This document shows positions 1 to 64,000 of a stretch of DNA of 64,000 bases, piece after piece (the stretch's first letter is position 1; each line of letters opens with the position of its first letter). The translations under genes and the position numbers were made by a program. The DNA comes from Streptomyces sp. AW19M42 (GTDB lineage: Bacteria > Actinomycetota > Actinomycetes > Streptomycetales > Streptomycetaceae), in assembly GCA_000470535.1 (NCBI GenBank), contig CBRG010000122.1:1-64000 (forward strand). Reading direction: 5' to 3'. The notes under the pieces were generated by a model. That model was not told the DNA's origin. It was given only the letters and a program-made list of their open reading frames with translations, and did not search any database.

Positions 1-1
1 C

Positions 2-1360
2 CCGCTGCACGGGCTGCCGCTCGCCGTGAAGGACAACCTCGCCACCGTCGAGGGCCCGGCCACCGCGCAGAGCTCCGCGCATGACCCGCACTGGTGGCGC
101 GGGCGCGACGCGCCCGCCGTCGCCCGGCTGCGCCGCGCCGGGGCCGTCGTCCTCGGCAAGACCACCATGGCCGAGTACGCCATGGGCCGACCCGATCCCG
201 CCCATCCCTTCCCGGTGCCCCGCAACCCCTGGGACCCGGAGCGGTGGACCGGCGGATCGAGCACTGGCAACGGTGCGGGCATCGCCTCCGGGCTCTTCCT
301 CGGGGCCCTCGGCAGCGACACCTCCGGAAGCGTCCGGCTGCCCGCCGCCCTGTGCGGCACCACCGGCCTGAAGACCACCTTCGGCCTGGTGCCCACCGAT
401 GGCTGCCTGCCGCTCAGCCCCTCGCAGGACGTCCTGGGGCCGATGGCCGTCAGCGCCGGCGACTGCGGACTCCTCCTCGGCGCGCTGACCGGGCAGCCGG
501 GCCTTGCCACCGGTCCCGCGGACATACGTGGACTGCGCATCGGCGTCCCGTACGGACTCCTCGACGCGCCGGGCGTCACCGGTCCGTGCCGCGCGGCCTT
601 CCTGGACGCGCTGCGGACCTTGCGAGAACTCGGTTGCGAGACAAGGGAGTTCGAACTCCCGGAGTTCGGGGATCTGCTCGTGGTCAACGCCGTCACCATG
701 CTCGCGGAGGCCTTCTCCGAGCACGGCGAACGGCTCGCCGCCGACTGGGACGGACACGGGCGGGGCTTTCGTCGGCTGGCCGCGGCGGGCGGCCTGATTC
801 CCGCGCACCTCTACCTCCGCGCCCAGCGGACCCGCGACCGGCTCACCGCCGCGCTGCTGGACCGGATGGGCGGGCCGGCCGGGGCCGACCTGATCGCCAC
901 CCCGACCTGGCCCGCGCCCGCCCGCCCGTACGCCCGGGAAACCGCACCCGGCGACGAGCTCAACCTCACCGCCGTGTGGAACCCCACCGGCTTCCCGGCC
1001 CTCGCGCTGCCCATGGGCGCCGACCCGGCCGGACTGCCGCTCTCCCTCCAACTGGCCGGCCGCCCCCGCAGCGAGCACACCCTGCTCCGTGCGGGCGAGG
1101 CCCTCCAGTCCGTCACCACCTGGCATCTGCGCCGGGCCGCGCCCGACCCCCGGCACCGGCCCGCCCCGCTCCGCGACCCGGACCGCGAAGAACCGGCGCC
1201 CGCCTCCCCGGCACCCTCCGTACCCGTACCCGGTCACGCCCCGGCCGGTATAGAGGAGGCCCTCGCGGCAGTCGGCATCACCCCTGGCCCGGCCGATCTG
1301 GCCGTCGTCGGGGCCGTGGCCCGCGGGCTCCTCGCGGCCGGCCGGCCGCCGGCCGCCTGA
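2..1360 (+). CDS. Amidase signature family enzyme, 5' end cut by window edge
   Basis: Hydrolyses a C-N amide bond with the Ser-cisSer-Lys triad. All three parts are visible: the lysine in AVKDN near the start of the visible protein, the cis-serine in GGSSTGNGAG, and the nucleophile serine in GSDTSGSVRLPA. The reading frame is open from base 2 and begins inside the family motif PLHGLPLAVKDN, so perhaps 60-80 N-terminal residues lie outside the window and the GTG at 26 is not a real start. After about residue 385 comes a Pro/Ala-rich linker and a short helical tail (IEEALAAVGITPGPADLAVV) that the catalytic fold does not need. It precedes an MFS transporter and an amidohydrolase on the same strand, suggesting import and breakdown of an amide compound. 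The substrate cannot be read from sequence. Confidence 0.9.
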   Translation, partial: PLHGLPLAVKDNLATVEGPATAQSSAHDPHWWRGRDAPAVARLRRAGAVVLGKTTMAEYAMGRPDPAHPFPVPRNPWDPERWTGGSSTGNGAGIASGLFLGALGSDTSGSVRLPAALCGTTGLKTTFGLVPTDGCLPLSPSQDVLGPMAVSAGDCGLLLGALTGQPGLATGPADIRGLRIGVPYGLLDAPGVTGPCRAAFLDALRTLRELGCETREFELPEFGDLLVVNAVTMLAEAFSEHGERLAADWDGHGRGFRRLAAAGGLIPAHLYLRAQRTRDRLTAALLDRMGGPAGADLIATPTWPAPARPYARETAPGDELNLTAVWNPTGFPALALPMGADPAGLPLSLQLAGRPRSEHTLLRAGEALQSVTTWHLRRAAPDPRHRPAPLRDPDREEPAPASPAPSVPVPGHAPAGIEEALAAVGITPGPADLAVVGAVARGLLAAGRPPAA

Positions 1361-1479
1361 TCCGCCGGGACCCACCCGCTCCCGCCCCCGTCCTGCGAAG
1401 CGCCCTCGCAGCGAACTCTTCCTGCCCCACCACCATCCGCCGCGCCCGTGCGCGCGGCCGTGCCCAAGTGGAGATCCCC

Positions 1480-2910
1480 ATGTCGCGTATCCAGCCCACC
1501 GCGGGCGCCGGCGCGCCTGGCCTCGGCGGCGCCCGCGTCGCCGCGGTCGTCGGATTCCTGGTCTTCGTCGAACTGACCAGCGGCATCATCCAGGGGATGA
1601 TGCCGACCCTGCTGCCCGAACTCGGCACCGTCCTCCACGTCGGAGCGGGCGACCTCAACTGGGTCAACGCCGCACAGCTCCTCGCCGCCGCCGTCTCCGT
1701 ACCGGTGTTCGGCCGACTCGGGGACATGTACGGCCACCGGCGGCTGCTGCGCATCGCGGTCCTCTGCCTCGTCGCCGGCTCCGTCCTGGTCGCCTGGTCG
1801 CCCTCCTTCGAGGTGCTGCTCGTCGGGCGCGTCCTCCAGGGACCGCTCGCCGCGCTCCTGCCCCTGGAGATCGGCCTCGTCCGCGACCGCCTCGACGCGG
1901 CGGGCGCCCGGAGCGCCATCGCCCTGCTCGTCGGCGCACTCACCTTCGGCGCCAGCGCCGGCATGGTCTTCGCCGGTCTCCTGCGCGAAGTCATCTCCTC
2001 GGTGCACGGCGTGCTCTGGATCCCGGCCGTCACGACCGTCCTGTGCGCCGGAGTCGTCTTCTTCCTGGTCCCCGAATCGAAGACCCGCGCCCCGGGCCGG
2101 GTCGACTGGGCCGGCGCCGGGCTGCTCAGCGTCGGACTCGCCGCGCTGCTGCTCGGCATCTCCCAGGGGCCCAAGTGGGGCTGGAGCGACGGCTGGACGC
2201 TGACGCTCCTCGCGGTCGCCGCCGGCACGCTCGTCGTCTGGGTCCTGGTCGAACTCCGCGTCGCGGAGCCCATCGTCGACATCCGCCTCACCGTGCGGCG
2301 CACCCTGCTCCCCGTGTACGCGGCCAGCTTCCTGCTCGGCACCGCGCTCTTCGGCGCCCAGACCGCCGCCGTCCTCTTCGTCTCGTCGCCCGGCGACAAG
2401 CTCGGATACGGATTCGGCTACGACGCCCTCGGGATCGCGTGGCTGATGCTGCCGTCCGGAGTGATGGCGTTCGCCGCCTCGCTCGTCGCCTCCCGGCTCT
2501 TCCGGCTGATCGGCGGACGCGGCGCCCTCGCGCTCAGCGGGTTCCTCATGGCGGCCGGCTACGTGCTCCTGATCATGGCGCACGACGAGCCCTGGCAGTT
2601 CGTCGTCGTCAACGCCGTCGTCGGATCGGGCTTCGGCCTGGCCCTCAGCGCCATGCCCGTCCTCATCGTCGACGCCAGCCCGCACGAGCGCACCGCGATC
2701 GCCACCGGCATCTACAACACCGCCAAGACGGTGGGCGGTTCGGTCGCTGGAGCCGTCTTCGCGGCCATCCTGACCGCGATCACCTTCAAGGGCACGAAGA
2801 TCCCCACGATCGACGCCTACACCACCGTCTGGTGGTGCTGCGCGGGCGTGTCGGTCCTGGTCGCCGTCGCGGCAGCCATCGTGGCCCGGCCGCGCACCGC
2901 ACTCGACTGA
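1480..2910 (+). CDS. MFS transporter, drug:H+ antiporter-like
   Basis: Integral membrane transporter of 476 residues with about 13-14 hydrophobic segments, which is the size of the DHA2 branch. The loop after the second segment carries the MFS motif A as GRLGDMYGHRR. The start is the ATG at 1480, preceded by GTGGAG about six bases upstream; the frame is open further 5' but there it is only antisense-type noise from the amidase. It sits between an amidase and an amidohydrolase on the same strand with short gaps (119 and 46 bases), so uptake or export of their substrate or product is the natural inference. Family placement is firm, the substrate is unknown. Confidence 0.85.
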   Translation: MSRIQPTAGAGAPGLGGARVAAVVGFLVFVELTSGIIQGMMPTLLPELGTVLHVGAGDLNWVNAAQLLAAAVSVPVFGRLGDMYGHRRLLRIAVLCLVAGSVLVAWSPSFEVLLVGRVLQGPLAALLPLEIGLVRDRLDAAGARSAIALLVGALTFGASAGMVFAGLLREVISSVHGVLWIPAVTTVLCAGVVFFLVPESKTRAPGRVDWAGAGLLSVGLAALLLGISQGPKWGWSDGWTLTLLAVAAGTLVVWVLVELRVAEPIVDIRLTVRRTLLPVYAASFLLGTALFGAQTAAVLFVSSPGDKLGYGFGYDALGIAWLMLPSGVMAFAASLVASRLFRLIGGRGALALSGFLMAAGYVLLIMAHDEPWQFVVVNAVVGSGFGLALSAMPVLIVDASPHERTAIATGIYNTAKTVGGSVAGAVFAAILTAITFKGTKIPTIDAYTTVWWCCAGVSVLVAVAAAIVARPRTALD

Positions 2911-2956
2911 CCGGCCACCCATCCGAATCCGCACCCTTAAGGGAAGGAACAGCGCC

Positions 2957-4204
2957 ATGCCCGCGCCCACCACCCCCGTACTCCTGCACAACGGCCTGCT
3001 CATCGACGGCACGGGCGCCGAACCCGTCCGCGACGGCGCGGTGCTCATCGAGGACGGACGCGTCCGCTGGGCGGGCCCGTCCGCGGACTGTCCGGTACCC
3101 GCCGAGGGGACCCGGCGCGTCGACGTCCGCGGCGGCACGATCCTGCCCGGCTTCATCGACTGCCACGTCCACATGGCCGCGCCCGGCACCGCACTGAGCC
3201 ATGCCGAGATCGCCACCATGCCGCGCAGCCTGCTCACCTTCCTGGCCGCGCCCCGGATGAAGGTGACACTCGAAGCGGGTGTCACCACGGCCCGGGACCT
3301 CGGCGGGGCGGACGCCGGACACCGGCGGGCCGTCGAGTCCGGACTGCTGGTCGGCCCCCGGCTGCTGGTGGCCGTCGCCATGCTCAGCCCGACCGGCGGG
3401 CACGGCGACTTCAGGGCCGGGAACGACGACCGCGCCAACGACAACACCATGGGGCGGCTTGCCGACGGCACCGCCGAATGCCGCAGGGCGGTTCGCGGCG
3501 TGCTGCGCCAGGGCGCCGACTGCGTCAAGATCGCCGCGACCGGCGGCGTCTGGAGCCCCACCGACCAGCCCGACGACGACGGGTTCCTGGAGGACGAGAT
3601 CCGCACGATCACGGAGATCGCCGCCGGGCACCGGGGCAAGAAGGTCGCCGCCCACGCCCAGGGCAGGGGCGGCATCCTCAACGCCGTGCGGGGCGGGGTC
3701 GCCAGCGTCGAGCACGGCTACGAGATCGACGACGAGGCCATCGACCTGATGCTGGAGCGCGGCACCTTCCTCGTACCGACGCTCACCACCGCCCACACCG
3801 ACCCGGACCCGAAGAAGGCGGCGCCCTGGGCGTACGCGAAGAAGAAGCACTGGCAGGAGGTCGCCCGCACGCACATCCCGCACGCCATCGAGCGCGGGGT
3901 GCGGGTCGCCATGGGAACCGACTGCGGCATCGCCGAGCACGGCACCAACCTGCGCGAGCTGGGCCACCTCGTGGACTGCGGCATGACCCCGATGGGCGCG
4001 CTGCGCGCCGGAACGGCGGAGGCGGCCGAACTCCTCGGCATCGCCCACGAGACCGGCACCCTGCTGCCCGGCAAGCGCGCCGACGTCGTCATAGCCCGCG
4101 GCAACCCGCTCGACGACATCCACGCCCTCGGTGATCCGGCGAACGTCCTGGTGGTGATGAAGGACGGCGTCCTCTACAAGGACCTCGACGGACTCGCCGC
4201 CTGA
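2957..4204 (+). CDS. Metal-dependent amidohydrolase (imidazolonepropionase/prolidase-like)
   Basis: A 415-residue amidohydrolase-superfamily enzyme. The metal ligands are in order: DCHVH (His70 and His72), a lysine in DCVKIAATGG (Lys191, probably carboxylated and bridging), AAHAQG (His233), SVEHG (His253) and MGTDCG (Asp322). The N-terminal beta-sandwich segment (HNGLLIDGTG, ILPGFIDCH) and the C-terminal LLPGKRADVV strand are typical. AGGGAAGGAAC precedes the ATG. It is the third gene of the amidase-MFS run, so it probably acts on the same substrate. Related enzymes cut cyclic amides or Xaa-Pro dipeptides; which applies here is not readable. Its last 31 bases overlap the 3' end of the GNAT gene on the other strand. 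Confidence 0.88.
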   Translation: MPAPTTPVLLHNGLLIDGTGAEPVRDGAVLIEDGRVRWAGPSADCPVPAEGTRRVDVRGGTILPGFIDCHVHMAAPGTALSHAEIATMPRSLLTFLAAPRMKVTLEAGVTTARDLGGADAGHRRAVESGLLVGPRLLVAVAMLSPTGGHGDFRAGNDDRANDNTMGRLADGTAECRRAVRGVLRQGADCVKIAATGGVWSPTDQPDDDGFLEDEIRTITEIAAGHRGKKVAAHAQGRGGILNAVRGGVASVEHGYEIDDEAIDLMLERGTFLVPTLTTAHTDPDPKKAAPWAYAKKKHWQEVARTHIPHAIERGVRVAMGTDCGIAEHGTNLRELGHLVDCGMTPMGALRAGTAEAAELLGIAHETGTLLPGKRADVVIARGNPLDDIHALGDPANVLVVMKDGVLYKDLDGLAA

Positions 4205-4731
4205 GCCGGGGCCGGGCCGACCGCCTTGTAGTAGTAGGTGGTCGGCTTGAGGAACCCCGCCGGATCGGCGGCGTAGCCGGGGACCGAGCCGCACGCCGTC
4301 CAGCCCGCAGAGCGGTAGAGCCGCTCGGCAGCGCTGTCGCTCTCGGTGTCCAGGACGAGCAGCTTGACGCCGTCCCCGGCCGCCGTCCCCTCGACGGCGT
4401 CCAGCAGCCGTCGGCCCAGACCCCGGCCCTGCGCCGACGGACGCACCATCAGCTTGGTGACCTCCGCGCGATGGCGGGCGTTGGGAAGCGGCGCCCGGAC
4501 CAGACCGATGGTCCCGGCGACCCGCTCACCGTCCCGGGCGATCGAGACCTGGAGGCGCCCGGCCGACACGGACGGGGCCTGCTCCCGCCACCAGCAGGCC
4601 GACGCGTCCCGGTCCAGCGGTGCGAGGAATCCCACGGAGGCCCCGCCGGCCACGATCTCCACCAGGAGCGCGGCCAGCTCATCGGCGTACGTGACCAGTT
4701 CGGGTCCGGACACCTGGACGATCTCGGTCAT
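4174..4731 (-). CDS. GNAT family N-acetyltransferase
   Basis: A 185-residue acetyl-CoA-dependent acetyltransferase. Motif A is seen as VRPSAQGRGLGRRLLDAV (Q101-G106 binds the CoA pyrophosphate), followed by the beta-strand and helix LLVLDTESDSAAERLYRSAGW. The acceptor is unknown. It starts 13 bases after the stop of the XRE-cupin gene and is probably cotranscribed with it. XRE-cupin/GNAT pairs are common in Streptomyces, and the regulator may control both genes. The 3' end overlaps the convergent amidohydrolase. Confidence 0.9.
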   Translation of the reverse strand: MTEIVQVSGPELVTYADELAALLVEIVAGGASVGFLAPLDRDASACWWREQAPSVSAGRLQVSIARDGERVAGTIGLVRAPLPNARHRAEVTKLMVRPSAQGRGLGRRLLDAVEGTAAGDGVKLLVLDTESDSAAERLYRSAGWTACGSVPGYAADPAGFLKPTTYYYKAVGPAPAQAASPSRSL

Positions 4732-4744
4732 ACGACAGGTCCTT

Positions 4745-5338
4745 TCAGGGCAGAACGATCATCAGTGCGTAACGGACCCCGGACGGGCCCGGACAGTGGA
4801 AACGCGAGGGCCCGCGGAGGCGGAAGCGCAGGCAGTCGCCGGTGCGGACGGTGTGCACGGTGTCGTCCACGGTGATCTCGACCGTCCCCTCCAGGACCCA
4901 GATGTGCTGTTCGAGGCCGGGGACGGACGGATTCTGGTACGCGATCGAGGCACCCGCGCCGAGTACCCCCTCGACGACCTCCGCGCGCAGCCCCGGGTGC
5001 GGAGGTGAGACAGACCGGCGTACGAAGCCGGACTCCTCGTCGCGCCACACCGGCTGGCGCCCGGCGGGCACCAGCTGCGGCGGCTCCGCCTCCACCTCGA
5101 GGAGCAGCCGCGACATGGTCCGCCCGTGAACCGCGCACAGCCGCCCGAGCAGGGCCGCGGTCGGGCTCAGCTCGCCGCGCTCCAGCCGCGAGAGCGTCGA
5201 TCGGCTCACCCCCGTGCGGTGCGCCAGTTCCTCCAGCGACCAGCCGGCCCCGGCGCGGAGTTCGGCCAGCCGTGCCGCGAGCCGGGCATCGACGGTGCCC
5301 GGCTCGGCGTTCTCCGTCTCTCTCACAGGAGAGATCAT
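4745..5338 (-). CDS. XRE-family regulator with C-terminal cupin domain
   Basis: A 197-residue transcription factor. Residues about 18-75 form a Cro/C1-type helix-turn-helix (LAELRAGAGWSLEELAHRTG, VSRSTLSRLERGELSPT); residues about 120-195 form a cupin barrel (HIWVLEGTVEITVDDTVHTV, GDCLRFRL) expected to bind a small effector. It is the first gene of a two-gene unit with the GNAT enzyme. The start is uncertain: the ATG at 5338 lies inside a perfect palindrome containing a good -10 hexamer, so the in-frame GTG at 5326 on a leaderless transcript is a real alternative. Autoregulation is likely but inferred. Confidence 0.88.
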   Translation of the reverse strand: MISPVRETENAEPGTVDARLAARLAELRAGAGWSLEELAHRTGVSRSTLSRLERGELSPTAALLGRLCAVHGRTMSRLLLEVEAEPPQLVPAGRQPVWRDEESGFVRRSVSPPHPGLRAEVVEGVLGAGASIAYQNPSVPGLEQHIWVLEGTVEITVDDTVHTVRTGDCLRFRLRGPSRFHCPGPSGVRYALMIVLP

Positions 5339-5344
5339 ATCTCT
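5330..5344 (-). promoter_or_regulatory. Palindrome AGAGAT-n3-ATCTCT over the XRE-cupin start
   Basis: A perfect 6+3+6 inverted repeat whose central triplet is the annotated ATG. On the minus strand it contains TATGAT, a close match to a -10 hexamer, seven bases before the in-frame GTG at 5326. No good -35 is seen at 17-18 bases. It may be the autoregulatory operator of the XRE protein. Confidence 0.4.
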
Positions 5345-5392
5345 GATCCGGGAAGACCTGGTTCAGGGCCGCGACGGCGGACTCACCAGGAC

Positions 5393-5427
5393 GAGGGCGT
5401 CGCCCCGTACCGGTACGGGGCGCCCTC
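5393..5427. repeat. Perfect 22-bp palindrome inside a longer hairpin
   Basis: Bases 5401-5422 read CGCCCCGTAC followed by its exact reverse complement. Flanking GAGGGCG (5393-5399) and CGCCCTC (5421-5427) can extend the stem. It lies between two divergently transcribed genes, where a terminator is not expected, so it may be an operator or a transcription barrier. Function not known. Confidence 0.5.
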
Positions 5428-5545
5428 TCCGCCTTCTTGTCCCGGGGGACGGACTCCAGTGTCAGGACGCCGGTCACCCGCGGGCTCCTCGGTGTGCGGG
5501 TTCGGGAAGTCGCAGAGTGGTCCGGTGGCTTGAGAGGATCGACGG

Positions 5546-5776
5546 GTGGAGTCTCCCGAACCCTTGCCCGGATCCGGTACCGAACCACTGCCCGAAGCCG
5601 GGCAGTCGGCGGTCCGTCGCACCGTGCGCTGCCGACTGTGCGGACGCCTGCTCACCGGCACGGCCTCGCGCCGCACCGGACTCGGCCCCGCCTGCGACGC
5701 CAAGCTGCACCCGGCGCCGCCCGACATCCGCAACCGCCGTCACGAGGTCGAACAGGACCCGCTGCCGGGCACCTGA
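5546..5776 (+). CDS. DUF6011 family small zinc-ribbon-like protein
   Basis: A 76-residue protein with an acidic/proline-rich start and the family core CRLCGRLLTG (Cys29, Cys32) and TGLGPACDAKL (Cys50), a layout that suggests metal binding. Function unknown; the family is frequent in Streptomyces. GTG start at 5546, with GAGAGGAT about 9 bases upstream. It converges on tesB with an 11-base gap and no obvious terminator. Confidence 0.7.
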   Translation: MESPEPLPGSGTEPLPEAGQSAVRRTVRCRLCGRLLTGTASRRTGLGPACDAKLHPAPPDIRNRRHEVEQDPLPGT

Positions 5777-5786
5777 CCCCGGGCCG

Positions 5787-6668
5787 TCAGGAGGGCTGCT
5801 CGCCCAGCCGCCGGAACAGTCCCTCCTGCACCACGGACACCAGAAGATTCCCGTCGCGGTCATAGATCCGGCCGCGCGCCAGACCCCGCCCGCCCGTCGC
5901 CACGGGTGACTCCTGGTCGTACAGGAACCACTCGTCGGCCCGGAACGGACGGTGGAACCACATGGCGTGATCCAGGCTCGCCATATCGAAGCCGCGCGGC
6001 CCCCACAGCGGCTCCACCGGGATCCGCACCGCGTCCAGCAGCGTCATGTCACTCGCGTACGTCAGCGCACAGGTGTGCACGAGCGGGTCGTCACCGAGCG
6101 GGCCGACCGCACGCATCCAGACCGCGCTGCGCGGGTCCGCGTCCGTGATCTCCTCCCGCGTCCAGCGCAGCCGGTCGACGTAGCGGATGTCGAACGGCTG
6201 GCGCCGCGCCATCCGCTCCAGCGCCTCGGGAAGCGCGCCGAGATGATCACGTACCTCCTCGGCGACCGTCGACAGCTCCTCCGGGTCCGGGACCACGCGC
6301 GCCGGAGGCAACTGGTGCGCGATGCCCGCCTCCTCGGGACGGTGAAAGGACGCCGTCAGATCGAAGATGGTGCGCCCCTGCTGGACGGCCGTCACCCGGC
6401 GGGTGGTGAAGGACCGGCCGTCCCTGACCCGCTCGACCTGGTAGACGATCGGAACCCCCGGACGGCCGGGCCGCAGGAAGTAGGCGTGCAGCGAGTGGAC
6501 CGGCCGGTCCCCGTCGGTGGTGCGGCCGGCCGCCACCAGAGCCTGCCCGGCGACCTGTCCGCCGAAGACCCGCTGAAGGGACTCGTGCGGGCTGCGGCCG
6601 CGGAAGATGTTGACCTCGATCCGCTCCAGGTCGAGCAGGTCGACCAGGCGCTCTGCGGGGTTCGTCAT
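5787..6668 (-). CDS. tesB: Acyl-CoA thioesterase II
   Basis: Hydrolyses acyl-CoA to free acid and CoA in the cytoplasm. At 293 residues it is the usual TesB size and shows two hot-dog halves: RVFGGQVAGQALVAAGRT in the first, and SLDHAMWFHRPFRADEW, ESPVATGGRGLARG and VVQEGLFR in the second. The catalytic Asp, Ser/Thr and Gln of the E. coli enzyme match the D of SLDH, the S/T of ESPVAT and the Q of VVQEG. The start was set at ATG 6668 because GGAG lies nine bases upstream; an in-frame GTG at 6683 would have no ribosome site. It stands alone between a DUF6011 gene and the helicase. Confidence 0.93.
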   Translation of the reverse strand: MTNPAERLVDLLDLERIEVNIFRGRSPHESLQRVFGGQVAGQALVAAGRTTDGDRPVHSLHAYFLRPGRPGVPIVYQVERVRDGRSFTTRRVTAVQQGRTIFDLTASFHRPEEAGIAHQLPPARVVPDPEELSTVAEEVRDHLGALPEALERMARRQPFDIRYVDRLRWTREEITDADPRSAVWMRAVGPLGDDPLVHTCALTYASDMTLLDAVRIPVEPLWGPRGFDMASLDHAMWFHRPFRADEWFLYDQESPVATGGRGLARGRIYDRDGNLLVSVVQEGLFRRLGEQPS

Positions 6669-6714
6669 GCTGTTCGTCTCCACTCTCGCTGCGCCGGCTT
6701 CGGTGCGGACGTGC

Positions 6715-9228
6715 TCACAACTGGCCTACGGAGGTGACCCGGAGTACCGCCCGGCCCTCCTCGTCGGACGCGGCGAGATCGACCTCGGCGCTGATGCCCC
6801 AGTCATGGTCGCCGCTCGGGTCCGCGAACGTCTGCCGGACCCGCCACAGACCGTGCTCAGCGTCCTCGTCGATCTTCAGCAGCTTCGGGCCGCGGGCGTC
6901 AGGACCGGTGCCCAGCTCCTCGTGCTCGTCCCAGTACGCGTCCATCGCCTCGCCCCACGCGTCCTCGTCCCAGCCCGCGTCACCGTCCAGCTCACCGAGA
7001 TCGCGGACCCGGTCCAGCGCGGCCAGCTCGACCCGGCGGAACATCGCGTTGCGCACCAGCACCCGGAAGGCGCGGGCGTTGGCCGTGACCGGCTTGACCT
7101 CGTCGGCCCGCTCCTGCGCCTGCTCGGCCGTCTCCACCTCGGGGTTGGCGAGCTGCTCCCATTCGTCGAGCAGACTGGAGTCCACCTGCCGCACCATCTC
7201 GCCGAGCCAGGCGATCAGGTCCTCCAGGTCCTCGGACTTGAGGTCGTCCGGGATGGTGTGCTCCAGCGCCTTGTAGGCGCCCGCGAGATACCGCAGCACG
7301 ATGCCCTCGGTGCGGGCCAGCTCGTAGTTCGAGGTGAACTCCGTGAACGTCATGGCGCGTTCGTACATGTCGCGGACCACCGTCTTGGGCGACACGGGGT
7401 GGTCACCGACCCACGGGTGGCTCTGCCGGTAGACGTCGTACGCGTGCCACAGCAGCTCGCTCAGCGGTTTCGGGTACGTGACGTCCTGGAGGAGCTCCAT
7501 CCGCTCCTCGTACTCGATGCCGTCGGCCTTCATCTGCCCGACCGCCTCGCCGCGCGCCTTGTTCTGCTGGGCGGCGAGGATCTGACGCGGGTCGTCGAGC
7601 GTCGACTCCACCACGGAGACCATGTCCAGCGCGTACGAGGGAGAATCGGCGTCCAGCAGCTCGAACGCGGCGAGCGCGAACGTGGACAGCGGCTGGTTCA
7701 GCGCGAAGTTCTGCTGGAGATCGACGGTGAGCCGCACGACGCGGCCCTCCGCGTCCGGGGTTTCGAGCCGTTCCACCACGCCGCCGTCCAGCAGCGAGCG
7801 GTAGATGGCGATCGCCTGGCGGATGTGGCGCAGCTGCGCCTTGCGCGGCTCGTGATTGTCCTCCAGCAGGTGCCGCATCGCCCCGAAGGCGTTGCCGGGA
7901 CGTGCGATGACCGAGAGCAGCATCGTGTGCGTGACCCGGAAACGCGAGGTCAGCGGCTCCGGGTCGGACTGGATCAGCTTGTCGAACGTCGTCTCCGACC
8001 AGGCCACGAAGCCCTCGGGGGCCTTCTTGCGGACGACCTTGCGCTTCTTCTTCGGGTCGTCGCCGGCCTTCTTGACCAGCTTCTCGTTCTCGACGACGTG
8101 CTCGGGGGCCTGAGCGACGACGAAGCCCGCCGTGTCGAAGCCCGCCCGCCCGGCCCGGCCGGCGATCTGGTGGAACTCACGGGCGCGCAGCGTACGCACC
8201 CGGGTGCCGTCGTACTTGGTGAGCGCGGTGAACAGCACGGTGCGGATGGGGACGTTGACGCCGACTCCGAGCGTGTCCGTACCGCAGATGACCTTGAGCA
8301 GGCCCGCCTGTGCGAGCTTCTCCACGAGCCGGCGGTACTTCGGCAGCATGCCCGCGTGATGCACCCCGATGCCGTGCCGTACATAACGGGAGAGGTTCTG
8401 GCCGAACTTGGTGGTGAAGCGGAAGTTGCCGATGAGATCGGCGATCTTCTCCTTCTCCTCCTTGGTGCACATGTTGATGCTCATCAGCGACTGCGCCCGC
8501 TCGACGGCCGACGCCTGGGTGAAGTGCACGATGTAGACCGGCGACTGCCGGGTGTCCAGCAGCTCCGTGATGGTCTCGGTGATCGGCGTCAGCCGGTACT
8601 CGTAGCTGAGCGGGACCGGGCGCGTCGCGGAACGCACCACGGAGGTGGGCCGGCCGGTGCGGCGGGTCAGGTCCTCCTCGAACATCCTGACGTCACCGAG
8701 GGTGGCGGACATCAGCACGAACTGGGCCTGCGGCAGCTCCAGGATCGGGATCTGCCAGGCCCAGCCGCGGTCCTGCTCCGCGTAGAAGTGGAACTCGTCC
8801 ATCACGACCTGGCCGATGTCCGCGTACTTCCCGTCACGCAGGGCGATGGCGGCGAGCACCTCGGCCGTGCAGCAGATCACCGGGGCGTCGGCGTTGACCG
8901 AGGCGTCGCCGGTGAGCATGCCGACGTTCTCCGTGCCGAACAGCTTGCACAGGTCGAAGAACTTCTCCGAGACCAGCGCCTTGATCGGCGCGGTGTAGAA
9001 GGTGACCTTGTCCTGGGCCAGGGCCGCGAAGTGCGCGCCGGCCGCGACCAGGCTCTTGCCCGAGCCGGTGGGGGTGGACAGGATCACGTTGGCCCCGGAG
9101 ACCACCTCGATCAGCGCCTCCTCCTGAGCCGGATAGAGGGTGATGCCCTGCGTCTCGGTCCATGACGAGAATGCCTCGAAGAGGGCGTCGGGGTCGTCGG
9201 TCGGGGGCAGCTGATCGATTAGGGTCAC
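6715..9228 (-). CDS. Ski2-like DEAD/DEAH RNA helicase with DUF3516 C-terminus
   Basis: A superfamily 2 helicase of 837 residues. Seen in order: Walker A STPTGSGKS, motif Ia TAPIKALVSEK, DExH box as MDEFHFY, motif III LMSATLGD, then in the second RecA domain GIGVHHAGMLPKYRRLVEKL, ICGTDTLGVGVNVP and the arginine-finger motif HQIAGRAGRAGFD. The C-terminal half matches the actinobacterial DUF3516 architecture. It probably unwinds structured or damaged RNA. The start was placed at GTG 9228 (VTLIDQLPP), where conserved sequence begins; the open frame runs to 9288 without family-like sequence. No operon partner. Confidence 0.93.
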   Translation of the reverse strand: MTLIDQLPPTDDPDALFEAFSSWTETQGITLYPAQEEALIEVVSGANVILSTPTGSGKSLVAAGAHFAALAQDKVTFYTAPIKALVSEKFFDLCKLFGTENVGMLTGDASVNADAPVICCTAEVLAAIALRDGKYADIGQVVMDEFHFYAEQDRGWAWQIPILELPQAQFVLMSATLGDVRMFEEDLTRRTGRPTSVVRSATRPVPLSYEYRLTPITETITELLDTRQSPVYIVHFTQASAVERAQSLMSINMCTKEEKEKIADLIGNFRFTTKFGQNLSRYVRHGIGVHHAGMLPKYRRLVEKLAQAGLLKVICGTDTLGVGVNVPIRTVLFTALTKYDGTRVRTLRAREFHQIAGRAGRAGFDTAGFVVAQAPEHVVENEKLVKKAGDDPKKKRKVVRKKAPEGFVAWSETTFDKLIQSDPEPLTSRFRVTHTMLLSVIARPGNAFGAMRHLLEDNHEPRKAQLRHIRQAIAIYRSLLDGGVVERLETPDAEGRVVRLTVDLQQNFALNQPLSTFALAAFELLDADSPSYALDMVSVVESTLDDPRQILAAQQNKARGEAVGQMKADGIEYEERMELLQDVTYPKPLSELLWHAYDVYRQSHPWVGDHPVSPKTVVRDMYERAMTFTEFTSNYELARTEGIVLRYLAGAYKALEHTIPDDLKSEDLEDLIAWLGEMVRQVDSSLLDEWEQLANPEVETAEQAQERADEVKPVTANARAFRVLVRNAMFRRVELAALDRVRDLGELDGDAGWDEDAWGEAMDAYWDEHEELGTGPDARGPKLLKIDEDAEHGLWRVRQTFADPSGDHDWGISAEVDLAASDEEGRAVLRVTSVGQL

Positions 9229-9410
9229 GCCCCCATCTTGCCTGCCTTCCGCCCGGATGAGGGAACCGGACGACAGCACGAAGATCACGGACGATACGCT
9301 TCCCCCTCAACTCGACGACGGCGCAACGACGGTGGCCCGCGCCCGGACAGGGCGGCACCCGTCAACGCGTTGTCCATCACTGGTCAATACCTACGGGGGC
9401 GGCAACAGAC

Positions 9411-10202
9411 ATGATGGGACCGGCACACTCTCTGTCAGGGGCGGCGGCCTGGCTGGGGGTGGGTGCGGCTGCGGCAGCGGCGGGACACACCATGCCGTGG
9501 CCCGTCCTGGTCGTCGGCGCACTGATCACCGCCGGTGCCGCGCTGGCACCGGACCTGGACCACAAGTCCGCGACCATCTCACGCGCCTTCGGACCGATCT
9601 CCCGGGGCCTGTGCGAAATAGTCGACACGCTCTCGCACGCCGTCTACAAGGCGACCAAGATGCGGGGCGACTCGAACCGCAACGGCGGCCACCGGACCCT
9701 GACCCACACCTGGCTGTGGGCGGTCCTGACCGGCGCCGGCGCCTCCGCGGCGGCGATCGCCGGCGGCCGGTGGGCGGTGCTGGCGATCCTCTTCGTCCAC
9801 CTGGTGCTCGCCGTCGAGGGACTGCTCTGGCGGGCCGCCCGGGTGTCCAGCGACGTTCTGGTGTGGCTGCTCGGCGCGACCAGTGCGTGGATCCTCGCAG
9901 GCGTCCTGGACAAGCCGGGTAACGGGGCGGGCTGGCTCTTCGAGGCCCCCGGCCAGGAGTACCTGTGGCTGGGGCTGCCGATCGTGCTGGGCGCCCTCGT
10001 CCACGACATCGGCGACGCGCTGACCGTCTCCGGCTGCCCGATCCTCTGGCCGATCCCGGTGGGCCGCAAGCGCTGGTACCCGATCGGTCCGCCGAAGTTC
10101 ATGCGCTTCCGGGCCGGCAGCTGGGTGGAACTGAAGGTGCTGATGCCGGTGTTCATGGTGCTCGGGGGAGTGGGCGCCGCGGCCGCGATGAACGTCATCT
10201 GA
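9411..10202 (+). CDS. YdjM/DUF457-type membrane-bound metal-dependent hydrolase
   Basis: A 263-residue membrane protein with six or seven hydrophobic segments and the family's histidine-rich metal motifs: GPAHSLSG near the N-terminus, ALAPDLDHKSAT, GGHRTLTHTWLW, and HDIGDALTVSGCPILWP. The fold is that of DUF457/YdjM proteins, predicted membrane hydrolases linked in E. coli to the SOS response. Two adjacent ATGs (9411, 9414) are equally possible starts. It converges on the Lrp-type regulator with a palindromic sequence between them. Confidence 0.85.
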   Translation: MMGPAHSLSGAAAWLGVGAAAAAAGHTMPWPVLVVGALITAGAALAPDLDHKSATISRAFGPISRGLCEIVDTLSHAVYKATKMRGDSNRNGGHRTLTHTWLWAVLTGAGASAAAIAGGRWAVLAILFVHLVLAVEGLLWRAARVSSDVLVWLLGATSAWILAGVLDKPGNGAGWLFEAPGQEYLWLGLPIVLGALVHDIGDALTVSGCPILWPIPVGRKRWYPIGPPKFMRFRAGSWVELKVLMPVFMVLGGVGAAAAMNVI

Positions 10203-10209
10203 CGCCCGG

Positions 10210-10225
10210 CCCTACCCGGGTAGGG
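10210..10225. terminator. GC-rich palindrome between convergent genes
   Basis: CCCTACCC followed by its exact reverse complement, located eight bases past the hydrolase stop and covering the stop codon of the Lrp-type gene. Position suggests a short bidirectional terminator, but it has no loop and no T-tract. Confidence 0.4.
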
Positions 10226-11207
10226 GATGCACCAGGCGGCCGTGGGAGATCAGCGAGGCGGCCTGCTTGAGGCGGCGGACCCGGATGCTGACCCCGTAGG
10301 CGTCGACGCCCGGCACGGCCGCGAGGCGGGTGGTCAGATAGCGGTAGAAGTCCTGAGCGTCCCGGCAGGTGACGATGGCCATCACGTTGTGGTCGCCGCT
10401 GGTGGCGCCGACGAACGCGACCTCCTCATGCCCGGCGATCTCGTGTCCGGTGCGTTCCAGACGGGCCGGGGCGACGCGCAGCCACAGGGTCGCGTTGAGG
10501 CGATAGCCGAGGCGCTCGGGCAGCAGATCGATGTCGTACGAGAGCGCGCCGGACGACTCCAGGGACTCCAGGCGGCGTGCGACGCGGCCCTTGGACCAGC
10601 CGGTGACCTCGGCGAGCCGGGTATGCGAGGTACGGCCGTCCTCCGCCAGAGCGGCGAGGAGCGGGGCGTCCTCGGCGGCCGGGGGCGCGGGAGGGCCGGC
10701 CGCCGCGGGGGACGGGCCGCCGGTCAGCCGTTCCTCCTGCTCGGGCGTGAGATGTCCGCCGTAGCCGGTCCACCCGGGCGTGCCGGGGGCGTCGAAGGGG
10801 TGGATGAGCAGATCGATGCTCATGTCGAGCACGGCGGCGGACCTGGGCAGCTGCTGGAGCAGCATGTCCTCGCGCTGGGCTTCCAGCGGTGAGCGGATGA
10901 CGCAGATGATCTCCGAGCCGCCCGAGGCGATGCTCGCGTAGGTGATGTCGGGACGCCGGGTGAGGGCGTCGGCCAGCGGACCGACCCGGTCGGGGCGGCA
11001 GCGGATGCGCGCGACCCACCGCGCCTCCCCGTGCACGGCGGGGTCGACCAGGCCCACCACGCGCATCACACCGCTGCGGCGCAGAGCGTGGTAGCGGCGG
11101 GCCGCGGTCTGCTCCGACACCCCGTTCACCTCACCGATGAGCCGGAACGGGGCCCTCGGCGCGCATTGGAGTGTGCGGAGGATCTGCATGTCAACTGCGT
11201 CCATCAC
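10212..11207 (-). CDS. Double-module Lrp/AsnC-family transcriptional regulator
   Basis: A 331-residue regulator made of two Lrp/AsnC units in one chain. The first helix-turn-helix is at residues about 5-60 (MQILRTLQCAPRAPFRLIGE, VSEQTAARRYHAL); the second, at about 185-235, includes LAALAEDGRTSHTRLAEVTG and RVARRLESLESSG. Each is followed by a ligand-binding half (GSEIICVIRS; GDHNVMAIVTCRDAQDFYRY). Normal Lrp proteins are about 150 residues and dimerise, so this is a covalent dimer form common in actinomycetes. GTG 11207 and ATG 11204 are adjacent starts. It is divergent from the EmrB-type exporter at 11369 and probably controls it. Confidence 0.9.
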   Translation of the reverse strand: MMDAVDMQILRTLQCAPRAPFRLIGEVNGVSEQTAARRYHALRRSGVMRVVGLVDPAVHGEARWVARIRCRPDRVGPLADALTRRPDITYASIASGGSEIICVIRSPLEAQREDMLLQQLPRSAAVLDMSIDLLIHPFDAPGTPGWTGYGGHLTPEQEERLTGGPSPAAAGPPAPPAAEDAPLLAALAEDGRTSHTRLAEVTGWSKGRVARRLESLESSGALSYDIDLLPERLGYRLNATLWLRVAPARLERTGHEIAGHEEVAFVGATSGDHNVMAIVTCRDAQDFYRYLTTRLAAVPGVDAYGVSIRVRRLKQAASLISHGRLVHPLPG

Positions 11208-11368
11208 GCTGGAAGTGTGCCACGCGATGCCGCGACCATGGAGGTTTCGAGCCGATTCAAGCAGCCGCTTCGTTGGTCCCGGCCGATGTCACGGATGCTG
11301 GCGACCGGGGCGAACGGGCCTCCGCTGGACATCAACCGCGGCGCCGAGCGCCGCCAAGGAGCGCATCC

Positions 11369-12958
11369 GTGAACGTCACACCCTCGGCGAGCGGGCCGGC
11401 CGACCGGCGGGCGGTCACGCTCGCCATGGCCTGCCTGGGCGTATTCGTCGCCTACTTGCCGGTGACCACCGTCTCCGTGAGCCTGCCCGCCATCCAGGCG
11501 GCACTGGGCGCGTCGACGGCCCAGCTGGCGTGGGTCCAGGACGCGTTCGTGCTGCCCATGGCCGCGTTCATCCTGACCGCCGGCGTGTTCGGAGAGGTCC
11601 ATGGGCGCAAGAAGGTGTTCCAGGCGGGGCTGGCCTCCTCCGCCGTGGGTGCCGCCGTCGCCCTGACCGCCCCGTCGATCCAGTTGCTGTGGGCCGGCCA
11701 GGCCCTCGCCGGACTCGGTGCGGCCGCGCTGCTGCCCACCACGCTGGCCCTGATCAGCCACGCGGTGCCCGACCACCGGGAGCGCGGCAAGTTCATCGGC
11801 CTCTGGGCCACCTCGCTCCTGCTGGCGCTGGCCGTCGGACCGCTTATCGCCGGAGTCGTCCTGGAGCACGCCGCCTGGCGGTGGATCTATCTCCTGGTCA
11901 TCCCCGTCTCGCTCATCGCGATGGCGGTCGCCGCGCGGCTGCTGACCGACTCGCGTGCCCCGCACGGGCGGCGGCTGGACTGGCCGGGCCAGATCACCGC
12001 CGCGTCCGCGATCACCGCGCTGGTGTACGGCGTGATCGAGGGCGGCGCGGGATCGTTCACCGACACCCGGGTCCTGGTGGCGCTGCTCGTCGCGGTGGCC
12101 GGTGCCGTCGCCTTCGTCCTGGCCGAGCGGCGCAGCGACAGCCCGATGCTGGACCTGGCGCTGTTCCGCAGCGCCGCGTTCACCGCGACCACTCTTGTCG
12201 CGATGATCACCTTCCTGGCATTGATCGGCTTCTTCTTCCTCCTGAGCCTCTACTTCGGCCTGGTGCAGCAGCTCGACACCCTCCAGGCGGGCTGGCGGCT
12301 CCTCATGGTCACCGGCGCCGCCATCGTCGCCGGCGCTCCCGTCGGCCGGCTCATGCACCGGGTGCCCGCCCGGGTCCTGATCACCGCCGGACTGCTCGTC
12401 GTCACCGGCTCCCTGCTCGCGCTGACCACCGTCGACGCCGACACCTCGTTCGCCTCCATCGCCTGGCGGCTGGCGCTGCTGGGCCTGGGCATGGGCGGCG
12501 TCCTGACACCCATGACCGCCACCGCCGTCGCCTCCGTGCCCGTCCACCTGGCGGGCATGGCCGCAGCCGGAAACAACGCCTTCCGGCAGGTCGGAGGGGC
12601 ACTCGGCCCCGCCGTCCTGGGCGCCCTCCTCACCGCCCGCGCCCTCGACACCTTCCCCGCGCACCTCGCGGACGCCGGGATCACCGGAGCGACCGGGCAG
12701 AGCATCACCGAGACCGCCCGGACGGGCGGACTCGGCGCGGTCGCCGGAATGCACCTGGGCGCCGGCACCGGCCCGGCCCTGAGCGCCGTGGGCGACGCCT
12801 TCCTCGACGGCCTCCGCCTCTGCCTGATCGTGGCCGCCGCCCTCACACTGCTCGCGGCCCTGGTCTCCGCGGTACTGCTGCGCCGCCCGCGCGGGGCCTC
12901 CACCGTCGCGGCCTCCTCCGGCGCCGCGCCCGCCGCCGAGCAGGCCCACGTGGGCTGA
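11369..12958 (+). CDS. EmrB/QacA-type MFS multidrug exporter
   Basis: A 529-residue drug:H+ antiporter with about 14 membrane segments. Seen are the DHA2 start motif VSVSLPAIQAALGAS, motif A as GEVHGRKKVFQ and the loop PDHRERGKFIGLWA. A large extracytoplasmic loop precedes the last segment. AAGGAG eight bases before GTG 11369 fixes the start, although the frame is open further upstream. The divergent double-Lrp gene 161 bases away is the likely regulator. A strong hairpin follows the stop. Substrate unknown. Confidence 0.92.
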   Translation: MNVTPSASGPADRRAVTLAMACLGVFVAYLPVTTVSVSLPAIQAALGASTAQLAWVQDAFVLPMAAFILTAGVFGEVHGRKKVFQAGLASSAVGAAVALTAPSIQLLWAGQALAGLGAAALLPTTLALISHAVPDHRERGKFIGLWATSLLLALAVGPLIAGVVLEHAAWRWIYLLVIPVSLIAMAVAARLLTDSRAPHGRRLDWPGQITAASAITALVYGVIEGGAGSFTDTRVLVALLVAVAGAVAFVLAERRSDSPMLDLALFRSAAFTATTLVAMITFLALIGFFFLLSLYFGLVQQLDTLQAGWRLLMVTGAAIVAGAPVGRLMHRVPARVLITAGLLVVTGSLLALTTVDADTSFASIAWRLALLGLGMGGVLTPMTATAVASVPVHLAGMAAAGNNAFRQVGGALGPAVLGALLTARALDTFPAHLADAGITGATGQSITETARTGGLGAVAGMHLGAGTGPALSAVGDAFLDGLRLCLIVAAALTLLAALVSAVLLRRPRGASTVAASSGAAPAAEQAHVG

Positions 12959-12971
12959 CGGACAGGCACCC

Positions 12972-13020
12972 GCGCCCGGGACACCACCGGGAGGGGGCCT
13001 CCCGGCGGCGTCCCGGGCGC
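12972..13020 (+). terminator. Two-storey hairpin terminator after the MFS exporter
   Basis: Outer arms GCGCCCGGGAC and GTCCCGGGCGC (11 bp, perfect) enclose inner arms CCGGGAGG and CCTCCCGG (8 bp, perfect) with a three-base loop. It begins 14 bases after the stop codon. There is no T-tract, as is common in Streptomyces. It separates the exporter from the MetF-like gene. Confidence 0.75.
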
Positions 13021-13068
13021 TACCGGCAGACTCGTGGTCAAGGGAGAACCGCACGAACGAGGAGCACG

Positions 13069-13941
13069 ATGGAATACCTCTCCACGGCCGCCGCCCCAGC
13101 CATCGCCCCGCTGTTCGATGACTTCTCCCTGGAGATGACCGGCAAGGACGTCCCCGGGCTCGAAGCGGCCCGCGACCGCATCCCGGCCGGCACCCGGATC
13201 AACATCACCTTCCTCGGCAGCGAGGACCTGGACACCCGGCTCTCCGCGGCCCGCGCCGTCCGGCGGCTCGGCTACGTCCCGGTCCCGCACGTAGCTGCCC
13301 GCCGACTGCGCTCCCGGCCGGAACTGGAGGAACTCCTCGCCGCTCTCCGCTCCGACGGCACGGCCGACAACGTCCTGGTCATCGGCGGCGACCCGGCCAA
13401 GCCCCACGGCCCCTACGACGACTCCCTCTCGCTCATCCGGTCCGGGCTGCTCCAGTCCTACGGCGTACGGCACGTCAACATCGGCGGATACCCGGAGGGG
13501 CACCCGGCCATCGCAGGGCCGGCGCTCTGGTCCGCGATCGAGGACAAGACCACGGCCCTCGCCGGGCTGGGCCTGTCCGGCGACGTCATCACCCAGTTCG
13601 GCTTCGACGCGGACCCGGTCCTCGCCTGGGTCGAGGCGGTACGGAAACGGGGTATCGACGTACCGGTGCGTGTCGGGGCCCCCGGACCCGCCGGAATCAA
13701 GCGGCTGATGACGTACGCCACGCGCTTCGGCGTCGGCACGAGCACGTCCATCGCGAAGAAGTACGGATTCTCGCTCACCAACCTGGTGGGCACGGCGGGC
13801 CCCGACCGCTTCATCCGTGCCCTGGCCGAGGGGTACGACGCGCGCCGCCACGGCGTTCTCAAGCTGCACTTCTACACCTTCGGCGGGATCGGGGCCACGT
13901 CGCGGTGGGTCACCGAATTCCGGGCCGGCGCCTGCGGCTGA
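13069..13941 (+). CDS. Methylenetetrahydrofolate reductase (MetF-like) family protein
   Basis: A 290-residue TIM-barrel flavoprotein related to 5,10-methylenetetrahydrofolate reductase, which in the family reduces methylene-THF to methyl-THF. Seen are ITFLGSEDLDTRL, VLVIGGDPAKPHGP (the flavin-site glycine motif), VNIGGYPEGHP, TQFGFDADPVLAWVEAVR and LHFYTFGG near the C-terminus. GAGGAG upstream of ATG 13069 supports the start. The line LGYVPVPHVAARR resembles the divergent actinobacterial paralogues found with demethylases or folate-dependent catabolism rather than the methionine-pathway MetF. No such partner is adjacent, so the physiological role is open. Confidence 0.8.
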   Translation: MEYLSTAAAPAIAPLFDDFSLEMTGKDVPGLEAARDRIPAGTRINITFLGSEDLDTRLSAARAVRRLGYVPVPHVAARRLRSRPELEELLAALRSDGTADNVLVIGGDPAKPHGPYDDSLSLIRSGLLQSYGVRHVNIGGYPEGHPAIAGPALWSAIEDKTTALAGLGLSGDVITQFGFDADPVLAWVEAVRKRGIDVPVRVGAPGPAGIKRLMTYATRFGVGTSTSIAKKYGFSLTNLVGTAGPDRFIRALAEGYDARRHGVLKLHFYTFGGIGATSRWVTEFRAGACG

Positions 13942-13951
13942 CCGCCGCCCG

Positions 13952-14585
13952 TCAGGACGAGGGCGGCTGCCCGTTGTGCAACGAGCGCCAGAGCGCGGCC
14001 TACGCGCCGCCGGCCGCGACGAGATCGTCGTGGGTGCCGAGCTCGGTGGTCCGGCCGTCCTCCGTCACCGCCACCCGGTCGGCGTCGTGGGCCGACTGCA
14101 GCCGGTGGGCGATGGCCACGACCGTCCGGTCTTCGAGCACGGCGGCCGGCGCGCGCTCCGTGTGCCGTGCCGTCCTCGGGTCCAGCGGTGCGGTGGCCTC
14201 GTCGAGGACCAGCGTGTGCGGATCGGCCAGGACCACCCGCGCCAGGGCGAGCTGCTGCGCCCCGGCCCCGCCCGGCCGGTGCTCGCCGTGGCCCAGATCG
14301 GTGTCCAGGCCGCCCGGCAACCCGTCGGCCCACTCGGCAACGACGGCGGCGAGTGCCGCGCTCGGTTCCGCGGTGGTGGCGCTGGCCGCGGCGATCCGCA
14401 GGTTCTCCCGAACCGTGCCCAGGAACACATGGTGCTGTAAGGCGGCAGCGTCAGACAGGCCATCCAGGCACTGCCGAGCAGCGCACCGGCCGCGATCCGG
14501 TGGCGCTGGCCGGTGACCAGCCCCCACAGGTACCGCAGCGCGCTGCGACAGTCGGGGCCCCCGGATCCGCATAGACATCTGTCAT
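13952..14585 (-). pseudogene. Collapsed ABC exporter remnant (N-terminus joined to NBD C-terminus)
   Basis: From ATG 14585 the sequence starts like an ABC half-exporter. After a one-base loss in a G run (about 14560) it continues as SALRYLWGLVTGQRHRIAAG and WMACLTLPPY, the first membrane segment. Near 14437 it jumps to HHVFLGTVRENL, the region after the Q-loop, then AQQLALARVVLADPHTLVLD (Walker B) and AIAHRLQSAHDAD. Most of the membrane domain and Walker A are absent. The expected GAYAALWRS end has TAG for the tyrosine codon at 14002-14000; the original stop would be TGA at 13954. The start resembles one subunit and the end the other subunit of such pairs, so a deletion across a former tandem pair is likely. 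Confidence 0.85.
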
Positions 14586-14636
14586 GGACCGACCCTACGA
14601 ACCCGGAGGGCCGGGGGATCCGGGGGCCATCCCCGG

Positions 14637-16418
14637 TCAGCCGTGCCAGGACCGCCACAGCGCCGCGTAGGCGCCGTCCGCCGCCACCAGCTCGTCATGG
14701 CTGCCCAGTTCGCTGATCCTGCCCTGCTCGACGACCGCGATCACATCCGCGTCGTGCGCGGTGTGCAGCCGGTGCGCGATGGCCACGACCGTACGGCCGT
14801 CCAGCACCCGGGCCAGCGAGCGCTCCAGATGACGGGCCGCGCGCGGGTCCAGCAGCGACGTCGCCTCGTCCAGCACCAGCGTGTGCGGATCGGCCAGCAC
14901 CAGCCGGGCCAGCGCAACCTGCTGCGCCTGCGCGGGAGTGAGCACCAGACCGCCGGAGCCGACCTCACGGTCCAGCCCCTCGTCCAGAGCCCCGGCCCAG
15001 CCGTCCGCGTCGACCGCGGCCAGCGACGCCCACAGCTCCGCGTCCTTCGCACCGGAGCGGGCCAGCAGCAGGTTGTCCCGCAGCGTCCCCACGAACACAT
15101 GGTGCTCCTGGTTGACCAGCGCCACATGCGTACGCACGTGCTCCGCGGTCATCCGCGACAACTCCGCACCGCCCAGTGAGACCTCACCGGCGCGCGGCGC
15201 GTAGATACCGGCCAGCAGCCGCCCCAGCGTCGACTTGCCCGCACCGGACGGGCCGACGAGCGCCAGCCGGGTGCCCGGAGCGACGTCCAGCGACACCTTG
15301 TGCAGGACGTCGAGCCCGGCCCGGTAGCCGAAGTGCACCTCGTCGGCGCGCACGTCCCGGCCGTCCGGGGCCACCGACGCGTCGCCCGCGTCCGGCTCGA
15401 TCTCCCGGACCCCCACGAGACGTGCCAGCGACACCTGGGCGACCTGCAACTCGTCGTACCAGCGCAGGATCAGGCCGATCGGGTCGACCATCATCTGCGC
15501 GAGCAGAGCGCCCGTCGTCAGCTGTCCCACAGTGAGCCAGCCCTCGATCACGAACCAGCCCCCGAGCATCAGCACCGCGCCCAGGATCGTCACGTACGTG
15601 GCGTTGATGACGGGAAAGAGCACGGACCGCAGGAACAGCGTGTACCGCTCCCAGGCGGTCCACTCCTTGACCCGCCGGTCCGAGAGCGCGACCCGGCGCG
15701 TACCCAGCCGGTGCGCCTCCACGGTCCGCCCGGCGTCCACCGTCTCCGCGAGGATGGCCGCGACCGCCGCGTAACCGGCGGCCTCCGAGCGGTACGCGGA
15801 CGGCGCCCGGCGGAAGTACCAGCGGCAGCCGATGATCAGCACCGGCAGCGCGATGAGCACCGAGAGCGCCAGCGGGGGAGCGGTGACCGCGAGCGCGGCG
15901 AGCAGCAGACCCGCCCACACCACACCGATGGCCAGTTGCGGCACCGCCTCGCGCATGGCGTTGGCGAGCCGGTCGATGTCCGTGGTGATCCGCGAGAGCA
16001 GATCACCCGTTCCGGCCCGCTCCAGCACGCCCGGTGGCAGCCGGACGGAGCGCACGAGGAAGTCCTCGCGCAGATCGGCCAGCATCTCCTCACCGAGCAT
16101 CGCGCTGCGCAGCCGCATCATCCGGGTCACCACGGTCTGGATGACCAGCGCGACGGCGAACACCGCGGCGGTGCGCTCCAGATGGAGGTCGGTGACCTCG
16201 TCGGACAGGTCCTCGACGAGCCCGCCCAGCAGGTACGGACCGGCGATCGAGGAGATCACCGCGACCGTGTTGAGGAGGGTGACCACGACGAACGGCCGCC
16301 GGTGGCGCCGCATCAGCTCCCCGACGTAACTCCGTACGGTCGCCGGGGTCCCGACCGGCAGGGTGGTGGCCGACTCGGGTGCGGCCGGGTCGTAGGCCGG
16401 TGGTGCGACGCCGGTCAT
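14637..16418 (-). CDS. ABC transporter, fused permease-ATPase subunit of a heteromeric exporter
   Basis: A 593-residue type IV half-exporter: six membrane segments in residues about 40-330, nucleotide-binding domain after about 360. Walker A is GPSGAGKST, the Q-loop lies in HVALVNQEHHVF, Walker B is LVLDEATSLLD, the H-loop AIAHRLHTAHD. The signature motif is LTPAQAQQ instead of LSGGQ, as expected for one subunit of an asymmetric pair. It overlaps the upstream partner gene by four bases (ATGA), so translation is coupled. The partner is frameshifted, which leaves this subunit without an obvious mate nearby. Substrate unknown. Confidence 0.9.
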   Translation of the reverse strand: MTGVAPPAYDPAAPESATTLPVGTPATVRSYVGELMRRHRRPFVVVTLLNTVAVISSIAGPYLLGGLVEDLSDEVTDLHLERTAAVFAVALVIQTVVTRMMRLRSAMLGEEMLADLREDFLVRSVRLPPGVLERAGTGDLLSRITTDIDRLANAMREAVPQLAIGVVWAGLLLAALAVTAPPLALSVLIALPVLIIGCRWYFRRAPSAYRSEAAGYAAVAAILAETVDAGRTVEAHRLGTRRVALSDRRVKEWTAWERYTLFLRSVLFPVINATYVTILGAVLMLGGWFVIEGWLTVGQLTTGALLAQMMVDPIGLILRWYDELQVAQVSLARLVGVREIEPDAGDASVAPDGRDVRADEVHFGYRAGLDVLHKVSLDVAPGTRLALVGPSGAGKSTLGRLLAGIYAPRAGEVSLGGAELSRMTAEHVRTHVALVNQEHHVFVGTLRDNLLLARSGAKDAELWASLAAVDADGWAGALDEGLDREVGSGGLVLTPAQAQQVALARLVLADPHTLVLDEATSLLDPRAARHLERSLARVLDGRTVVAIAHRLHTAHDADVIAVVEQGRISELGSHDELVAADGAYAALWRSWHG

Positions 16419-18260
16419 GCCCTCTCCTCGATTTCCTCGTGGGTGTCGATCGCGTGGACCGCTTCGTCCTCGCCCGGCCGGGCCGGGGTCTCGTCGTCGG
16501 TCTCGCGGGTGACGACCGCCCGGTACCGCGGCTCGCCGCTCAGCAGTTCACGGTGGGTGCCGACGGCCACCACCGTGCCCCGGTGGACCAGCGCCACCCG
16601 GTCCGCCAGGTCGAGCAGCAGCGGCGACGAGGCGAAGGCCACCGTCGTACGGTCCTTGCGCAGCGCCTTGATGCCCGCGGCGACCCGGGCCTCCGTGTGC
16701 GAGTCGACGCGGAGGTGGCTCGTCGAGCACCAGCGCCTCCGGGTCGCTCATCAGCGACCTGGCCAGGGCGAGCCGTTGGCGCTGGCCGCCGGAGAGCGAC
16801 CGGCCGCGTTCGGTGATCCGGGTGTTCATCGGATCGCCGTCGGACTCTGCGGACGCGTGCGCCAGGGCGCTCAGGACGTCGTCGCACTGGGCGGCCGACA
16901 GCGCGTCCCCGGCGGTCACCCGGCCGGACGACGGCACGTCCAGCAGTTCGCGCAGGGTGCCGGAGAGCAGCACCGGATCCTTGTCCTGAACCAGAACGGC
17001 CGTTCGGGCCGCGTCCAGTTCCAGTTCGTCCAGGGGGACTCCGCCCAGCAGCACGGACGGCACCTCGTGGTCCGCCGTCCCGCCCTCGACGGCACCGTCC
17101 TTCGCCACCTCCGGCTGGGCGTGGCCGCCGAGCCGGTCCGCGAGCCGTCCCGCCTCGTCCGGATCACCGCAGACCACCGCGGTGAACAGGCCCTCGGGCG
17201 CCATCAGTCCGGTGACGGGGTCGTACAGGTCCCCGGCCGGTACGGTGTCGAGCGTCGAGGGACGGGCGACCCGGCTCAGCGACAGCACCCGGACCGCGCG
17301 CTGCGCGGACGGCCGCGAGAAGGAGTACGCCATGGCGATCTCCTCGAAGTGGCGCAGCGGGAACAGCAACAGCGTCGCCGCGCTGTACACGGTCACCAGC
17401 TGACCGACGTCGATCTTCCCGTCACGGGCCAGGGCGGCACCGTACGTGACCAGCAAGATCAGTAGAACGCCCGGCAGCAGGACCTGGATCGCGGAGATCA
17501 GCGACCACATCCGGGCACTGCGAACGGCGGCCTTGCGGACCTCCTGCGAGGCCTGCCGGTAGCGGCCGAGGAACAGCTCCTCGCCGCCGATACCGCGCAG
17601 CACCCGCAGCCCGGCCACGGTGTCGGAGGCCAGTTCGGTGGCCTTTCCGGCCTTCTCGCGCTGGAAGTCGGCGCGGCGGGTGGCGCGGGGGAGGAGCGGC
17701 AGCACGCCCAGCGCGAGCACCGGCATGGCCAGCGCCACGAGCACGCCCAGCGAGGGCAGATACAGCACGAGACCGACACAGATGATGACCAGGGCGGCAG
17801 CGGCTGCCACGAACCGGGAGAGCGCCTCGACGAACCAGCCGATCTTCTCCACATCACCTGTCGATACCGCGACGACCCCCGCGGCGACCCGGCGGGTCAG
17901 CGCCGAGCCGAGCTCCGCCGTCTTGCGGGCCAGCAACTGCTGGATCCTGGCGGCCGCGGTGATCCAGTTGGTGACGGCGGTCCGGTGCAGCATGGTGTCG
18001 CCCACCGCGATCAGCACGCCGAGCACCGCGATCAGCCCACCGGCCAGCGCGAGCCGCCCGCCGGACCGGTCGACGACCGCCTGCACGGCGAACCCGACGC
18101 CGAGCGGCAGCCCGGCGATGGAGCACTGGTGGAGCAGGCCCCAGGACATGGCCTTGAGCTGTCCGCGGATCTGGTTGCGGCCGAGCCAGATCAGAAAGCG
18201 AGGGCCCGACCGGACATCGGGATCGCCGGGATCCGGGTACGGAAGATCGCGAATTTGCAT
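16415..18260 (-). pseudogene. Frameshifted ABC exporter subunit, partner of the 14637-16418 gene
   Basis: From ATG 18260 a half-exporter reads well through the membrane domain and the canonical signature RSLSGGQRQRLALARSL to LVLDEP. It then shifts frame into nonsense. The true continuation lies in another frame, from about 16706 down to a stop at 16415 (VAFASSPLLLDLADRVALVH, GTHRELLSGEPRYRAVVTRE). Comparison with the expected DEATSAVDSHTEA suggests two single-G losses, near 16718 (GAGGCC to GAGCC) and 16708 (GCGGTC to GCGTC). Both fall within ten bases, so a consensus error is possible. The Walker A region is also divergent. Joined, the protein would be about 615 residues. Confidence 0.8.
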
Positions 18261-18498
18261 GACGTCCCAAAGATCGGAAGGAGCCGAGGTCCGCGAGGAC
18301 CTCCAGAATCACGTGGGCAGAAGCATGTGGGGGGACCAAACCGTCCAATCCTCGCGTCCGGCCCGGGGCGCGGCAAACCCTTTTACGGACGGGGACCGTG
18401 CGCACCGATGCCGGACGGGGGGTAAAGATTCGGCACGCATTCGCCGCGGCCCGCACAGGTGGGCGGGGCCGGACGCCGTCGGGTGCGACCATGGACGG

Positions 18499-19239
18499 AT
18501 GTATATAGCCGGTGCGGTACGAGTGGTGGTCTCGGCGGCCGCCTGCGGAGTCCTGCTCACGACCCTGACGTCATGCGGCGGGGACCAGGACGCGAAGAAG
18601 GGCGACGCGCGGTCGGCCGACGCCCGGAAGCCGAAGGACAAGGCGCCGACGACCGACCTGAAGCGCATTCCGGACGTGGGCGACCGGTTGCAGTCGAAGA
18701 TCCCGGGCAACTCCCGTCAGGTCGTCACCGTGTACGGCGAGGGCAAGAACTCCGCGGACTCCACGGTCGTGCTCTACACCAAGTCCGGCTCCACCTGGGA
18801 CAAGGCCGCCGGATGGAAGGCCCACAACGGGAAGAAGGGCTGGGCCGACAACCACCACGAGGACGACAAGCGCAGCCCGGTCGGCGTCTTCACGCTCACC
18901 GACGCGGGCGGCGTACTGCCCGACCCGGGTGCCCGGCTCCCGTACACGCAGTCGGCGTCCATCCAGGCCCCGCACTACTGGGCCAAGTCCCACTGGCACG
19001 ACTTCGACTACGTCATCGCCATCGACTACAACCGCGTCAAGGGCACCCCTCCCAACGACCCGACGCGACCCCAGGGGCAGACCAAGGGCGGCAGCATCTG
19101 GCTGCACATGGACCACGGCAGCGGCACATCGGCCTGCGTGAGCCTGCCGAAGGCGGCCATGGAGAAGCTGCTGCGCACCCTCGACCCGAAGCAGCATCCG
19201 GTCGTCGTCATGGGCGACCGCGCGGCCCTTCAGGCCTGA
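18499..19239 (+). CDS. L,D-transpeptidase-family lipoprotein
   Basis: A 246-residue exported protein. The signal peptide ends in the lipobox LTSC (Cys26), followed by a charged linker. The YkuD-type catalytic segment is GGSIWLHMDHGSGTSACVSL, with His203/His206 and nucleophile Cys213; the family motif is HXnSXGCX. Such enzymes make 3-3 peptidoglycan crosslinks or attach proteins to the wall, although the diverged SGTSAC form may have another wall-linked activity. ATG 18499 is the start; the frame is open far upstream only as antisense of the ABC gene. Its last ten bases overlap the convergent flavo/iron-sulfur gene. Confidence 0.85.
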   Translation: MYIAGAVRVVVSAAACGVLLTTLTSCGGDQDAKKGDARSADARKPKDKAPTTDLKRIPDVGDRLQSKIPGNSRQVVTVYGEGKNSADSTVVLYTKSGSTWDKAAGWKAHNGKKGWADNHHEDDKRSPVGVFTLTDAGGVLPDPGARLPYTQSASIQAPHYWAKSHWHDFDYVIAIDYNRVKGTPPNDPTRPQGQTKGGSIWLHMDHGSGTSACVSLPKAAMEKLLRTLDPKQHPVVVMGDRAALQA

Positions 19240-22169
19240 CCGGGACCGGGCCTGGTCGCCCGCTCCAGCTCCATCAGCACCGAGTGGTACGAACGGCCCG
19301 TCGCCCGGTCCATGCCGATCTCGCACATCCGGTTGGCCGAGAGATAGGTGTCGTACTCCCGGGTGTTCACCTCGGCGGCCTCCTTCGCGGTCGCCGAGGC
19401 CGTCAGCTCGTCGTGCAGCATGCCGCGGTCGCCCGCGAATCCGCAGCACGCGGCGTCGTCCGGTACGACGACCTCCCGGGCGCAGGCCTCCGCGACCGCG
19501 CGCAGGTGCGCCACATCGCCCAGATGCTCCATCGAGCACGTCGGGTGCAGGACCGCGGAGCCGGTCCGGCGCAGCACCGTCAGCTCCGGAAGGAGCTCGT
19601 CGGCGGCCCAGACCAGTGAGTCGACGACGGTCAGCTCGCGGTGCAACGCCCGGTTGTCCTCGGTCAGATACGGCACCACCTCATGGGCGATGCCCAGCGT
19701 GCAGGAGGAGGCGTCGACGACGAGCGGCAGCTTTCCGCCCCCGGTCCAGCCCCAGGCGGCCTCCACGATCCGGTTGGCCATCACTGCGTTCGCGGTGTCG
19801 TACCCCTTGGAGTGCCAGATCGTCGCGCAACAGGTTCCGGCGACGTCCTCGGGGATCCAGACCGGCTTTCCGGCCCGCGCAGACACGGCCACCACGGCCT
19901 GCGACAGGGACGGGAGGTGCTGCCCCTCCGGGCCGCCGAAGATGCGGTTGACGCAGGCCGGGTAGTAGACGGCGCTCGCTCCCGCTCTGGAGGTGGGAGG
20001 CAGCTTGCGGGCGGCGGCTGCGGGGATCTCCGGCAGCCACGCGGGCATCAGATCGGGGTGCACGGCCCTGCGGGCGAGACCCGTGACGCCTTCGAGGAGC
20101 CGGTCGTCGATCCGGCTCGCCGCGGCGACCGCGAGCCGGGCCGCCGCCTCCACGGCGCGGAAGTTCTTCGCCGTGAGCGCGGCGATCCGCTCCTCGCGCG
20201 GGGAGTGCCGCTGGTGGCGGAAGCCCTTCATCATGGCGCCCGTGTCGATCCCGACCGGACAGGCGAGCTTGCAGGTCGAGTCGCCCGCGCAGGTGTCGAC
20301 GGCGTCGTAGCCGTAGGAGTCGAGGAGTCCGGTCTCCACCGGGGAGCCGTCCGGCTGCCGCATCATCTCCCGGCGCAGCACGATGCGCTGGCGCGGTGAC
20401 GTGGTCAGATCGTGGCTGGGGCAGGTCGGTTCGCAGAATCCGCACTCGATGCAGGGGTCGGCCACCGGCTCGACGCGCGGGATGGTCTTGAGGCCGCGCA
20501 GATGGGCCCTGGGGTCGCGGTCCAGGACGATCCGGGGCGCCAGCACACCGTCGGGGTCGATGAGTTGCTTGGTCCGCCACATCAGTTCGGTTGCCCGCGG
20601 GCCCCACTCCAGCTCCAGGAAGGGCGCGATATTGCGGCCGGTGGCGTGTTCCGCCTTGAGTGATCCGTCGAACCGTTCCACGGTCAGCCGGCAGAAGTCC
20701 GCCATGAACGCGGCGTACCGGTCGACGTCGGACGGCTTCGCCGCGTCGAAGGCGAGCAGGAAGTGCAGGTTGCCGTGGGCCGCGTGGCCCGCGACGGCGG
20801 CGTCGAAACCGTGCTCCGCCTGGAGCGCCAGCAACGCCTCGCAGGCGTCGGCCAGCCGGGAGGGCGGTACGGCGAAATCCTCCGTGATCAGTGTCGTACC
20901 GGACGGCCGGGAGCCGCCCACCGCGGTGACGAAGGCCTTGCGGGCCTTCCAGTAGCCGGAGATGGTCTTCGCGTCCCGGGTGAACTCGTTGGTGACCGAG
21001 GTGACGGGCCGGACCAGCTCCAGCCCGCGCACGACACCGGCCGCCGCCCGCTCGTACGCCTCCTGGCCCGCGTCGTCAGGCGCGCGGAACTCCACCAGCA
21101 GCGCAGCGGTCTCCTTCGGCAGCCCGGCCCAGTCGGCGGGCACCCCCTGGACGCTGACGGAGGCCCGCAGGGTGTTTCCGTCCATCAGCTCGACGGCGAT
21201 GGCGCCCGCTTCGTTGAACAGCGGTACGGCGGCCGCCGCCGCGGTCAGGGACGAGAAGAAGAGCAGCGCGGTGGAGACGCGGCGGTCGAGCGGCAGGGTG
21301 TCGAAGACGACCTCGGAGATGAAGCCGAAGGTCCCCTCGGAGCCGACCATGAGCCCGCGCAGGATCTCCACGGGCGTCGTGCCGTCCAGGAAGGCGTCGA
21401 GCCGGTAGCCGTTGGTGTTCTTGATCTCGTACTTGGCCCGGATCCGGGCGGTGAGCCCGGCATCGGCCTCGATCTCGGCCTTCAGCGCGAGGAGCCCCGC
21501 GCAGAGCTGCGGCTCGGCGTGCGCCAGGTCCTCGTCGGCCGAGGGATCGCCGGTGTCCACCACCGTGCCGCCGGGCAGCACGAAGGTGAGCGAGGACACG
21601 GTCCGGTACGAATTGCGGCTGGTGCCCGCGGTCATCCCGGAGGCGTTGTTGGCGACGCCCCCGCCGATCGTGCAGGCGATCGCGCTGGCCGGGTCGGGCC
21701 CGAGGAGCCGGCCGTGCCGGGCGAGGGTCGCGTTGGCACGCATGACCGTCGTCCCCGGCCGGACGCGGGCCCGCGCCCCGCCGTCCAGGACCTCGATGCC
21801 CGCCCAGTGGTGCCGTACGTCGACGAGGATGTCCTCGCCCTGGGCCTGGCCGTTCAGACTGGTGCCCGCGGCGCGGAAGACTACGTTGCGGCCCTTGCCG
21901 TGCGCGTACGACAGGATCGCCGAGACGTCGTCGATGTCCTCGGGGACCAGGACGACCTGGGGCACGAACCGGTAGGGGCTGGCATCGGAGGCGTACCGCA
22001 CCAGGTCGGAGATCTTCCACAGCACTTTCCGGGGGCCCAGCAGGGCGGTCAGCTCGCTCCGCATCGGCTCGGGTGTGCCCGGTGCCTGCTCGTCGGGCAC
22101 CCGGTCGTGGGCGGGGCTGCGCATCTCCCCGGGGCTCAGGGCTTCCGGCTTCGGCTCCAGCAGCGGCAT
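19230..22169 (-). CDS. FAD-binding and (Fe-S)-binding oxidoreductase, D-lactate/glycolate dehydrogenase type
   Basis: A 979-residue fusion. Residues about 60-270 form the PCMH FAD domain (VVFRAAGTSLNGQAQGEDIL, IGGGVANNASGM), then the FAD-oxidase C-terminal domain. Two 4Fe-4S ferredoxin motifs follow at about 570-650 (CIECGFCEPTCPS; CAGDSTCKLACPVG). The last 250 residues hold CCG-type cysteine clusters (GTCCATIWHSKGY, HPTCSMEHLGD, DDAACCGFAGDRGM). In known relatives this architecture oxidises D-lactate or D-2-hydroxy acids and passes electrons to quinone. It stands alone; a MarR gene lies just upstream on the same strand with a 42-base gap. Confidence 0.92.
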   Translation of the reverse strand: MPLLEPKPEALSPGEMRSPAHDRVPDEQAPGTPEPMRSELTALLGPRKVLWKISDLVRYASDASPYRFVPQVVLVPEDIDDVSAILSYAHGKGRNVVFRAAGTSLNGQAQGEDILVDVRHHWAGIEVLDGGARARVRPGTTVMRANATLARHGRLLGPDPASAIACTIGGGVANNASGMTAGTSRNSYRTVSSLTFVLPGGTVVDTGDPSADEDLAHAEPQLCAGLLALKAEIEADAGLTARIRAKYEIKNTNGYRLDAFLDGTTPVEILRGLMVGSEGTFGFISEVVFDTLPLDRRVSTALLFFSSLTAAAAAVPLFNEAGAIAVELMDGNTLRASVSVQGVPADWAGLPKETAALLVEFRAPDDAGQEAYERAAAGVVRGLELVRPVTSVTNEFTRDAKTISGYWKARKAFVTAVGGSRPSGTTLITEDFAVPPSRLADACEALLALQAEHGFDAAVAGHAAHGNLHFLLAFDAAKPSDVDRYAAFMADFCRLTVERFDGSLKAEHATGRNIAPFLELEWGPRATELMWRTKQLIDPDGVLAPRIVLDRDPRAHLRGLKTIPRVEPVADPCIECGFCEPTCPSHDLTTSPRQRIVLRREMMRQPDGSPVETGLLDSYGYDAVDTCAGDSTCKLACPVGIDTGAMMKGFRHQRHSPREERIAALTAKNFRAVEAAARLAVAAASRIDDRLLEGVTGLARRAVHPDLMPAWLPEIPAAAARKLPPTSRAGASAVYYPACVNRIFGGPEGQHLPSLSQAVVAVSARAGKPVWIPEDVAGTCCATIWHSKGYDTANAVMANRIVEAAWGWTGGGKLPLVVDASSCTLGIAHEVVPYLTEDNRALHRELTVVDSLVWAADELLPELTVLRRTGSAVLHPTCSMEHLGDVAHLRAVAEACAREVVVPDDAACCGFAGDRGMLHDELTASATAKEAAEVNTREYDTYLSANRMCEIGMDRATGRSYHSVLMELERATRPGPGQA

Positions 22170-22211
22170 TCGAGGTCCCCTCGGCGGCTCGGTGGGGTGC
22201 TCAGCACCCGG

Positions 22212-22655
22212 TCAGCAGCGGCGCTCCGGCATTCCGTCGACCAGAGCGGTCAGCAGGCCGCCCAGCACGTCGCGCTGATCGGCGGTCAATGGGGCCAGGA
22301 TCTCCTCTGCGGCCGCCCGGCGCCCGTTGCGCAGGGACCGGAGGGTGGCGATGCCCTCGTCGGTGATCTCGATCCGGACCACCCTGCGGCTGTCCGGATC
22401 GGGGACCCGTCGCACCCGGCCGCTCGCCTCCAGGCCGTCCACCAGGGTGGTCACGGCGCGCGGGACCACATCGAGGCGCTGCGCGAGATCCGCCATCCGT
22501 GGCGCACCGTCGTACTGGGCGACGGTGCGCAGCAGCCGGAACTGCGCGGGAGTGATGCCGGCCGGCTCCAGCTTACGGCTCTGAATGCGCTGGAGCCTGC
22601 GGGTCAGCCGCAGCAGCTGTTCGGCGAGCAGGCCGTCGGGGTCGGGGGAATCCAT
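22212..22655 (-). CDS. MarR-family transcriptional regulator
   Basis: A 147-residue winged-helix dimeric regulator: GITPAQFRLLRTVAQYDGAP leads into the recognition region MADLAQRLDVVPRAVTTLVD, and the wing is VRRVPDPDSRRVVRIEITDEG. It is divergent from the ABC exporter at 22875. A palindrome with an overlapping promoter lies in the 219-base gap, so repression of the exporter until a ligand arrives is the likely role. Confidence 0.93.
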   Translation of the reverse strand: MDSPDPDGLLAEQLLRLTRRLQRIQSRKLEPAGITPAQFRLLRTVAQYDGAPRMADLAQRLDVVPRAVTTLVDGLEASGRVRRVPDPDSRRVVRIEITDEGIATLRSLRNGRRAAAEEILAPLTADQRDVLGGLLTALVDGMPERRC

Positions 22656-22680
22656 GGGAGGAACAATATCAGGACCTGGT

Positions 22681-22713
22681 TCATTGTGAGTAGAGGTAAC
22701 AATGAGCTATGCT
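22681..22713 (+). promoter_or_regulatory. Promoter with overlapping MarR-type operator for the ABC exporter
   Basis: TCATTGT (22681-22687) and ACAATGA (22699-22705) form a perfect inverted repeat with arm starts 18 bp apart, fitting a MarR dimer. A -35-like TTGTGA (22684-22689) and a -10-like TATGCT (22708-22713), 18 bp apart, read toward the exporter. Binding would block the promoter. The site is 26 bases from the marR start, so it could control both genes. Confidence 0.6.
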
Positions 22714-22874
22714 CCTCTCCGCTGGACTGTTGAGGCCGTGAATCCCGGGAATCCCGGCAGGCCGTAGATCCGTACGGGCCGCCGGTCCCGGACCGCCCCG
22801 GACCGCTGACGCGCATGGCGCCGCAGGCGGTCGCGGTCCTCCTGTCCGTTGTCGCACGCCTGACGAAGGAGCCC

Positions 22875-24683
22875 ATGAAACCCGACGAACCCACGTGGAC
22901 ACCCCCGCCCCCGGATGCCGAGCAGCCGCCCGCCGAGCTGCGCCGCATCCTCCGCCTCTTCCATCCGTACCGCGGCCGGCTCGCGGTGGTCGGACTGCTC
23001 GTCGGCGCCTCGTCGCTGGTGTCGGTCGCCTCGCCGTTCCTGCTGCGCGAGATCCTCGACACCGCCATTCCGCAGGGGCGGACCGGCCTCCTGTCGCTGC
23101 TCGCGCTCGGCATGATCCTCACCGCCGTGATGAACAGTGTCTTCGGCGTGCTGCAGACCCTCATCTCCACCACCGTCGGCCAGCGCGTGATGCACGATCT
23201 GCGCACCGCGGTCTACACCCAGCTCCAGCGGATGCCGCTCGCCTTCTTCACCAAGACCCGCACGGGCGAGGTCCAGTCCCGGATCGCCAACGACATCGGA
23301 GGCATGCAGGCCACCGTGACCTCGACGGCGACCTCGCTGGTCTCCAACCTCACCGCGGTCATCGCCACCGTCGTCGCCATGATCGCGCTCGACTGGCGGC
23401 TGACCGTCGTCTCGCTGCTCCTGCTGCCGGTCTTCGTCTGGATCAGCCGCCGGGTCGGCCGGGAGCGCAAGAAGATCACCACCCAGCGGCAGAAGCAGAT
23501 GGCCGCCATGGCGGCCACCGTCACCGAATCGCTCTCCGTCAGCGGCATCCTGCTCGGCCGCACGATGGGCCGCTCCGACTCGCTCACCAAGAGCTTCACC
23601 GAGGAGTCGGAGCGGCTGGTCGATCTCGAAGTGCGCTCCAGCATGGCCGGGCGCTGGCGGATGTCGACGATCGGCATCGTCATGGCCGCCATGCCGGCCG
23701 TCATCTACTGGGCGGCGGGCATCACCCTCCAGTCCAGTGGACCCGCCGTCTCCATCGGCACGCTCGTCGCCTTCGTCTCGCTCCAGCAGGGCCTGTTCCG
23801 GCCCGCCGTGAGCCTGCTCTCCACCGGCGTGCAGATGCAGACCTCCCTCGCGCTCTTCCAGCGGATCTTCGAATACCTCGACCTCACGGTGGACATCACC
23901 GAGCCGGAGAACCCGGTCCGGCTGGAGAAGATCCGCGGCGAGATCCGCTTCGAGAACGTCGACTTCAGCTACGACGAGAAGGGTGCGCCCACGCTCAGCG
24001 GCGTCGACGTGGCCGTGCCCGCCGGCGGCAGCCTGGCCGTCGTGGGTCCCACCGGCTCCGGCAAGTCCACCCTCAGCTATCTGGTGCCCCGGCTGTACGA
24101 CGTCACCGGCGGACGGGTCACGCTCGACGGCGTCGATGTGCGGGATCTGGACTTCGACACCCTCGCCAGGGCCATCGGGGTGGTCTCCCAGGAGACGTAC
24201 CTCTTCCACGCCTCGGTCGCGGAGAACCTGCGCTTCGCCAAGCCGGACGCCACCGATGACGAGATCGAGGCGGCCGCCCGCGCGGCACAGATCCACGACC
24301 ACATCGCGTCGCTGCCCGACGGCTACGACACCCTGGTCGGTGAACGCGGCTACCGGTTCTCGGGCGGCGAGAAGCAGCGCCTGGCCATCGCCCGCACGAT
24401 CCTGCGCGACCCGCCGGTGCTGATCCTCGACGAGGCGACGAGCGCCCTCGACACCCGTACCGAATTCGCCGTGCAGGAGGCGATCGACGCGCTCTCCGCC
24501 GGACGCACCACCCTCACCATCGCCCACCGGCTGTCCACCGTGCGCGACGCGGACCAGATCGTCGTCCTGGACGGAGGGCGGACCGCGGAGCGCGGCAGTC
24601 ACGAGGAGCTCCTGAACCGGGACGGACGCTACGCGGCCCTGGTCCGCAGGGACACCCAGCTCGCCCCGGCGGCGGCGGGCTGA
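22875..24683 (+). CDS. ABC exporter, fused permease-ATPase (multidrug type)
   Basis: A 602-residue half-exporter that should work as a homodimer: membrane domain at about 30-320 (the coupling region includes FFTKTRTGEVQSRIANDIGG), then an ATPase with Walker A GPTGSGKST, Q-loop VVSQETYLF, canonical signature FSGGEKQR, Walker B VLILDEATSALD and H-loop TIAHRLSTVRDAD. All motifs are intact. AAGGAG four bases before ATG 22875 supports that start over an upstream in-frame ATG at 22815. It is regulated from the MarR operator-promoter upstream. Confidence 0.93.
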   Translation: MKPDEPTWTPPPPDAEQPPAELRRILRLFHPYRGRLAVVGLLVGASSLVSVASPFLLREILDTAIPQGRTGLLSLLALGMILTAVMNSVFGVLQTLISTTVGQRVMHDLRTAVYTQLQRMPLAFFTKTRTGEVQSRIANDIGGMQATVTSTATSLVSNLTAVIATVVAMIALDWRLTVVSLLLLPVFVWISRRVGRERKKITTQRQKQMAAMAATVTESLSVSGILLGRTMGRSDSLTKSFTEESERLVDLEVRSSMAGRWRMSTIGIVMAAMPAVIYWAAGITLQSSGPAVSIGTLVAFVSLQQGLFRPAVSLLSTGVQMQTSLALFQRIFEYLDLTVDITEPENPVRLEKIRGEIRFENVDFSYDEKGAPTLSGVDVAVPAGGSLAVVGPTGSGKSTLSYLVPRLYDVTGGRVTLDGVDVRDLDFDTLARAIGVVSQETYLFHASVAENLRFAKPDATDDEIEAAARAAQIHDHIASLPDGYDTLVGERGYRFSGGEKQRLAIARTILRDPPVLILDEATSALDTRTEFAVQEAIDALSAGRTTLTIAHRLSTVRDADQIVVLDGGRTAERGSHEELLNRDGRYAALVRRDTQLAPAAAG

Positions 24684-24708
24684 GCGGCCGCCGGACACGC
24701 CGAGCGCG

Positions 24709-24744
24709 AACGAACTTGTTCGTTACGAACGCGTTCGTTATGGT
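24709..24744 (+). promoter_or_regulatory. Tandem TetR-type operators over the monooxygenase promoter
   Basis: AACGAACTTGTTCGTT (24709-24724, one central mismatch) is followed directly by ACGAACGCGTTCGT (24725-24738, perfect palindrome). They share the GAAC/GTTC core. A -35-like TTGTTC (24716-24721) and a -10-like TATGGT (24739-24744), exactly 17 bp apart, lie within and beside them. The form is typical of TetR-family autoregulated sites, but no TetR gene is nearby. Confidence 0.65.
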
Positions 24745-24837
24745 GGTGGGGTGCCCCTCGCCGTTCTGTCGCTGCCGAGGGCGCCGGCCCTCGGAGGACC
24801 CTGCGGCCGGCATTCCCGATGAGCCGGAGGTACCACC

Positions 24838-25980
24838 ATGAGCACCGTGCACCACCCCGTCGCGATCATCGGCGCCGGCCTCGGCGGCCTCACGCTCGCC
24901 CGCGTACTGCACGTGAACGGCATCGAGGCGGCGGTCTTCGACCTGGAGGCCGACCGGAGCGCCCGTACCCAGGGCGGCATGCTCGACATCCACCAGGATT
25001 CCGGCCAGGCGGCCCTGCACGCCGCCGGCCTGCACGAGCGGTTCCGGGAGAAGGTCCACCCCGGTGGCGAAGCCATGCGGGTCCTGGACAAGCACGCCCG
25101 GGTGCTGCTTGAGGGGGCGGACGACGGTTCGGGTGACCGCCCCGAGATCGACCGAGGGGAGCTGCGTGATCTCCTGCTCGACTCGCTGCCCGAGGGCACC
25201 GTGCACTGGGGCAGCAGGATCACCGGCGCCGGACCCGCTGCCGACGGACAGCACGAGGTGACGCTCGCGGACGGCACTTCCTTCACGGCCGGACTGCTCG
25301 TCGGGGCGGACGGCGCCTGGTCCCGTATCCGTCCGCTTCTCTCCGACGCCGTCCCCGCCTACACCGGCATCTCCTTCGTGGAAATGGACCTCTTCGAGGC
25401 AGACGCCGACCATCCCGATTGCGCCGAACTCATCGGTGGCGGGATGTTCTTCGCGCTCGGTGACAACAAGGGATTCCTCGCGCACCGCGAATCCGACGGC
25501 AGCCTCCACGTCTACGCCGGGCTGCGTGTCGCCGAGGACGGGCTGTCGACGATCGACTTCGCGGACGCCGAAGCCTCCAAGGCCGCCATGGTCCAGCTCT
25601 TCGCGGACTGGGCGCCCGGCCTCCGGCGGCTGATCACCGACGCCGACGGCCTGCTGGTGCCGCGTCTCATCCACGCGCTTCCCGCTGGGCACCACTGGAA
25701 GCGCACCGCGGGCGTCACCCTGCTCGGTGACGCCGCACACCTGATGTCGCCGTTCGCGGGCGAAGGCGCCAACCTCGCCATGATCGACGGCGCCGATCTG
25801 GGCCTGGCGCTCGCGGCTCATCCGGGAGACGTCGAAGCGGCGCTGGGCGCCTACGAGGAACTCCTCTTCGTGCGCAGTGCGAAGAGCGCCCAAGAGTCCG
25901 CCGAGGGTCTGGAAACGATCTTCAATGACCGGGCACCGCAGCCGCTCGTGGACATGTTCACCTCGTTCGCCGCGGGGTGA
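24838..25980 (+). CDS. FAD-dependent monooxygenase, TetX/aromatic hydroxylase-like
   Basis: A 380-residue group A flavin monooxygenase. The FAD Rossmann motif is VAIIGAGLGGLTLARVL, the substrate-side loop QGGMLDIHQDSGQAAL matches TetX-like enzymes, and the second FAD motif is LLGDAAHLMSPFAGEGANLA. TetX-like enzymes inactivate tetracyclines, but most Streptomyces homologues hydroxylate other aromatics, so no resistance claim is made. GGAGG lies about seven bases upstream of ATG 24838. Expression is probably controlled through the double palindrome at 24709-24744. Confidence 0.85.
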   Translation: MSTVHHPVAIIGAGLGGLTLARVLHVNGIEAAVFDLEADRSARTQGGMLDIHQDSGQAALHAAGLHERFREKVHPGGEAMRVLDKHARVLLEGADDGSGDRPEIDRGELRDLLLDSLPEGTVHWGSRITGAGPAADGQHEVTLADGTSFTAGLLVGADGAWSRIRPLLSDAVPAYTGISFVEMDLFEADADHPDCAELIGGGMFFALGDNKGFLAHRESDGSLHVYAGLRVAEDGLSTIDFADAEASKAAMVQLFADWAPGLRRLITDADGLLVPRLIHALPAGHHWKRTAGVTLLGDAAHLMSPFAGEGANLAMIDGADLGLALAAHPGDVEAALGAYEELLFVRSAKSAQESAEGLETIFNDRAPQPLVDMFTSFAAG

Positions 25981-26108
25981 ACCTGGACCGGGGGGCCCGC
26001 ACGACGGCGCCGCCGCTCACGCGGGGCGGGAAACGGTGCCGGTGCCGGCCGCGTGTCGCCGGAGGCGGGGTGCCGAAGGAGTGGACGGGTGCGGGATAGC
26101 GTGCCCGC

Positions 26109-26948
26109 ATGGTGAACGAGTCCCCGGACACCCCGCCCCCACGCAGGCTCCGCCCGACCCGCCGCGGTCGGCTGGCGCTGCTCATCGCCGCCGCGCTCGT
26201 CCTCGTGGTGGCCGCCGCCGTGCTCGTACCGCTGCTGACGCGGGAGCAGACGCCCGAGCGGACCCGATCCCTCCTGGTCCCTGAGGGGTGGCGGGCCTCC
26301 CAGGTGTACGCGGCCGTGGACCAGGTGCTCGATGAGCCGTCCGGCACGGCGGAGAAGGCCGTCGCCACAGCCGACCTGCCCCTCCCGGCGGCGGCGAAGG
26401 GCAACCCCGAGGGCTACCTCTTCCCGGCGACGTACCCCGTCACCTCCGGCACCACCCCGGAGAGCCTGCTGCGCTACATGGTGGACACGGCGGTCAAGCG
26501 GTTCGGCGCCGACCGCATCACGGCCGGGGCGCAGCGCAACGGCGTCTCGGTCTACCAGACGGTGACGGTCGCCGGCATCGTGCAGGCCGAGGCGGACACC
26601 GAGTCGGACATGGGCAAGGTGGCCCGGGTCGTGCACAACCGGCTCGCGCGCGACATGCCGCTCCAGATGGACTCCACGCTCAACTACGCGCTGAACCGCA
26701 GCACTCTGGACACCACCACGGGCGACACGAAGATCGACAGCCCGTACAACAGCTATGAGCGCAAGGGGCTGCCGCCCACCCCCATCGGCAATCCGGGCGA
26801 GCAGGCGATGGTCGCCGCGATCAGCCCCACCCCGGGCCCCTGGCTCTACTTCGTCACCGTCGCGCCGGGCGACACCCGTTTCACCGCCGACTACGCGGAG
26901 CAGCAGCGCAACGTCGCGGAGTTCAACCGGAACCGCCGCGGCGGCTGA
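26109..26948 (+). CDS. Short endolytic transglycosylase MltG-like protein
   Basis: A 279-residue membrane-anchored YceG/MltG family protein: basic N-terminus, one membrane segment at about 21-43, then the catalytic region EGYLFPATYPVT, TVAGIVQAEADTESDMGKV (Glu161 aligns with the catalytic Glu of MltG) and MQMDSTL-type ending SPYNSYERKGLPPTPIGNPG. MltG cuts nascent glycan strands near the membrane. The usual Streptomyces MltG is about twice as long, so this is a second, reduced paralogue lacking the long N-terminal region. It is not next to the aroE/ruvX-type genes where the housekeeping copy normally sits. Confidence 0.85.
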   Translation: MVNESPDTPPPRRLRPTRRGRLALLIAAALVLVVAAAVLVPLLTREQTPERTRSLLVPEGWRASQVYAAVDQVLDEPSGTAEKAVATADLPLPAAAKGNPEGYLFPATYPVTSGTTPESLLRYMVDTAVKRFGADRITAGAQRNGVSVYQTVTVAGIVQAEADTESDMGKVARVVHNRLARDMPLQMDSTLNYALNRSTLDTTTGDTKIDSPYNSYERKGLPPTPIGNPGEQAMVAAISPTPGPWLYFVTVAPGDTRFTADYAEQQRNVAEFNRNRRGG

Positions 26949-26967
26949 GTCCCATCCCGGCTCCCCT

Positions 26968-27023
26968 GTGGTGCGGCGGGCGTGTTCAGGCTTTCCGCCG
27001 TGGTGCGGCGGGGGCGTTCAGGC
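26968..27023. repeat. Two-copy direct repeat at the 3' end of the flavin monooxygenase
   Basis: GTGGTGCGGCGGGCGTGTTCAGGC (26968-26991) recurs at 27000-27023 with two or three changes. The second copy holds the stop codon of the minus-strand gene, so the other looks like a duplicated gene end. Confidence 0.6.
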
Positions 27024-28121
27024 CGCGGACTGCGCCCGTTCGGCGGCCGGCCCGGTGCGTTCCAGCAGCCGTCCGACCGCCCGCGCGGCGGCCCGCCCCG
27101 CCCGGTTGGCGCCGATCGTGCTGGCGGAGGGACCGTAGCCGACGAGCTGGACGCGCGCGTCGCGTACCGCCCGAGTCCCCTCGACCCGGATGCCGCCACC
27201 CGGCTCCCGCAGTCTCAGCGGGGCGAGGTGGTCGACGGCGGGCCGGAATCCGGTCGCCCAGAGGATCACATCCGCCTCGACGGTGCGGCCGTCGTCCCAA
27301 GCGACACCGTCCGGTGTGATCCGGTCGAACATCGGCAGGCGGTCGAGCACCCCCGACTCGCGGGCGCGCCGGACCGCGTCGGTCACCGGGAGCCCCGTCA
27401 CGCTCACCACGCTCTGCGGAGGCAGCCCGCGCCGCACCCGGTCCGCCACCATGGCGACGGCTGCCCGTCCCCGCTCCGCGTCGAACGGGCCCTCGCGGAA
27501 GACCGGCGGCCGGCGCGTCACCCAGTGGGTGTCCGCGGCCACCTCGGCGATCTCCATCAGATGCTGGGTGCCGGAGGCCCCGCCGCCCACCACGACGACC
27601 CGGAGCCCGGCGAACTCGGCGGGCCCCGGGTAATTCGCCGTGTGCAGCTGTCGGCCCCGGAAGGTGTCCTGGCCCGGATAGCGCGGCCAGAACGGCCGGT
27701 CCCAGGTCCCTGTCGCGCTGATCAGAGCCCGTGTCGCGTACGTCCCCTCGGAGGCCTCCACGAGCAGCCGCCCGCCATCGCCCTCGCGCACCGCGCTCAC
27801 CTCCACCGGCCGGTGCACCCGGAGGCCGAAGGCACGCTCGTACGAGTTGAAGTACTCGCCGATCACCTCGGAGGAGGGCCTGCTGTCATCGGCGCCGGTC
27901 AGCTCCATGCCGGGCAGCGCGTGCATGCCGTGCACCTTGCCGTACGTGAGCGACGGCCAGCGGAACTGCCAGGCGCCCCCGGGGCGCGGGGCGTGGTCGA
28001 GTACCACGAAATCGCGGTCCGGCTCCAGTCCCGTACGGCGCAGGTGGTAGGCGGCGGACAGGCCTGCCTGCCCGGCACCTACCACCACGACGTCCACCGA
28101 GTGCACCCCGACATTGTTCAC
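27018..28121 (-). CDS. Flavin-containing monooxygenase (CzcO-like NAD(P)-binding protein)
   Basis: A 367-residue two-dinucleotide-fold oxidoreductase: FAD motif VVVVGAGQAGLSAAYHL at residues about 9-25, NADPH motif VVVVGGGASGTQHL, an FMO-like linker FRGRQLHTANYPGP, and the third motif ILWATGFRPAVDHLAP. It starts 52 bases after ssuD on the same strand and could be the last gene of the sulfonate operon. An oxygenase fits organosulfur use, but other roles are possible. The start at GTG 28121 has only a weak ribosome site; the frame is open upstream as antisense noise. Confidence 0.82.
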   Translation of the reverse strand: MNNVGVHSVDVVVVGAGQAGLSAAYHLRRTGLEPDRDFVVLDHAPRPGGAWQFRWPSLTYGKVHGMHALPGMELTGADDSRPSSEVIGEYFNSYERAFGLRVHRPVEVSAVREGDGGRLLVEASEGTYATRALISATGTWDRPFWPRYPGQDTFRGRQLHTANYPGPAEFAGLRVVVVGGGASGTQHLMEIAEVAADTHWVTRRPPVFREGPFDAERGRAAVAMVADRVRRGLPPQSVVSVTGLPVTDAVRRARESGVLDRLPMFDRITPDGVAWDDGRTVEADVILWATGFRPAVDHLAPLRLREPGGGIRVEGTRAVRDARVQLVGYGPSASTIGANRAGRAAARAVGRLLERTGPAAERAQSAA

Positions 28122-28173
28122 GCTTCTACCAACTGTGCGGAGTGCGTGGATCTTCCCGGGCCCGTCGAGCGGT

Positions 28174-29382
28174 TCAGCGCCCTCCGGCGAACAGCAGCGG
28201 TGCACCACCGGGAGCGGAGGCCGGACGGCCGTTCGCCGCGGGGACCGCCGATAGCGGGGACGCCGGGACCGTCGAGAGCAGCCCCCGGGCCGCCAGCTCC
28301 GGAGTGACGCCCTCACCGAACCAGTACGCCTCCTCCAGATGTGGGTATCCGGAGAGCACGAAGTGCTCCACACCCAGGGCGTGGTACTCCTCGATCCGGT
28401 CCGCGACCTCGACGTGACTGCCGACCAGCGCGGTGCCCGCACCGCCCCGCACCAGACCCACGCCGGCCCACAGGTTGGGCGCGATCTCCAGCTTGTCGCG
28501 CGAGCCCCCGTGCAGCGCCAGCATCCGCTGCTGCCCGACGGACTCGCTCCGCCCCAACGCCTGCTGGGCCGCGGCGACCGTGTCGGCGTCGAGATCGCCC
28601 AGCAGCCGGTCGGCGGTCGCCCACGCCTCGCGCGACGAGTCGCGCGAGATGGTGTGCAGCCGGATCCCGAACCGGACAGTGCGGCCCTGCTCCTCGGCCA
28701 GCCCCTTGATCCAGTCGATCTTCTTCTTCACGTCCGCCGGCGGCTCGCCCCAGGTCAGATAGACATCGGCGTGCGCGGCCGCGACCGGACCGGCTGCCGC
28801 CGAGGACCCACCGAAGAAGATCTCCGGCAGCGGGTCCGGCGGCAGCGCCGTCAGCCCGCCCTCCACCTGGTAATGCTCACCGTCGAAGTCGAACGGCCGG
28901 CCGCTCCACGCACCCCGCACCACCGACAGGAACTCCGCGGTCCTCGCGTAGCGCCGGTCGTGGTCCAGATGGTCACCGAACCTCCGCTGCTCCGTGGAGT
29001 CACCGCCCGTCACGACATTCAGCAGCAGCCGCCCCCGGGTGATCCGCTGATACGTCGCGGCCATCTGCGCGGCGAGGACCGGCGAGATCACGCCCGGCCG
29101 GAACGCCACCAGGAACTTCAGCCGCTCGGTGTGCTGGGCCAGTGCCACGGTCGTGAGCCAGGCGTCCTCGCACCAGGTCCCGGTCGGCGTCAGCACGGCC
29201 TCGAACCCCAACTGCTCGGCGGCCTTGGCGATCTGCGCCAGGTACTCGATGTCGGGTGCGCGCACCCCGCTGACCGGAGTGATCCGGTCCCGCTTGATCC
29301 CGCCGTCGGTGTACGCGTGCCGGTCGACGAGCGTACGCCCGTCGCCGCCCGTGGGCAGGAACCAGTGCAGGTGGACGTTCAT
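28174..29382 (-). CDS. ssuD: Alkanesulfonate monooxygenase, FMNH2-dependent (LLM class)
   Basis: A 402-residue luciferase-like monooxygenase that releases sulfite from alkanesulfonates using reduced FMN. Typical segments are VHLHWFLPTGGDGRTL at the start, LTPTGTWCEDAWLTTVALAQ, FLVAFRPGVISPVLAAQM, RLLLNVVTGGDSTEQRRFGD and LSGYPHLEEAYWFGEGV. It overlaps ssuA by ATGA (29379-29382), so translation is coupled. The required flavin reductase (ssuE-type) is not in the window. The C-terminal 30 residues are a low-complexity Ala/Pro tail. Confidence 0.93.
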   Translation of the reverse strand: MNVHLHWFLPTGGDGRTLVDRHAYTDGGIKRDRITPVSGVRAPDIEYLAQIAKAAEQLGFEAVLTPTGTWCEDAWLTTVALAQHTERLKFLVAFRPGVISPVLAAQMAATYQRITRGRLLLNVVTGGDSTEQRRFGDHLDHDRRYARTAEFLSVVRGAWSGRPFDFDGEHYQVEGGLTALPPDPLPEIFFGGSSAAAGPVAAAHADVYLTWGEPPADVKKKIDWIKGLAEEQGRTVRFGIRLHTISRDSSREAWATADRLLGDLDADTVAAAQQALGRSESVGQQRMLALHGGSRDKLEIAPNLWAGVGLVRGGAGTALVGSHVEVADRIEEYHALGVEHFVLSGYPHLEEAYWFGEGVTPELAARGLLSTVPASPLSAVPAANGRPASAPGGAPLLFAGGR

Positions 29383-30407
29383 GAGGAGGCCTTTCCGTAC
29401 GAGCGCGGGGTTGCGGAGGACGCGGGGAGATCGCGGTTGAAGCGGGTGTCGACGAAGTCCTTGAAGACGAAGCGGCGCGGGATGAGCTTCAGATCCGCGA
29501 AGGTGTCCGCGATCTCCTGCTCGGAGGCGATCGCGGCCGGATCGATGGCGACGGGGACCCGGGTACCGGCCGTCACCTTCACCGCGTCCAGTGCGACCTC
29601 GTACGGCAGCCCGGTCTCCTTCGCCCAGACCTTCGCCCACGCGTCGGGGTGTTTGAACACCCAGCTCTGCGCCCGGTCCAGCCGGACGAGCAGATCACCG
29701 ATGGCCGCGGACTTCCCGGGCTCCTTGAGCGCCGCGGGCGAGGCGACCTGGAACGCGAGACCGTTGACGACTCCTTCACCCGTGGTCAGGACCCGCGCCC
29801 CGCCGCCGCGCAGCACCTGAGAGGTGTAGGGGTCCCAGATCGCCCAGGCGTCGACCTTGCCCCGGCTGAACGCGGCCAGCGCATCGGCCGGCTGAAGGTA
29901 CTTCAGCCTCACGTCCGACAGGCTGAGCCCCGCCTTCTTCAGCGAACTGATCAGCTGGAAGTGGGCGGAGCTGCCCTGGGCCACGGCGACAGACCTGCCC
30001 TTGAGCTGGGCCGGACTCCTCAGCGGCGAGTCCTTGGGGACCACGATCGCCTCACCGGCCGATGAGCCGTGCGTGGCACCCACCACCACGACCTTGGAAC
30101 CGGCGCCGGCGGCGAACACCGGCGGGGTGTTGCCGCCCCCGCCGATGTCCACGGCCCCGGCGTTGACCGCCTCAAGTAGTGGCGGGCCGGAGGTGAAGGT
30201 GGACCATTTGATGCGGTAGTCGAGATCGTCCAACTCGCCGGAGGCGCGCAGGATGGCTTCGTAACCGCCCTTCTGGTCACCGATGTTGAGTGTGACGCTG
30301 CCCTTGCCGTCGGTGCTGCTCGCCGTGGAGGCGGAACTCGCGCCACCGCAGGCGGTGAGCAGCAGGGCAAGGGGGAGCAGGAACGCGGGCAGGGTACGGC
30401 GATTCAT
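29379..30407 (-). CDS. ssuA: Aliphatic sulfonate ABC transporter substrate-binding lipoprotein
   Basis: A 342-residue periplasmic-type binding protein anchored as a lipoprotein (lipobox LLTACGG, Cys20). The NMT1/SsuA-like body shows NIGDQKGGYEAILRASGELD, DIGGGGNTPPVFAAGAGSKV, AVAQGSSAHFQLISSLKKAG and AWAIWDPYTSQVL. It captures sulfonates for the SsuBC importer. It sits 55 bases after ssuB and overlaps ssuD by four bases. Confidence 0.92.
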   Translation of the reverse strand: MNRRTLPAFLLPLALLLTACGGASSASTASSTDGKGSVTLNIGDQKGGYEAILRASGELDDLDYRIKWSTFTSGPPLLEAVNAGAVDIGGGGNTPPVFAAGAGSKVVVVGATHGSSAGEAIVVPKDSPLRSPAQLKGRSVAVAQGSSAHFQLISSLKKAGLSLSDVRLKYLQPADALAAFSRGKVDAWAIWDPYTSQVLRGGGARVLTTGEGVVNGLAFQVASPAALKEPGKSAAIGDLLVRLDRAQSWVFKHPDAWAKVWAKETGLPYEVALDAVKVTAGTRVPVAIDPAAIASEQEIADTFADLKLIPRRFVFKDFVDTRFNRDLPASSATPRSYGKASS

Positions 30408-30462
30408 ATCGTCTCTCTCCGGTCCGGACAGGGGAGGTTCAGAAGCTGAGGGGATCGGTGGT

Positions 30463-31242
30463 TCAGGAGGCGTCGGTGGGCGCGGGGACTGTCTCCACGC
30501 CGAGTTCCGTGAGCAGCCGGGTGCGCAGCGCGGCGAACTCCGGGGTGCCGGGGCCGCGCGGCCGGTCCAGGCCCACCGATGTCTCGTACGCGATGGCACC
30601 GTCCCGCATGACCAGTGCGCGGTCGGCGAGGAGGAGCGCCTCGTCCACGTCGTGCGTGACGAGCAGTACGGCGCAACCCCGGCGCTGCCAGAGTTCGGCC
30701 ACCAACTGCTGGGCCTTGATCCTGGTCAGCGCGTCGAGTGCGCCGAACGGTTCGTCGAGCAGCAGCAGATCGGGCTCGCGCACCAGCGCCCGCGCGAGCG
30801 ATGCGCGCTGCGCCTCACCGCCCGAGAGGGTCCTGGGCCAGGCCCCGGACCGCTCACTGAGCCCGACCTCTGCCAACGCCTGCTCGGCGACGGCCCGTTC
30901 GGGCTTCCCGGGCAGCCCGAGCAGTACGTTGCGCCAGACCCGCTTCCAGGGCATCAGCCGCGGCGCCTGGAACGCGACGGCCCGGCGCCGGGGCACCAGT
31001 ACCGTCCCCCGGATCTCCCGGTCGAGGCCGGCGAGCACCCGCAACAGGGTCGACTTCCCGCAGCCGCTGCGCCCGAGCAGCACGGTGAACTCCCCGGCGC
31101 GCAGGGTCAGGTCGAGCCCGGCGATGACGTCCCGGCCGTCGAAGGAACGGGACAGTCCCTCGACACGTACGGCGGCTTCCGGCAGCGTGCCGGCCGGGGC
31201 GGGGGAGTGGGCGGTCACTGGCCCGTGAAGGTCGGTCGCCAT
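30463..31242 (-). CDS. ssuB: Aliphatic sulfonate ABC transporter ATP-binding protein
   Basis: A 259-residue importer ATPase: Walker A LLGRSGCGKST (about 56-66), Q-loop AVAFQAPRLMPWKRV, signature TLSGGEAQRASLARAL, Walker B LLLLDEPFGALD and H-loop LLVTHDVDEALLLADRA. The QAPRLMPW segment is typical of SsuB/TauB. ATG 31242 lies 28 bases inside the 3' end of ssuC, and AAAGG is 12 bases upstream, so coupling to ssuC translation is likely. Confidence 0.92.
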   Translation of the reverse strand: MATDLHGPVTAHSPAPAGTLPEAAVRVEGLSRSFDGRDVIAGLDLTLRAGEFTVLLGRSGCGKSTLLRVLAGLDREIRGTVLVPRRRAVAFQAPRLMPWKRVWRNVLLGLPGKPERAVAEQALAEVGLSERSGAWPRTLSGGEAQRASLARALVREPDLLLLDEPFGALDALTRIKAQQLVAELWQRRGCAVLLVTHDVDEALLLADRALVMRDGAIAYETSVGLDRPRGPGTPEFAALRTRLLTELGVETVPAPTDAS

Positions 31243-32117
31243 TGCAGCAGCAGCCTTTCGAGAATACGGACGATGACATCGGCGGCGAGGCCGAGGAAGG
31301 CGTAGACCACCAGGCAGACGACGATGACGTCGGTACGGAAGAACTCCCGGGCTTGGTTCATCAGGAAGCCGATTCCCGCATCCGCGTTGACCGACTCGCC
31401 GAACACCAGCGCCAGCCAGGCGGTCGCCAGCGAGTAACGCAGCCCCGTCATGGCCCCGGGCAACGCCCCCGGCAGCACCACATGCCGCACCAGCCCCCAA
31501 CGGCTGAGCCCCAACGACTGACCTGCCTCGATGAGTTGGGGATCCACGCCGCGAATGCCCGCGTAGACGTTGAGGTACAGATGGAACGCCACCCCGAGCG
31601 CGATCAGCGCCACCTTGGGGGCCTCACCGATTCCCAGCCAGATGATGAACAGCGGGATCAGCCCGACCCAGGGAACCGTGCGCAGCATCTGGACGCTGGC
31701 GTCGACCAGATCCTCACCCAGCCGGGAGAGCCCGGAGACCAGCGCGAGCGCCGTCCCGACGGCGCCCCCGAGCACCAGCCCCACAGCCACGCGCTGGAGG
31801 GAGACGGCCATCGCGGAGGTGAGGGTCCCGTCCGCGATCAGATCCCATCCCGCGCGGGCGATGGTGCCGGGCGAGGCCAGCACGTCCGGATGCAGCACAC
31901 CTGTGGCGCTGAGCACCTGCCACAGGACCAGCAACAACAGGGGCCCGGCAGTGCGCCGAAGCCACCGCGGCACGTTTCGCAGCCGCACCCCGCGGGCAGC
32001 GGCCGGCGTGACGGGCTCCAGGTCGAGCGGCCGACGCCGGACCGAACCGGCCGCCTGGCTGGATTTTGCCATTTCAGCTGATATATCGGGTGGGGCGAGA
32101 GCGTGATCGAGAGTCAT
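31215..32117 (-). CDS. ssuC: Aliphatic sulfonate ABC transporter permease
   Basis: A 300-residue BPD-type importer permease with a basic N-terminus and about six membrane segments. The EAA loop that docks the ATPase is GIRGVDPQLIEAGQSLGLSR. It is the first structural gene of the operon. GGAG lies five bases before ATG 32117. The 300-base 5' region contains a leader ORF, promoter and hairpin that may set its expression by cysteine supply. Confidence 0.92.
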   Translation of the reverse strand: MTLDHALAPPDISAEMAKSSQAAGSVRRRPLDLEPVTPAAARGVRLRNVPRWLRRTAGPLLLLVLWQVLSATGVLHPDVLASPGTIARAGWDLIADGTLTSAMAVSLQRVAVGLVLGGAVGTALALVSGLSRLGEDLVDASVQMLRTVPWVGLIPLFIIWLGIGEAPKVALIALGVAFHLYLNVYAGIRGVDPQLIEAGQSLGLSRWGLVRHVVLPGALPGAMTGLRYSLATAWLALVFGESVNADAGIGFLMNQAREFFRTDVIVVCLVVYAFLGLAADVIVRILERLLLQWRPTFTGQ

Positions 32118-32276
32118 GTGGGCTCCACGAACGGTTCATGGGGATGGGGTGCCCCGGCCCCAGGGCTCCCGGGCACACGACGCCCGTGCCGTACGGGCAG
32201 AGGTCACGGAGGTACCCACCGCGAGCGTCGGTCGGGGCCGAGCGACACGGGAGGGGCGGGGCGGGACGCGTACTAC

Positions 32277-32314
32277 GTCAGGAGCGGTCGGGCGCCTCGC
32301 GCCCGGTCACTGAC
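32277..32314 (-). promoter_or_regulatory. Hairpin between the leader ORF and ssuC (candidate attenuator)
   Basis: On the minus strand GTCAGTGACC-GGGCGC-GAG-GCGCCC-GACCGCTCCTGAC folds with a perfect 6-bp GC core and a three-base loop; outer GTCAG and CTGAC pair across a small internal mismatch. It starts 22 bases after the leader stop codon and 160 bases before ssuC. No T-tract follows, so it could be a Rho-dependent or RNA-masking element. Confidence 0.5.
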
Positions 32315-32335
32315 GGGAAAGGTACTGAGAGAACG

Positions 32336-32419
32336 TCAGCAGCCGCGACAACACGCGGCGGAGGCCACCCGCAGCAGGTCGATGTGACCGCGCGAAGTGA
32401 GCAGAGCTGATCGGAACAT
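32336..32419 (-). CDS. Cysteine-rich leader peptide of the ssu operon
   Basis: A 27-codon ORF starting MFRSALLTSRGHIDLLRVA and ending SAACCRGC-stop. The RxHIDLLRVAS core is the form seen in actinobacterial putative leader peptides upstream of sulfur genes. Three cysteine codons (TGT TGT CGC GGC TGC) immediately precede the stop, so a ribosome would stall there when Cys-tRNA is short. An in-frame TGA eight codons before the ATG rules out an earlier start. No ribosome site precedes it, but the -10 hexamer ends seven bases before the ATG, so a leaderless mRNA is likely. Polycysteine uORFs of this kind are known to regulate sulfur genes in mycobacteria. Confidence 0.8.
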   Translation of the reverse strand: MFRSALLTSRGHIDLLRVASAACCRGC

Positions 32420-32426
32420 GGCGCTG

Positions 32427-32456
32427 AACGTAGCGATCCCTCAACGAAGCGGTCAA
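32427..32456 (-). promoter_or_regulatory. Promoter of the ssu leader and operon
   Basis: On the minus strand TTGACC (32456-32451), an 18-bp spacer, then TACGTT (32432-32427). Transcription should begin at or next to the ATG at 32419, giving a leaderless leader-peptide mRNA. The match to the housekeeping -35 is good; the -10 keeps the T at positions 1 and 6 only. Confidence 0.6.
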
Positions 32457-32511
32457 TGGTGTCTCGGCACGTGGACGCGCGATCGTGCGGCACGGGCGGG
32501 AGAATGAACCC

Positions 32512-32934
32512 ATGTCCACCGCCTTCACCACCAGCGTCCTGCACATCACCACAGGAACCACGGAGACCGTCACCGATCTGACATCCGACTGCGAACAGTT
32601 CCTGACCCGGACGGCCGCCGGCCGGGACGGACTGCTCAACATCTTCGTACCCCACGCGACAGCGGGGATCGCGGTTCTCGAAACCGGCGCGGGCAGCGAC
32701 GACGACCTCCTCTCCGCCCTGCACACGCTGCTCCCAGCCGACGACCGCTGGCAGCACCGCCACGGCAGTCCCGGCCACGGTCGCGACCATGTACTCCCGG
32801 CCCTCGTACCGCCGCACGCGACCCTCCCGGTGATCGCGGGTCGGCTGGAGCTGGGGACGTGGCAGTCGGTGTGCCTGGTCGACACGAACCGGGACAATCC
32901 CAACCGGCAGGTGCGGCTGAGCTTCCTGGGGTGA
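32512..32934 (+). CDS. YjbQ family protein (UPF0047, secondary thiamine-phosphate synthase-like)
   Basis: A 140-residue cytoplasmic protein. It carries NIFVPHATAGIAVLETGAGS, PADDRWQHRHG, and the histidine-rich core DHVLPALVPPHATLPVIAGR with LELGTWQSVCLVDTN. The family has weak thiamine-phosphate synthase activity in E. coli, but its real role is unclear. ATG 32512 has GGGAG about ten bases upstream; a more distal in-frame ATG at 32485 is possible. It is divergent from the ssu operon, sharing the 5' region. Confidence 0.85.
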   Translation: MSTAFTTSVLHITTGTTETVTDLTSDCEQFLTRTAAGRDGLLNIFVPHATAGIAVLETGAGSDDDLLSALHTLLPADDRWQHRHGSPGHGRDHVLPALVPPHATLPVIAGRLELGTWQSVCLVDTNRDNPNRQVRLSFLG

Positions 32935-33296
32935 CCAAGATCATCGCCCAGGGTGTGGCCGCGATTTCTCCGTACGCTGCGTGCTCGAAACAAAGAGAGC
33001 TTGCGCGTTACGTCCCTGAACATGATCGAGGGACCCTGCGACGGATGCGGAAGATGCCTGCTCGGAGTGCGGCGGCTGTCCCGCATGAAGGCAGCGGCCT
33101 CTTCACCGGAGCGTCAGCGGGACGGCGTCCTCACGTCCGCCCAACCAATTGGTGGTCACACCCATCGGTTGGGCGGACGGCTGTGAGGCGTCGGGTGCCC
33201 CAGCCCCGATGACCAGGCCCAAATTGGGGCCCTGGCTCTTGGCCTGCCGGCAGGCCCGAATCTGCCCAGTCAGATCGCCGTCTGGTGTTGCTTGAG
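32935..33296. other. Gene-poor stretch with a large inverted repeat
   Basis: No frame here has family-like sequence or a supported start. The stretch holds the inverted repeat at 33134-33179, then a second imperfect one, CCAGGCCC-n5-GGGGCCCTGG, near 33210-33232. It separates the YjbQ gene from a DUF4097 remnant and looks like rearranged DNA. Confidence 0.5.
33134..33179. repeat. 13-bp perfect inverted repeat with 20-base loop
   Basis: CGTCCGCCCAACC (33134-33146) and GGTTGGGCGGACG (33167-33179). Inside, GGTG and CACC add a further pairing; outside, CTCAC and GTGAG continue the symmetry after a small bulge. It could be a bidirectional terminator between the plus-strand YjbQ gene and minus-strand DNA, or the relic of a mobile-element end. 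Confidence 0.6.
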
Positions 33297-33653
33297 CTAC
33301 CGCTCGCGAGCCCCTACGACGGTCACGTATCGGCTCCGCCGCTCCCCTTCCGTCTCGTCGAGCTTGACCGCGCCCTGCGCGCCCTCGAAGGCGAAGTCGC
33401 CGAGCCGTCCGACGCCCCGGAACTCGGCGCTGGCAGCCTTCGCCTCGACACGGGAGCCGGTTCTTCGCCGCGGGGGCCGCGGTGTGCAGGGTGCCGTCGC
33501 TGTAGGCGACCTCGATCTGCTCCGCGGCCTTCACGTCGCGGCTTTTGGAGCGGCCCGCCGGCAGGACCTCGACCGTGGTGTCGGCCCGGTCGGCGGCGAT
33601 GGACCGGATGCGTCCGGCCGGGGTACGGACGTCACCCGGGGTACGGACGTCAC
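33297..33653 (-). pseudogene. Remnant of a DUF4097-family beta-strand protein
   Basis: On the minus strand one frame reads GRIRSIAADRADTTVEVLPA, then SRDVKAAEQIEVAYSDGTLH and TAAPAAKNRL. A frame change at about 33462 continues GSRVEAKAASAEFRGVGRLG and DFAFEGAQGAVKLDE, ending at TAG (33299-33297). This order matches the repeated beta-helix segments of actinobacterial DUF4097 proteins. The piece between KN and GSRVEAKA is deleted, the true N-terminus is missing, and the C-terminal two thirds are gone. The remnant abuts the 3' end of the alcohol dehydrogenase. Confidence 0.65.
33620..33653. repeat. 16-bp direct repeat at the remnant/dehydrogenase junction
   Basis: GGGGTACGGACGTCAC occurs at 33620-33635 and 33638-33653, separated by CC. 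The second copy covers the stop codon of the alcohol dehydrogenase. It marks the point where the DUF4097 remnant begins and may be a recombination scar. Confidence 0.7.
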
Positions 33654-34696
33654 ATGGTGGCGGTGTCGATCACGAAGCGGTAGCGCACGTCGCTGGCGAG
33701 CACTCGCTCGTACGCCTCGTTGATCTGGTCGGCGCGGATCAGCTCGATCTCGGCGCCGAGGGAGTGCCGTGCGCAGAAGTCGAGCATCTCCTGCGTCTCA
33801 CGGATGCCGCCGATGCCGGAGCCCGCAAGGGTCTTCCGGCCTCCGATGACGGAGAACAGGTTCAGCGAGACCGGCTCCTCAGGCGCCCCCACGTTGACCA
33901 TCGCGCCGTCCGTCTTGAGGAGCGCGAGGTACGTGTCCAGCGGCAGCGGCGCCGAGACCGTGGAGATGATCAGGTCGAAGGAGCCCTTGAGCTGCTCGAA
34001 CGTCTTCGGGTCGCTGGTCGCGAAGTAGTGGTCCGCGCCCAGCTTCAGCCCGTCGGCCTCCTTGCGCAGCGTCTGGCTGAGCACGGTCACCTCGGCGCCG
34101 AGCGCGTGCGCGATCTTGACGCCCATGTGCCCGAGACCGCCCAGGCCGACGATCGCGACCTTCTTGCCGGGACCGGCGTTCCAGTGGGCGAGCGGGGAGT
34201 ACGTGGTGATGCCGGCGCAGAGCAGCGGAGCGGCCTCGTCGAGGGCGATGCCCTCGGGTATGCGCAGGGTGTAGTTCTCGTCGACCACCACGTGGGTGGA
34301 GTACCCGCCGTAGGTGGGCTCGCCGTCCTTGCCGATGGCGTTGTAGGTGCCGACGTTGCCCTCGGCGCAGTACTGCTCAAGGCCGGCCTTGCAGTTCTCG
34401 CACTCGCGGCACGAATCGACCATGCAGCCGACGCCGACCCGGTCGCCGACGGCGAACCTCGTCACGCCCGGACCGACCTCGGCGACCACGCCTGCGATCT
34501 CGTGGCCGGGAACCATCGGGAAGATGCCCTCGCCCCAGCCGTTACGGGCCTGGTGGATGTCCGAGTGGCAGATCCCTGCGTACTTGATGTCGATCAGGAC
34601 GTCGTGCTCGCCGACCGGGCGGCGCGGCACGGTCGTGCGCTCCAGCGGGGCCTTGGGGGCAGGGGCGGCATATGCGGCGACGGTGGTGACAGTCAT
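33650..34696 (-). CDS. Zinc-dependent NAD(P)-alcohol dehydrogenase (YahK/CAD-like)
   Basis: A 348-residue medium-chain dehydrogenase that should interconvert an aldehyde and alcohol. Catalytic zinc ligands: Cys43 (GICHSD), His65 and Glu66 (PGHEIAG). Structural zinc: Cys96, Cys99, Cys102 and Cys110 in [15 protein letters not shown]. The cofactor motif is [17 protein letters not shown]. YahK-like enzymes prefer NADPH and broad aldehydes, which suggests aldehyde detoxification. It is divergent from an XRE-family regulator 149 bases away that probably controls it. Confidence 0.93.
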
Positions 34697-34845
34697 CCGG
34701 GAATGATCTCCTCAAAGGTGGGGTGGTTCTTCAACTGTGCCTCATACCCCGACAAACGCCCAGGTCCCCGCTGTGCCTACGTCTGCTGTGCGTACTACTG
34801 GCAGGGTCACGGTGGGCACCACGCCGTACCCGGATACTGGAAGAC

Positions 34846-35709
34846 ATGGATCAGCGCGCCGAACTCAGTGAATTCCTCCGTATCCGGCGGGCCCGGCTCA
34901 AACCCGAGGACGTGGGTCTGCCCAGTGTGGGACGGGCCCGGCGGGTACCGGGGCTGCGGCGCGAGGAGCTGGCCCAGCTCGCCGGGGTGTCCGTGGCCTA
35001 CTACACACGTCTGGAACAGGGGAACAGCGGGAACGTCTCCGGTGAGGTGCTGGACGCGATCGCCCGTGCGCTGCGGCTGTCGGACACCGAGCATGCTCAC
35101 CTCACGCACCTGGCGAACCCGAAGACGAAGAAGAAGCGTGCCGCCGCCGCCCGCCCGCAGCGGCTGCGGGCGGAGCTCCAGTACCTGATCGATGCCATGG
35201 ACAGTGTGCCCGCGTACGTGCTGGGGCGGCGGATGGAGATCCTGGCGTCGAACCGGATGGCGCGGGCGTTGCTCGGCGACGAGACGACGCTGCCGTCCGA
35301 GGAGCGGAACATGGCCCGGATCGTGTTCCTCGACCCGAACTCGCGAGATCTGTACGTGGACTGGGAGTGCAAGGCCGTCGAGTTGGTGAGCGCGCTGCGG
35401 CTGTGCGCGGGCTGCTGGCCCGACGATCCGCTGCTCTCGGCTCTGGTGGGAGAACTCTCGGTGAAGAGCGAGGAGTTCAGGACCCTGTGGGCCGCGCACA
35501 CGGTCCAGGAGAAGGGGTACGGCACAAAGCGGCTGCACCATCCACTGGTGGGCGACCTCACCCTGTCCTACGAGACGCTGAAGCTGCCGGCCGACCAGGA
35601 CATGTCGCTGGTCACCTTCCATGCCGCGCCCGGCTCGGCCTCCGAGGAGTCGATGCGGCTGCTCGGCAGCTGGGGCCTCGACACCGACACCCGGCCGGTG
35701 AACCGCTGA
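34846..35709 (+). CDS. XRE-family regulator with MmyB-like ligand-binding domain
   Basis: A 287-residue regulator: N-terminal helix-turn-helix with LRRARLKPEDVG-type start, VPGLRREELAQLAGVSVAYY and TRLEQGNSGNVSGEVLDAIA; then the MmyB-like PAS-type domain after residue about 105 (VPAYVLGRRMEILASNRMAR, RNMARIVFLDPNSRDLYVDW). In this family the partner gene next door, often a reductase, is usually the target; here that is the divergent alcohol dehydrogenase. The start ATG 34846 was chosen because conserved sequence begins there. It has only a weak ribosome site (GGAAGAC). Confidence 0.9.
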   Translation: MDQRAELSEFLRIRRARLKPEDVGLPSVGRARRVPGLRREELAQLAGVSVAYYTRLEQGNSGNVSGEVLDAIARALRLSDTEHAHLTHLANPKTKKKRAAAARPQRLRAELQYLIDAMDSVPAYVLGRRMEILASNRMARALLGDETTLPSEERNMARIVFLDPNSRDLYVDWECKAVELVSALRLCAGCWPDDPLLSALVGELSVKSEEFRTLWAAHTVQEKGYGTKRLHHPLVGDLTLSYETLKLPADQDMSLVTFHAAPGSASEESMRLLGSWGLDTDTRPVNR

Positions 35710-35826
35710 CCGGGCCCCGTGGCCCCCTTCCCCTGCACCGCCCGTTGCCGCACAGGGGGGTTCTCCGACCGGCCCCCGGTACGGAAACCGGCCCTCGGTA
35801 CGGATGGACGTGCCGGTCAGGCGCGC

Positions 35827-36696
35827 TCAGCCCTTCATGCCGGAGAAGGCGATGCCCTGGATGAACTGGCGCTGCATCGCGACGAACACGACGATCACCG
35901 GGAGAGTCGCCAGGAGGGAGCCGGCCATCAGTACCGGGTACTCGGTCAGGTGGGCGCCCTGGAGCGAGGCCAGACCGGCCGACAACGGCATCTTGGCCGG
36001 GTCGGTGTTCACGATCAGCGGCCACATCAGGTCGTTCCAGGACCACAGGAACGTGAGAATGCCCAGCGCCAGCAGCCCGGGGCGGGCCAGCGGCAGGGCG
36101 ATGCGCCAGAAGACGGTGAACGGATTGGCACCGTCCAGGCGTGCCGCCTCCTCCAGCTCCTCCGGCAGCCCCATGAAGAACTGGCGCAGCAGGAAGGTGC
36201 CGAAGGCGGAGAACATGCCGGGCACCACGAGGGCCTGCATGGAGTCCAGCCAGCCGAGGTTCTGCATGATCTGGTACTGCGGAAGCAGGAAGAGCTGTCC
36301 GGGCACCATCAGTACGGCGAGGAAGGCCAGGAAGATCGCCCCGCGCCCGGGGAAGCGGATCCGGGCGAAGGCGTAGGCCGCCATCGAGCAGAGCAGCAGC
36401 TGGGCCGCGGTGCGCAGCAGCGCCATCACGACGGTGTTGATGAACTGCCGGCCGAAGGGGATTCCGTCGAAGACCTTGCTGTAGTTCGACCAGTCCCAGT
36501 GCGCGGGCAGGATCGTCGGCGGCACCTGCACGGACTCACCGAAGCTTTTGAAGGAGGTGAGCAGCTCCCACACCAGGGGGAACACGGTGATGATCGCGCC
36601 GAGGGTGAGCAGGACGTGGGCGGGCCACATCCTGCCTTCGCGGCTCGCCCGCCGCGTCGGCTTACGCGCAGCGTCACGCACAGTCGCCTCACGCAT
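35827..36696 (-). CDS. Carbohydrate ABC transporter permease (MalG type)
   Basis: A 289-residue importer permease with six membrane segments. The EAA loop is LPEELEEAARLDGANPFTVF, and the ending FIQGIAFSGMKG is the classic MalG-family C-terminus. It overlaps the upstream MalF-type gene by eight bases. The three-gene unit has no ATPase, which fits Streptomyces, where one shared MsiK-type ATPase drives many sugar importers. Confidence 0.93.
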   Translation of the reverse strand: MREATVRDAARKPTRRASREGRMWPAHVLLTLGAIITVFPLVWELLTSFKSFGESVQVPPTILPAHWDWSNYSKVFDGIPFGRQFINTVVMALLRTAAQLLLCSMAAYAFARIRFPGRGAIFLAFLAVLMVPGQLFLLPQYQIMQNLGWLDSMQALVVPGMFSAFGTFLLRQFFMGLPEELEEAARLDGANPFTVFWRIALPLARPGLLALGILTFLWSWNDLMWPLIVNTDPAKMPLSAGLASLQGAHLTEYPVLMAGSLLATLPVIVVFVAMQRQFIQGIAFSGMKG

Positions 36697-37678
36697 AGTG
36701 GACCCACCTCTTCTGCAACCGGAACTGGACGGTGGTCAGCGCCATGATCAGGACGAACAGCACGCAGACGATGGCCGCGCCGTAGCCGCGCTGGTTGTCG
36801 AAGAACGCCTTCTGGAAGAAGAGCATCACGACTGTCTGGCCCTCGCCGTAGGCGGGGTTCTGGAGCGAGTTCGTCGTGTTGGCGCCGATGATCAGGTACA
36901 CGAGGTCGAAGACCTGCAGGGACTGGATGATCGATAGCACGGTGGTGAAGAACAGGGTGGGGCTCAGCAGTGGCAGGGTGACCGAGAAGAACTGCCGCAC
37001 CCGTCCCGCGCCGTCGAGTGCCGCCGCCTCGTAGTAGTCGCCGGGGATGCTCTGGAGGCCGGCGAGCAGCAGGATCATGTTGTAGCCGACGGTCATCCAC
37101 ACGCCGACGACCGCTACCGCGAAGCGGATGGTGTGCGGGTCGGACACCCAGTAGGTGCCGTCGATACCGATCGAGGAGAGTGCGTGGTTGAGGATGCCGA
37201 CGTCGCCGTTGTAGAGCCAGCGCCAGACCACCGCGACGGCGGCGGGCATCGTGACCACCGGCAGGAAGTAGAGCGTGCGGTACACGCCGGTGCCGCGCAG
37301 GCCCTTGATGTTGAGCAGCACGGCGAGCGCCATCGACAGCGGGATGCCGAGCAGTACCAGCCCGGTGTAGATGCCCGTGTTGCCCAGCGAGTGCCAGAAC
37401 TCCGGGTCGCCCACCAGCGTGCGGTAGTTGGACAGTCCGATCCAGGTGGTCCCGCCGAAGGCGCCCCACTCGGTGAAGCTGTAGTAGAGCGTCTGCACCA
37501 CCGGCCACAGGTAGAAGACCGCGAGGCCGAGGCCGGCCGGGGCGATCAGGGCGTAGCCCCACCACTTGTCCCGGTTCCTGAAGCGGCGCTCGCGCCGGCG
37601 CAGCTCCCGCTGGTCCAGGACGTCCGGCCCGGAGCGCTGCGCCGGTACGGCGGATCGCGTACGCACATCGAGGCTCAT
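36689..37678 (-). CDS. Carbohydrate ABC transporter permease (MalF type)
   Basis: A 329-residue permease with six membrane segments (ALIAPAGLGLAVFYLWPVV at the first). The EAA loop is IPGDYYEAAALDGAGRVRQF. The start ATG 37678 shares a base with the stop of the binding-protein gene (TGATG), so expression is coupled. It forms the transmembrane heterodimer with the MalG-type protein. Confidence 0.93.
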   Translation of the reverse strand: MSLDVRTRSAVPAQRSGPDVLDQRELRRRERRFRNRDKWWGYALIAPAGLGLAVFYLWPVVQTLYYSFTEWGAFGGTTWIGLSNYRTLVGDPEFWHSLGNTGIYTGLVLLGIPLSMALAVLLNIKGLRGTGVYRTLYFLPVVTMPAAVAVVWRWLYNGDVGILNHALSSIGIDGTYWVSDPHTIRFAVAVVGVWMTVGYNMILLLAGLQSIPGDYYEAAALDGAGRVRQFFSVTLPLLSPTLFFTTVLSIIQSLQVFDLVYLIIGANTTNSLQNPAYGEGQTVVMLFFQKAFFDNQRGYGAAIVCVLFVLIMALTTVQFRLQKRWVHYA

Positions 37679-38976
37679 CAGGACCGGCCCTTCCTCTCCT
37701 GGGCGAGCAGCTGGTTCATCGCATCGGTCAGGGAGCCGGTGGCGCCCTTGAGGGTCGCGTCGCCGCTCCACGCCTTGGCGAGCCACATCTGTTCCTTGTG
37801 CTGCCAGGCGGCACTGTTGGCGGAGCCGGGGAAGGGCACCGCGTAGTCGAGCGCGTCCAGGTGCACTTGGAGATCGAAGCGCGGCATTCCGGCGGCCCAC
37901 GGCTTCGCGGTGCCGTTGCGGGCCGGGATGGCGGTGCCGTACTTGCCCTGGAGCAGTGAGGCCCGCTCCCCGCCGAGGAATCGCACGAACTCCCTGGCCA
38001 GCTCGGGCTGCGGGGTCCGGGCGTAGACGACGTTCGCCAGGCCGTGCAGGACGGTGGCACGGCGGCGGCCCCTGGGCATCGGGGCGACGTCCACCTTGGC
38101 CCGCAGTTCGGGGTCGGCGTAGAACGTCGCCGCGTTGTAGGACGCCTCGTAGGTCATGGCCAGCGTTCCTGACTGGAACATCTGGGTGGGGTCCGTGTCG
38201 GTCATCTGCTGGAGCGACGGTGAGGCGCGGTAGCGGTGGATCAGATCGATCCACAGCTGCAGCCCCTCCCGCGTGCGGTCGTCGGAGTAGCCGGAGTGCT
38301 CCTTGTCCTGGGAGATGACCCAGCCGCCGGCCTGGGGTATCGAGTTGTAGTAGTTCTCCTGTGCGCGGACCGGGGCCCCGACGCCGTAGATCCCGCGCTT
38401 GCGGTCGGTGAGCCGCTGGGCGGTGGCGATCAGGTCCTGCCAGGTCCAGGAGGCGTCCGGGTAGTCGGTCTTGGCCCGGTCGAAGATCTCCTTGTTGAAC
38501 CACAACGCGACCGTGTCGAAGTCCTTGGGGGCGCCGTACTGGGTGCCCTTCCAGCGGTAGAGGGAGACCAGGTCGGCCGGGAAGTCGGCGGGCCGCAGCA
38601 CGGCTTCGGACCCTTGAGTCTCCAGCGGGAGGAGCTGCCCGGCATCGGCGTAGAGGCCGAAGTTGGGCCCGTTCATCCAGAAGACGTCCGGCGCGGCGCC
38701 GCCGGTGCATGCCGTGCGCAGTTTGGTCCAGTACGTCCCGTTGGGGGTGAGCTGCACATCGACGGTGACGCCCGGCCGCGTGCGCTCGAACTCCCGCGCC
38801 ACCCGGTTCATGGCCGGCACCTGGTAGACGTCCCAGACGCCGTAGGTGAGATGGCCACGCCGGGAGCCGCCGCCCGAGGAGGGCGAGGGTGACGAGGAGG
38901 AACTGCAACCGGACGCGAGCGGGGCCGCCGCGAGCGTCGTGGCGGCAGCCGCCGTGAGGAGGGAACGTCTGCGCAC
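37678..38976 (-). CDS. Extracellular sugar-binding lipoprotein of an ABC importer
   Basis: A 432-residue family 1 solute-binding protein. The start was set at GTG 38976 because AGGAAGG lies six bases upstream; the open frame runs to 39012. The signal RRRSLLTAAAATTLAA looks Tat-like, with a lipobox ending at Cys24 and a serine-rich linker after it. The body carries PDVFWMNGPNFGLYADAGQL and APKDFDTVALWFNKEIFDRA. The sugar is unknown; no glycosidase lies nearby to hint at it. Confidence 0.92.
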   Translation of the reverse strand: MRRRSLLTAAAATTLAAAPLASGCSSSSSPSPSSGGGSRRGHLTYGVWDVYQVPAMNRVAREFERTRPGVTVDVQLTPNGTYWTKLRTACTGGAAPDVFWMNGPNFGLYADAGQLLPLETQGSEAVLRPADFPADLVSLYRWKGTQYGAPKDFDTVALWFNKEIFDRAKTDYPDASWTWQDLIATAQRLTDRKRGIYGVGAPVRAQENYYNSIPQAGGWVISQDKEHSGYSDDRTREGLQLWIDLIHRYRASPSLQQMTDTDPTQMFQSGTLAMTYEASYNAATFYADPELRAKVDVAPMPRGRRRATVLHGLANVVYARTPQPELAREFVRFLGGERASLLQGKYGTAIPARNGTAKPWAAGMPRFDLQVHLDALDYAVPFPGSANSAAWQHKEQMWLAKAWSGDATLKGATGSLTDAMNQLLAQERKGRS

Positions 38977-39085
38977 GCGGAGCCTTCCTGGGGGTGGGGG
39001 CCGCAGCCTCACCGCGCGGGAGAAGCCATGGGGACCGACACGGTCCGTTCCGTGGGGGACGCTGCCCTAAAACCGGAACGACCAG

Positions 39086-39125
39086 ACGCTATTTGCTCAA
39101 AGTTGTTGGGTCAAGGGTGCTTTGA
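39086..39125 (-). promoter_or_regulatory. Promoter and inverted repeat of the sugar importer operon
   Basis: On the minus strand TTGACC (39114-39109), 17-bp spacer, TAGCGT (39091-39086). TCAAAG (39097-39102) and CTTTGA (39120-39125) form an inverted repeat bracketing the -35, a position suited to a repressor such as LacI. No sugar regulator gene is adjacent. Confidence 0.5.
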
Positions 39126-39151
39126 ATCATTTTTGCGCACTCATCGATCCG

Positions 39152-39640
39152 CTATGAGCACCTTTCGCGGCATCGGAGCCGCGTCGAAGGCATCTGCGGA
39201 GGGTGGCGGGCACACCGCTCGCCCGCGCGGATTCGTACGATCCCGACGCCGGCCGCGGGCCCGACGGCCCCGACCCAGGTGGAGCTGAGCGGGTGGGAGG
39301 CCGTGGCCGAGCGCAGCGGCCAGGCGCGCGGCGACAGGATGCCGAGGACGTAGGCGCGGGCGACGAGGGCGCGCCTGGTCGCGGTGCCGAGGATGTCGCG
39401 CAGCCGGCTGAGGTGGTAGTCGACCGCCTGCCGGGACAGCCTCAGCGAGGTTGCGATCTCGCCGTCGCTGCTGCCCTCCGCGAGGAGGAGAGGATGTGGA
39501 CCCGCGCGGCGGTGAGGGGCGGATGGGGCAGGCGGCGCGGAGTCCGTCGAGGAAGATGCGGACGTCGCGGGTGGTGAGCCGGGCGAGCTTCTTGACGCCG
39601 CCGCCGGGGTTGAGGTGGAGGCGGCGTAGCGGGTGTGAGT
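39152..39640 (-). pseudogene. Frameshifted LuxR-type response regulator remnant
   Basis: Three minus-strand frames hold parts of one small LuxR-family protein: KLARLTTRDVRIFLDGLRAA (about 39580-39530), then PLTAARVHIL in a second frame, then EGSSDGEIATSLRLSRQAVD and YHLSRLRDILGTATRRALVA in a third, the recognition helix region. It continues RAYVLGILSPRAWPLRSATA to a TAG at 39154. At least two frame changes in about 60 bases make a functional protein unlikely. It sits upstream of, and head-to-tail with, the sugar importer. Confidence 0.7.
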
Positions 39641-39864
39641 GTTCTCCCGCAGGTGGTGAACGGCGACGCCGTCCGGCCCGTACGAGAGAAAAGGAGAGGG
39701 CGCCGCCCACCAGTCGTCCCTCGTTCCGATGTGCCGGCGGCCCTACAGTCTGCGGCTCAGGGCAAGGTGTCAACATTTCCGTCCTGTCCCGCGCAAGGGC
39801 AGAGCAGGGCAGACCGCCTCCTGGCTGCCTGCCCTGGTTCTTACCCGATTTGGTCGCACGTGTC

Positions 39865-40530
39865 TCACGGAGCCAGGGCTTGGGGCTGGTCAGCATGTGC
39901 CCTGCGGCCGCCGGGGAGGGCGGCCACCCCGGACCGGTGGTCGTTGCCCACCGCGGTGTTGCGGACCGCACCCAGGCGTTCCACTTCGACCTCGACCGTG
40001 TCCCCCGGCTGCGGCAGCCGGGGAGGTGTGCGGCTGTAGCCGACGCCCGCCGGTGTGCCGGTCGCGAGGAGGTCGCCGGGGCGCAGGGTCAGTGTGTGCG
40101 ATATCAGCGACAGCGTGTCCCCGACCGCGTAGATCATCTGGTCCGTGGTGGCGTCCTGCATGGTCTCGCCGTTGACCCGGGTCCGCAGCCGCAGCCCCTG
40201 CTTCAGGTCCCCGACCTCGGTGGCGGGCACGAGCGGGCCGAGTGGGCCCGACCGGTCCCCGTTCCTGCCGAGGATCCACTGTGAGGTCAGCTTCTGCGCC
40301 CGGCGCGACGTCAGGTCGTTGAACGCGGAGCAGCCGACGACGGCGGCCAGGGCCTCCTCGGGGGAGGCGCCGACGAGGGGTGCTCCGACCCAGACGTCGA
40401 CCTCGCCCTCCCAGTCCGGACCCTCCTCGTTGGACGGCACGGGGACCTCCACGACGCCGCCCATGCCGGTGGCGTACGGACCGATGTTCGGCGGTCCGAC
40501 GGGCGCCGTGATGTGGATGCGGCTGACACA
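39865..40530 (-). pseudogene. 5'-truncated fumarylacetoacetate hydrolase family gene
   Basis: The frame matches the catalytic C-terminal domain of FAH-family hydrolases, which cleave C-C bonds in catabolic diketo acids: GPDWEGEVDVWVGAPLVG, VVGCSAFNDLTSRRAQKL, GDTLSLISHTLTLRPGDLLA and TGTPAGVGYSRTPP. Metal-site acidic residues are seen at WEGEVD. The frame opens at 40530 just after TGA, with no start before ATG 40464, and roughly 100 N-terminal residues including the first metal motif are missing. A 28-residue non-family tail follows. A shortened live enzyme is possible but unlikely. Confidence 0.7.
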
Positions 40531-40575
40531 TCACCTGGACGACGTGCACCACGAGGACGTGGTGCGGGCGGCCAC

Positions 40576-40640
40576 GAGCACCGACGGAGTCCGCCGGGTG
40601 AGCACCGACGGAGTCCGCCGGGTGAGCACCGGCGTCCGGG
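40576..40640. repeat. 24-bp tandem repeat, about 2.3 copies
   Basis: GAGCACCGACGGAGTCCGCC plus GGGT is repeated exactly at 40576-40599 and 40600-40623, then starts again at 40624. It lies where the missing 5' part of the FAH-family gene should be, so it may have arisen during the same rearrangement. Confidence 0.8.
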
Positions 40641-40751
40641 CGCTGCCCGCCAGGAACGCGTTGAAGATCGGTCTGTGCCGCTCAACACGGCGGGAGAAGT
40701 CGACCGCCTCGCTGCATCCACGGGTGAGGGAGTTGACAGCAGGAGGCCGAA

Positions 40752-40783
40752 GCGCGGCACGTGGTGCGCACCACGTGCCGCGC
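40752..40783 (-). terminator. 14-bp perfect hairpin after the M28 aminopeptidase
   Basis: GCGCGGCACGTGGT (40752-40765), loop GCGC, ACCACGTGCCGCGC (40770-40783). It is eight bases past the stop codon of the minus-strand peptidase gene. There is no T-tract. Very likely a transcription terminator. Confidence 0.85.
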
Positions 40784-40790
40784 GCTCACG

Positions 40791-42152
<1,362 letters not shown>

Positions 42153-42217
42153 TCAGGGCGTGGACGTACCGGTGCGCCCCTCCCCACGGCGGGCGGGAAG
42201 GGGCGGGGTCTGTGCCG

Positions 42218-42247
42218 ATCGTGACGCCTTGACGGCACACCGTCAAG
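42218..42247 (-). promoter_or_regulatory. Promoter with palindrome upstream of the aminopeptidase
   Basis: CTTGACGG-CACA-CCGTCAAG (42228-42247) is a perfect inverted repeat. On the minus strand it supplies a -35 TTGACG (42246-42241), 17 bp before CACGAT (42223-42218). A regulator bound to the palindrome would cover the -35. Confidence 0.5.
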
Positions 42248-42599
42248 ACGGTATTCGGTCGGCCGCGTCCGCTCAGCGGACGCCTGCGGGCGCGAGAGAA
42301 GTCAGCCCCAAGGGCGCCTGCCCGGTGCCGAATCGGTATGCCGAACGTAGCGGCTCGGTGCGATCATGCTGTCCGCCGACAGGGGGAGAGGGTATGGCCG
42401 ACCTGACAGTGACGGTGTGTCTGTCGCCCGGAGCCGCGGACGACATTGACGGGGCTCTCCCTGCGGCCCTCGCGCCGTTTGAACAGCACGGCGACGACCC
42501 CCTGAACACGCGGCATGTGGGATTCACGCCGCATCCGCGGTGGCGGCAACGGTCGGGGTTCGGAGCAATGCTCACCGGTGCCCATCTGGTCCCCTTGGC
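42248..42599. other. Non-coding stretch left of the kinase remnant
   Basis: Several open frames exist on both strands but none has a ribosome site or family-like sequence. Nothing else is seen apart from the tail of the minus-strand kinase frame. Confidence 0.4.
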
Positions 42600-42845
42600 A
42601 GGGGCCGGCGCCCGGTTCGAGAACGGCGTCCAGCACCAAGCGCTGGTCGGTCCACGGGGCGAACTCCTCCCGCAGCCGTTCCACCGCCTCCCACGTCGGT
42701 TCCAGGAAGTCATCGATCCCGCGGGAGCGGTCTTCCAGCCGCTGGCGGTGCACTACCGGATCCGAACACACCACCTCGATGAACGCCACCGGCACGCCAT
42801 GACGTTCCGCCGGCGACCGCCACTGCTCCGGGGACGGTGCGGTGC
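42600..42845 (-). pseudogene. C-terminal fragment of an AAA_33-type P-loop kinase
   Basis: The minus-strand frame reads PEQWRSPAERHGVPVAFIEV, VCSDPVVHRQRLEDRSRGID and DFLEPTWEAVERLREEFAPW, matching the C-terminal half of small Streptomyces AAA-family ATPases/kinases (the VECSD..EHRRR..R lid segment). The P-loop GLPGTGKT half is absent; upstream sequence loses similarity at about 42845. After DAVLEPGA the frame runs into unrelated sequence. A gene fragment. Confidence 0.65.
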
Positions 42846-43124
42846 CTGATCCCTGTTCACGGGCGGGAGGAGGTGCCGCGGGTACCGGCCGAGCGGCACC
42901 AAGAGGGCGGGCGGTTCGACCTGGAACGGCAGGCCAGCGTCTTCCTGAATATCACGGAGCACCTGGTCAAAGGGGTGATCGGGCAGAGCGGCCCGAAGCA
43001 TCTGGCGGCCGTGGCCGTGGCCGTGGCCGTGGCGGTGGTGGTCGGGGCGGTGAGGGGGGCGCTGTACTGGAGACAACGGAAGCACCACGAGTCCCCTCGC
43101 AGCGGCAGCCTACGTGGCCGGTGA
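42837..43124 (+). CDS. Hypothetical short protein with hydrophobic C-terminus
   Basis: A 95-codon frame from GTG 42837: ERHQEGGRFDLERQASVFLN, ITEHLVKGVIGQSGPKHLAA, a Val/Ala membrane-like run (AVAVAVAVVVGAVRGALYW) and a basic end RQRKHHE. The first part looks like real coding sequence, the hydrophobic part comes from a GTGGCC hexamer repeat at 43011-43034. No ribosome site is seen, and it overlaps the kinase fragment antisense. Not recognised; it may be the 3' end of a lost gene. Confidence 0.25.
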   Translation: MRCLIPVHGREEVPRVPAERHQEGGRFDLERQASVFLNITEHLVKGVIGQSGPKHLAAVAVAVAVAVVVGAVRGALYWRQRKHHESPRSGSLRGR

Positions 43125-43534
43125 CGCTGGAGCACGCCTCGACGCGGATGGCCGCACACTCCGAGCGGAGCGCCCGCGGTGAGGACCGGTGGCGGCAGGC
43201 GGAGCTGGGGACGCCCGGCGACACTCTGCGGCGTCGGGTCGCACGGACATGGGTCGGGTCCCAGGAGCCTCTGACCCGTACGGCGATCGTGGGGCGCCTC
43301 GGCGAGGCTGTTCCCGGCGCCGGCACACCGGGCGGATGGCGACCGTCGGGGACGTGCTGTCCGCCCCGCGATGTTCGTGGACGTCACGGGCCGCGGGGCC
43401 ACTGGCAGGTCGGCGGGTGGTTCCGGCGGCGTGTGCCGCCCGCGACCCGCGCTGTCGTGCGCTTTGATCTGTGGGTAGAGCACGTGGTGCCGAGCGATCC
43501 GGCCGGGCATCAGTCCGTCAAGGGAGCGCTCGGC
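43125..43534. other. Unassigned stretch before the photolyase
   Basis: The frame of the photolyase stays open through this stretch but the sequence there is low-complexity and unlike the family. No start with a ribosome site and no hairpin was found, so it probably holds the photolyase promoter. Confidence 0.35.
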
Positions 43535-45046
43535 ATGATCAAGGAAGAATCCGGCACACCGCACTGGCTGTTCGGCGATCAGCTCGGCCCGCGATTCATC
43601 GAACCGGCGCAGGGGGGCCCGCACCGGGACGCGCCGCTGCTGATGATCGAGTCCCGGAGCGTCTTCCGCCGGAGGCGCTTCCATCGTGCCAAGGCGCATC
43701 TGGTCCTTTCGGCGATGCGTCATCGGGCCGCCGAACTGGGTGGCCGGGTGCGGTACGTCAAGGCGGACACGTACCGGGAGGGACTGCGTGAGGCGGTGGG
43801 GGACGCCCAGGTGACCGTCCACCACCCCACGTCCCGTGCGGCCTACGCCTTCGTGCACGCGTTGCCCTCCGTGCGGGTCCTGCCGGCACGTGGCTTCCTC
43901 GTGAGCCATGACGAGTTCAGGGTCTGGGCGGACGGCCGCGGCACGAGACACCTCCGCCAGGAGGACTTCTACCGATGGGTCCGCCAGACGCACGATCTGC
44001 TGATGGAGGGCGACCGGCCCGCCGGCGGCCGGTGGAACCTGGACCACGACAACCGGCAGCCCCCGCCTCGCGGCGTCGCCGACCTGGGCGTACCGGCGCC
44101 CTACCGACCCCTTGAGAGCGAGATCGACAACGAGGTGCGGTCCGACCTCGACCGCTGGGTGCGCGACGGGGACGTGGAGTTCGTCGGCGATGACGCACCC
44201 CGCGGGTTCCCGGCCACGCGCCGGGAGGCACTCGCCGCCCTCCGCCGTTTCGTGGAGCACCGGCTCGCCACGTTCGGGGCGCACGAGGACGCGGTGCTGT
44301 CCGGGGACCCGACGATGAGCCACAGCCTGCTGTCCACGTCGCTCAACCTCGGGCTGTTGGACCCCGCCGAATGCGTCGAGCGGGCGGAGGCCGGATGGCG
44401 GTCGGGCGACGTGCCGCTCAACAGTGCCGAAGGGTTCGTGCGGCAGATCGCCGGGTGGCGTGAGTTCGTCTGGCACCTCTATTGGTACTTCGACGAAAAC
44501 TACCGCGGGAGCAACGTCCTGCGTCACCACGAACCACTGCCCGACTGGTTCACGGAACTGTCCCCGGCCGGTACCGGGGCGAACTGCCTCTCCCACGTCC
44601 TGGAGCAAGTCAGGACGACAGGCTGGACGCATCACATCCCCCGCCTGATGATCCTGGGCAGTTTCGCCCTCCAGCGAGGCTGGGACCCCCGGGCCGTCAC
44701 CGACTGGTTCCACCGCAGCTTCGTCGACGGCTACGACTGGGTCATGGTCCCGAACGTGGTGGGCATGTCCCAGTACGCAGACGGGGGCCGCATGACCACC
44801 AAGCCCTATACGTCCGCAGGCGCCTACATCAACCGGATGAGCGACCTCTGCGGCCCCTGCCGGTACAAACCGTCCGTACGGGTCGGCGAGGACGCCTGCC
44901 CCTTCACCGCCGGGTACTGGAACCTCCTGCACCGTCACCGTGACCGGTTCGAACACAACGCGCGGATGACCCGGGCTGTGCGAGGGCTGGACAGGCTCCG
45001 TGATCTCGACGCCTTGCTGGACCAGGAACGGGACCGCCGCGACTGA
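43535..45046 (+). CDS. PhrB-type iron-sulfur bacterial (6-4) photolyase/cryptochrome
   Basis: A 503-residue member of the FeS-BCP group that repairs UV (6-4) photoproducts or acts as a light sensor. It starts with the lumazine/antenna half (HWLFGDQLGPRF), followed by a C-terminal FAD half. The four cysteines that hold the 4Fe-4S cluster in Agrobacterium PhrB (350, 438, 441, 454) are all present at 351, 439, 442 and 455 (NCLSH; LCGPC; DACPF), almost residue for residue. Seen also: WREFVWHLYWYFDENYRGSN, HIPRLMILGSFAL, DWVMVPNVVGMSQYADGG. AGGGAG nine bases before ATG 43535 sets the start. Its place beside the crt cluster fits light protection. Confidence 0.93.
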   Translation: MIKEESGTPHWLFGDQLGPRFIEPAQGGPHRDAPLLMIESRSVFRRRRFHRAKAHLVLSAMRHRAAELGGRVRYVKADTYREGLREAVGDAQVTVHHPTSRAAYAFVHALPSVRVLPARGFLVSHDEFRVWADGRGTRHLRQEDFYRWVRQTHDLLMEGDRPAGGRWNLDHDNRQPPPRGVADLGVPAPYRPLESEIDNEVRSDLDRWVRDGDVEFVGDDAPRGFPATRREALAALRRFVEHRLATFGAHEDAVLSGDPTMSHSLLSTSLNLGLLDPAECVERAEAGWRSGDVPLNSAEGFVRQIAGWREFVWHLYWYFDENYRGSNVLRHHEPLPDWFTELSPAGTGANCLSHVLEQVRTTGWTHHIPRLMILGSFALQRGWDPRAVTDWFHRSFVDGYDWVMVPNVVGMSQYADGGRMTTKPYTSAGAYINRMSDLCGPCRYKPSVRVGEDACPFTAGYWNLLHRHRDRFEHNARMTRAVRGLDRLRDLDALLDQERDRRD

Positions 45047-45075
45047 CACCCCTCAGCACACCACGCGGACCTGCA

Positions 45076-45114
45076 CCCCGAGGACGAGCACCAGCCGCGC
45101 GCTCGTCCTCGGGG
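45076..45114 (+). terminator. 14-bp perfect hairpin after the photolyase
   Basis: CCCCGAGGACGAGC (45076-45089), 11-base loop, GCTCGTCCTCGGGG (45101-45114), starting 30 bases past the photolyase stop and lying between it and the convergent permease gene. It can work in both directions. Confidence 0.85.
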
Positions 45115-45290
45115 CGAAGCACACGCTGCGGACCCGCACTCGTTGGCGGGGCTGGGGGCGATCCAGTCGGCCAACCCGCCGTTGGACCCGTAACGAGGTT
45201 CCAGTGCGAGTTCGCCGACGGCGGCCGCCAAGGCCTGAGTCTCGTCCTGCCTCCAAGGCGCGCTGCTGGGTCCCTGTCCGACTCGTTCGT

Positions 45291-46607
45291 TCAGCGGTTG
45301 TGCTGTGAGCGTGATGCGGCGACGCCCAGTACCGCGCCGACAGCCAGTACGAGAAGCCCCCTCACCCAGACGTCACGTTCGATCTGGGTGGCGAGGACGA
45401 CGCAGGAGAGGGCCCCGAGGACGGGTACGACGGTCGGCGCCCGGAAGTGGTCCCGGGGGGTTGCCCTGCGACGCAGCACAAGGAGTGCGGTGTTGACGAT
45501 GAAGAAGACCACCAGCAGGAGCAGGACCAGGGTGGAGGCGAGTGTGGACACGTCACCGGTCAGCGCGAGGAGCAGAGCGAGACCGGTCGTGGTGGCGATG
45601 GCGACCCAGGGCGTGCGCCGGCCGGGCAGTACCTTCGTGAGGATGCGGGGCAGGAGACCGTCTCGCGCCATGCCGTACGTCAGTCGTGAGGACATGATCC
45701 CCGTCAACAGGGCTCCGTTGGCGACCGCTACCAAGGCGATGGCGCTGAAGAGCTTCGTGGGGACCCCGCCGGCGATTCGGACGACTTCGAGGAGCGGTCC
45801 GCTGGATTCGGTGAGCCTTTCGGTCGGCACGGCGGCTGCGGCGGCCGCGCCCACCAACACGTACACCGCACCTGCGGTGGCGAGAGCGCCGAAGAGCGCT
45901 CTCGGATACGAGCGGCGGGGGTCACGAGTCTCTTCGGCCACGTTCACGGATGTCTCGAACCCGACGAAGGAGTAGTAGGCGAGTACCGCCCCGCTCAGCA
46001 GGGCGGGCACGGGCCCCTCGGTCGGGGTGCCAAGGTCCGTCAGTCTTCCGGTGTCCCCGTCGCCGCGCAGCACGATCCAGGCGCCGAGGCCGATCACGAG
46101 GAGCAGTCCGCTGACCTCGATGACCGTGGCGACGGCGTTGGCCCGGGTCGACTCGCTGATGCCTCGCGCGTTGAGCAGCGCCAACGCGGCCAGGAAGACG
46201 ACCGTGACGAGCACCACGGGCAGTGACACGAATTCCGACAGGTAGTCGCCGCCGAATCCGCGGGCGAGAGCGGCCACGGACACGACGCCGGCGGCGAGCA
46301 TGCAGAAGCCGGCGAAGAAGCCGACGAACGGCCCGTAGGCCAGGGTGGCGTAATGCGACGCACCGCCCGCGCGGGGGTATTTGGTGACCAGCTCCGCGTA
46401 GGAGGTGGCTGTCAGCAGGGCAAGACACAACGCCGCGAGCAGGGGGGCCCACACGGCTCCGCCGGACTTGGCGGCCACCTGCCCCACCAGGACGTACACG
46501 CCCGCGCCGAGGACGTCGCCGAGGATGAAGAAGTAGAGCAGCGAGGTGGTGAGGGCCTTCTTGAGTGTTGCTGGAGCGTCCGATTCCGGGGCGGGGGGTG
46601 CTTTCAC
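45291..46607 (-). CDS. APC-superfamily amino acid permease
   Basis: A 438-residue secondary transporter with 12 membrane segments. The substrate-binding first helix is FFILGDVLGAGVYVLVGQVA, and the sixth is LAYYSFVGFETSVNVAEETR, both typical of the APC fold. It probably imports amino acids or a polyamine. The start was placed at GTG 46607 (VKAPPAPES) because the sequence upstream is not family-like; no clear ribosome site is seen. Convergent with the photolyase. Confidence 0.88.
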   Translation of the reverse strand: MKAPPAPESDAPATLKKALTTSLLYFFILGDVLGAGVYVLVGQVAAKSGGAVWAPLLAALCLALLTATSYAELVTKYPRAGGASHYATLAYGPFVGFFAGFCMLAAGVVSVAALARGFGGDYLSEFVSLPVVLVTVVFLAALALLNARGISESTRANAVATVIEVSGLLLVIGLGAWIVLRGDGDTGRLTDLGTPTEGPVPALLSGAVLAYYSFVGFETSVNVAEETRDPRRSYPRALFGALATAGAVYVLVGAAAAAAVPTERLTESSGPLLEVVRIAGGVPTKLFSAIALVAVANGALLTGIMSSRLTYGMARDGLLPRILTKVLPGRRTPWVAIATTTGLALLLALTGDVSTLASTLVLLLLVVFFIVNTALLVLRRRATPRDHFRAPTVVPVLGALSCVVLATQIERDVWVRGLLVLAVGAVLGVAASRSQHNR

Positions 46608-47192
46608 GTGGTGCCGTATACCCGGTGGGGTGTCCGACAGGCGCCGGTTCCCCCGGATGGTCGCGGGAGTGTGACGAGAGCCAGGAGCGAACGGGCCGGG
46701 CACGGGACGGCAGCGCCACTCAGTGCAGTGGAGGGATCGCCGGGCCGGGCTCCTCGGCGCATACGCGGGCGCCTGCGGCCCGAGACGCCGCGTACGCCCG
46801 TCGGCTCGTGACCGAGCTCCTCGACGCGGGCGAAGGGGGCGGGCGAGGCGGCCGGTCGGTGACCCGGTGACGGGCGCGGCGGGCCGCGATCCGCGCCGCG
46901 AGGCCGCGACCGACGGCTGGAGTGGCGCCCGGTTCCTCGCCCTGACCGACGAGCCCGGCAACAAGATCAAGACGACGTGTTAATGATCTGCAAGCCCTAA
47001 GGGCTGTCCCGCAATCCCTGCCGGGCGCACGACGCCGGCTACGGCACCTCGCCGCGTTGTCGGAACGCCCGAACACGTCCAGTATGCGGACGTCCCTCCG
47101 CCTCGCGACGCACCGCATCTGACGCCGCGAGCCGATCCACCAGGGCTTACGGGGCAGCTCTTAGTAGGCGCTCAAGGATCTCTGCGTAACGC
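46608..47192. other. Gene-free stretch containing a MITE-like element
   Basis: No frame has convincing protein similarity. A short plus-strand frame near 46920-46980 (ARFLALTDEPGNKIKTT) faintly recalls a sugar-phosphate isomerase segment but is too short to call. The right part is the inverted-repeat element at 46997-47164. Confidence 0.5.
46997..47164. mobile_element. 168-bp MITE-like element with imperfect terminal inverted repeats
   Basis: The left end CTAAGGGCTGTCCCGCAATC and the inverse of the right end, CTAAGAGCTGCCCCGTAAGC, match at about 20 of 24 positions through the following CCTG. The GGGCTGTCCCG-type ends are of the sort seen on IS5-family elements in Streptomyces, and the outer CTAA/TTAG could be target bases. 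There is no transposase frame inside. It ends 28 bases from the dps stop codon. Confidence 0.6.
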
Positions 47193-47804
47193 TCAAGCCT
47201 TGGCGGTTCCGCGTTTCTTGGCGGTCCGCTTAGCAGCGGGTTTGCGGGAAGGGGAGCCTGCCGTCGCAGCCTGCTCCTCGGTCCGCTTCCCAGCCGTCGA
47301 GAGGGAGCCGGCGGCATTCTCCAGATGGGCTCGGACGAACCAGTGGAACTGTTCCAGGGAACGGAGGTGCTCGATGAGAAGGTCCTCGGTGACCGGATCG
47401 AGAGAGCCGGCCTTGGACGCCGCCGAGCGGTGGTCGGTGATGACCCCGGTGTAGACGAGGTCCAGGGCGCCCAGGTGTGCCAGGGCGTCGGCGCGGCCGA
47501 GGCTGTAGTCGTTCCAGCTGCGTTCGGCGACCAGGACTCCGGGGGTGCCCTGCGGTTCGCCGCCGAGCGCGGAGATGCGCTCCGCTGTGGCATCGGCCAT
47601 GCCCCTCACCGCGATGGTCTGAGGGTCGAGCATCTCGTGGACGGCGATGAAATGAGGCCCGACCACGTTCCAGTGGATGTGCTTCAGGGTGAGCGCGAGA
47701 TCGTTGAGCGCGTGCAGACGCATGCTCAGCAGTGCAATAAGTTGCTGTCCCTCCTTGGTGCTGAGGCCGGGAACGGTGTAGCACGGATTGCTGGAGACTG
47801 CCAT
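47193..47804 (-). CDS. dps: Dps-family ferritin-like DNA-protection protein
   Basis: A 203-residue Dps protein that stores iron and shields DNA from peroxide. The ferroxidase segment is HIHWNVVGPHFIAVHEMLDP, followed by the helix TIAVRGMADATAERISALGG. After residue about 170 comes a Lys/Ala-rich tail (PAAKRTAKKRGTAKA) of the type that lets some actinobacterial Dps proteins bind DNA. AAGGAG five bases before ATG 47804 fixes the start. It is the downstream neighbour of the DUF4383 gene with a 106-base gap. Confidence 0.92.
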   Translation of the reverse strand: MAVSSNPCYTVPGLSTKEGQQLIALLSMRLHALNDLALTLKHIHWNVVGPHFIAVHEMLDPQTIAVRGMADATAERISALGGEPQGTPGVLVAERSWNDYSLGRADALAHLGALDLVYTGVITDHRSAASKAGSLDPVTEDLLIEHLRSLEQFHWFVRAHLENAAGSLSTAGKRTEEQAATAGSPSRKPAAKRTAKKRGTAKA

Positions 47805-47910
47805 GGCACTCCTTCGTCGGTCGAATGACGTCATTTCCACTTCCCTCTCCCGTCTGATCCATAACCAAGCAGTCTCTGTCACTGTGGCGGAACTACGGGG
47901 GGATCAGCTG

Positions 47911-48483
47911 TTATTCGATGGGCGCGACCGGACCGTTCTTCTGGCTCGACTGCGGGCTGAGCGGCTTGTGGGGAGGTGCCGCCCTGGAGACGCGCCGACG
48001 ACGGATGGATTCGGTCGCGGCCTGGCGCGGATGACGGCGCTGCCAGTACGGGTTGTCGTGGGAAAGCCGGCTGGAGACGCGGCCGTACATGCCGAAGGTC
48101 AGAATGACCAGCCCCATGATGAAGCTGAAGATGACGTTGGTCATGCCGAAGTCGAGGAAGTTCGCCGGCCGGTCCAGAACGAAAATATGTGCAAATCCGC
48201 TGAGCAGGAACAGCGTGCCCACTGTCATGTTCAACGTGGACGCCGCGTTGCCGCCGATGAAAGCTCCTGCGATGAGGGCGAGTCCCACGACGAGTGAGAT
48301 GACGCTGAGAGAGGTGTTCGACGTCATGCCGGCGATCCGGTCACCGCTGGTGCTGAACGGGGTGAGCGCATCGGCGAAACCCAGGCCGGCGAAGAGGAGC
48401 AGGATCACACCGCACACGGCGGACCCCCACCGGTAGACGACCGCCAGCCGGTGATCGACGGGAAGTTCATCGCTCAAATTCAT
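47911..48483 (-). CDS. DUF4383 domain membrane protein
   Basis: A 190-residue protein with four membrane segments (AVCGVILLLFAGLGFADALT; VVGLALIAGAFIGG; GTLFLLSGFAHIFVLDRPAN; GMTNVIFSFIMGLVILTFGM) and a basic cytoplasmic C-terminus. This is the DUF4383 layout; function unknown. AAGGAG lies eight bases before ATG 48483. It lies upstream of dps on the same strand and divergent from crtE, a context that suggests general stress expression. Confidence 0.85.
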   Translation of the reverse strand: MNLSDELPVDHRLAVVYRWGSAVCGVILLLFAGLGFADALTPFSTSGDRIAGMTSNTSLSVISLVVGLALIAGAFIGGNAASTLNMTVGTLFLLSGFAHIFVLDRPANFLDFGMTNVIFSFIMGLVILTFGMYGRVSSRLSHDNPYWQRRHPRQAATESIRRRRVSRAAPPHKPLSPQSSQKNGPVAPIE

Positions 48484-48942
48484 GACTCAACTCCTTCGCT
48501 GTACGTGCCGGGCGCGTTCCGCCGTCCGGTTGTGGAGGCAACGCCCGGTCGATGTGTCCTGCGAGATCAATACCGGCTTTCGCATCACAATGGATGCAGA
48601 GGTATTCGAGGACGTGAAGAGCGTGAATGAGGAGGCCGAGCTTCCTGACGGAGAGGGCTTGTTTCGGCGGTGATAGGCGGGGTGCATATGAAGGGCTGGA
48701 GAGAGTGGTCCTGCCGTATATGGATGTGCCCGGGACCTGAATCACCCGAGCGGGCCAGTGGACGGACGGAGTTGCGTGTCCGGGTCACGGAAAAGCGCGC
48801 CACTGCCTGATCTCGTGGTCCTCTCGGATGACCGTTCGTCCCTATCCGTAACCGGAAAGTCGAAGCTCAGTGCATCCGAACGTCTCGCAGCACGGAATGA
48901 GGAGTGGACGTGCGCCGAACCCGCCGACCGGAGGACGTTGTG
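48484..48942. other. Divergent control region between DUF4383 and crtE
   Basis: No supported gene. The stretch is less GC-rich than its neighbours, as promoters here often are. A GTTT-n15-GGGTGC pair at about 48660-48685 resembles a stress sigma-B type promoter but with a mismatch in the -10. The elements that control light induction of crt operons elsewhere could not be recognised by eye. Confidence 0.4.
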
Positions 48943-50262
48943 ATGCTGCGAAGCCGGGCCAAGGGGCAGTCCTTTTCCCAGGACCACCCGCGTTCGGAGA
49001 CAGAGGCGATGGACGGTGCCGCTCACGCCGGTCGGGGCCGCCACCCGGTGCACGACGGTGCCGGGCCACCGCACGGCGCCGTTGGCTCGGTGGACCAGGA
49101 CGTAGCTGGAGCTGTCCTGCGCACAGCACGGGCTGTCCTGGGGGAGAAGCTCGATCAGGCCTCCGCGATCGACGCCGTCTTCTCCCGCGACGTCGCCGAA
49201 CGCCTCGTCGGCTTCACCCTCGGCGGGGGGAGTCGCATGCGCTCCCAGTTCATCTGGTGGGGCATGCGCGCGACCACTGCGGGCTCACAGGCCGTTGACG
49301 TCGAGCCCGCGCTGCGCCTGGGGGTGGCGGTCGAACTCGTCCAGACGTGCGCGCTGGTCCAGGACGATGTGATGGACGGTTCGTCGTTGCGCCGGGGCCG
49401 CCCCGCGGTGCATGTCGACTTCGCGGACAGCCCCGGCCTTTCGTGCGGCCCGAAGCTGCGGGACTCATTCGGTAGATCCGCCGCCGTGCTCCTCGGCGAC
49501 CTGGCTCTCGCCTGGGCGGACGACACCGTCGCGGAGACGGCAATGCGCCCGGCGACCAGGCAGCGCGTGTCTGCGGTCTGGCGGGCGATGAGAACCGAGA
49601 TGGTGGCCGGGCAGTACCTCGACCTGCACGGGCAGGTCACCGGCACACGGTCCGAGGCCCGCGCCCTGCGAACCGCATACCTGAAGAGCGCCCTGTATTC
49701 GGTTGCGCGTCCACTGGCGTTGGGAGCTGCCCTGGCCGGTGCCGCGGAGGACGCCACTCGCGCGTTGTCGGCGGCCGGCCGGTGCGCCGGCCTGGCCTTT
49801 CAGATCCGCGACGATCTGCTGGGTGTCTTCGGTGACCCCGGCAAGACCGGCAAGCCTTCGGGTGGCGACATCCGCGAGGGCAAGCCGACCTGCCTGATGG
49901 CTGTGGCCCGGTCGCGAGCCGGAACCAGCAGCGCGCGCGCCGTTCTCGACGACGCGCTGGGCAGGGCCGACCTCTCGGACGAAACCCTGACCGACGTGCG
50001 CGACGTACTCGTGACCACCGGGGCCTGCGCCGAGATGGAGGACAGGGCCGACCGGCTCATGAAGCACGCGGCGCGCCATCTGGCCGAGGCCTCCGTGGAG
50101 CCGTACGCCGGAAACCGCCTGCTCGGCCTGTTCGAAAGCGTCACCGGGGCCGGCGCGACGCCATCGGCGGAAGCGAGGGCCCAGCCAGGCCAGGCCCTGC
50201 AGACGGGCTCCTCCTCGCGATCTGGCGCGACCGGCCCGGCAGAAGGGGGCACAGCCCGGTGA
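48943..50262 (+). CDS. crtE: Geranylgeranyl diphosphate synthase
   Basis: A 439-residue trans-prenyltransferase that extends FPP/IPP to GGPP, the carotenoid precursor. The first Asp-rich motif is CALVQDDVMDGSSLRRGRPA and the second IRDDLLGVFGDPGKTGKP; TRSEARALRTAYLKSALYSV lies between them. ATG 48943 is preferred because GGAGG lies eight bases upstream; GTG codons at 48904 and 48910 are alternatives. About 65 low-complexity residues precede the enzyme fold and 45 follow it. It overlaps crtI by GTGA and starts the operon crtE-crtI-crtB-Rieske. Confidence 0.93.
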   Translation: MLRSRAKGQSFSQDHPRSETEAMDGAAHAGRGRHPVHDGAGPPHGAVGSVDQDVAGAVLRTARAVLGEKLDQASAIDAVFSRDVAERLVGFTLGGGSRMRSQFIWWGMRATTAGSQAVDVEPALRLGVAVELVQTCALVQDDVMDGSSLRRGRPAVHVDFADSPGLSCGPKLRDSFGRSAAVLLGDLALAWADDTVAETAMRPATRQRVSAVWRAMRTEMVAGQYLDLHGQVTGTRSEARALRTAYLKSALYSVARPLALGAALAGAAEDATRALSAAGRCAGLAFQIRDDLLGVFGDPGKTGKPSGGDIREGKPTCLMAVARSRAGTSSARAVLDDALGRADLSDETLTDVRDVLVTTGACAEMEDRADRLMKHAARHLAEASVEPYAGNRLLGLFESVTGAGATPSAEARAQPGQALQTGSSSRSGATGPAEGGTAR

Positions 50263-51794
50263 CGACCGTGAAGGGCCCCGTCAACCACGTGGTGGTGGTC
50301 GGTGCCGGGCTGGCGGGCCTGTCCGCCGCTCTCCATCTGCTCGGCGCCGGACGGCAGGTCACCGTGGTGGAGCGGGACTCCTCGCCCGGCGGAAGAGCCG
50401 GGCTGCTGGAGCACGGCGGCTACCGCATGGACACCGGACCGACCGTGCTGACCATGCCGGATCTGGTCGAGGAGGCCTTTGCGGCCGTCGGCCACACTCT
50501 GACCGGCCGGCTGGAGCTGATTCCTCTGCACCCCGCCTACCGGGCCCGGTTCGCCGACGGGACGCAACTGGACGTGCACACGGAACCGGCGGCCATGGAA
50601 GCCGCGGTCGAGCAGTTCGCGGGCGCCAGGGAAGCGCTCGGCTACCGCAGACTGCGGGCCTGGCTGACGCGCCTCTACGCCCTGCAGATGCGCCGGTTCA
50701 TCGACACGAACTTCGACTCCCCGCTCCAGCTCCTCCACCCCGACCTGGCCCGGCTCGCCGTTCTCGGAGGCTTCGGACGGCTCGACGCGCGCGTCGGACA
50801 CTTCATCAAGGACGAGCGGCTGCGCCGGGTCTTCACCTTCCAGGCCCTGTACGCGGGTGTGCCCCCGGCCCGCGCGCTGGCCGCCTATGCCGTCATCGCC
50901 TACATGGACACCATCGCCGGGGTCTATTTCCCGCGGGGCGGCATGCACGCGCTGCCGAAGGCGATGGCCCGCTCGGCGACCGAGGCGGGCGCCGCATTCC
51001 ACTACGGGCACACCGTCACCCGTTTGGAGCGTTCCGGAGAACGGATCACAGCCGTCGTCACCGACCAGCAGCGCATCGCCTGTGACGCCGTCGTCCTGAC
51101 GCCGGATCTGCCCGTCAGCTACCGATTGCTCGGCCGCAGCCCCCGCCGCCCCCTCGCGCTTCGCCACTCGCCGTCCGCGGTGATCCTGCACGCGGGAACC
51201 GACCGCACCTGGCCCGGTCTCGCCCACCACACCATCTCGTTCGGTGCGGCCTGGAAAGAGACCTTCCGTGAGCTCACCCACGGATCCCTGATGTCGGACC
51301 CCTCCCTGCTCATCACCCGTCCCACCGCAACGGATCCGGATCTTGCTCCGCCCGGCAAACACCTTCACTACATCCTGGCGCCGTGCCCGAACACGGACGT
51401 CGGACCGGGCACCCGCGAGTGGCGGCAACTGGCACCCCGCTACCGCGACACCCTGCTCACCACGCTCGAACAGCGCGGAATGGCCGGCCTGGGCTCCGCG
51501 ATCGAGGAGGAGGGCCTGGTCACCCCCATCGACTGGACCGCCCAGGGACACGCGGCCGGCACACCCTTCTCCGCCGCCCACACCTTTCCCCAGACGGGGC
51601 CCTTCCGCCCGCGCAACCTCGTACGGGGCACCGAGAACGCCGTGCTCGCCGGCTGTGGCACCACGCCGGGCGTCGGCGTGCCCACCGTGCTCATCTCGGG
51701 AAAGCTGGCCGCAGAGAGGATCACCGGTCCTCGCTCCGGCCGACCTTGTCCACGTCCCCCCGCTCGAAGGGCAGGCCCGCATGACGCCTCGTGA
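50259..51794 (+). CDS. crtI: Phytoene desaturase
   Basis: A 511-residue FAD enzyme converting phytoene to lycopene. The FAD motif is [17 protein letters not shown], then [20 protein letters not shown]. Further family marks are [40 protein letters not shown] and the C-terminal [23 protein letters not shown] 50259 overlaps the crtE stop; the last 14 bases overlap crtB. The C-terminal 20 residues are Arg/Pro-rich and probably not needed. Confidence 0.95.
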
Positions 51795-52803
51795 ACTCGA
51801 CGCGGCAGGTATCCACGAGCCCGCCCTGCGCGCCGCGTACACGGCGTGCCGCCGGCTCAACGCGCGGCACGGCAGGACGTACTTCCTCGCGACCCGGCTG
51901 CTCCCGGTCGAAAAGCGCCCGGCAGTCCATGCCTTGTACGGCTTCGCCCGGTGGGCCGACGACATCGTGGACGATCTCGACAGCGCTGCCACCCCCGACG
52001 AACGCGCCCACGCGCTGCACCGTCTCCAGGAACTCCTCGACGACGGCCTGCGCGGCGGCACCTCCACAGAGCCCGTCATCCGGTCGCTCGTCCACACGGC
52101 TGCCGTCCACGACATCGACCACCGTCACTTCGCCGCCTTCATGACGTCGATGTGCAGCGACCTGACGGTGACCGGGTACGCCTCCTACAGGGAACTGGGC
52201 CGCTACATGTACGGGTCGGCCGCCGTGATCGGTCTTCAGATGCTGCCGGTGCTGGGTACCGTCGGTCCGCGGGACGAGGCGGCCCCGTACGCGGCCGCCC
52301 TGGGCGTCGCCTTCCAGCTCACCAACTTCCTCCGGGACGTGGGGGAAGATCTCGATCGCGGCCGGCTCTATCTGCCGGCCGATCTGCTGGCCGCGCACGG
52401 AGTGGACCGGGACTACCTCGAATGGAGCAGGGCCACCGGCCGGTCCGACGCCCGCATCACCGGGGTCATGCGGGCGGCGGCCGCTCACAACCGCGGTGTC
52501 TATCGCGACGCGCTCCCCGGCCTCGCCCTGCTCGCGCCCCGCTCACGCCCGTGCATCCGTACCGCGTTCATCCTCTACAGCCGGATCCTTGACGCGATCG
52601 AGGACGACGGCTACGCCGTCCTGCACCGACGGGCAGTGGTCCCTCGTCTGAACCGGGCGGCCGTGGCCCTCGACGGGCTGGTACGGGCCCTGGTCACCAG
52701 GGCCGGAGCGGGTGCCGGCCGCACCTCGCCGGCCCGCACCGCGACGACCGCCGCGTCGGCGCCCGAGACCCTGGCCCGACCCGTCCGCGAGGAGGTGGCA
52801 TGA
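51781..52803 (+). CDS. crtB: Phytoene synthase
   Basis: A 340-residue head-to-head prenyltransferase joining two GGPP molecules into phytoene. It shows [20 protein letters not shown], the first Asp motif [11 protein letters not shown], and the second as [20 protein letters not shown]. The start ATG 51781 lies within the crtI 3' end, and the stop overlaps the next gene by ATGA, so the whole operon is translationally coupled. A 35-residue Ala/Thr-rich tail follows the fold. Confidence 0.95.
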
Positions 52804-53816
52804 CCCACGGCCGCCGTACCGCACGGAACCTGATCCCCCTGCGGCTGCGCCGCGCGGCCGTCACGTGGGACCGCCAACCGCCGACCTGGCGCGACGCCAG
52901 GCCTGGTGTCATCACGGACGCGCTGAAGCGTGCACTGGGCCGGCCTTCCGGTAACTGGTACGTCCTGGGGGCGTCCCGTGCCGTCACGGCCGAGCGGTCG
53001 ATCGGACGGACCGTCGGTGGCAGCGAAGTGGTGGCCTGGCGCGATGCCTCGGGCCGTCTGCGCGCCGGGCCGGGCGCGTGCCCGCACCTCGGGGCACCGT
53101 TGCGCGACAGCCCCGTCCGGTGCGGCACCCTGGTCTGTCACTGGCACGGACTCGCCCTGAGCGGTGAGCCGTTCGCCGGCTGGGAACCCTATCCGGCCTT
53201 CGACGACGGGGTTCTCGCCTGGGTGCGCCTCGACCACGTCGGCGGTGAGACCCCGCTGAAGCGGCCGGTCGTCCCGCCCCGCCCGGCGGCACGGGACACC
53301 GTCGACTCCGTGTACGAGGGTGTCGGCGTCTGCGAGCCGGAAGACGTGGTGGCCAATCGCCTCGACCCGTGGCACGGCGCCTGGTTCCACCCGTACTCAT
53401 TCGTCGACCTGACGGTGACCAGTACGCCTTCCGGCGGGGACGAGGGGGAGGAGGACGGGTTTGCCGTCGACGTGTCCTTCAAGATCGTGGGGCGCGTCGT
53501 GGTGCCGGTGCGTGCCCTCTTCACGGCGCCGGAACCACGCACCGTCGTCATGCACATCACGGAGGGCGAGGGCCGGGGCTCCGTGGTCGAATCCCATGCC
53601 ACGCCGCTGGGGCCCGACCTCATGGGAAGGCCCCGGACCGCGGTGACGGAGGCTCTCCTGGCTGCCTCCGACCGTCGCGGTTTCGCCGTTGCCCGCGCGG
53701 CAGCCCCGCTGCTCCGCCCGCTCATGCGGGCCTCCGCCGGACGGCTGTGGCGGGACGACCTCGCGTACGCCGAGCGGCGTTGGGAGTTGCGCAGCAGCGG
53801 CCGCTTCCCGGGCTGA
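52800..53816 (+). CDS. Rieske [2Fe-2S] protein with DUF5914-type C-terminus
   Basis: A 338-residue protein. The Rieske site is [16 protein letters not shown] then [13 protein letters not shown], giving the Cys-x-His and Cys-x2-His ligands. The rest ([52 protein letters not shown]) matches the DUF5914 part typical of carotenoid loci in Streptomyces, at the place called crtV in S. griseus-type clusters. An oxygenase role in carotenoid tailoring is possible but not proven. It is the last gene of the crtE operon, ATGA-overlapping crtB. Confidence 0.85.
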
Positions 53817-53819
53817 CCG

Positions 53820-53915
53820 CCCGTCGGCCTGGGGCCTGTCGTCAGACTGCCGTCTGCCGCGCGGCCGCCCTTCGGCCGACGACGGCACTTTGACGACAGG
53901 CCCCAGGCCGACGGG
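53820..53915. terminator. 25-bp perfect inverted repeat between convergent crt operons
   Basis: Arms 53820-53844 and 53891-53915 are exact complements over 25 bp (CCCGTCGGCCTGGGGCCTGT then CGTCA, and its inverse). The 46-base interior also pairs through GCCGTC and GACGGC. It starts three bases past the Rieske gene and ends 24 bases from the crtU stop, so it should end transcription of both operons. It is unusually long for this role. Confidence 0.85.
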
Positions 53916-53939
53916 GCCGCCCAGCCTCGGCCGTCCTCC

Positions 53940-55499
53940 TCACCGGGTGCCGAGTGCGGCCAGCCCGCGCAGCACCGCGCAGCGGCCGGTCTGCGGCACC
54001 GTCCACAGCGTCTGACCGCGTACCCCCCACTGCTCCAACAGCGCGTTGGCCGCGAGGAATCCGCTTGTCGCGGCACGCTCCATCAGCGCCACCGGAAGCT
54101 CCGTGCGGACCAGGTCGCCCGCCACCGTCACGGTGGGGTCGGGCGTGCGGACTCCGGGCCGGTGCGGGTAACCGCCGACCGGGAAGAGCGGGCAGTCCGC
54201 GCGCCATTCGTGCCGTACGTCCACCACCCGGGCGCTGAGCGTCTCCGGGTAGACCCGGTGGAGCTGTTCGATCGCCGCCGTCTGCACCGTGGCGCGGTCC
54301 TCGTCCGGTGAGACCGCGTAGGCGTGCAGTTCCAGCACCGAGCCCCGGTGACGGCCTGCCCAACGGGCGGCCTCGCCCTCCCATCGGTTCAGCACGCTGA
54401 CGTTGTCCAGCGGGGGACAGCCGCTGGTACCGAGGAAGCCGGGGCGGTCCGGCGCCACCGGACGGTCCAGCCAGAGCCGCGAGACGAGGAACGGTGGTGC
54501 TGTCCTGAGACCGTCCACCTTCGCACGCCAGGACGCGTCGCCCAGTCCGGGCGATGCTGCCACGGTCTTCCGCAGCCCGTCGGTGTCCAGAGCCAGGACC
54601 AGTGCGTCGTGGCGCCTCGTCCGGCCGTCGGCCGTGACATCGTGCCCACCGCCCACCAGGGGTGTGACGTGCTCCACCGTCGATCCCGTGCGTACCTGCG
54701 CGCCGTGCCCCTCCAGATACCGCCGCAACGGCTCCCACAGCGCCTGCGGGAACGGCTCGTCCGGCACATCGAAGAGGAGCCCCTCGCTGGAGCCGAGAAA
54801 ATAGATGTGGAACATCAACACCAGCTCCGCGGCCGACAGTTCCCGCGGATCGGCGAAGAAGCTACGGGAGAACACCTCGAAGGCCAGATGATGGGCGGCC
54901 TCCGGGAACCGGATGCGCATCAGGAAGTCGTGCGCGCTGACCTCGTCGAGCTGCTCGTACACGTCGGGCACGCGCACGTCCAACAGGGGGAGCGCGGCCC
55001 GCGGCCTCATCCGGACCAGGTCGCGGAGGCCGAAGGTGGGGCTGAGCGCGACGAAACCCAGGACGCTGAACGGCGGAGTGCGCGGCACCCGCGCGAAGCT
55101 GTCGTGCGAGCCCGCGCTGTGCCGCAGCGGATAGTCGGGCAGCCCCGTCAGCGTTCGCAGTCCCGGGTCCACCCGGCGCAACAAGCCGCGCAGGTTGTAG
55201 TACTGACGGAAGAAGGCGTGAAAGCCACGGCTCATGGTGACCGTGGTCCCGTCGGCGATCTCGGTGGGCCAGCCGGCAAGCCGCCCGCCGAGACCCGGCT
55301 CACGCTCGTACAGCGTCACCCGCGCACCTCGCTCGGCCAGCACCGTCGCTGCGGAGAGTCCCGCGATGCCACCGCCGATCACGGCCACCGAGGGCGCGTC
55401 ACCGGTGAAACGAGCACGACCGCCGGATCCGCGGAGCATGACGGCCCTGCGGTCACGGCCGCGGCGGTGGCCGTCCGTACCGGACCTCGCGTACCTCAT
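53940..55499 (-). CDS. crtU: Beta-carotene desaturase/methyltransferase (aromatic ring former)
   Basis: A 519-residue FAD-dependent enzyme of the CrtU type, which desaturates the beta-ionone rings and shifts a methyl group to give isorenieratene. FAD motif VAVIGGGIAGLSAATVLAER, then YEREPGLGGRLAGWPTEIAD; further MSRGFHAFFRQYYNLRGLLR and LSAAELVLMFHIYFLGSSEG. The start ATG 55499 overlaps the crtT stop by ATGA; about 40 poorly conserved residues precede the FAD fold, and a second in-frame ATG exists at residue 21. Last gene of crtY-crtT-crtU. Confidence 0.92.
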   Translation of the reverse strand: MRYARSGTDGHRRGRDRRAVMLRGSGGRARFTGDAPSVAVIGGGIAGLSAATVLAERGARVTLYEREPGLGGRLAGWPTEIADGTTVTMSRGFHAFFRQYYNLRGLLRRVDPGLRTLTGLPDYPLRHSAGSHDSFARVPRTPPFSVLGFVALSPTFGLRDLVRMRPRAALPLLDVRVPDVYEQLDEVSAHDFLMRIRFPEAAHHLAFEVFSRSFFADPRELSAAELVLMFHIYFLGSSEGLLFDVPDEPFPQALWEPLRRYLEGHGAQVRTGSTVEHVTPLVGGGHDVTADGRTRRHDALVLALDTDGLRKTVAASPGLGDASWRAKVDGLRTAPPFLVSRLWLDRPVAPDRPGFLGTSGCPPLDNVSVLNRWEGEAARWAGRHRGSVLELHAYAVSPDEDRATVQTAAIEQLHRVYPETLSARVVDVRHEWRADCPLFPVGGYPHRPGVRTPDPTVTVAGDLVRTELPVALMERAATSGFLAANALLEQWGVRGQTLWTVPQTGRCAVLRGLAALGTR

Positions 55500-56224
55500 G
55501 CCCGCTCCCGTACGGCGCTCGGTGCCCGGGCGACGATCGTGTGGGTGATGCCCGTCTGCCAACCGGGCAGCGGCAGGACCCGCACATGACCGAATCCGCG
55601 GCGTCGTACCCGGTCGGCGAAATCGGCGGCCGAGTCGAACTCCAGCACGCTGCGGCACAGGTGACGGTAGAGGGTTGCGTCTCCGGTGAGCCGCCCGGCC
55701 GGGACCACCACCGCGCCGCAGACCGCCGACCACACCGCCCGGTGCATACGGCCGGAGCCGAGCGTGTACTCGTGCACGACCAGCCGCCCGGCCGGGACGA
55801 GCAGCTCACGGACCACGTCGAGCACCTGGTCCGGGTCGCTCACATTGCGGAAGAGGTATGCGGCGAACACGGCGTCGAAGCGGCCGTTCACCTGCGAGGG
55901 GTGCATGGCCTCCGCCGGTGCGTGCACGAAGGTGACGTTCGCCGGCCAGCGCTTGGCCGAGGCGCGCTTGAGCATGCCCGCCGACGCGTCCACCGCGACG
56001 ATCTCCGCATCCGGCGCCGCCGTCAGGAGCGCGGCGGTCGACGTTCCCGTTCCGCAGCCGAGATCCAGCAGGCGCAGGCCCCGGCCGCCGTCCGTCAGCC
56101 CGAGTCTGCGCGCCGAGCGCCGCAGGTCGCGGCGGTAGCCGGGATTGACCGCGGTGAGCCGGTCGTAGGCGAGGGAGCCGCGGTCGAATGCGGCGGACAG
56201 GTCGTCGTCACGCAGCAGTGTCAT
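55496..56224 (-). CDS. crtT: Carotenoid-cluster SAM-dependent methyltransferase
   Basis: A 242-residue class I methyltransferase of the UbiE type. The SAM motif is LRLLDLGCGTGTSTAALL, the second acidic strand EIVAVDASAGMLKRA, post-motif FDAVFAAYLFRNVSDPDQVL. The N-terminal FDRGSLAYDRLTAVNPGYRR is like menaquinone-type enzymes. In crtYTU operons this is crtT, whose exact substrate is not settled. It overlaps crtY and crtU by four bases on either side. Confidence 0.9.
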   Translation of the reverse strand: MTLLRDDDLSAAFDRGSLAYDRLTAVNPGYRRDLRRSARRLGLTDGGRGLRLLDLGCGTGTSTAALLTAAPDAEIVAVDASAGMLKRASAKRWPANVTFVHAPAEAMHPSQVNGRFDAVFAAYLFRNVSDPDQVLDVVRELLVPAGRLVVHEYTLGSGRMHRAVWSAVCGAVVVPAGRLTGDATLYRHLCRSVLEFDSAADFADRVRRRGFGHVRVLPLPGWQTGITHTIVARAPSAVRERA

Positions 56225-57480
56225 GGGTCGCTCGTTTCCTGGTCAGGAGGCATACGGGTAGGAGCGCTGGGAATGGGCCACGGTGGCGCTCCGGCAGGCG
56301 CCTGCCGCTTCGGCCTGAAAGGGAGTTCGATGACGGTGCGAAGCATCGGGGCGACCGGCGTGCGCAGTCCGACCAGGACGTCCTCGTATCCGCGCGACGT
56401 ACCGTCCAGGAACCGCAGCAGCCGTTCTCCCGGGACCGTGCGGAACAGACCGGAGAAGAACTCGCCACCATCCACCCGGCCGCTGTCCACCGCCCGCAGC
56501 ATCACGGCGTCCATGGCGCGCGGCCAGGCTCCGTAAGGCGATGCCACCCGCAGTCGGCCTCCGCTGCGTACCTGCGCGGCGATGGTCCGGCTCTGGCGCT
56601 GGACAGCGGCGAACGTATAGCCGGTCGACGGACGGGTGGCCCCGCCCGCCGTCCCGATGCGGAAGACCGAGCGGCCGACCCGCACCGGGAAACGTCCGTC
56701 GGTCATCGGAATGACGCCCCGCTCCACAGCGGTCACCCGGTGGGCTCCGATGCCCAGCACATCGTGGGTGTAGTGATGTAACGCCCGCTCATATCCCTGC
56801 GCGTCCAGGACCGCACGCGAGAACTGTGTGTACTCGACCAAGGCGCTGCGCGGTCCCATCGGGAGCACGTATCCGAACGACAGGCCCTGCGGCGGTTGCG
56901 GAGTGCGGAAGTCCATCAGATCCGCCGTGGCCGGATCGAACACCGGCCGGTCGGCCTCGACGAACCAGCCCGTGAAGTGCTGCAGCAGGGTCGTGCGCGC
57001 CGCCGGCAGCCGGGCGGGCGGCCTCGAATCGAAGATGTACCTCCCGTGCAGCAGGATCCGCTCGCCCCAGGCGTCGCGTGCGACGACCCGGCCACCGCCC
57101 CCGGGGGCGTCCCCGACCGCGGTCACCGTCGCCTCCAACCGGCGAAAGCCTGCTGCGTGCGACAGCCGCCGCTGGACCAGCTGCTCGAAGGCGTCCGAGC
57201 GAAGCATCTTGTAGCGGAACGGATCGGGGCGCGTCACGGTCTCCGCCCCGTCGGGGCCAGTCACGCGCAACCGCTCCCAGGACGCGGACAACACGTCGTC
57301 GTACGCGCCACCGGCGGCCTCCCAGAAGCACCACGTGCGAGGCGGCGGTCGCAACGGTCCCGCGGGCGCGTCGACGAGGACAACCGACACGGGGGCACCA
57401 TCCGTCGGCGCGCACAGCTGATGGGCCAGTGTCAGCCCGGCCGCCCCGGCGCCCACGATGACGACGTCCGGCTGAAGCAC
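56221..57480 (-). CDS. crtY: Lycopene beta-cyclase
   Basis: A 419-residue cyclase turning lycopene into beta-carotene. Dinucleotide motif VVIVGAGAAGLTLAHQL at residues about 5-21; the family box RTWCFWEAAGGAYDD; then IFDSRPPARLPA, LLQHFTGWFVEADRPVFDPA, DFRTPQPPQGLSFGYVLPMG and GTAGGATRPSTGYTFAAVQ. GTG 57480 with AAAGG six bases upstream is taken as start; the frame runs open to 57600. A much stronger ribosome site lies at 57640 before an out-of-frame ATG (see findings). First gene of crtY-crtT-crtU. Confidence 0.93.
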   Translation of the reverse strand: MLQPDVVIVGAGAAGLTLAHQLCAPTDGAPVSVVLVDAPAGPLRPPPRTWCFWEAAGGAYDDVLSASWERLRVTGPDGAETVTRPDPFRYKMLRSDAFEQLVQRRLSHAAGFRRLEATVTAVGDAPGGGGRVVARDAWGERILLHGRYIFDSRPPARLPAARTTLLQHFTGWFVEADRPVFDPATADLMDFRTPQPPQGLSFGYVLPMGPRSALVEYTQFSRAVLDAQGYERALHHYTHDVLGIGAHRVTAVERGVIPMTDGRFPVRVGRSVFRIGTAGGATRPSTGYTFAAVQRQSRTIAAQVRSGGRLRVASPYGAWPRAMDAVMLRAVDSGRVDGGEFFSGLFRTVPGERLLRFLDGTSRGYEDVLVGLRTPVAPMLRTVIELPFRPKRQAPAGAPPWPIPSAPTRMPPDQETSDP

Positions 57481-57734
57481 GGGGCGCCTTTCTCTCGAAC
57501 GGGTGTCGGGCAGCAATCCGGCGGCCCGGGGAGAGAGCCGCCTGCCTGATGGAGATACTTCCGCAGGGGACAGCACTGCGGATGCGTGCGACGCGCGCAC
57601 GACGTGTAATCGTGCCTACCCGATCGCGCGCCATACCTTTCCTCCTTGCTGCATCCGAAGTGGCCGTGGGGAGGAAGTATCAAAAGGCATCACCGCACCA
57701 GCGGAACCCGGCCTCTACCTGAGAGACATCACGC
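57481..57734. other. Divergent control region between crtY and the MMPL gene
   Basis: On the minus strand AAGGAGG, six bases, then ATG at 57634 gives the best ribosome site of the region, but the frame that follows is not that of crtY. No palindrome or clear -35/-10 pair was found. Light-dependent control is likely by analogy with other crt clusters, not shown here. Confidence 0.4.
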
Positions 57735-59780
57735 GTGCACGCACTGACTGGCTTCGTCATCCGGCACCGCTTCCTGGTACTCGGAGTCTGGCTGCTCCTG
57801 GCCGTGGTGGGCGGCTACGCCGCACCGAAGGCGACCGCTGCCCTGAGCTTCGAGTTCGGACTGCCGGACCAGCCCGGCTACGAGACGAACGAGCAGTTGG
57901 TGGAGCACTTCGGTTCCGGCGGATCGAACGCACCGGTCCTACTGGTCGTCGGTGACGGAGACGCCCGTGTCCAGCGGTCGGCGGCGGCACCGTTGGTCGC
58001 GGATGTGCGGCGCACGGTGCCAGGCGCACGTGTGGCCTCGTTCGGCGACGAAACCGCCCTGCTGTCCCGCGACGGGCGCACCGGCGTCATCCTGGTCTAC
58101 CCCCGGCCACTGCCCGGCCAGGACCCCTATGCCCGCGCCCTGCCGGCCTTGGCGGAAGTCGCTGCGCGGTCCGGTGAGACGGTGCGGGTGACCGGGCAGG
58201 ACGCCTTGCAGGCAGACGGCGGCGGTGGCGGTGCCGGGGTGCTCGCCGAGACGCTGTTCGGCGGCGTGGGCGCACTGATCGTCCTGTTGGCGGTGTTCGG
58301 ATCCGCCCTCGCGCTGATGCCGCTGCTCATCGCCGTCGCGTCCATCCTCACCACGTTCCTGATCGTGTGGGGCCTGACGGGCGTCACCGACATCTCGTTC
58401 ATCGTCCAGTACCTGCTCGCCCTGATCGGTCTGGGGGTGGCGATCGACTACGCGCTGCTGGTCGTGACTCGCTGGCGTGAGGAGTTGGGCCACGGCGCCG
58501 ACACCGAGGAGGCAGTGCGGCGGGCCATGTCCACGGCTGGGCGCTCCGTGCTCTTCTCCGGGGTCACCGTGGCGGTGAGCCTGGCCGCACTGATCGTCCT
58601 GCCCGTGCCGTTTCTGCGCAGCGTCGGATTCACGGGGTTGCTCATTCCGTTGATGAGCGTCGCTGCCGCCCTCACCCTGCTGCCGGCTCTCCTGCTGACG
58701 GTGGGCAGGCGGCTGGAGTGGCCTGGCCGGCGCTCCCGCGCCTCAGAGAGCAGGCTGTGGCACGCGGTCGGCAGCGCTGTGGTGCGCCACCGCTGGGCGG
58801 CGGGCCTGGCAGCCACGGTGGTGCTGCTGGCACTGGCCTCGCCGGTGCTCGGTCTGCGGCTCGGCCGGCCCACGACGGAGTCATTGGCTTCCCTGGGAGG
58901 GCCGGCCGCCTCGGCCGTGGATCGACTGGACGGTTCGTCGATCGGAGCCGGTCTCGCGCATCCGGTCGAGATCGTCACCGAGGACGTGGCGAAGGTCCGT
59001 GAAGCACTCGGCGGTATCGACGGCGTGGCGGGCGTCATCGCGCCACCCGCCTGGACCGACGGCAACCGTTCCGTCGTTGAGGTGTGGACACGTGCGGACA
59101 CCTCCACGGAGACCGGAGCGGACACGGCCGCACAGATCAGGACCGCCGCCGAGAAGGCCGGCGCCCAGGTCGGCGGAGGCCCCGCCCAGGACGCGGACTT
59201 CCTCAGCGCCGTCTACGGCAACGCGCCCTGGGTGCTGGCCATCATCGTGGTCGTGACGTTCCTGCTCCTGTTCAGAGCCCTGCGTTCGTTCTGGCTTCCG
59301 GTCAAGGCCCTGGTGCTCAACGTGCTCTCGCTCGGTGCCGCATACGGCATCACGGTCCTGATCTGGCAGCACGGCCTGGGTACCGAGTTTCTGTTCGGGC
59401 AGTCCGCGTCGGGCGCGATCACCGTCTGGGTCCCGATCGCCGTGTTCGCGTTTCTCTTCGGCCTCTCGATGGACTACGAGGTCTTCCTGCTGTCCCGGAT
59501 CCGCGAAGAACACGACGCCGGAGCCGACACGGACACCGCCACGGTGCTGGGCGTCGCCCGGACAGGCCGGCTCGTCAGCTCCGCGGCACTCATCCTGTTC
59601 CTCGCCTTCGTCGCCCTGTCACGCGTCCCCACCACCGACGTCAAGATCCTTGCCACAGCGCTCGCGCTCGGCATCGTCATCGACGCGACCATCGTCCGCG
59701 GCGTGCTCGCGCCCGCCCTCGTCGCGCTCCTCGGCGAAGCCAACTGGTGGCGCACCCCCCTGCCACGCGACAAGAGATGA
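57735..59780 (+). CDS. MMPL family transporter
   Basis: A 681-residue RND-type exporter with 11-12 membrane segments arranged as two repeats, each with an extracytoplasmic loop. Proton-relay segments are seen as GLGVAIDYALLVVTRWREEL and FLFGLSMDYEVFLLSRIREE (Asp-Tyr pairs typical of MMPL proteins). Such proteins move lipids or hydrophobic molecules, so export or placement of carotenoid or membrane lipid is conceivable from the position beside crtY. GTG start 57735 with a weak GAGAGA site. It is a little shorter than mycobacterial MmpL proteins. Confidence 0.92.
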   Translation: MHALTGFVIRHRFLVLGVWLLLAVVGGYAAPKATAALSFEFGLPDQPGYETNEQLVEHFGSGGSNAPVLLVVGDGDARVQRSAAAPLVADVRRTVPGARVASFGDETALLSRDGRTGVILVYPRPLPGQDPYARALPALAEVAARSGETVRVTGQDALQADGGGGGAGVLAETLFGGVGALIVLLAVFGSALALMPLLIAVASILTTFLIVWGLTGVTDISFIVQYLLALIGLGVAIDYALLVVTRWREELGHGADTEEAVRRAMSTAGRSVLFSGVTVAVSLAALIVLPVPFLRSVGFTGLLIPLMSVAAALTLLPALLLTVGRRLEWPGRRSRASESRLWHAVGSAVVRHRWAAGLAATVVLLALASPVLGLRLGRPTTESLASLGGPAASAVDRLDGSSIGAGLAHPVEIVTEDVAKVREALGGIDGVAGVIAPPAWTDGNRSVVEVWTRADTSTETGADTAAQIRTAAEKAGAQVGGGPAQDADFLSAVYGNAPWVLAIIVVVTFLLLFRALRSFWLPVKALVLNVLSLGAAYGITVLIWQHGLGTEFLFGQSASGAITVWVPIAVFAFLFGLSMDYEVFLLSRIREEHDAGADTDTATVLGVARTGRLVSSAALILFLAFVALSRVPTTDVKILATALALGIVIDATIVRGVLAPALVALLGEANWWRTPLPRDKR

Positions 59781-59901
59781 ACCACCGCCCCGGCCAGGAC
59801 TGCGCCTCTCCCCGGCGGTCAGCGACGCTCCACCGCCGTTCCGCTGCCACCCCAGGTGGTCTGGAGATGCGCAAACGGGTGTATGGCAGCACGCTTGAAC
59901 C

Positions 59902-60081
59902 ATGGCCGAGCACCTCGTACCCCCCGGTGAGACCCCTCCCGTCGAGGGCTGCATCGCCGAAGCCCATGAAGAGCGCCCGGACGGAGGCGTGTGGGAGCAC
60001 CCAAAGATCTGGCTGGGGCTCATCGTCTTCGGCGCGGTCCTCATCGCCGCCTTCTTCATCGCTCGCATATTCGCCCTGTGA
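59902..60081 (+). CDS. DUF6480 family small membrane protein
   Basis: A 59-residue protein: acidic/proline N-terminus with HLVPPGETPPVEGCIAEAHE, then WEHPKIWLGLIVFGAVLIAA and FFIARIFAL, a single C-terminal membrane segment. PPGETPP followed by one anchor is the DUF6480 pattern. Function unknown. No clear ribosome site; a GTCT-n14-GGGTGT pair 20-45 bases upstream resembles a sigma-B type promoter with one mismatch. Confidence 0.65.
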   Translation: MAEHLVPPGETPPVEGCIAEAHEERPDGGVWEHPKIWLGLIVFGAVLIAAFFIARIFAL

Positions 60082-60143
60082 TCCGACCGGCTACGCGTCC
60101 CCACCCGCGATGTCTCTGACGGGCGAGGAGAAAGGCCGCCCGG

Positions 60144-60376
60144 TCAGGGCTGTTGCGGACCGGGCGCGGAGGGGCCCAGGGCCTGTTCGAGCGCTTCCGG
60201 AAGCCGCTGGGACACCTCATCCCCCAAACGCTCGAACTCCCTCTTCAAGAGGGGGTCGCCAGTCGCCAGGTGATGGTCCCCGGGTCCCACTGTTCGGCGC
60301 GGGAGAAGTCGGCCATGTAGGCCACGATCTCGTCGCGCGTTCGGCATGAGTGCATGACTCGTTCGACCTTGATCAC
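60144..60376 (-). pseudogene. SRPBCC-family gene with internal deletion
   Basis: From GTG 60376 the frame reads VIKVERVMHSCRTRDEIVAY and MADFSRAEQWDPGTITW, the start of a polyketide-cyclase/START-like protein. The next 90 or so residues are missing. The frame then switches near 60260 to the typical ending GDPLLKREFERLGDEVSQRL and PEALEQALG, stopping at 60144. Both ends are well preserved, so the loss is recent. In intact form SRPBCC proteins bind hydrophobic ligands. Confidence 0.75.
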
Positions 60377-60791
60377 TACGACTCCTGGTGGTGTCACACC
60401 GCGTTCCGTGCCCGGCCTGCTCCACTGCTCGCGATTGTCCTCCTTCCCCGTGGGCGATCATCGGACGCAGCCTTCTCGGCCGACCGGTGGCGGGCGCCTT
60501 GGCACAGCCCCTGGACGGGGTACTCCCACCACGGAGGCGGTCCGAACAGAGGAGCCGGTGGAGCTCAGGGGATGACATGTCGGCTGTCGGCCGCGTGATC
60601 ACAGTGGCGCCTGGATCCGACGGGCTGAACATGTTCGGGTGGAGCCGTGAGGTTCGGGCCCTCCCTCGCGTACCACGCGTCGTACGCGGCGCATCGTGCG
60701 CGGAGCGCCTCAGGCGTGATCCAACAGGCTGAGGAGCGGGCCGGAGCATCAGCTCTCGATGTACAGAGGTCCGCGCCGGAGGAAGAGGAAC
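60377..60791. other. Unassigned stretch upstream of the FAD oxidoreductase
   Basis: No supported gene. A minus-strand frame at about 60575-60725 (ITPEALRARCAAYDAWYARE) looks coding-like but lacks a start and a recognisable family; it may be another gene scrap. The right end should hold the promoter of the oxidoreductase. Confidence 0.35.
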
Positions 60792-62039
60792 ATGAACACT
60801 CAGCATCGCCGGACTCCGGACACCGTCGTCGTCGGTGCGGGCCTTGCCGGCCTGGCTTGCGCGCTGGATCTGTGCCGCTCCGGGCAGCAGGTGGCGCTTC
60901 TTGAGGCGTCCGACGGCGTGGGCGGCCGTATGCGCACGGACCGGGTGGACGGGTACTTGCTGGACCGCGGATTCCAGGTGTTCAACACCTCCTATCCACA
61001 GGTGAAGCGGCGTCTGCAGTTGCGGAGCCTGCGGTTGCGGCCCTTCTCCCCGGGCATCATCGTGCACACGCCGACGGGGCCGGTGTCTCTCGCCGACCCG
61101 ACTCGGCGGCCCGAGAAGGCCGGAACGCTGATGCCCGGCAGGGTTCTTTCCGTCCGGGACCTGGCCGCGATGGCGGCCCTCACCGCGCGAGACACCTTCC
61201 TGCCCGCCGAATTCCTCAAAAGACGGCCGGACCTTTCCACGGCCGACGCCTTGTCCCGCGCGGGGCTCTCGGCGAAGGCGGTCAATGAAGTCCTGCGGCC
61301 GTTCCTGGCCGGTGTGTTCCTCGAAGACCGGCTGGAGACCTCCGCCCGCTTCTTCCACCTGGTCCTGCGGAGCATGGTCCGGGGAACGCTCTGCCTGCCG
61401 GCCGGCGGTATCGGCGCCGTACCCGCCCAGCTGGCCGACGGTCTCCCGAGCGGCGTCCTGCGGCTGGAGACGCCCGTCGCCGGGGTCACCGCAGCGGGGG
61501 TGCTTCTGGCGGACGGCCGCGAACTGCCGGCCAGATCCGTCGTGGTGGCGGCGGAGGCTGCTGCGGCGGCGCGCCTGCTGCCCGGCCTGCCCCTGCCGCA
61601 GGGCCGTACGGTGACCACGTACTACCACGCAGTGGCGAAGACACCCCTGGCGGAGCCGACCCTCGTGGTGGACAGCACCGGACCGGTGCTGAACACCTGT
61701 GTGCTCACCGAGGTCGCGCCCACCTACGCTCCGCCCGGTACCGCGCTCGTCTCCAGCTCCGTACTGGGCGCCGACGGGTCCGGAGCGGACGGTGCCGTGC
61801 TTCCCCGGCTGGCCGACCTCTACGGCACCGACACGAGCGGCTGGCAGCAGGTCGCCGTGCACACGGTCGAGGGGGCCCTGCCCGCGATGGACCCGCCCTG
61901 GCCGCTGAGCCGTACGACGCGTTTCTCGCCGGGCAGGTACGTCTGCGGGGACCACCGTGCGACCGGTTCCGTGCAAGGCGCGCTGGCGTCGGGCGCACGG
62001 GCCGCCCGGGAAGTGCTGAGTGACCTGGCGCGCGGTTGA
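60792..62039 (+). CDS. NAD(P)/FAD-dependent oxidoreductase, phytoene-desaturase-like
   Basis: A 415-residue flavoenzyme of the amine oxidase/CrtI superfamily. FAD motif [20 protein letters not shown], then SDGVGGRMRTDRVDGYLLDR and GFQVFNTSYPQVKRRLQLRS; C-terminal FAD strand FSPGRYVCGDHRATGSVQGA. GGAGG nine bases before ATG 60792 favours this start over 60759. Genes of this type lie beside crt clusters in other Streptomyces, so an extra carotenoid oxidation or isomerisation is possible. Substrate not known. Confidence 0.85.
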   Translation: MNTQHRRTPDTVVVGAGLAGLACALDLCRSGQQVALLEASDGVGGRMRTDRVDGYLLDRGFQVFNTSYPQVKRRLQLRSLRLRPFSPGIIVHTPTGPVSLADPTRRPEKAGTLMPGRVLSVRDLAAMAALTARDTFLPAEFLKRRPDLSTADALSRAGLSAKAVNEVLRPFLAGVFLEDRLETSARFFHLVLRSMVRGTLCLPAGGIGAVPAQLADGLPSGVLRLETPVAGVTAAGVLLADGRELPARSVVVAAEAAAAARLLPGLPLPQGRTVTTYYHAVAKTPLAEPTLVVDSTGPVLNTCVLTEVAPTYAPPGTALVSSSVLGADGSGADGAVLPRLADLYGTDTSGWQQVAVHTVEGALPAMDPPWPLSRTTRFSPGRYVCGDHRATGSVQGALASGARAAREVLSDLARG

Positions 62040-62286
62040 CCCCGGCCGGACGCCGACCGCCGCACCCGGCTGCGGCCGTGCGGGGGAACGGAAGGCCGAG
62101 ACCCCAGCCACCCGCCCGCCACGGCGACCGGGAGAGATACGTGAACTGACCGGAGCGAGCGGGTCGGTGGCCGGTGCGACTGCCTTGGCTTCCGTAAACG
62201 CCTTCCTGGTCGTGAACCAAGTGTGCGTGCCGCATGCGCGTGCCGAGTTGACGTGCTGCTCGCCCCGGGCCGGTGCCCGTCCGGGC
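62040..62286. other. Intergenic stretch between convergent genes
   Basis: No gene and no strong hairpin seen; only short open frames without ribosome sites. Confidence 0.4.
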
Positions 62287-62838
62287 TCAGTCAATCGTCT
62301 TGATCTCGTGGGCGGGGACTCCCGCGACCAGGGTGCGGGCAGGAACGTCGTGGGTGACCACCGCGCCGGCAGCGACCACGGCGCCGGCGCCGATGGTCAC
62401 CCCCTGCGTGACCGTTGCTCCCGCACCGATCCAGACGTCGTCTTCGATGACGATCGGGGCGAGGCAGAGGTACTCGCGGCGCTCGGCGAGGGACAGGGGG
62501 TGCCCCCCGGTGATGAGATTGACCTTCGGGGCGATCATGACACCGTTGCCGATCCGGATCCCGCCCTTGTCCATGAACGTGCATCCCTGGTTGACGAAGA
62601 CGTTCTCCCCGAACGTCGTGTTCAGCCCGCACTCGGTGAAGAACGGCGGGTAGATCGTCACCGACTCCGGGAGCGGACCACCGAACACAACTGAAAGTAG
62701 TTCATCGCGACCTTCGCCGTCGCTGAACGGCAGCACGTTCAGCCGGGACGTCGCGTCGGTCACCTCCACGACTCGCTGCATATGACGTGCGAACTCGGGC
62801 TTCTGGACGTACATGATCTGATCTGTGCGAGTGGACAT
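62287..62838 (-). CDS. Sugar O-acetyltransferase (LacA/NodL/Maa family)
   Basis: A 183-residue left-handed beta-helix acyltransferase: acceptor-side [20 protein letters not shown], then hexapeptide repeats ([60 protein letters not shown]) and the conserved ending [16 protein letters not shown] at about residue 110 includes the catalytic histidine of the family. It acetylates a sugar or related hydroxyl group. ATG 62838 is the start; divergent from a LysR gene 90 bases away that probably regulates it. Confidence 0.92.
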
Positions 62839-62896
62839 GCGCTGATCCCACCACCCTGAAGAACCCACGATCAAACAACCTCGCACTCGACCAGTG

Positions 62897-62911
62897 ACAA
62901 CCAACCGTTGT
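62897..62911. promoter_or_regulatory. Inverted repeat ACAAC-n5-GTTGT in the LysR/acetyltransferase gap
   Basis: Perfect five-base arms 62897-62901 and 62907-62911, matching the T-n11-A kind of dyad bound by LysR regulators. It is 17 bases before the lysR start and 59 bases before the acetyltransferase start, suited to control of both. Confidence 0.5.
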
Positions 62912-62928
62912 GAAAGTAGGGTCGGAGT

Positions 62929-63858
62929 GTGGATGTTGAAGCGGTACGGACGTTCGTGACCGTCGCTGAGACCGGCCAGTTCCAGGCGGCGGCGGACGAG
63001 CTCGGGATCAGCCAGCAGGCGGTCTCCAAGCGGATCGCGACCCTGGAGAAGCACCTTGAGGTCACGCTCCTGGTGCGCACCTCCCGCGGCTCCCGGACGA
63101 GCCTGGACGGGCAGGTCTTCCTGCCGCACGCCAAGAAGGTACTGACCACCCTCGAACAGGCCGAGCAGGCCGTACGCCCGGGCAGCCGGCCCCTGCGCGT
63201 CGACGTCCTGAACCGGCGCATCGCTCCTGCCCAGGCCGTCTACCGGTTCTACCGCTCCCACCCCGAGATGAGCCTCGACGTCGTCACACTGAGCGAGGAG
63301 AACGCGGCCCAGGCCACCCGCGCGGTGCTCGACGGGACTGTCGACGCGTCCTTCCGTGCCCTGCCGGCAGGCCAGGCCCCGGCCGGGATCAGCGCCGAAC
63401 GACTCCTGGACGCGCCCCTGGAGCTCCTGGTCGGACCCAGCCACCCGTTGGCGGACGCGCCCTGGGCCAGGCCCGCGGACCTGGCCGGCCACCGCATCTG
63501 GATCCCCGGGATCAGGCCCGGCACGGAGTGGGCGGCGTTCTATCAGGCGCTGTCCGAGGCCTTCGGCCTGAGCATCGACGCGCTTGGCCCCAACTTCGGG
63601 GACGAGGCCCTGATGGACGCGCTGGCCGACTCGGCCTCGCTGGCCACCCTCGTCGGTGGCGGGGACCGGTACGTGTGGCCCCAGACCCACGACCTGCGGC
63701 GCATCCCGTTGCGCGAACCGGCCCCGGTGTACACACACGTGCTGCTGTCGCGCACCGGAGACCAGCACCCCGTACTGACCGCGCTACGCGAGCATCTGCG
63801 CACCTCAAGGCCGCGCACCCCGGACGACGTGTGGGCACCGGACTGGACAGACCGCTGA
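62929..63858 (+). CDS. LysR-family transcriptional regulator
   Basis: A 309-residue regulator. N-terminal winged helix-turn-helix: [60 protein letters not shown]; effector-binding domain from residue about 90. It starts at GTG 62929, with GGAG only three bases upstream, so a leaderless transcript is possible. The divergent sugar acetyltransferase is the probable target. Confidence 0.92.
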
Positions 63859-64000
63859 CCGGGGCATCCCGGCAGGCGTAGCTCTCGCCGGTACCCATGG
63901 ATGCCGCGCTCCGGGCCGAACTCGCCTTCCCACACCGGACCCGGCTGCCGGTGCTCGGCGGGCTGCCAGCAGGCGTGGAACGGGACGACCGCTGCCGTCG
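63859..64000. other. Window end, possible partial gene
   Basis: A plus-strand frame from ATG 63897 (MDAALRAELAFPHRTRLPVL) and a minus-strand frame entering from the right edge (PVWEGEFGPERGIHGYRREL) are both open. Neither can be identified in the visible part. Confidence 0.25.

Follow-up and report, generated by a model that had tools for sequence, protein, structure and literature searches.

The question raised by this locus is whether a short ORF ending in cysteine codons, which lies between a promoter and the sulfonate operon ssuCBAD, is a cis-acting sensor of cysteine, and which of its parts would do the sensing. The window analyzed here is a 64,000-nucleotide stretch of DNA from Streptomyces sp. 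AW19M42 (contig CBRG010000122.1); an earlier note on it had proposed that ribosomes stalling on the Cys codons of this ORF open the operon.

The leader ORF, its promoter and the ssuCBAD operon

The leader ORF occupies positions 32336..32419 on the minus strand, with its ATG at 32419 and its TGA at 32338-32336. It has 27 codons plus the stop, encodes the peptide MFRSALLTSRGHIDLLRVASAACCRGC, and ends in Cys-Cys-Arg-Gly-Cys-stop (TGT TGT CGC GGC TGC TGA), just as the earlier note had read it; its assignment is based on the sequence together with a match to the NCBIfam profile NF042934. The conserved peptide core HIDLLRVAS corresponds to codons 12-20 (32360..32386, minus strand; H 12, D 14, L 15 and R 17), and the motif Cys, nine codons past the Asp (Asp+9), is codon 23, a TGT at 32351..32353 (minus strand) that is TGT in relatives as well and is the proposed sensing codon.

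The promoter that had been described was confirmed: a -35 TTGACC (32451..32456, minus strand) is followed by an 18-nt spacer, a -10 TACGTT (32427..32432, minus strand) and 7 nt between the end of the -10 and the ATG, with no ribosome-binding site. A generic sigma-70 scanner returned no promoter match for the leader. If transcription starts where the -10 predicts, the 7-nt gap leaves no space for a Shine-Dalgarno (SD) sequence. For the leaderless genes of S. lividans, the section of the study cited here gives a mean distance of 6.3 nt from the -10 to the start site and a -35 of TTGACn (PMC8079986); by this comparison the ssu leader mRNA probably begins at the ATG and is thus leaderless. The promoter region is common to the leader and a divergent gene of the YjbQ family (32485-32934, plus strand; TIGR00149, 69 bits vs 67.75).

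Family matches give the gene order after the leader as ssuC, ssuB, ssuA and ssuD, all on the minus strand; only SsuA exceeds its cut-off, the other matches being strong but below theirs. The sulfonate ABC permease gene ssuC spans 31215..32117 (NF008470 SsuC, 243 bits, below the equivalog cut-off of 347). The ATPase gene ssuB lies in an ORF of 30463..31500, with its true start inside (NF008420, 240 bits, cut-off 395), and the ORFs of ssuA (substrate-binding protein; TIGR01728, 206 bits, cut-off 163.5) and ssuD (alkanesulfonate monooxygenase; TIGR03565, 455 bits, cut-off 518) extend over 29379..30599 and 28174..29640, respectively. The start of ssuC at 32117 is 218 nt past the leader stop and is preceded by a Shine-Dalgarno GGAG (32123..32126, minus strand), TGGAG being invariant in 8 chosen sequences.

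Conservation of the leader at ssuC loci

The best 80 of 119 SsuC relatives, which make up the ssuC locus set, are all Streptomyces records, the top one being 94% identical. The leader is present at 77 of these 80 loci, that is, at every one of the 77 with readable upstream sequence, the remaining three being interrupted by contig ends (L034, L079) or an assembly gap (L050). Conservation of the reading frame in relatives, the check that the earlier note had proposed, was found both in frame and in codon. The promoter geometry is likewise kept at all 77 loci: a -10 TANNNT ends 6-7 nt 5' of the ATG in each, and the -35, 17-18 nt 5' of the -10, is TTGACC in 76 and TTGCCC in one. These 77 leaders were collected without requiring a Cys, and the Asp+9 codon is TGT in 77/77. 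The weight that had been placed on several Cys codons was not borne out, as the number of Cys residues from the motif Cys onward is one in 21 leaders, two in 32, three in 21 and four in 3, and only the first, the TGT, is invariant.

The mean codon entropy of the ssu leader core is 0.32, vs 0.88 expected from conserved SsuC columns for the same amino acids; none of 20,000 resamplings reached so low a value, and since the loci are related the difference is to be taken as a contrast rather than as a calibrated probability. The ssu leader shows almost no synonymous change (GGT, CTC, CTG CTG, GTG and GCC are invariant wherever the residue is kept), whereas paralogous leaders vary, which makes it possible that a locus-specific RNA or DNA element overlaps the ORF. 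The spacer from leader to ssuC ranges from 106 to 404 nt at the 52 loci with an aligned ssuC start; the other 25 of the 77, where the match did not begin at SsuC residue 1, were excluded from the spacer-length and SD-folding analyses.

Upstream of the -35, at 32457-32481 (minus strand), GTCC and then GAGAC are strongly conserved, with one C present in 77/77. A sulfur regulator that binds DNA may use this block as its operator, which would form a second layer of control. A perfect palindrome, GACACCAATTGGTGTC, is located by the promoter about 40-55 nt 5' of another family leader (L009), before a family-5 binding protein gene, and half-sites related to it are seen at the ssu and cysteine dioxygenase leaders.

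A named leader-peptide family preceding sulfur genes

The window peptide scores 31.5 bits against NF042934, a 'putative leader peptide' family (cis_reg_atten) with a cut-off of 27, its residues 6-23 aligning to positions 2-19 of the 19-position model (29.4 bits in the genome search). The ssu leader is therefore a member of an already named leader-peptide family and not a new class.

A search of the window's own genome gave 16 family matches at E up to 10, of which 7 pass the cut-off and 12 were kept, the four left out having E values of 1.7 to 8.6. Apart from ssuCBAD, the own-genome leaders precede genes assigned by Pfam to cysteine dioxygenase, sulfite reductase, a Cys/Met PLP enzyme, rhodanese and flavin reductase, and also to an SDF symporter, a family-5 binding protein and an ABC permease; eight of nine downstream proteins were identified, the ninth being a 27-residue fragment at a contig end. 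For L006 and L012, no downstream gene was identified within the sequence stretch examined. The leader-like frame of L006 (G000:C226) ends in Ser-Ala-Tyr-stop, without a Cys, and another frame there reads RSVDLQRVNSALC with a TGT; L006 may be a leader that has decayed beside one that is intact.

Family matches at E up to 0.005 occur in all 41 genomes of the window's genus (own genome included), with 4-14 in each. None of 14 control genomes has one at this threshold; when E is relaxed to 10, ten of these 14 have matches, none of them above the cut-off. Across the phylum, with E up to 0.0005, at least 11 of 149 genomes have matches, four of them in the genus; no more than 55 candidates were scored in each genome, which makes this a lower bound. 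In other genomes, 97 downstream proteins were found at 99 loci, and the 11 of them that were scanned, chosen for variety, comprise a sulfatase, a ThiS/CysO-like protein, an NtaA/DmoA-type monooxygenase, SsuA, SsuE, SfnG, TauD, a family-5 binding protein, an SDF-type carrier, a DUF1684 protein and one without a Pfam match. The TauD gene (L194) is 572 nt past its leader, and an intervening gene is possible. The downstream genes identified for family leaders are mostly sulfur genes; the link is ambiguous for the SDF-type carrier and the family-5 proteins and absent for the DUF1684 protein (L205) and the Pfam-less protein (L185), for both of which the position behind a family leader suggests a sulfur role. 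Within the largely open-access literature, we recognized no publication on the family in Streptomyces, on the UGU codon of its leaders or on the leader at ssu, and the novelty of all three rests on that negative result.

A single UGU codon in a conserved peptide core

The conserved leader core consists of [H/A]-[VIM]-D-L-x-R plus a single Cys at Asp+9; H-x-D-L-x-R, located 6 to 11 residues N-terminal of that Cys, is kept at the amino-acid level. The family was assembled as 112 leaders, 12 from the window's own genome and 100 from 38 of 40 other genomes of the genus; the latter are top-ranking matches and so are biased to good fits of a model that ends in Cys, and one of them (L206), not caught by the first pattern, was included manually. 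Of the 111 family leaders with a Cys at Asp+9, 109 encode it by TGT and two by TGC; the remaining one of the 112 lacks this Cys. Among the own-genome leaders the Asp+9 Cys codon is TGT in 11/11, L006 being the kept match without a Cys, and 43 of 46 distinct 13-residue motifs are all-TGT.

As background, TGT makes up 16/136 Cys codons (11.8%) in the window genes, 120/926 (13.0%) in the 80 loci, 9% in ssuC (85 codons) and 18% in a cruder set (349 codons). The remaining Cys codons of family leaders are TGT in 13/119 cases; in the ssu group the figure is 28/83, a mild enrichment of TGT at these codons as well. Other matches to D[LI]xRx5C in about 1.06 Mb carry TGC in 11 cases and TGT in 4; two or more of these matches are probably genuine leaders which the filter had set aside. 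Over the family, the motif His, Asp, Leu and Arg codons follow roughly background usage and the Cys is fixed as TGT, which indicates that the motif is conserved at the residue level and the Cys at the codon level; the Ser three codons 5' of the motif Cys leans to AGC (68/76). The synonymous variation of the other motif codons between paralogous leaders points to selection on the peptide. That the key Cys is almost always encoded by the rare UGU suggests that slowing of the ribosome at this codon signals cysteine shortage.

The spacer and its predicted RNA structure

A pyrimidine-rich tract (32326..32335, minus strand) directly follows the leader stop; over the 77 loci the first 10 nt are 83% pyrimidine, and position 1 is C in 72. 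The 218-nt spacer as a whole (32118..32335, minus strand) has C in excess of G, with a C-G value of 0.15 over its first 80 nt. The mean C-G is 0.182 for the 77 ssu spacers (100 nt) and 0.190 for the 112 family leaders vs 0.047 for 175 upstream controls, a comparison in which the controls are predicted upstream regions rather than mapped 5' UTRs and the leader loci are related by descent.

The GC-rich hairpin to which attention had been drawn is present (32276..32315, minus strand), starting at the 21st nt past the leader stop and leaving 158 nt to ssuC, but its proposed role as a working part did not hold up: it has no U-tract and is poorly conserved. In 8 related sequences, 72.3% of cells pair vs 69.0% after shuffling, a level reached by 61 of 500 shuffles; the cells changed on both sides number 8, equaled by 32 of 500 shuffles; and although pairing exceeds that of slid versions, this is expected when a structure derives from one row. 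The hairpin was accordingly rejected as a conserved attenuator. No terminator-like site was found between the leader and ssuC, the leader region folds no better than its shuffles (z -0.59), and an Rfam search gave nothing credible (one miRNA match, 17.3 bits vs a threshold of 90). Another hairpin, GCCGCG-UGUNNN-CGCGGC with the UGU in its loop, gives the window leader, and many ssu leaders, their best local fold; it was also rejected, as it is without double changes in 8 sequences and absent as the best fold in other clades, and it may be a chance product of amino-acid constraint on GC-rich codons. The Cys-Cys pair and the post-stop hairpin do not make up the conserved core of the leader.

Proposed mechanism and alternative explanations

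We propose, and hold with good confidence, that the ssu leader is a cysteine-sensing cis leader read at its UGU codon. RNA polymerase would start at the leader ATG or within a base or two, and a ribosome loading on the leaderless mRNA would synthesize the segment ..HIDLLRVASAA and then reach the one UGU that is invariant. With charged Cys-tRNA in good supply, the ribosome would pass the UGU, finish and depart, and the C-rich untranslated spacer would let the majority of transcripts, or of initiations, fail ahead of ssuC. Under a shortage of Cys-tRNA it would instead wait at the UGU, and expression of ssuCBAD would go up. The nascent H-x-D-L-x-R segment could aid this stall via contacts in the exit tunnel. 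What the data show is the ORF, the promoter geometry, the conservation of peptide and codons with an invariant UGU, the association with sulfur genes and the C-rich spacer; the leaderless start, the stalling and its cysteine dependence, the contacts in the tunnel and the step by which a stall would raise expression are what we infer. For that last step we tentatively favor premature, perhaps Rho-dependent, termination. A C-rich, pyrimidine-rich spacer fits Rho loading; a ribosome with the UGU in its A site is estimated to cover little past the stop, so that it would hardly mask a Rho site in any simple way, and the pyrimidine tract begins after the stop, so that Rho would be freer in starvation, not blocked.

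Mycobacterial polycysteine leaders are said, in the abstract of Canestrari et al. (2020), to operate by hiding the SD sequence. One alternative for ssu is translation attenuation, in which the leader RNA would pair with the ssuC ribosome-binding site until a Cys stall frees it. The passages cited place mycobacterial cysteine genes under translation attenuation and describe SD hiding as its general mechanism (PMC13236596), and fold prediction leaves most of the ssuC SD paired. Across 53 sequences (the window's own and those of 52 loci), however, the pairing partners of the SD lie in the leader in 14% and are local in 70%. Duplexes between leader tail and SD score -12.84 for the same genome vs -12.55 for swapped genomes and are stronger in 45% of genomes, and random 18-mers of the spacer pair with the SD better (-9.83) than the post-stop 18 nt do (-8.69). 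Masking to UGU+14 moves the mean unpaired probability of the SD from 0.134 to 0.157 (+0.022), with a rise above 0.1 in 8 of 53, and a modeled stalled ribosome lowers accessibility of the window's own SD from 0.27 to 0.23. Hiding of the ssuC ribosome-binding site by the leader is thus not supported by fold prediction over these 53 sequences, and we regard this explanation as unlikely. A true arrest peptide, whose stall is set by a small molecule (cysteine or another sulfur metabolite) instead of an empty Cys-tRNA, would account for the preservation of the H-x-D-L-x-R residues while their codons follow background usage across the family, and also for the 21 of 77 ssu leaders with only one Cys from the motif onward; it is nonetheless improbable in our judgment, because at the Cys the codon is fixed as well as the residue (109/111 TGT), which points to decoding.

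Control by a DNA-binding regulator at the promoter, with the leader playing a minor part, draws on the conserved block 5' of the -35, where AGAC at -8 to -5 is found in about 63 of the 77 ssu loci and C at -18 in all 77. Such a regulator would leave the conserved ORF and its UGU unexplained, and GACAYCA (either strand) occurs in 10 of 112 family leaders against 2.3 expected, so it is not common to most of them; that it dominates control has, in our view, a low probability, similar to that of the arrest peptide. A classical trp-type attenuator, built of alternative hairpins and an intrinsic terminator, could make use of the GC hairpin 3' of the leader stop, but the zero count of terminator-like sites, the poor conservation of the hairpin, the z of -0.59 and the failure to match an Rfam family make it highly improbable. 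No more credible is an action of the peptide in trans, or a role as a precursor peptide, with its position by sulfur genes reflecting merely co-expression: conservation at the peptide level would suit this idea, yet there are several copies per genome before different genes, a layout usual for cis control, and the UGU is fixed.

Sensing of cysteine at the UGU, the reading that we prefer, also allows a broader but distinctly more speculative proposal. Up to about a dozen operons per Streptomyces genome may each be gated by one UGU, between them sulfite reductase, CysO, sulfatase, TauD, SfnG and SsuCBAD operons, and form a 'ribosome regulon' for sulfur in which H-x-D-L-x-R makes a slow codon a tunable stall; the mycobacterial polycysteine runs would then be an elaboration of a single-UGU sensor. 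If cysteine is indeed sensed at the UGU, Streptomyces has a protein-free cysteine sensor common to many sulfur operons, by which organosulfur scavenging is tied to cysteine supply. One could then test why a particular synonymous codon and the six-residue motif a short way 5' of it stay together across leaders of unrelated genes, and the leaders would offer a route to finding sulfur genes.

Comparison with known leader systems

The NF042934 family has the same motif ending in Cys as the ssu leader; its profile output, on which this comparison is based, names no target, mechanism or codon. Against the profiles of the mycobacterial leaders Ms5788A (NF042933) and Ms4527A (NF042936), the window peptide scores 16.6 and 21.4 bits, below both cut-offs (45), and the own-genome rhodanese leader (L007) reaches 39.1 bits on Ms5788A. 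Outside the genus but within its class, six of seven leaders carry TGT at Asp+9. L106, which belongs to another part of the phylum, lacks a Cys, and L111, which was not parsed, was left out. The two of these seven leaders that were scanned pass the cut-off of Ms5788A or Ms4527A, so at least those two are of the mycobacterial kind.

In S. lividans, the section cited lists eight leader peptides (leu, trp, ala, ilv, met and thr), with no cysteine one found among them; these are ORFs before amino-acid genes, most of them leaderless and several without a clear terminator, as at ssu (PMC8079986). Candidate cysteine leader peptides were proposed by Seliverstov et al. (2005) in Mycobacterium, P. acnes and B. 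longum (PMC1262725). From the portions of that work cited here, they resemble the ssu leader in being Cys-coding leaders, there before cys genes, without a terminator and with Rho proposed, and differ from it in having runs of Cys codons; no Streptomyces cys leader was found in those portions. Mycobacterial cysteine leaders are described, in excerpts that cite Canestrari et al. (2020), as cysteine-responsive and as attenuating through ribosome speed on Cys codons (PMC9031893, PMC13236596). The Streptomyces leaders share with the mycobacterial polycysteine leaderless attenuators their motif and their setting before sulfur and cysteine genes, and the kinship that the earlier note had suggested is thereby supported. 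The mycobacterial attenuators have a run of Cys residues, whereas ssu leaders often have one Cys and the window leader just Cys-Cys, and hiding of the ribosome-binding site is not supported at ssu by fold prediction. Our best reading of the ssu leader is that of a probably leaderless, single-UGU cysteine sensor related to the mycobacterial polycysteine attenuators.
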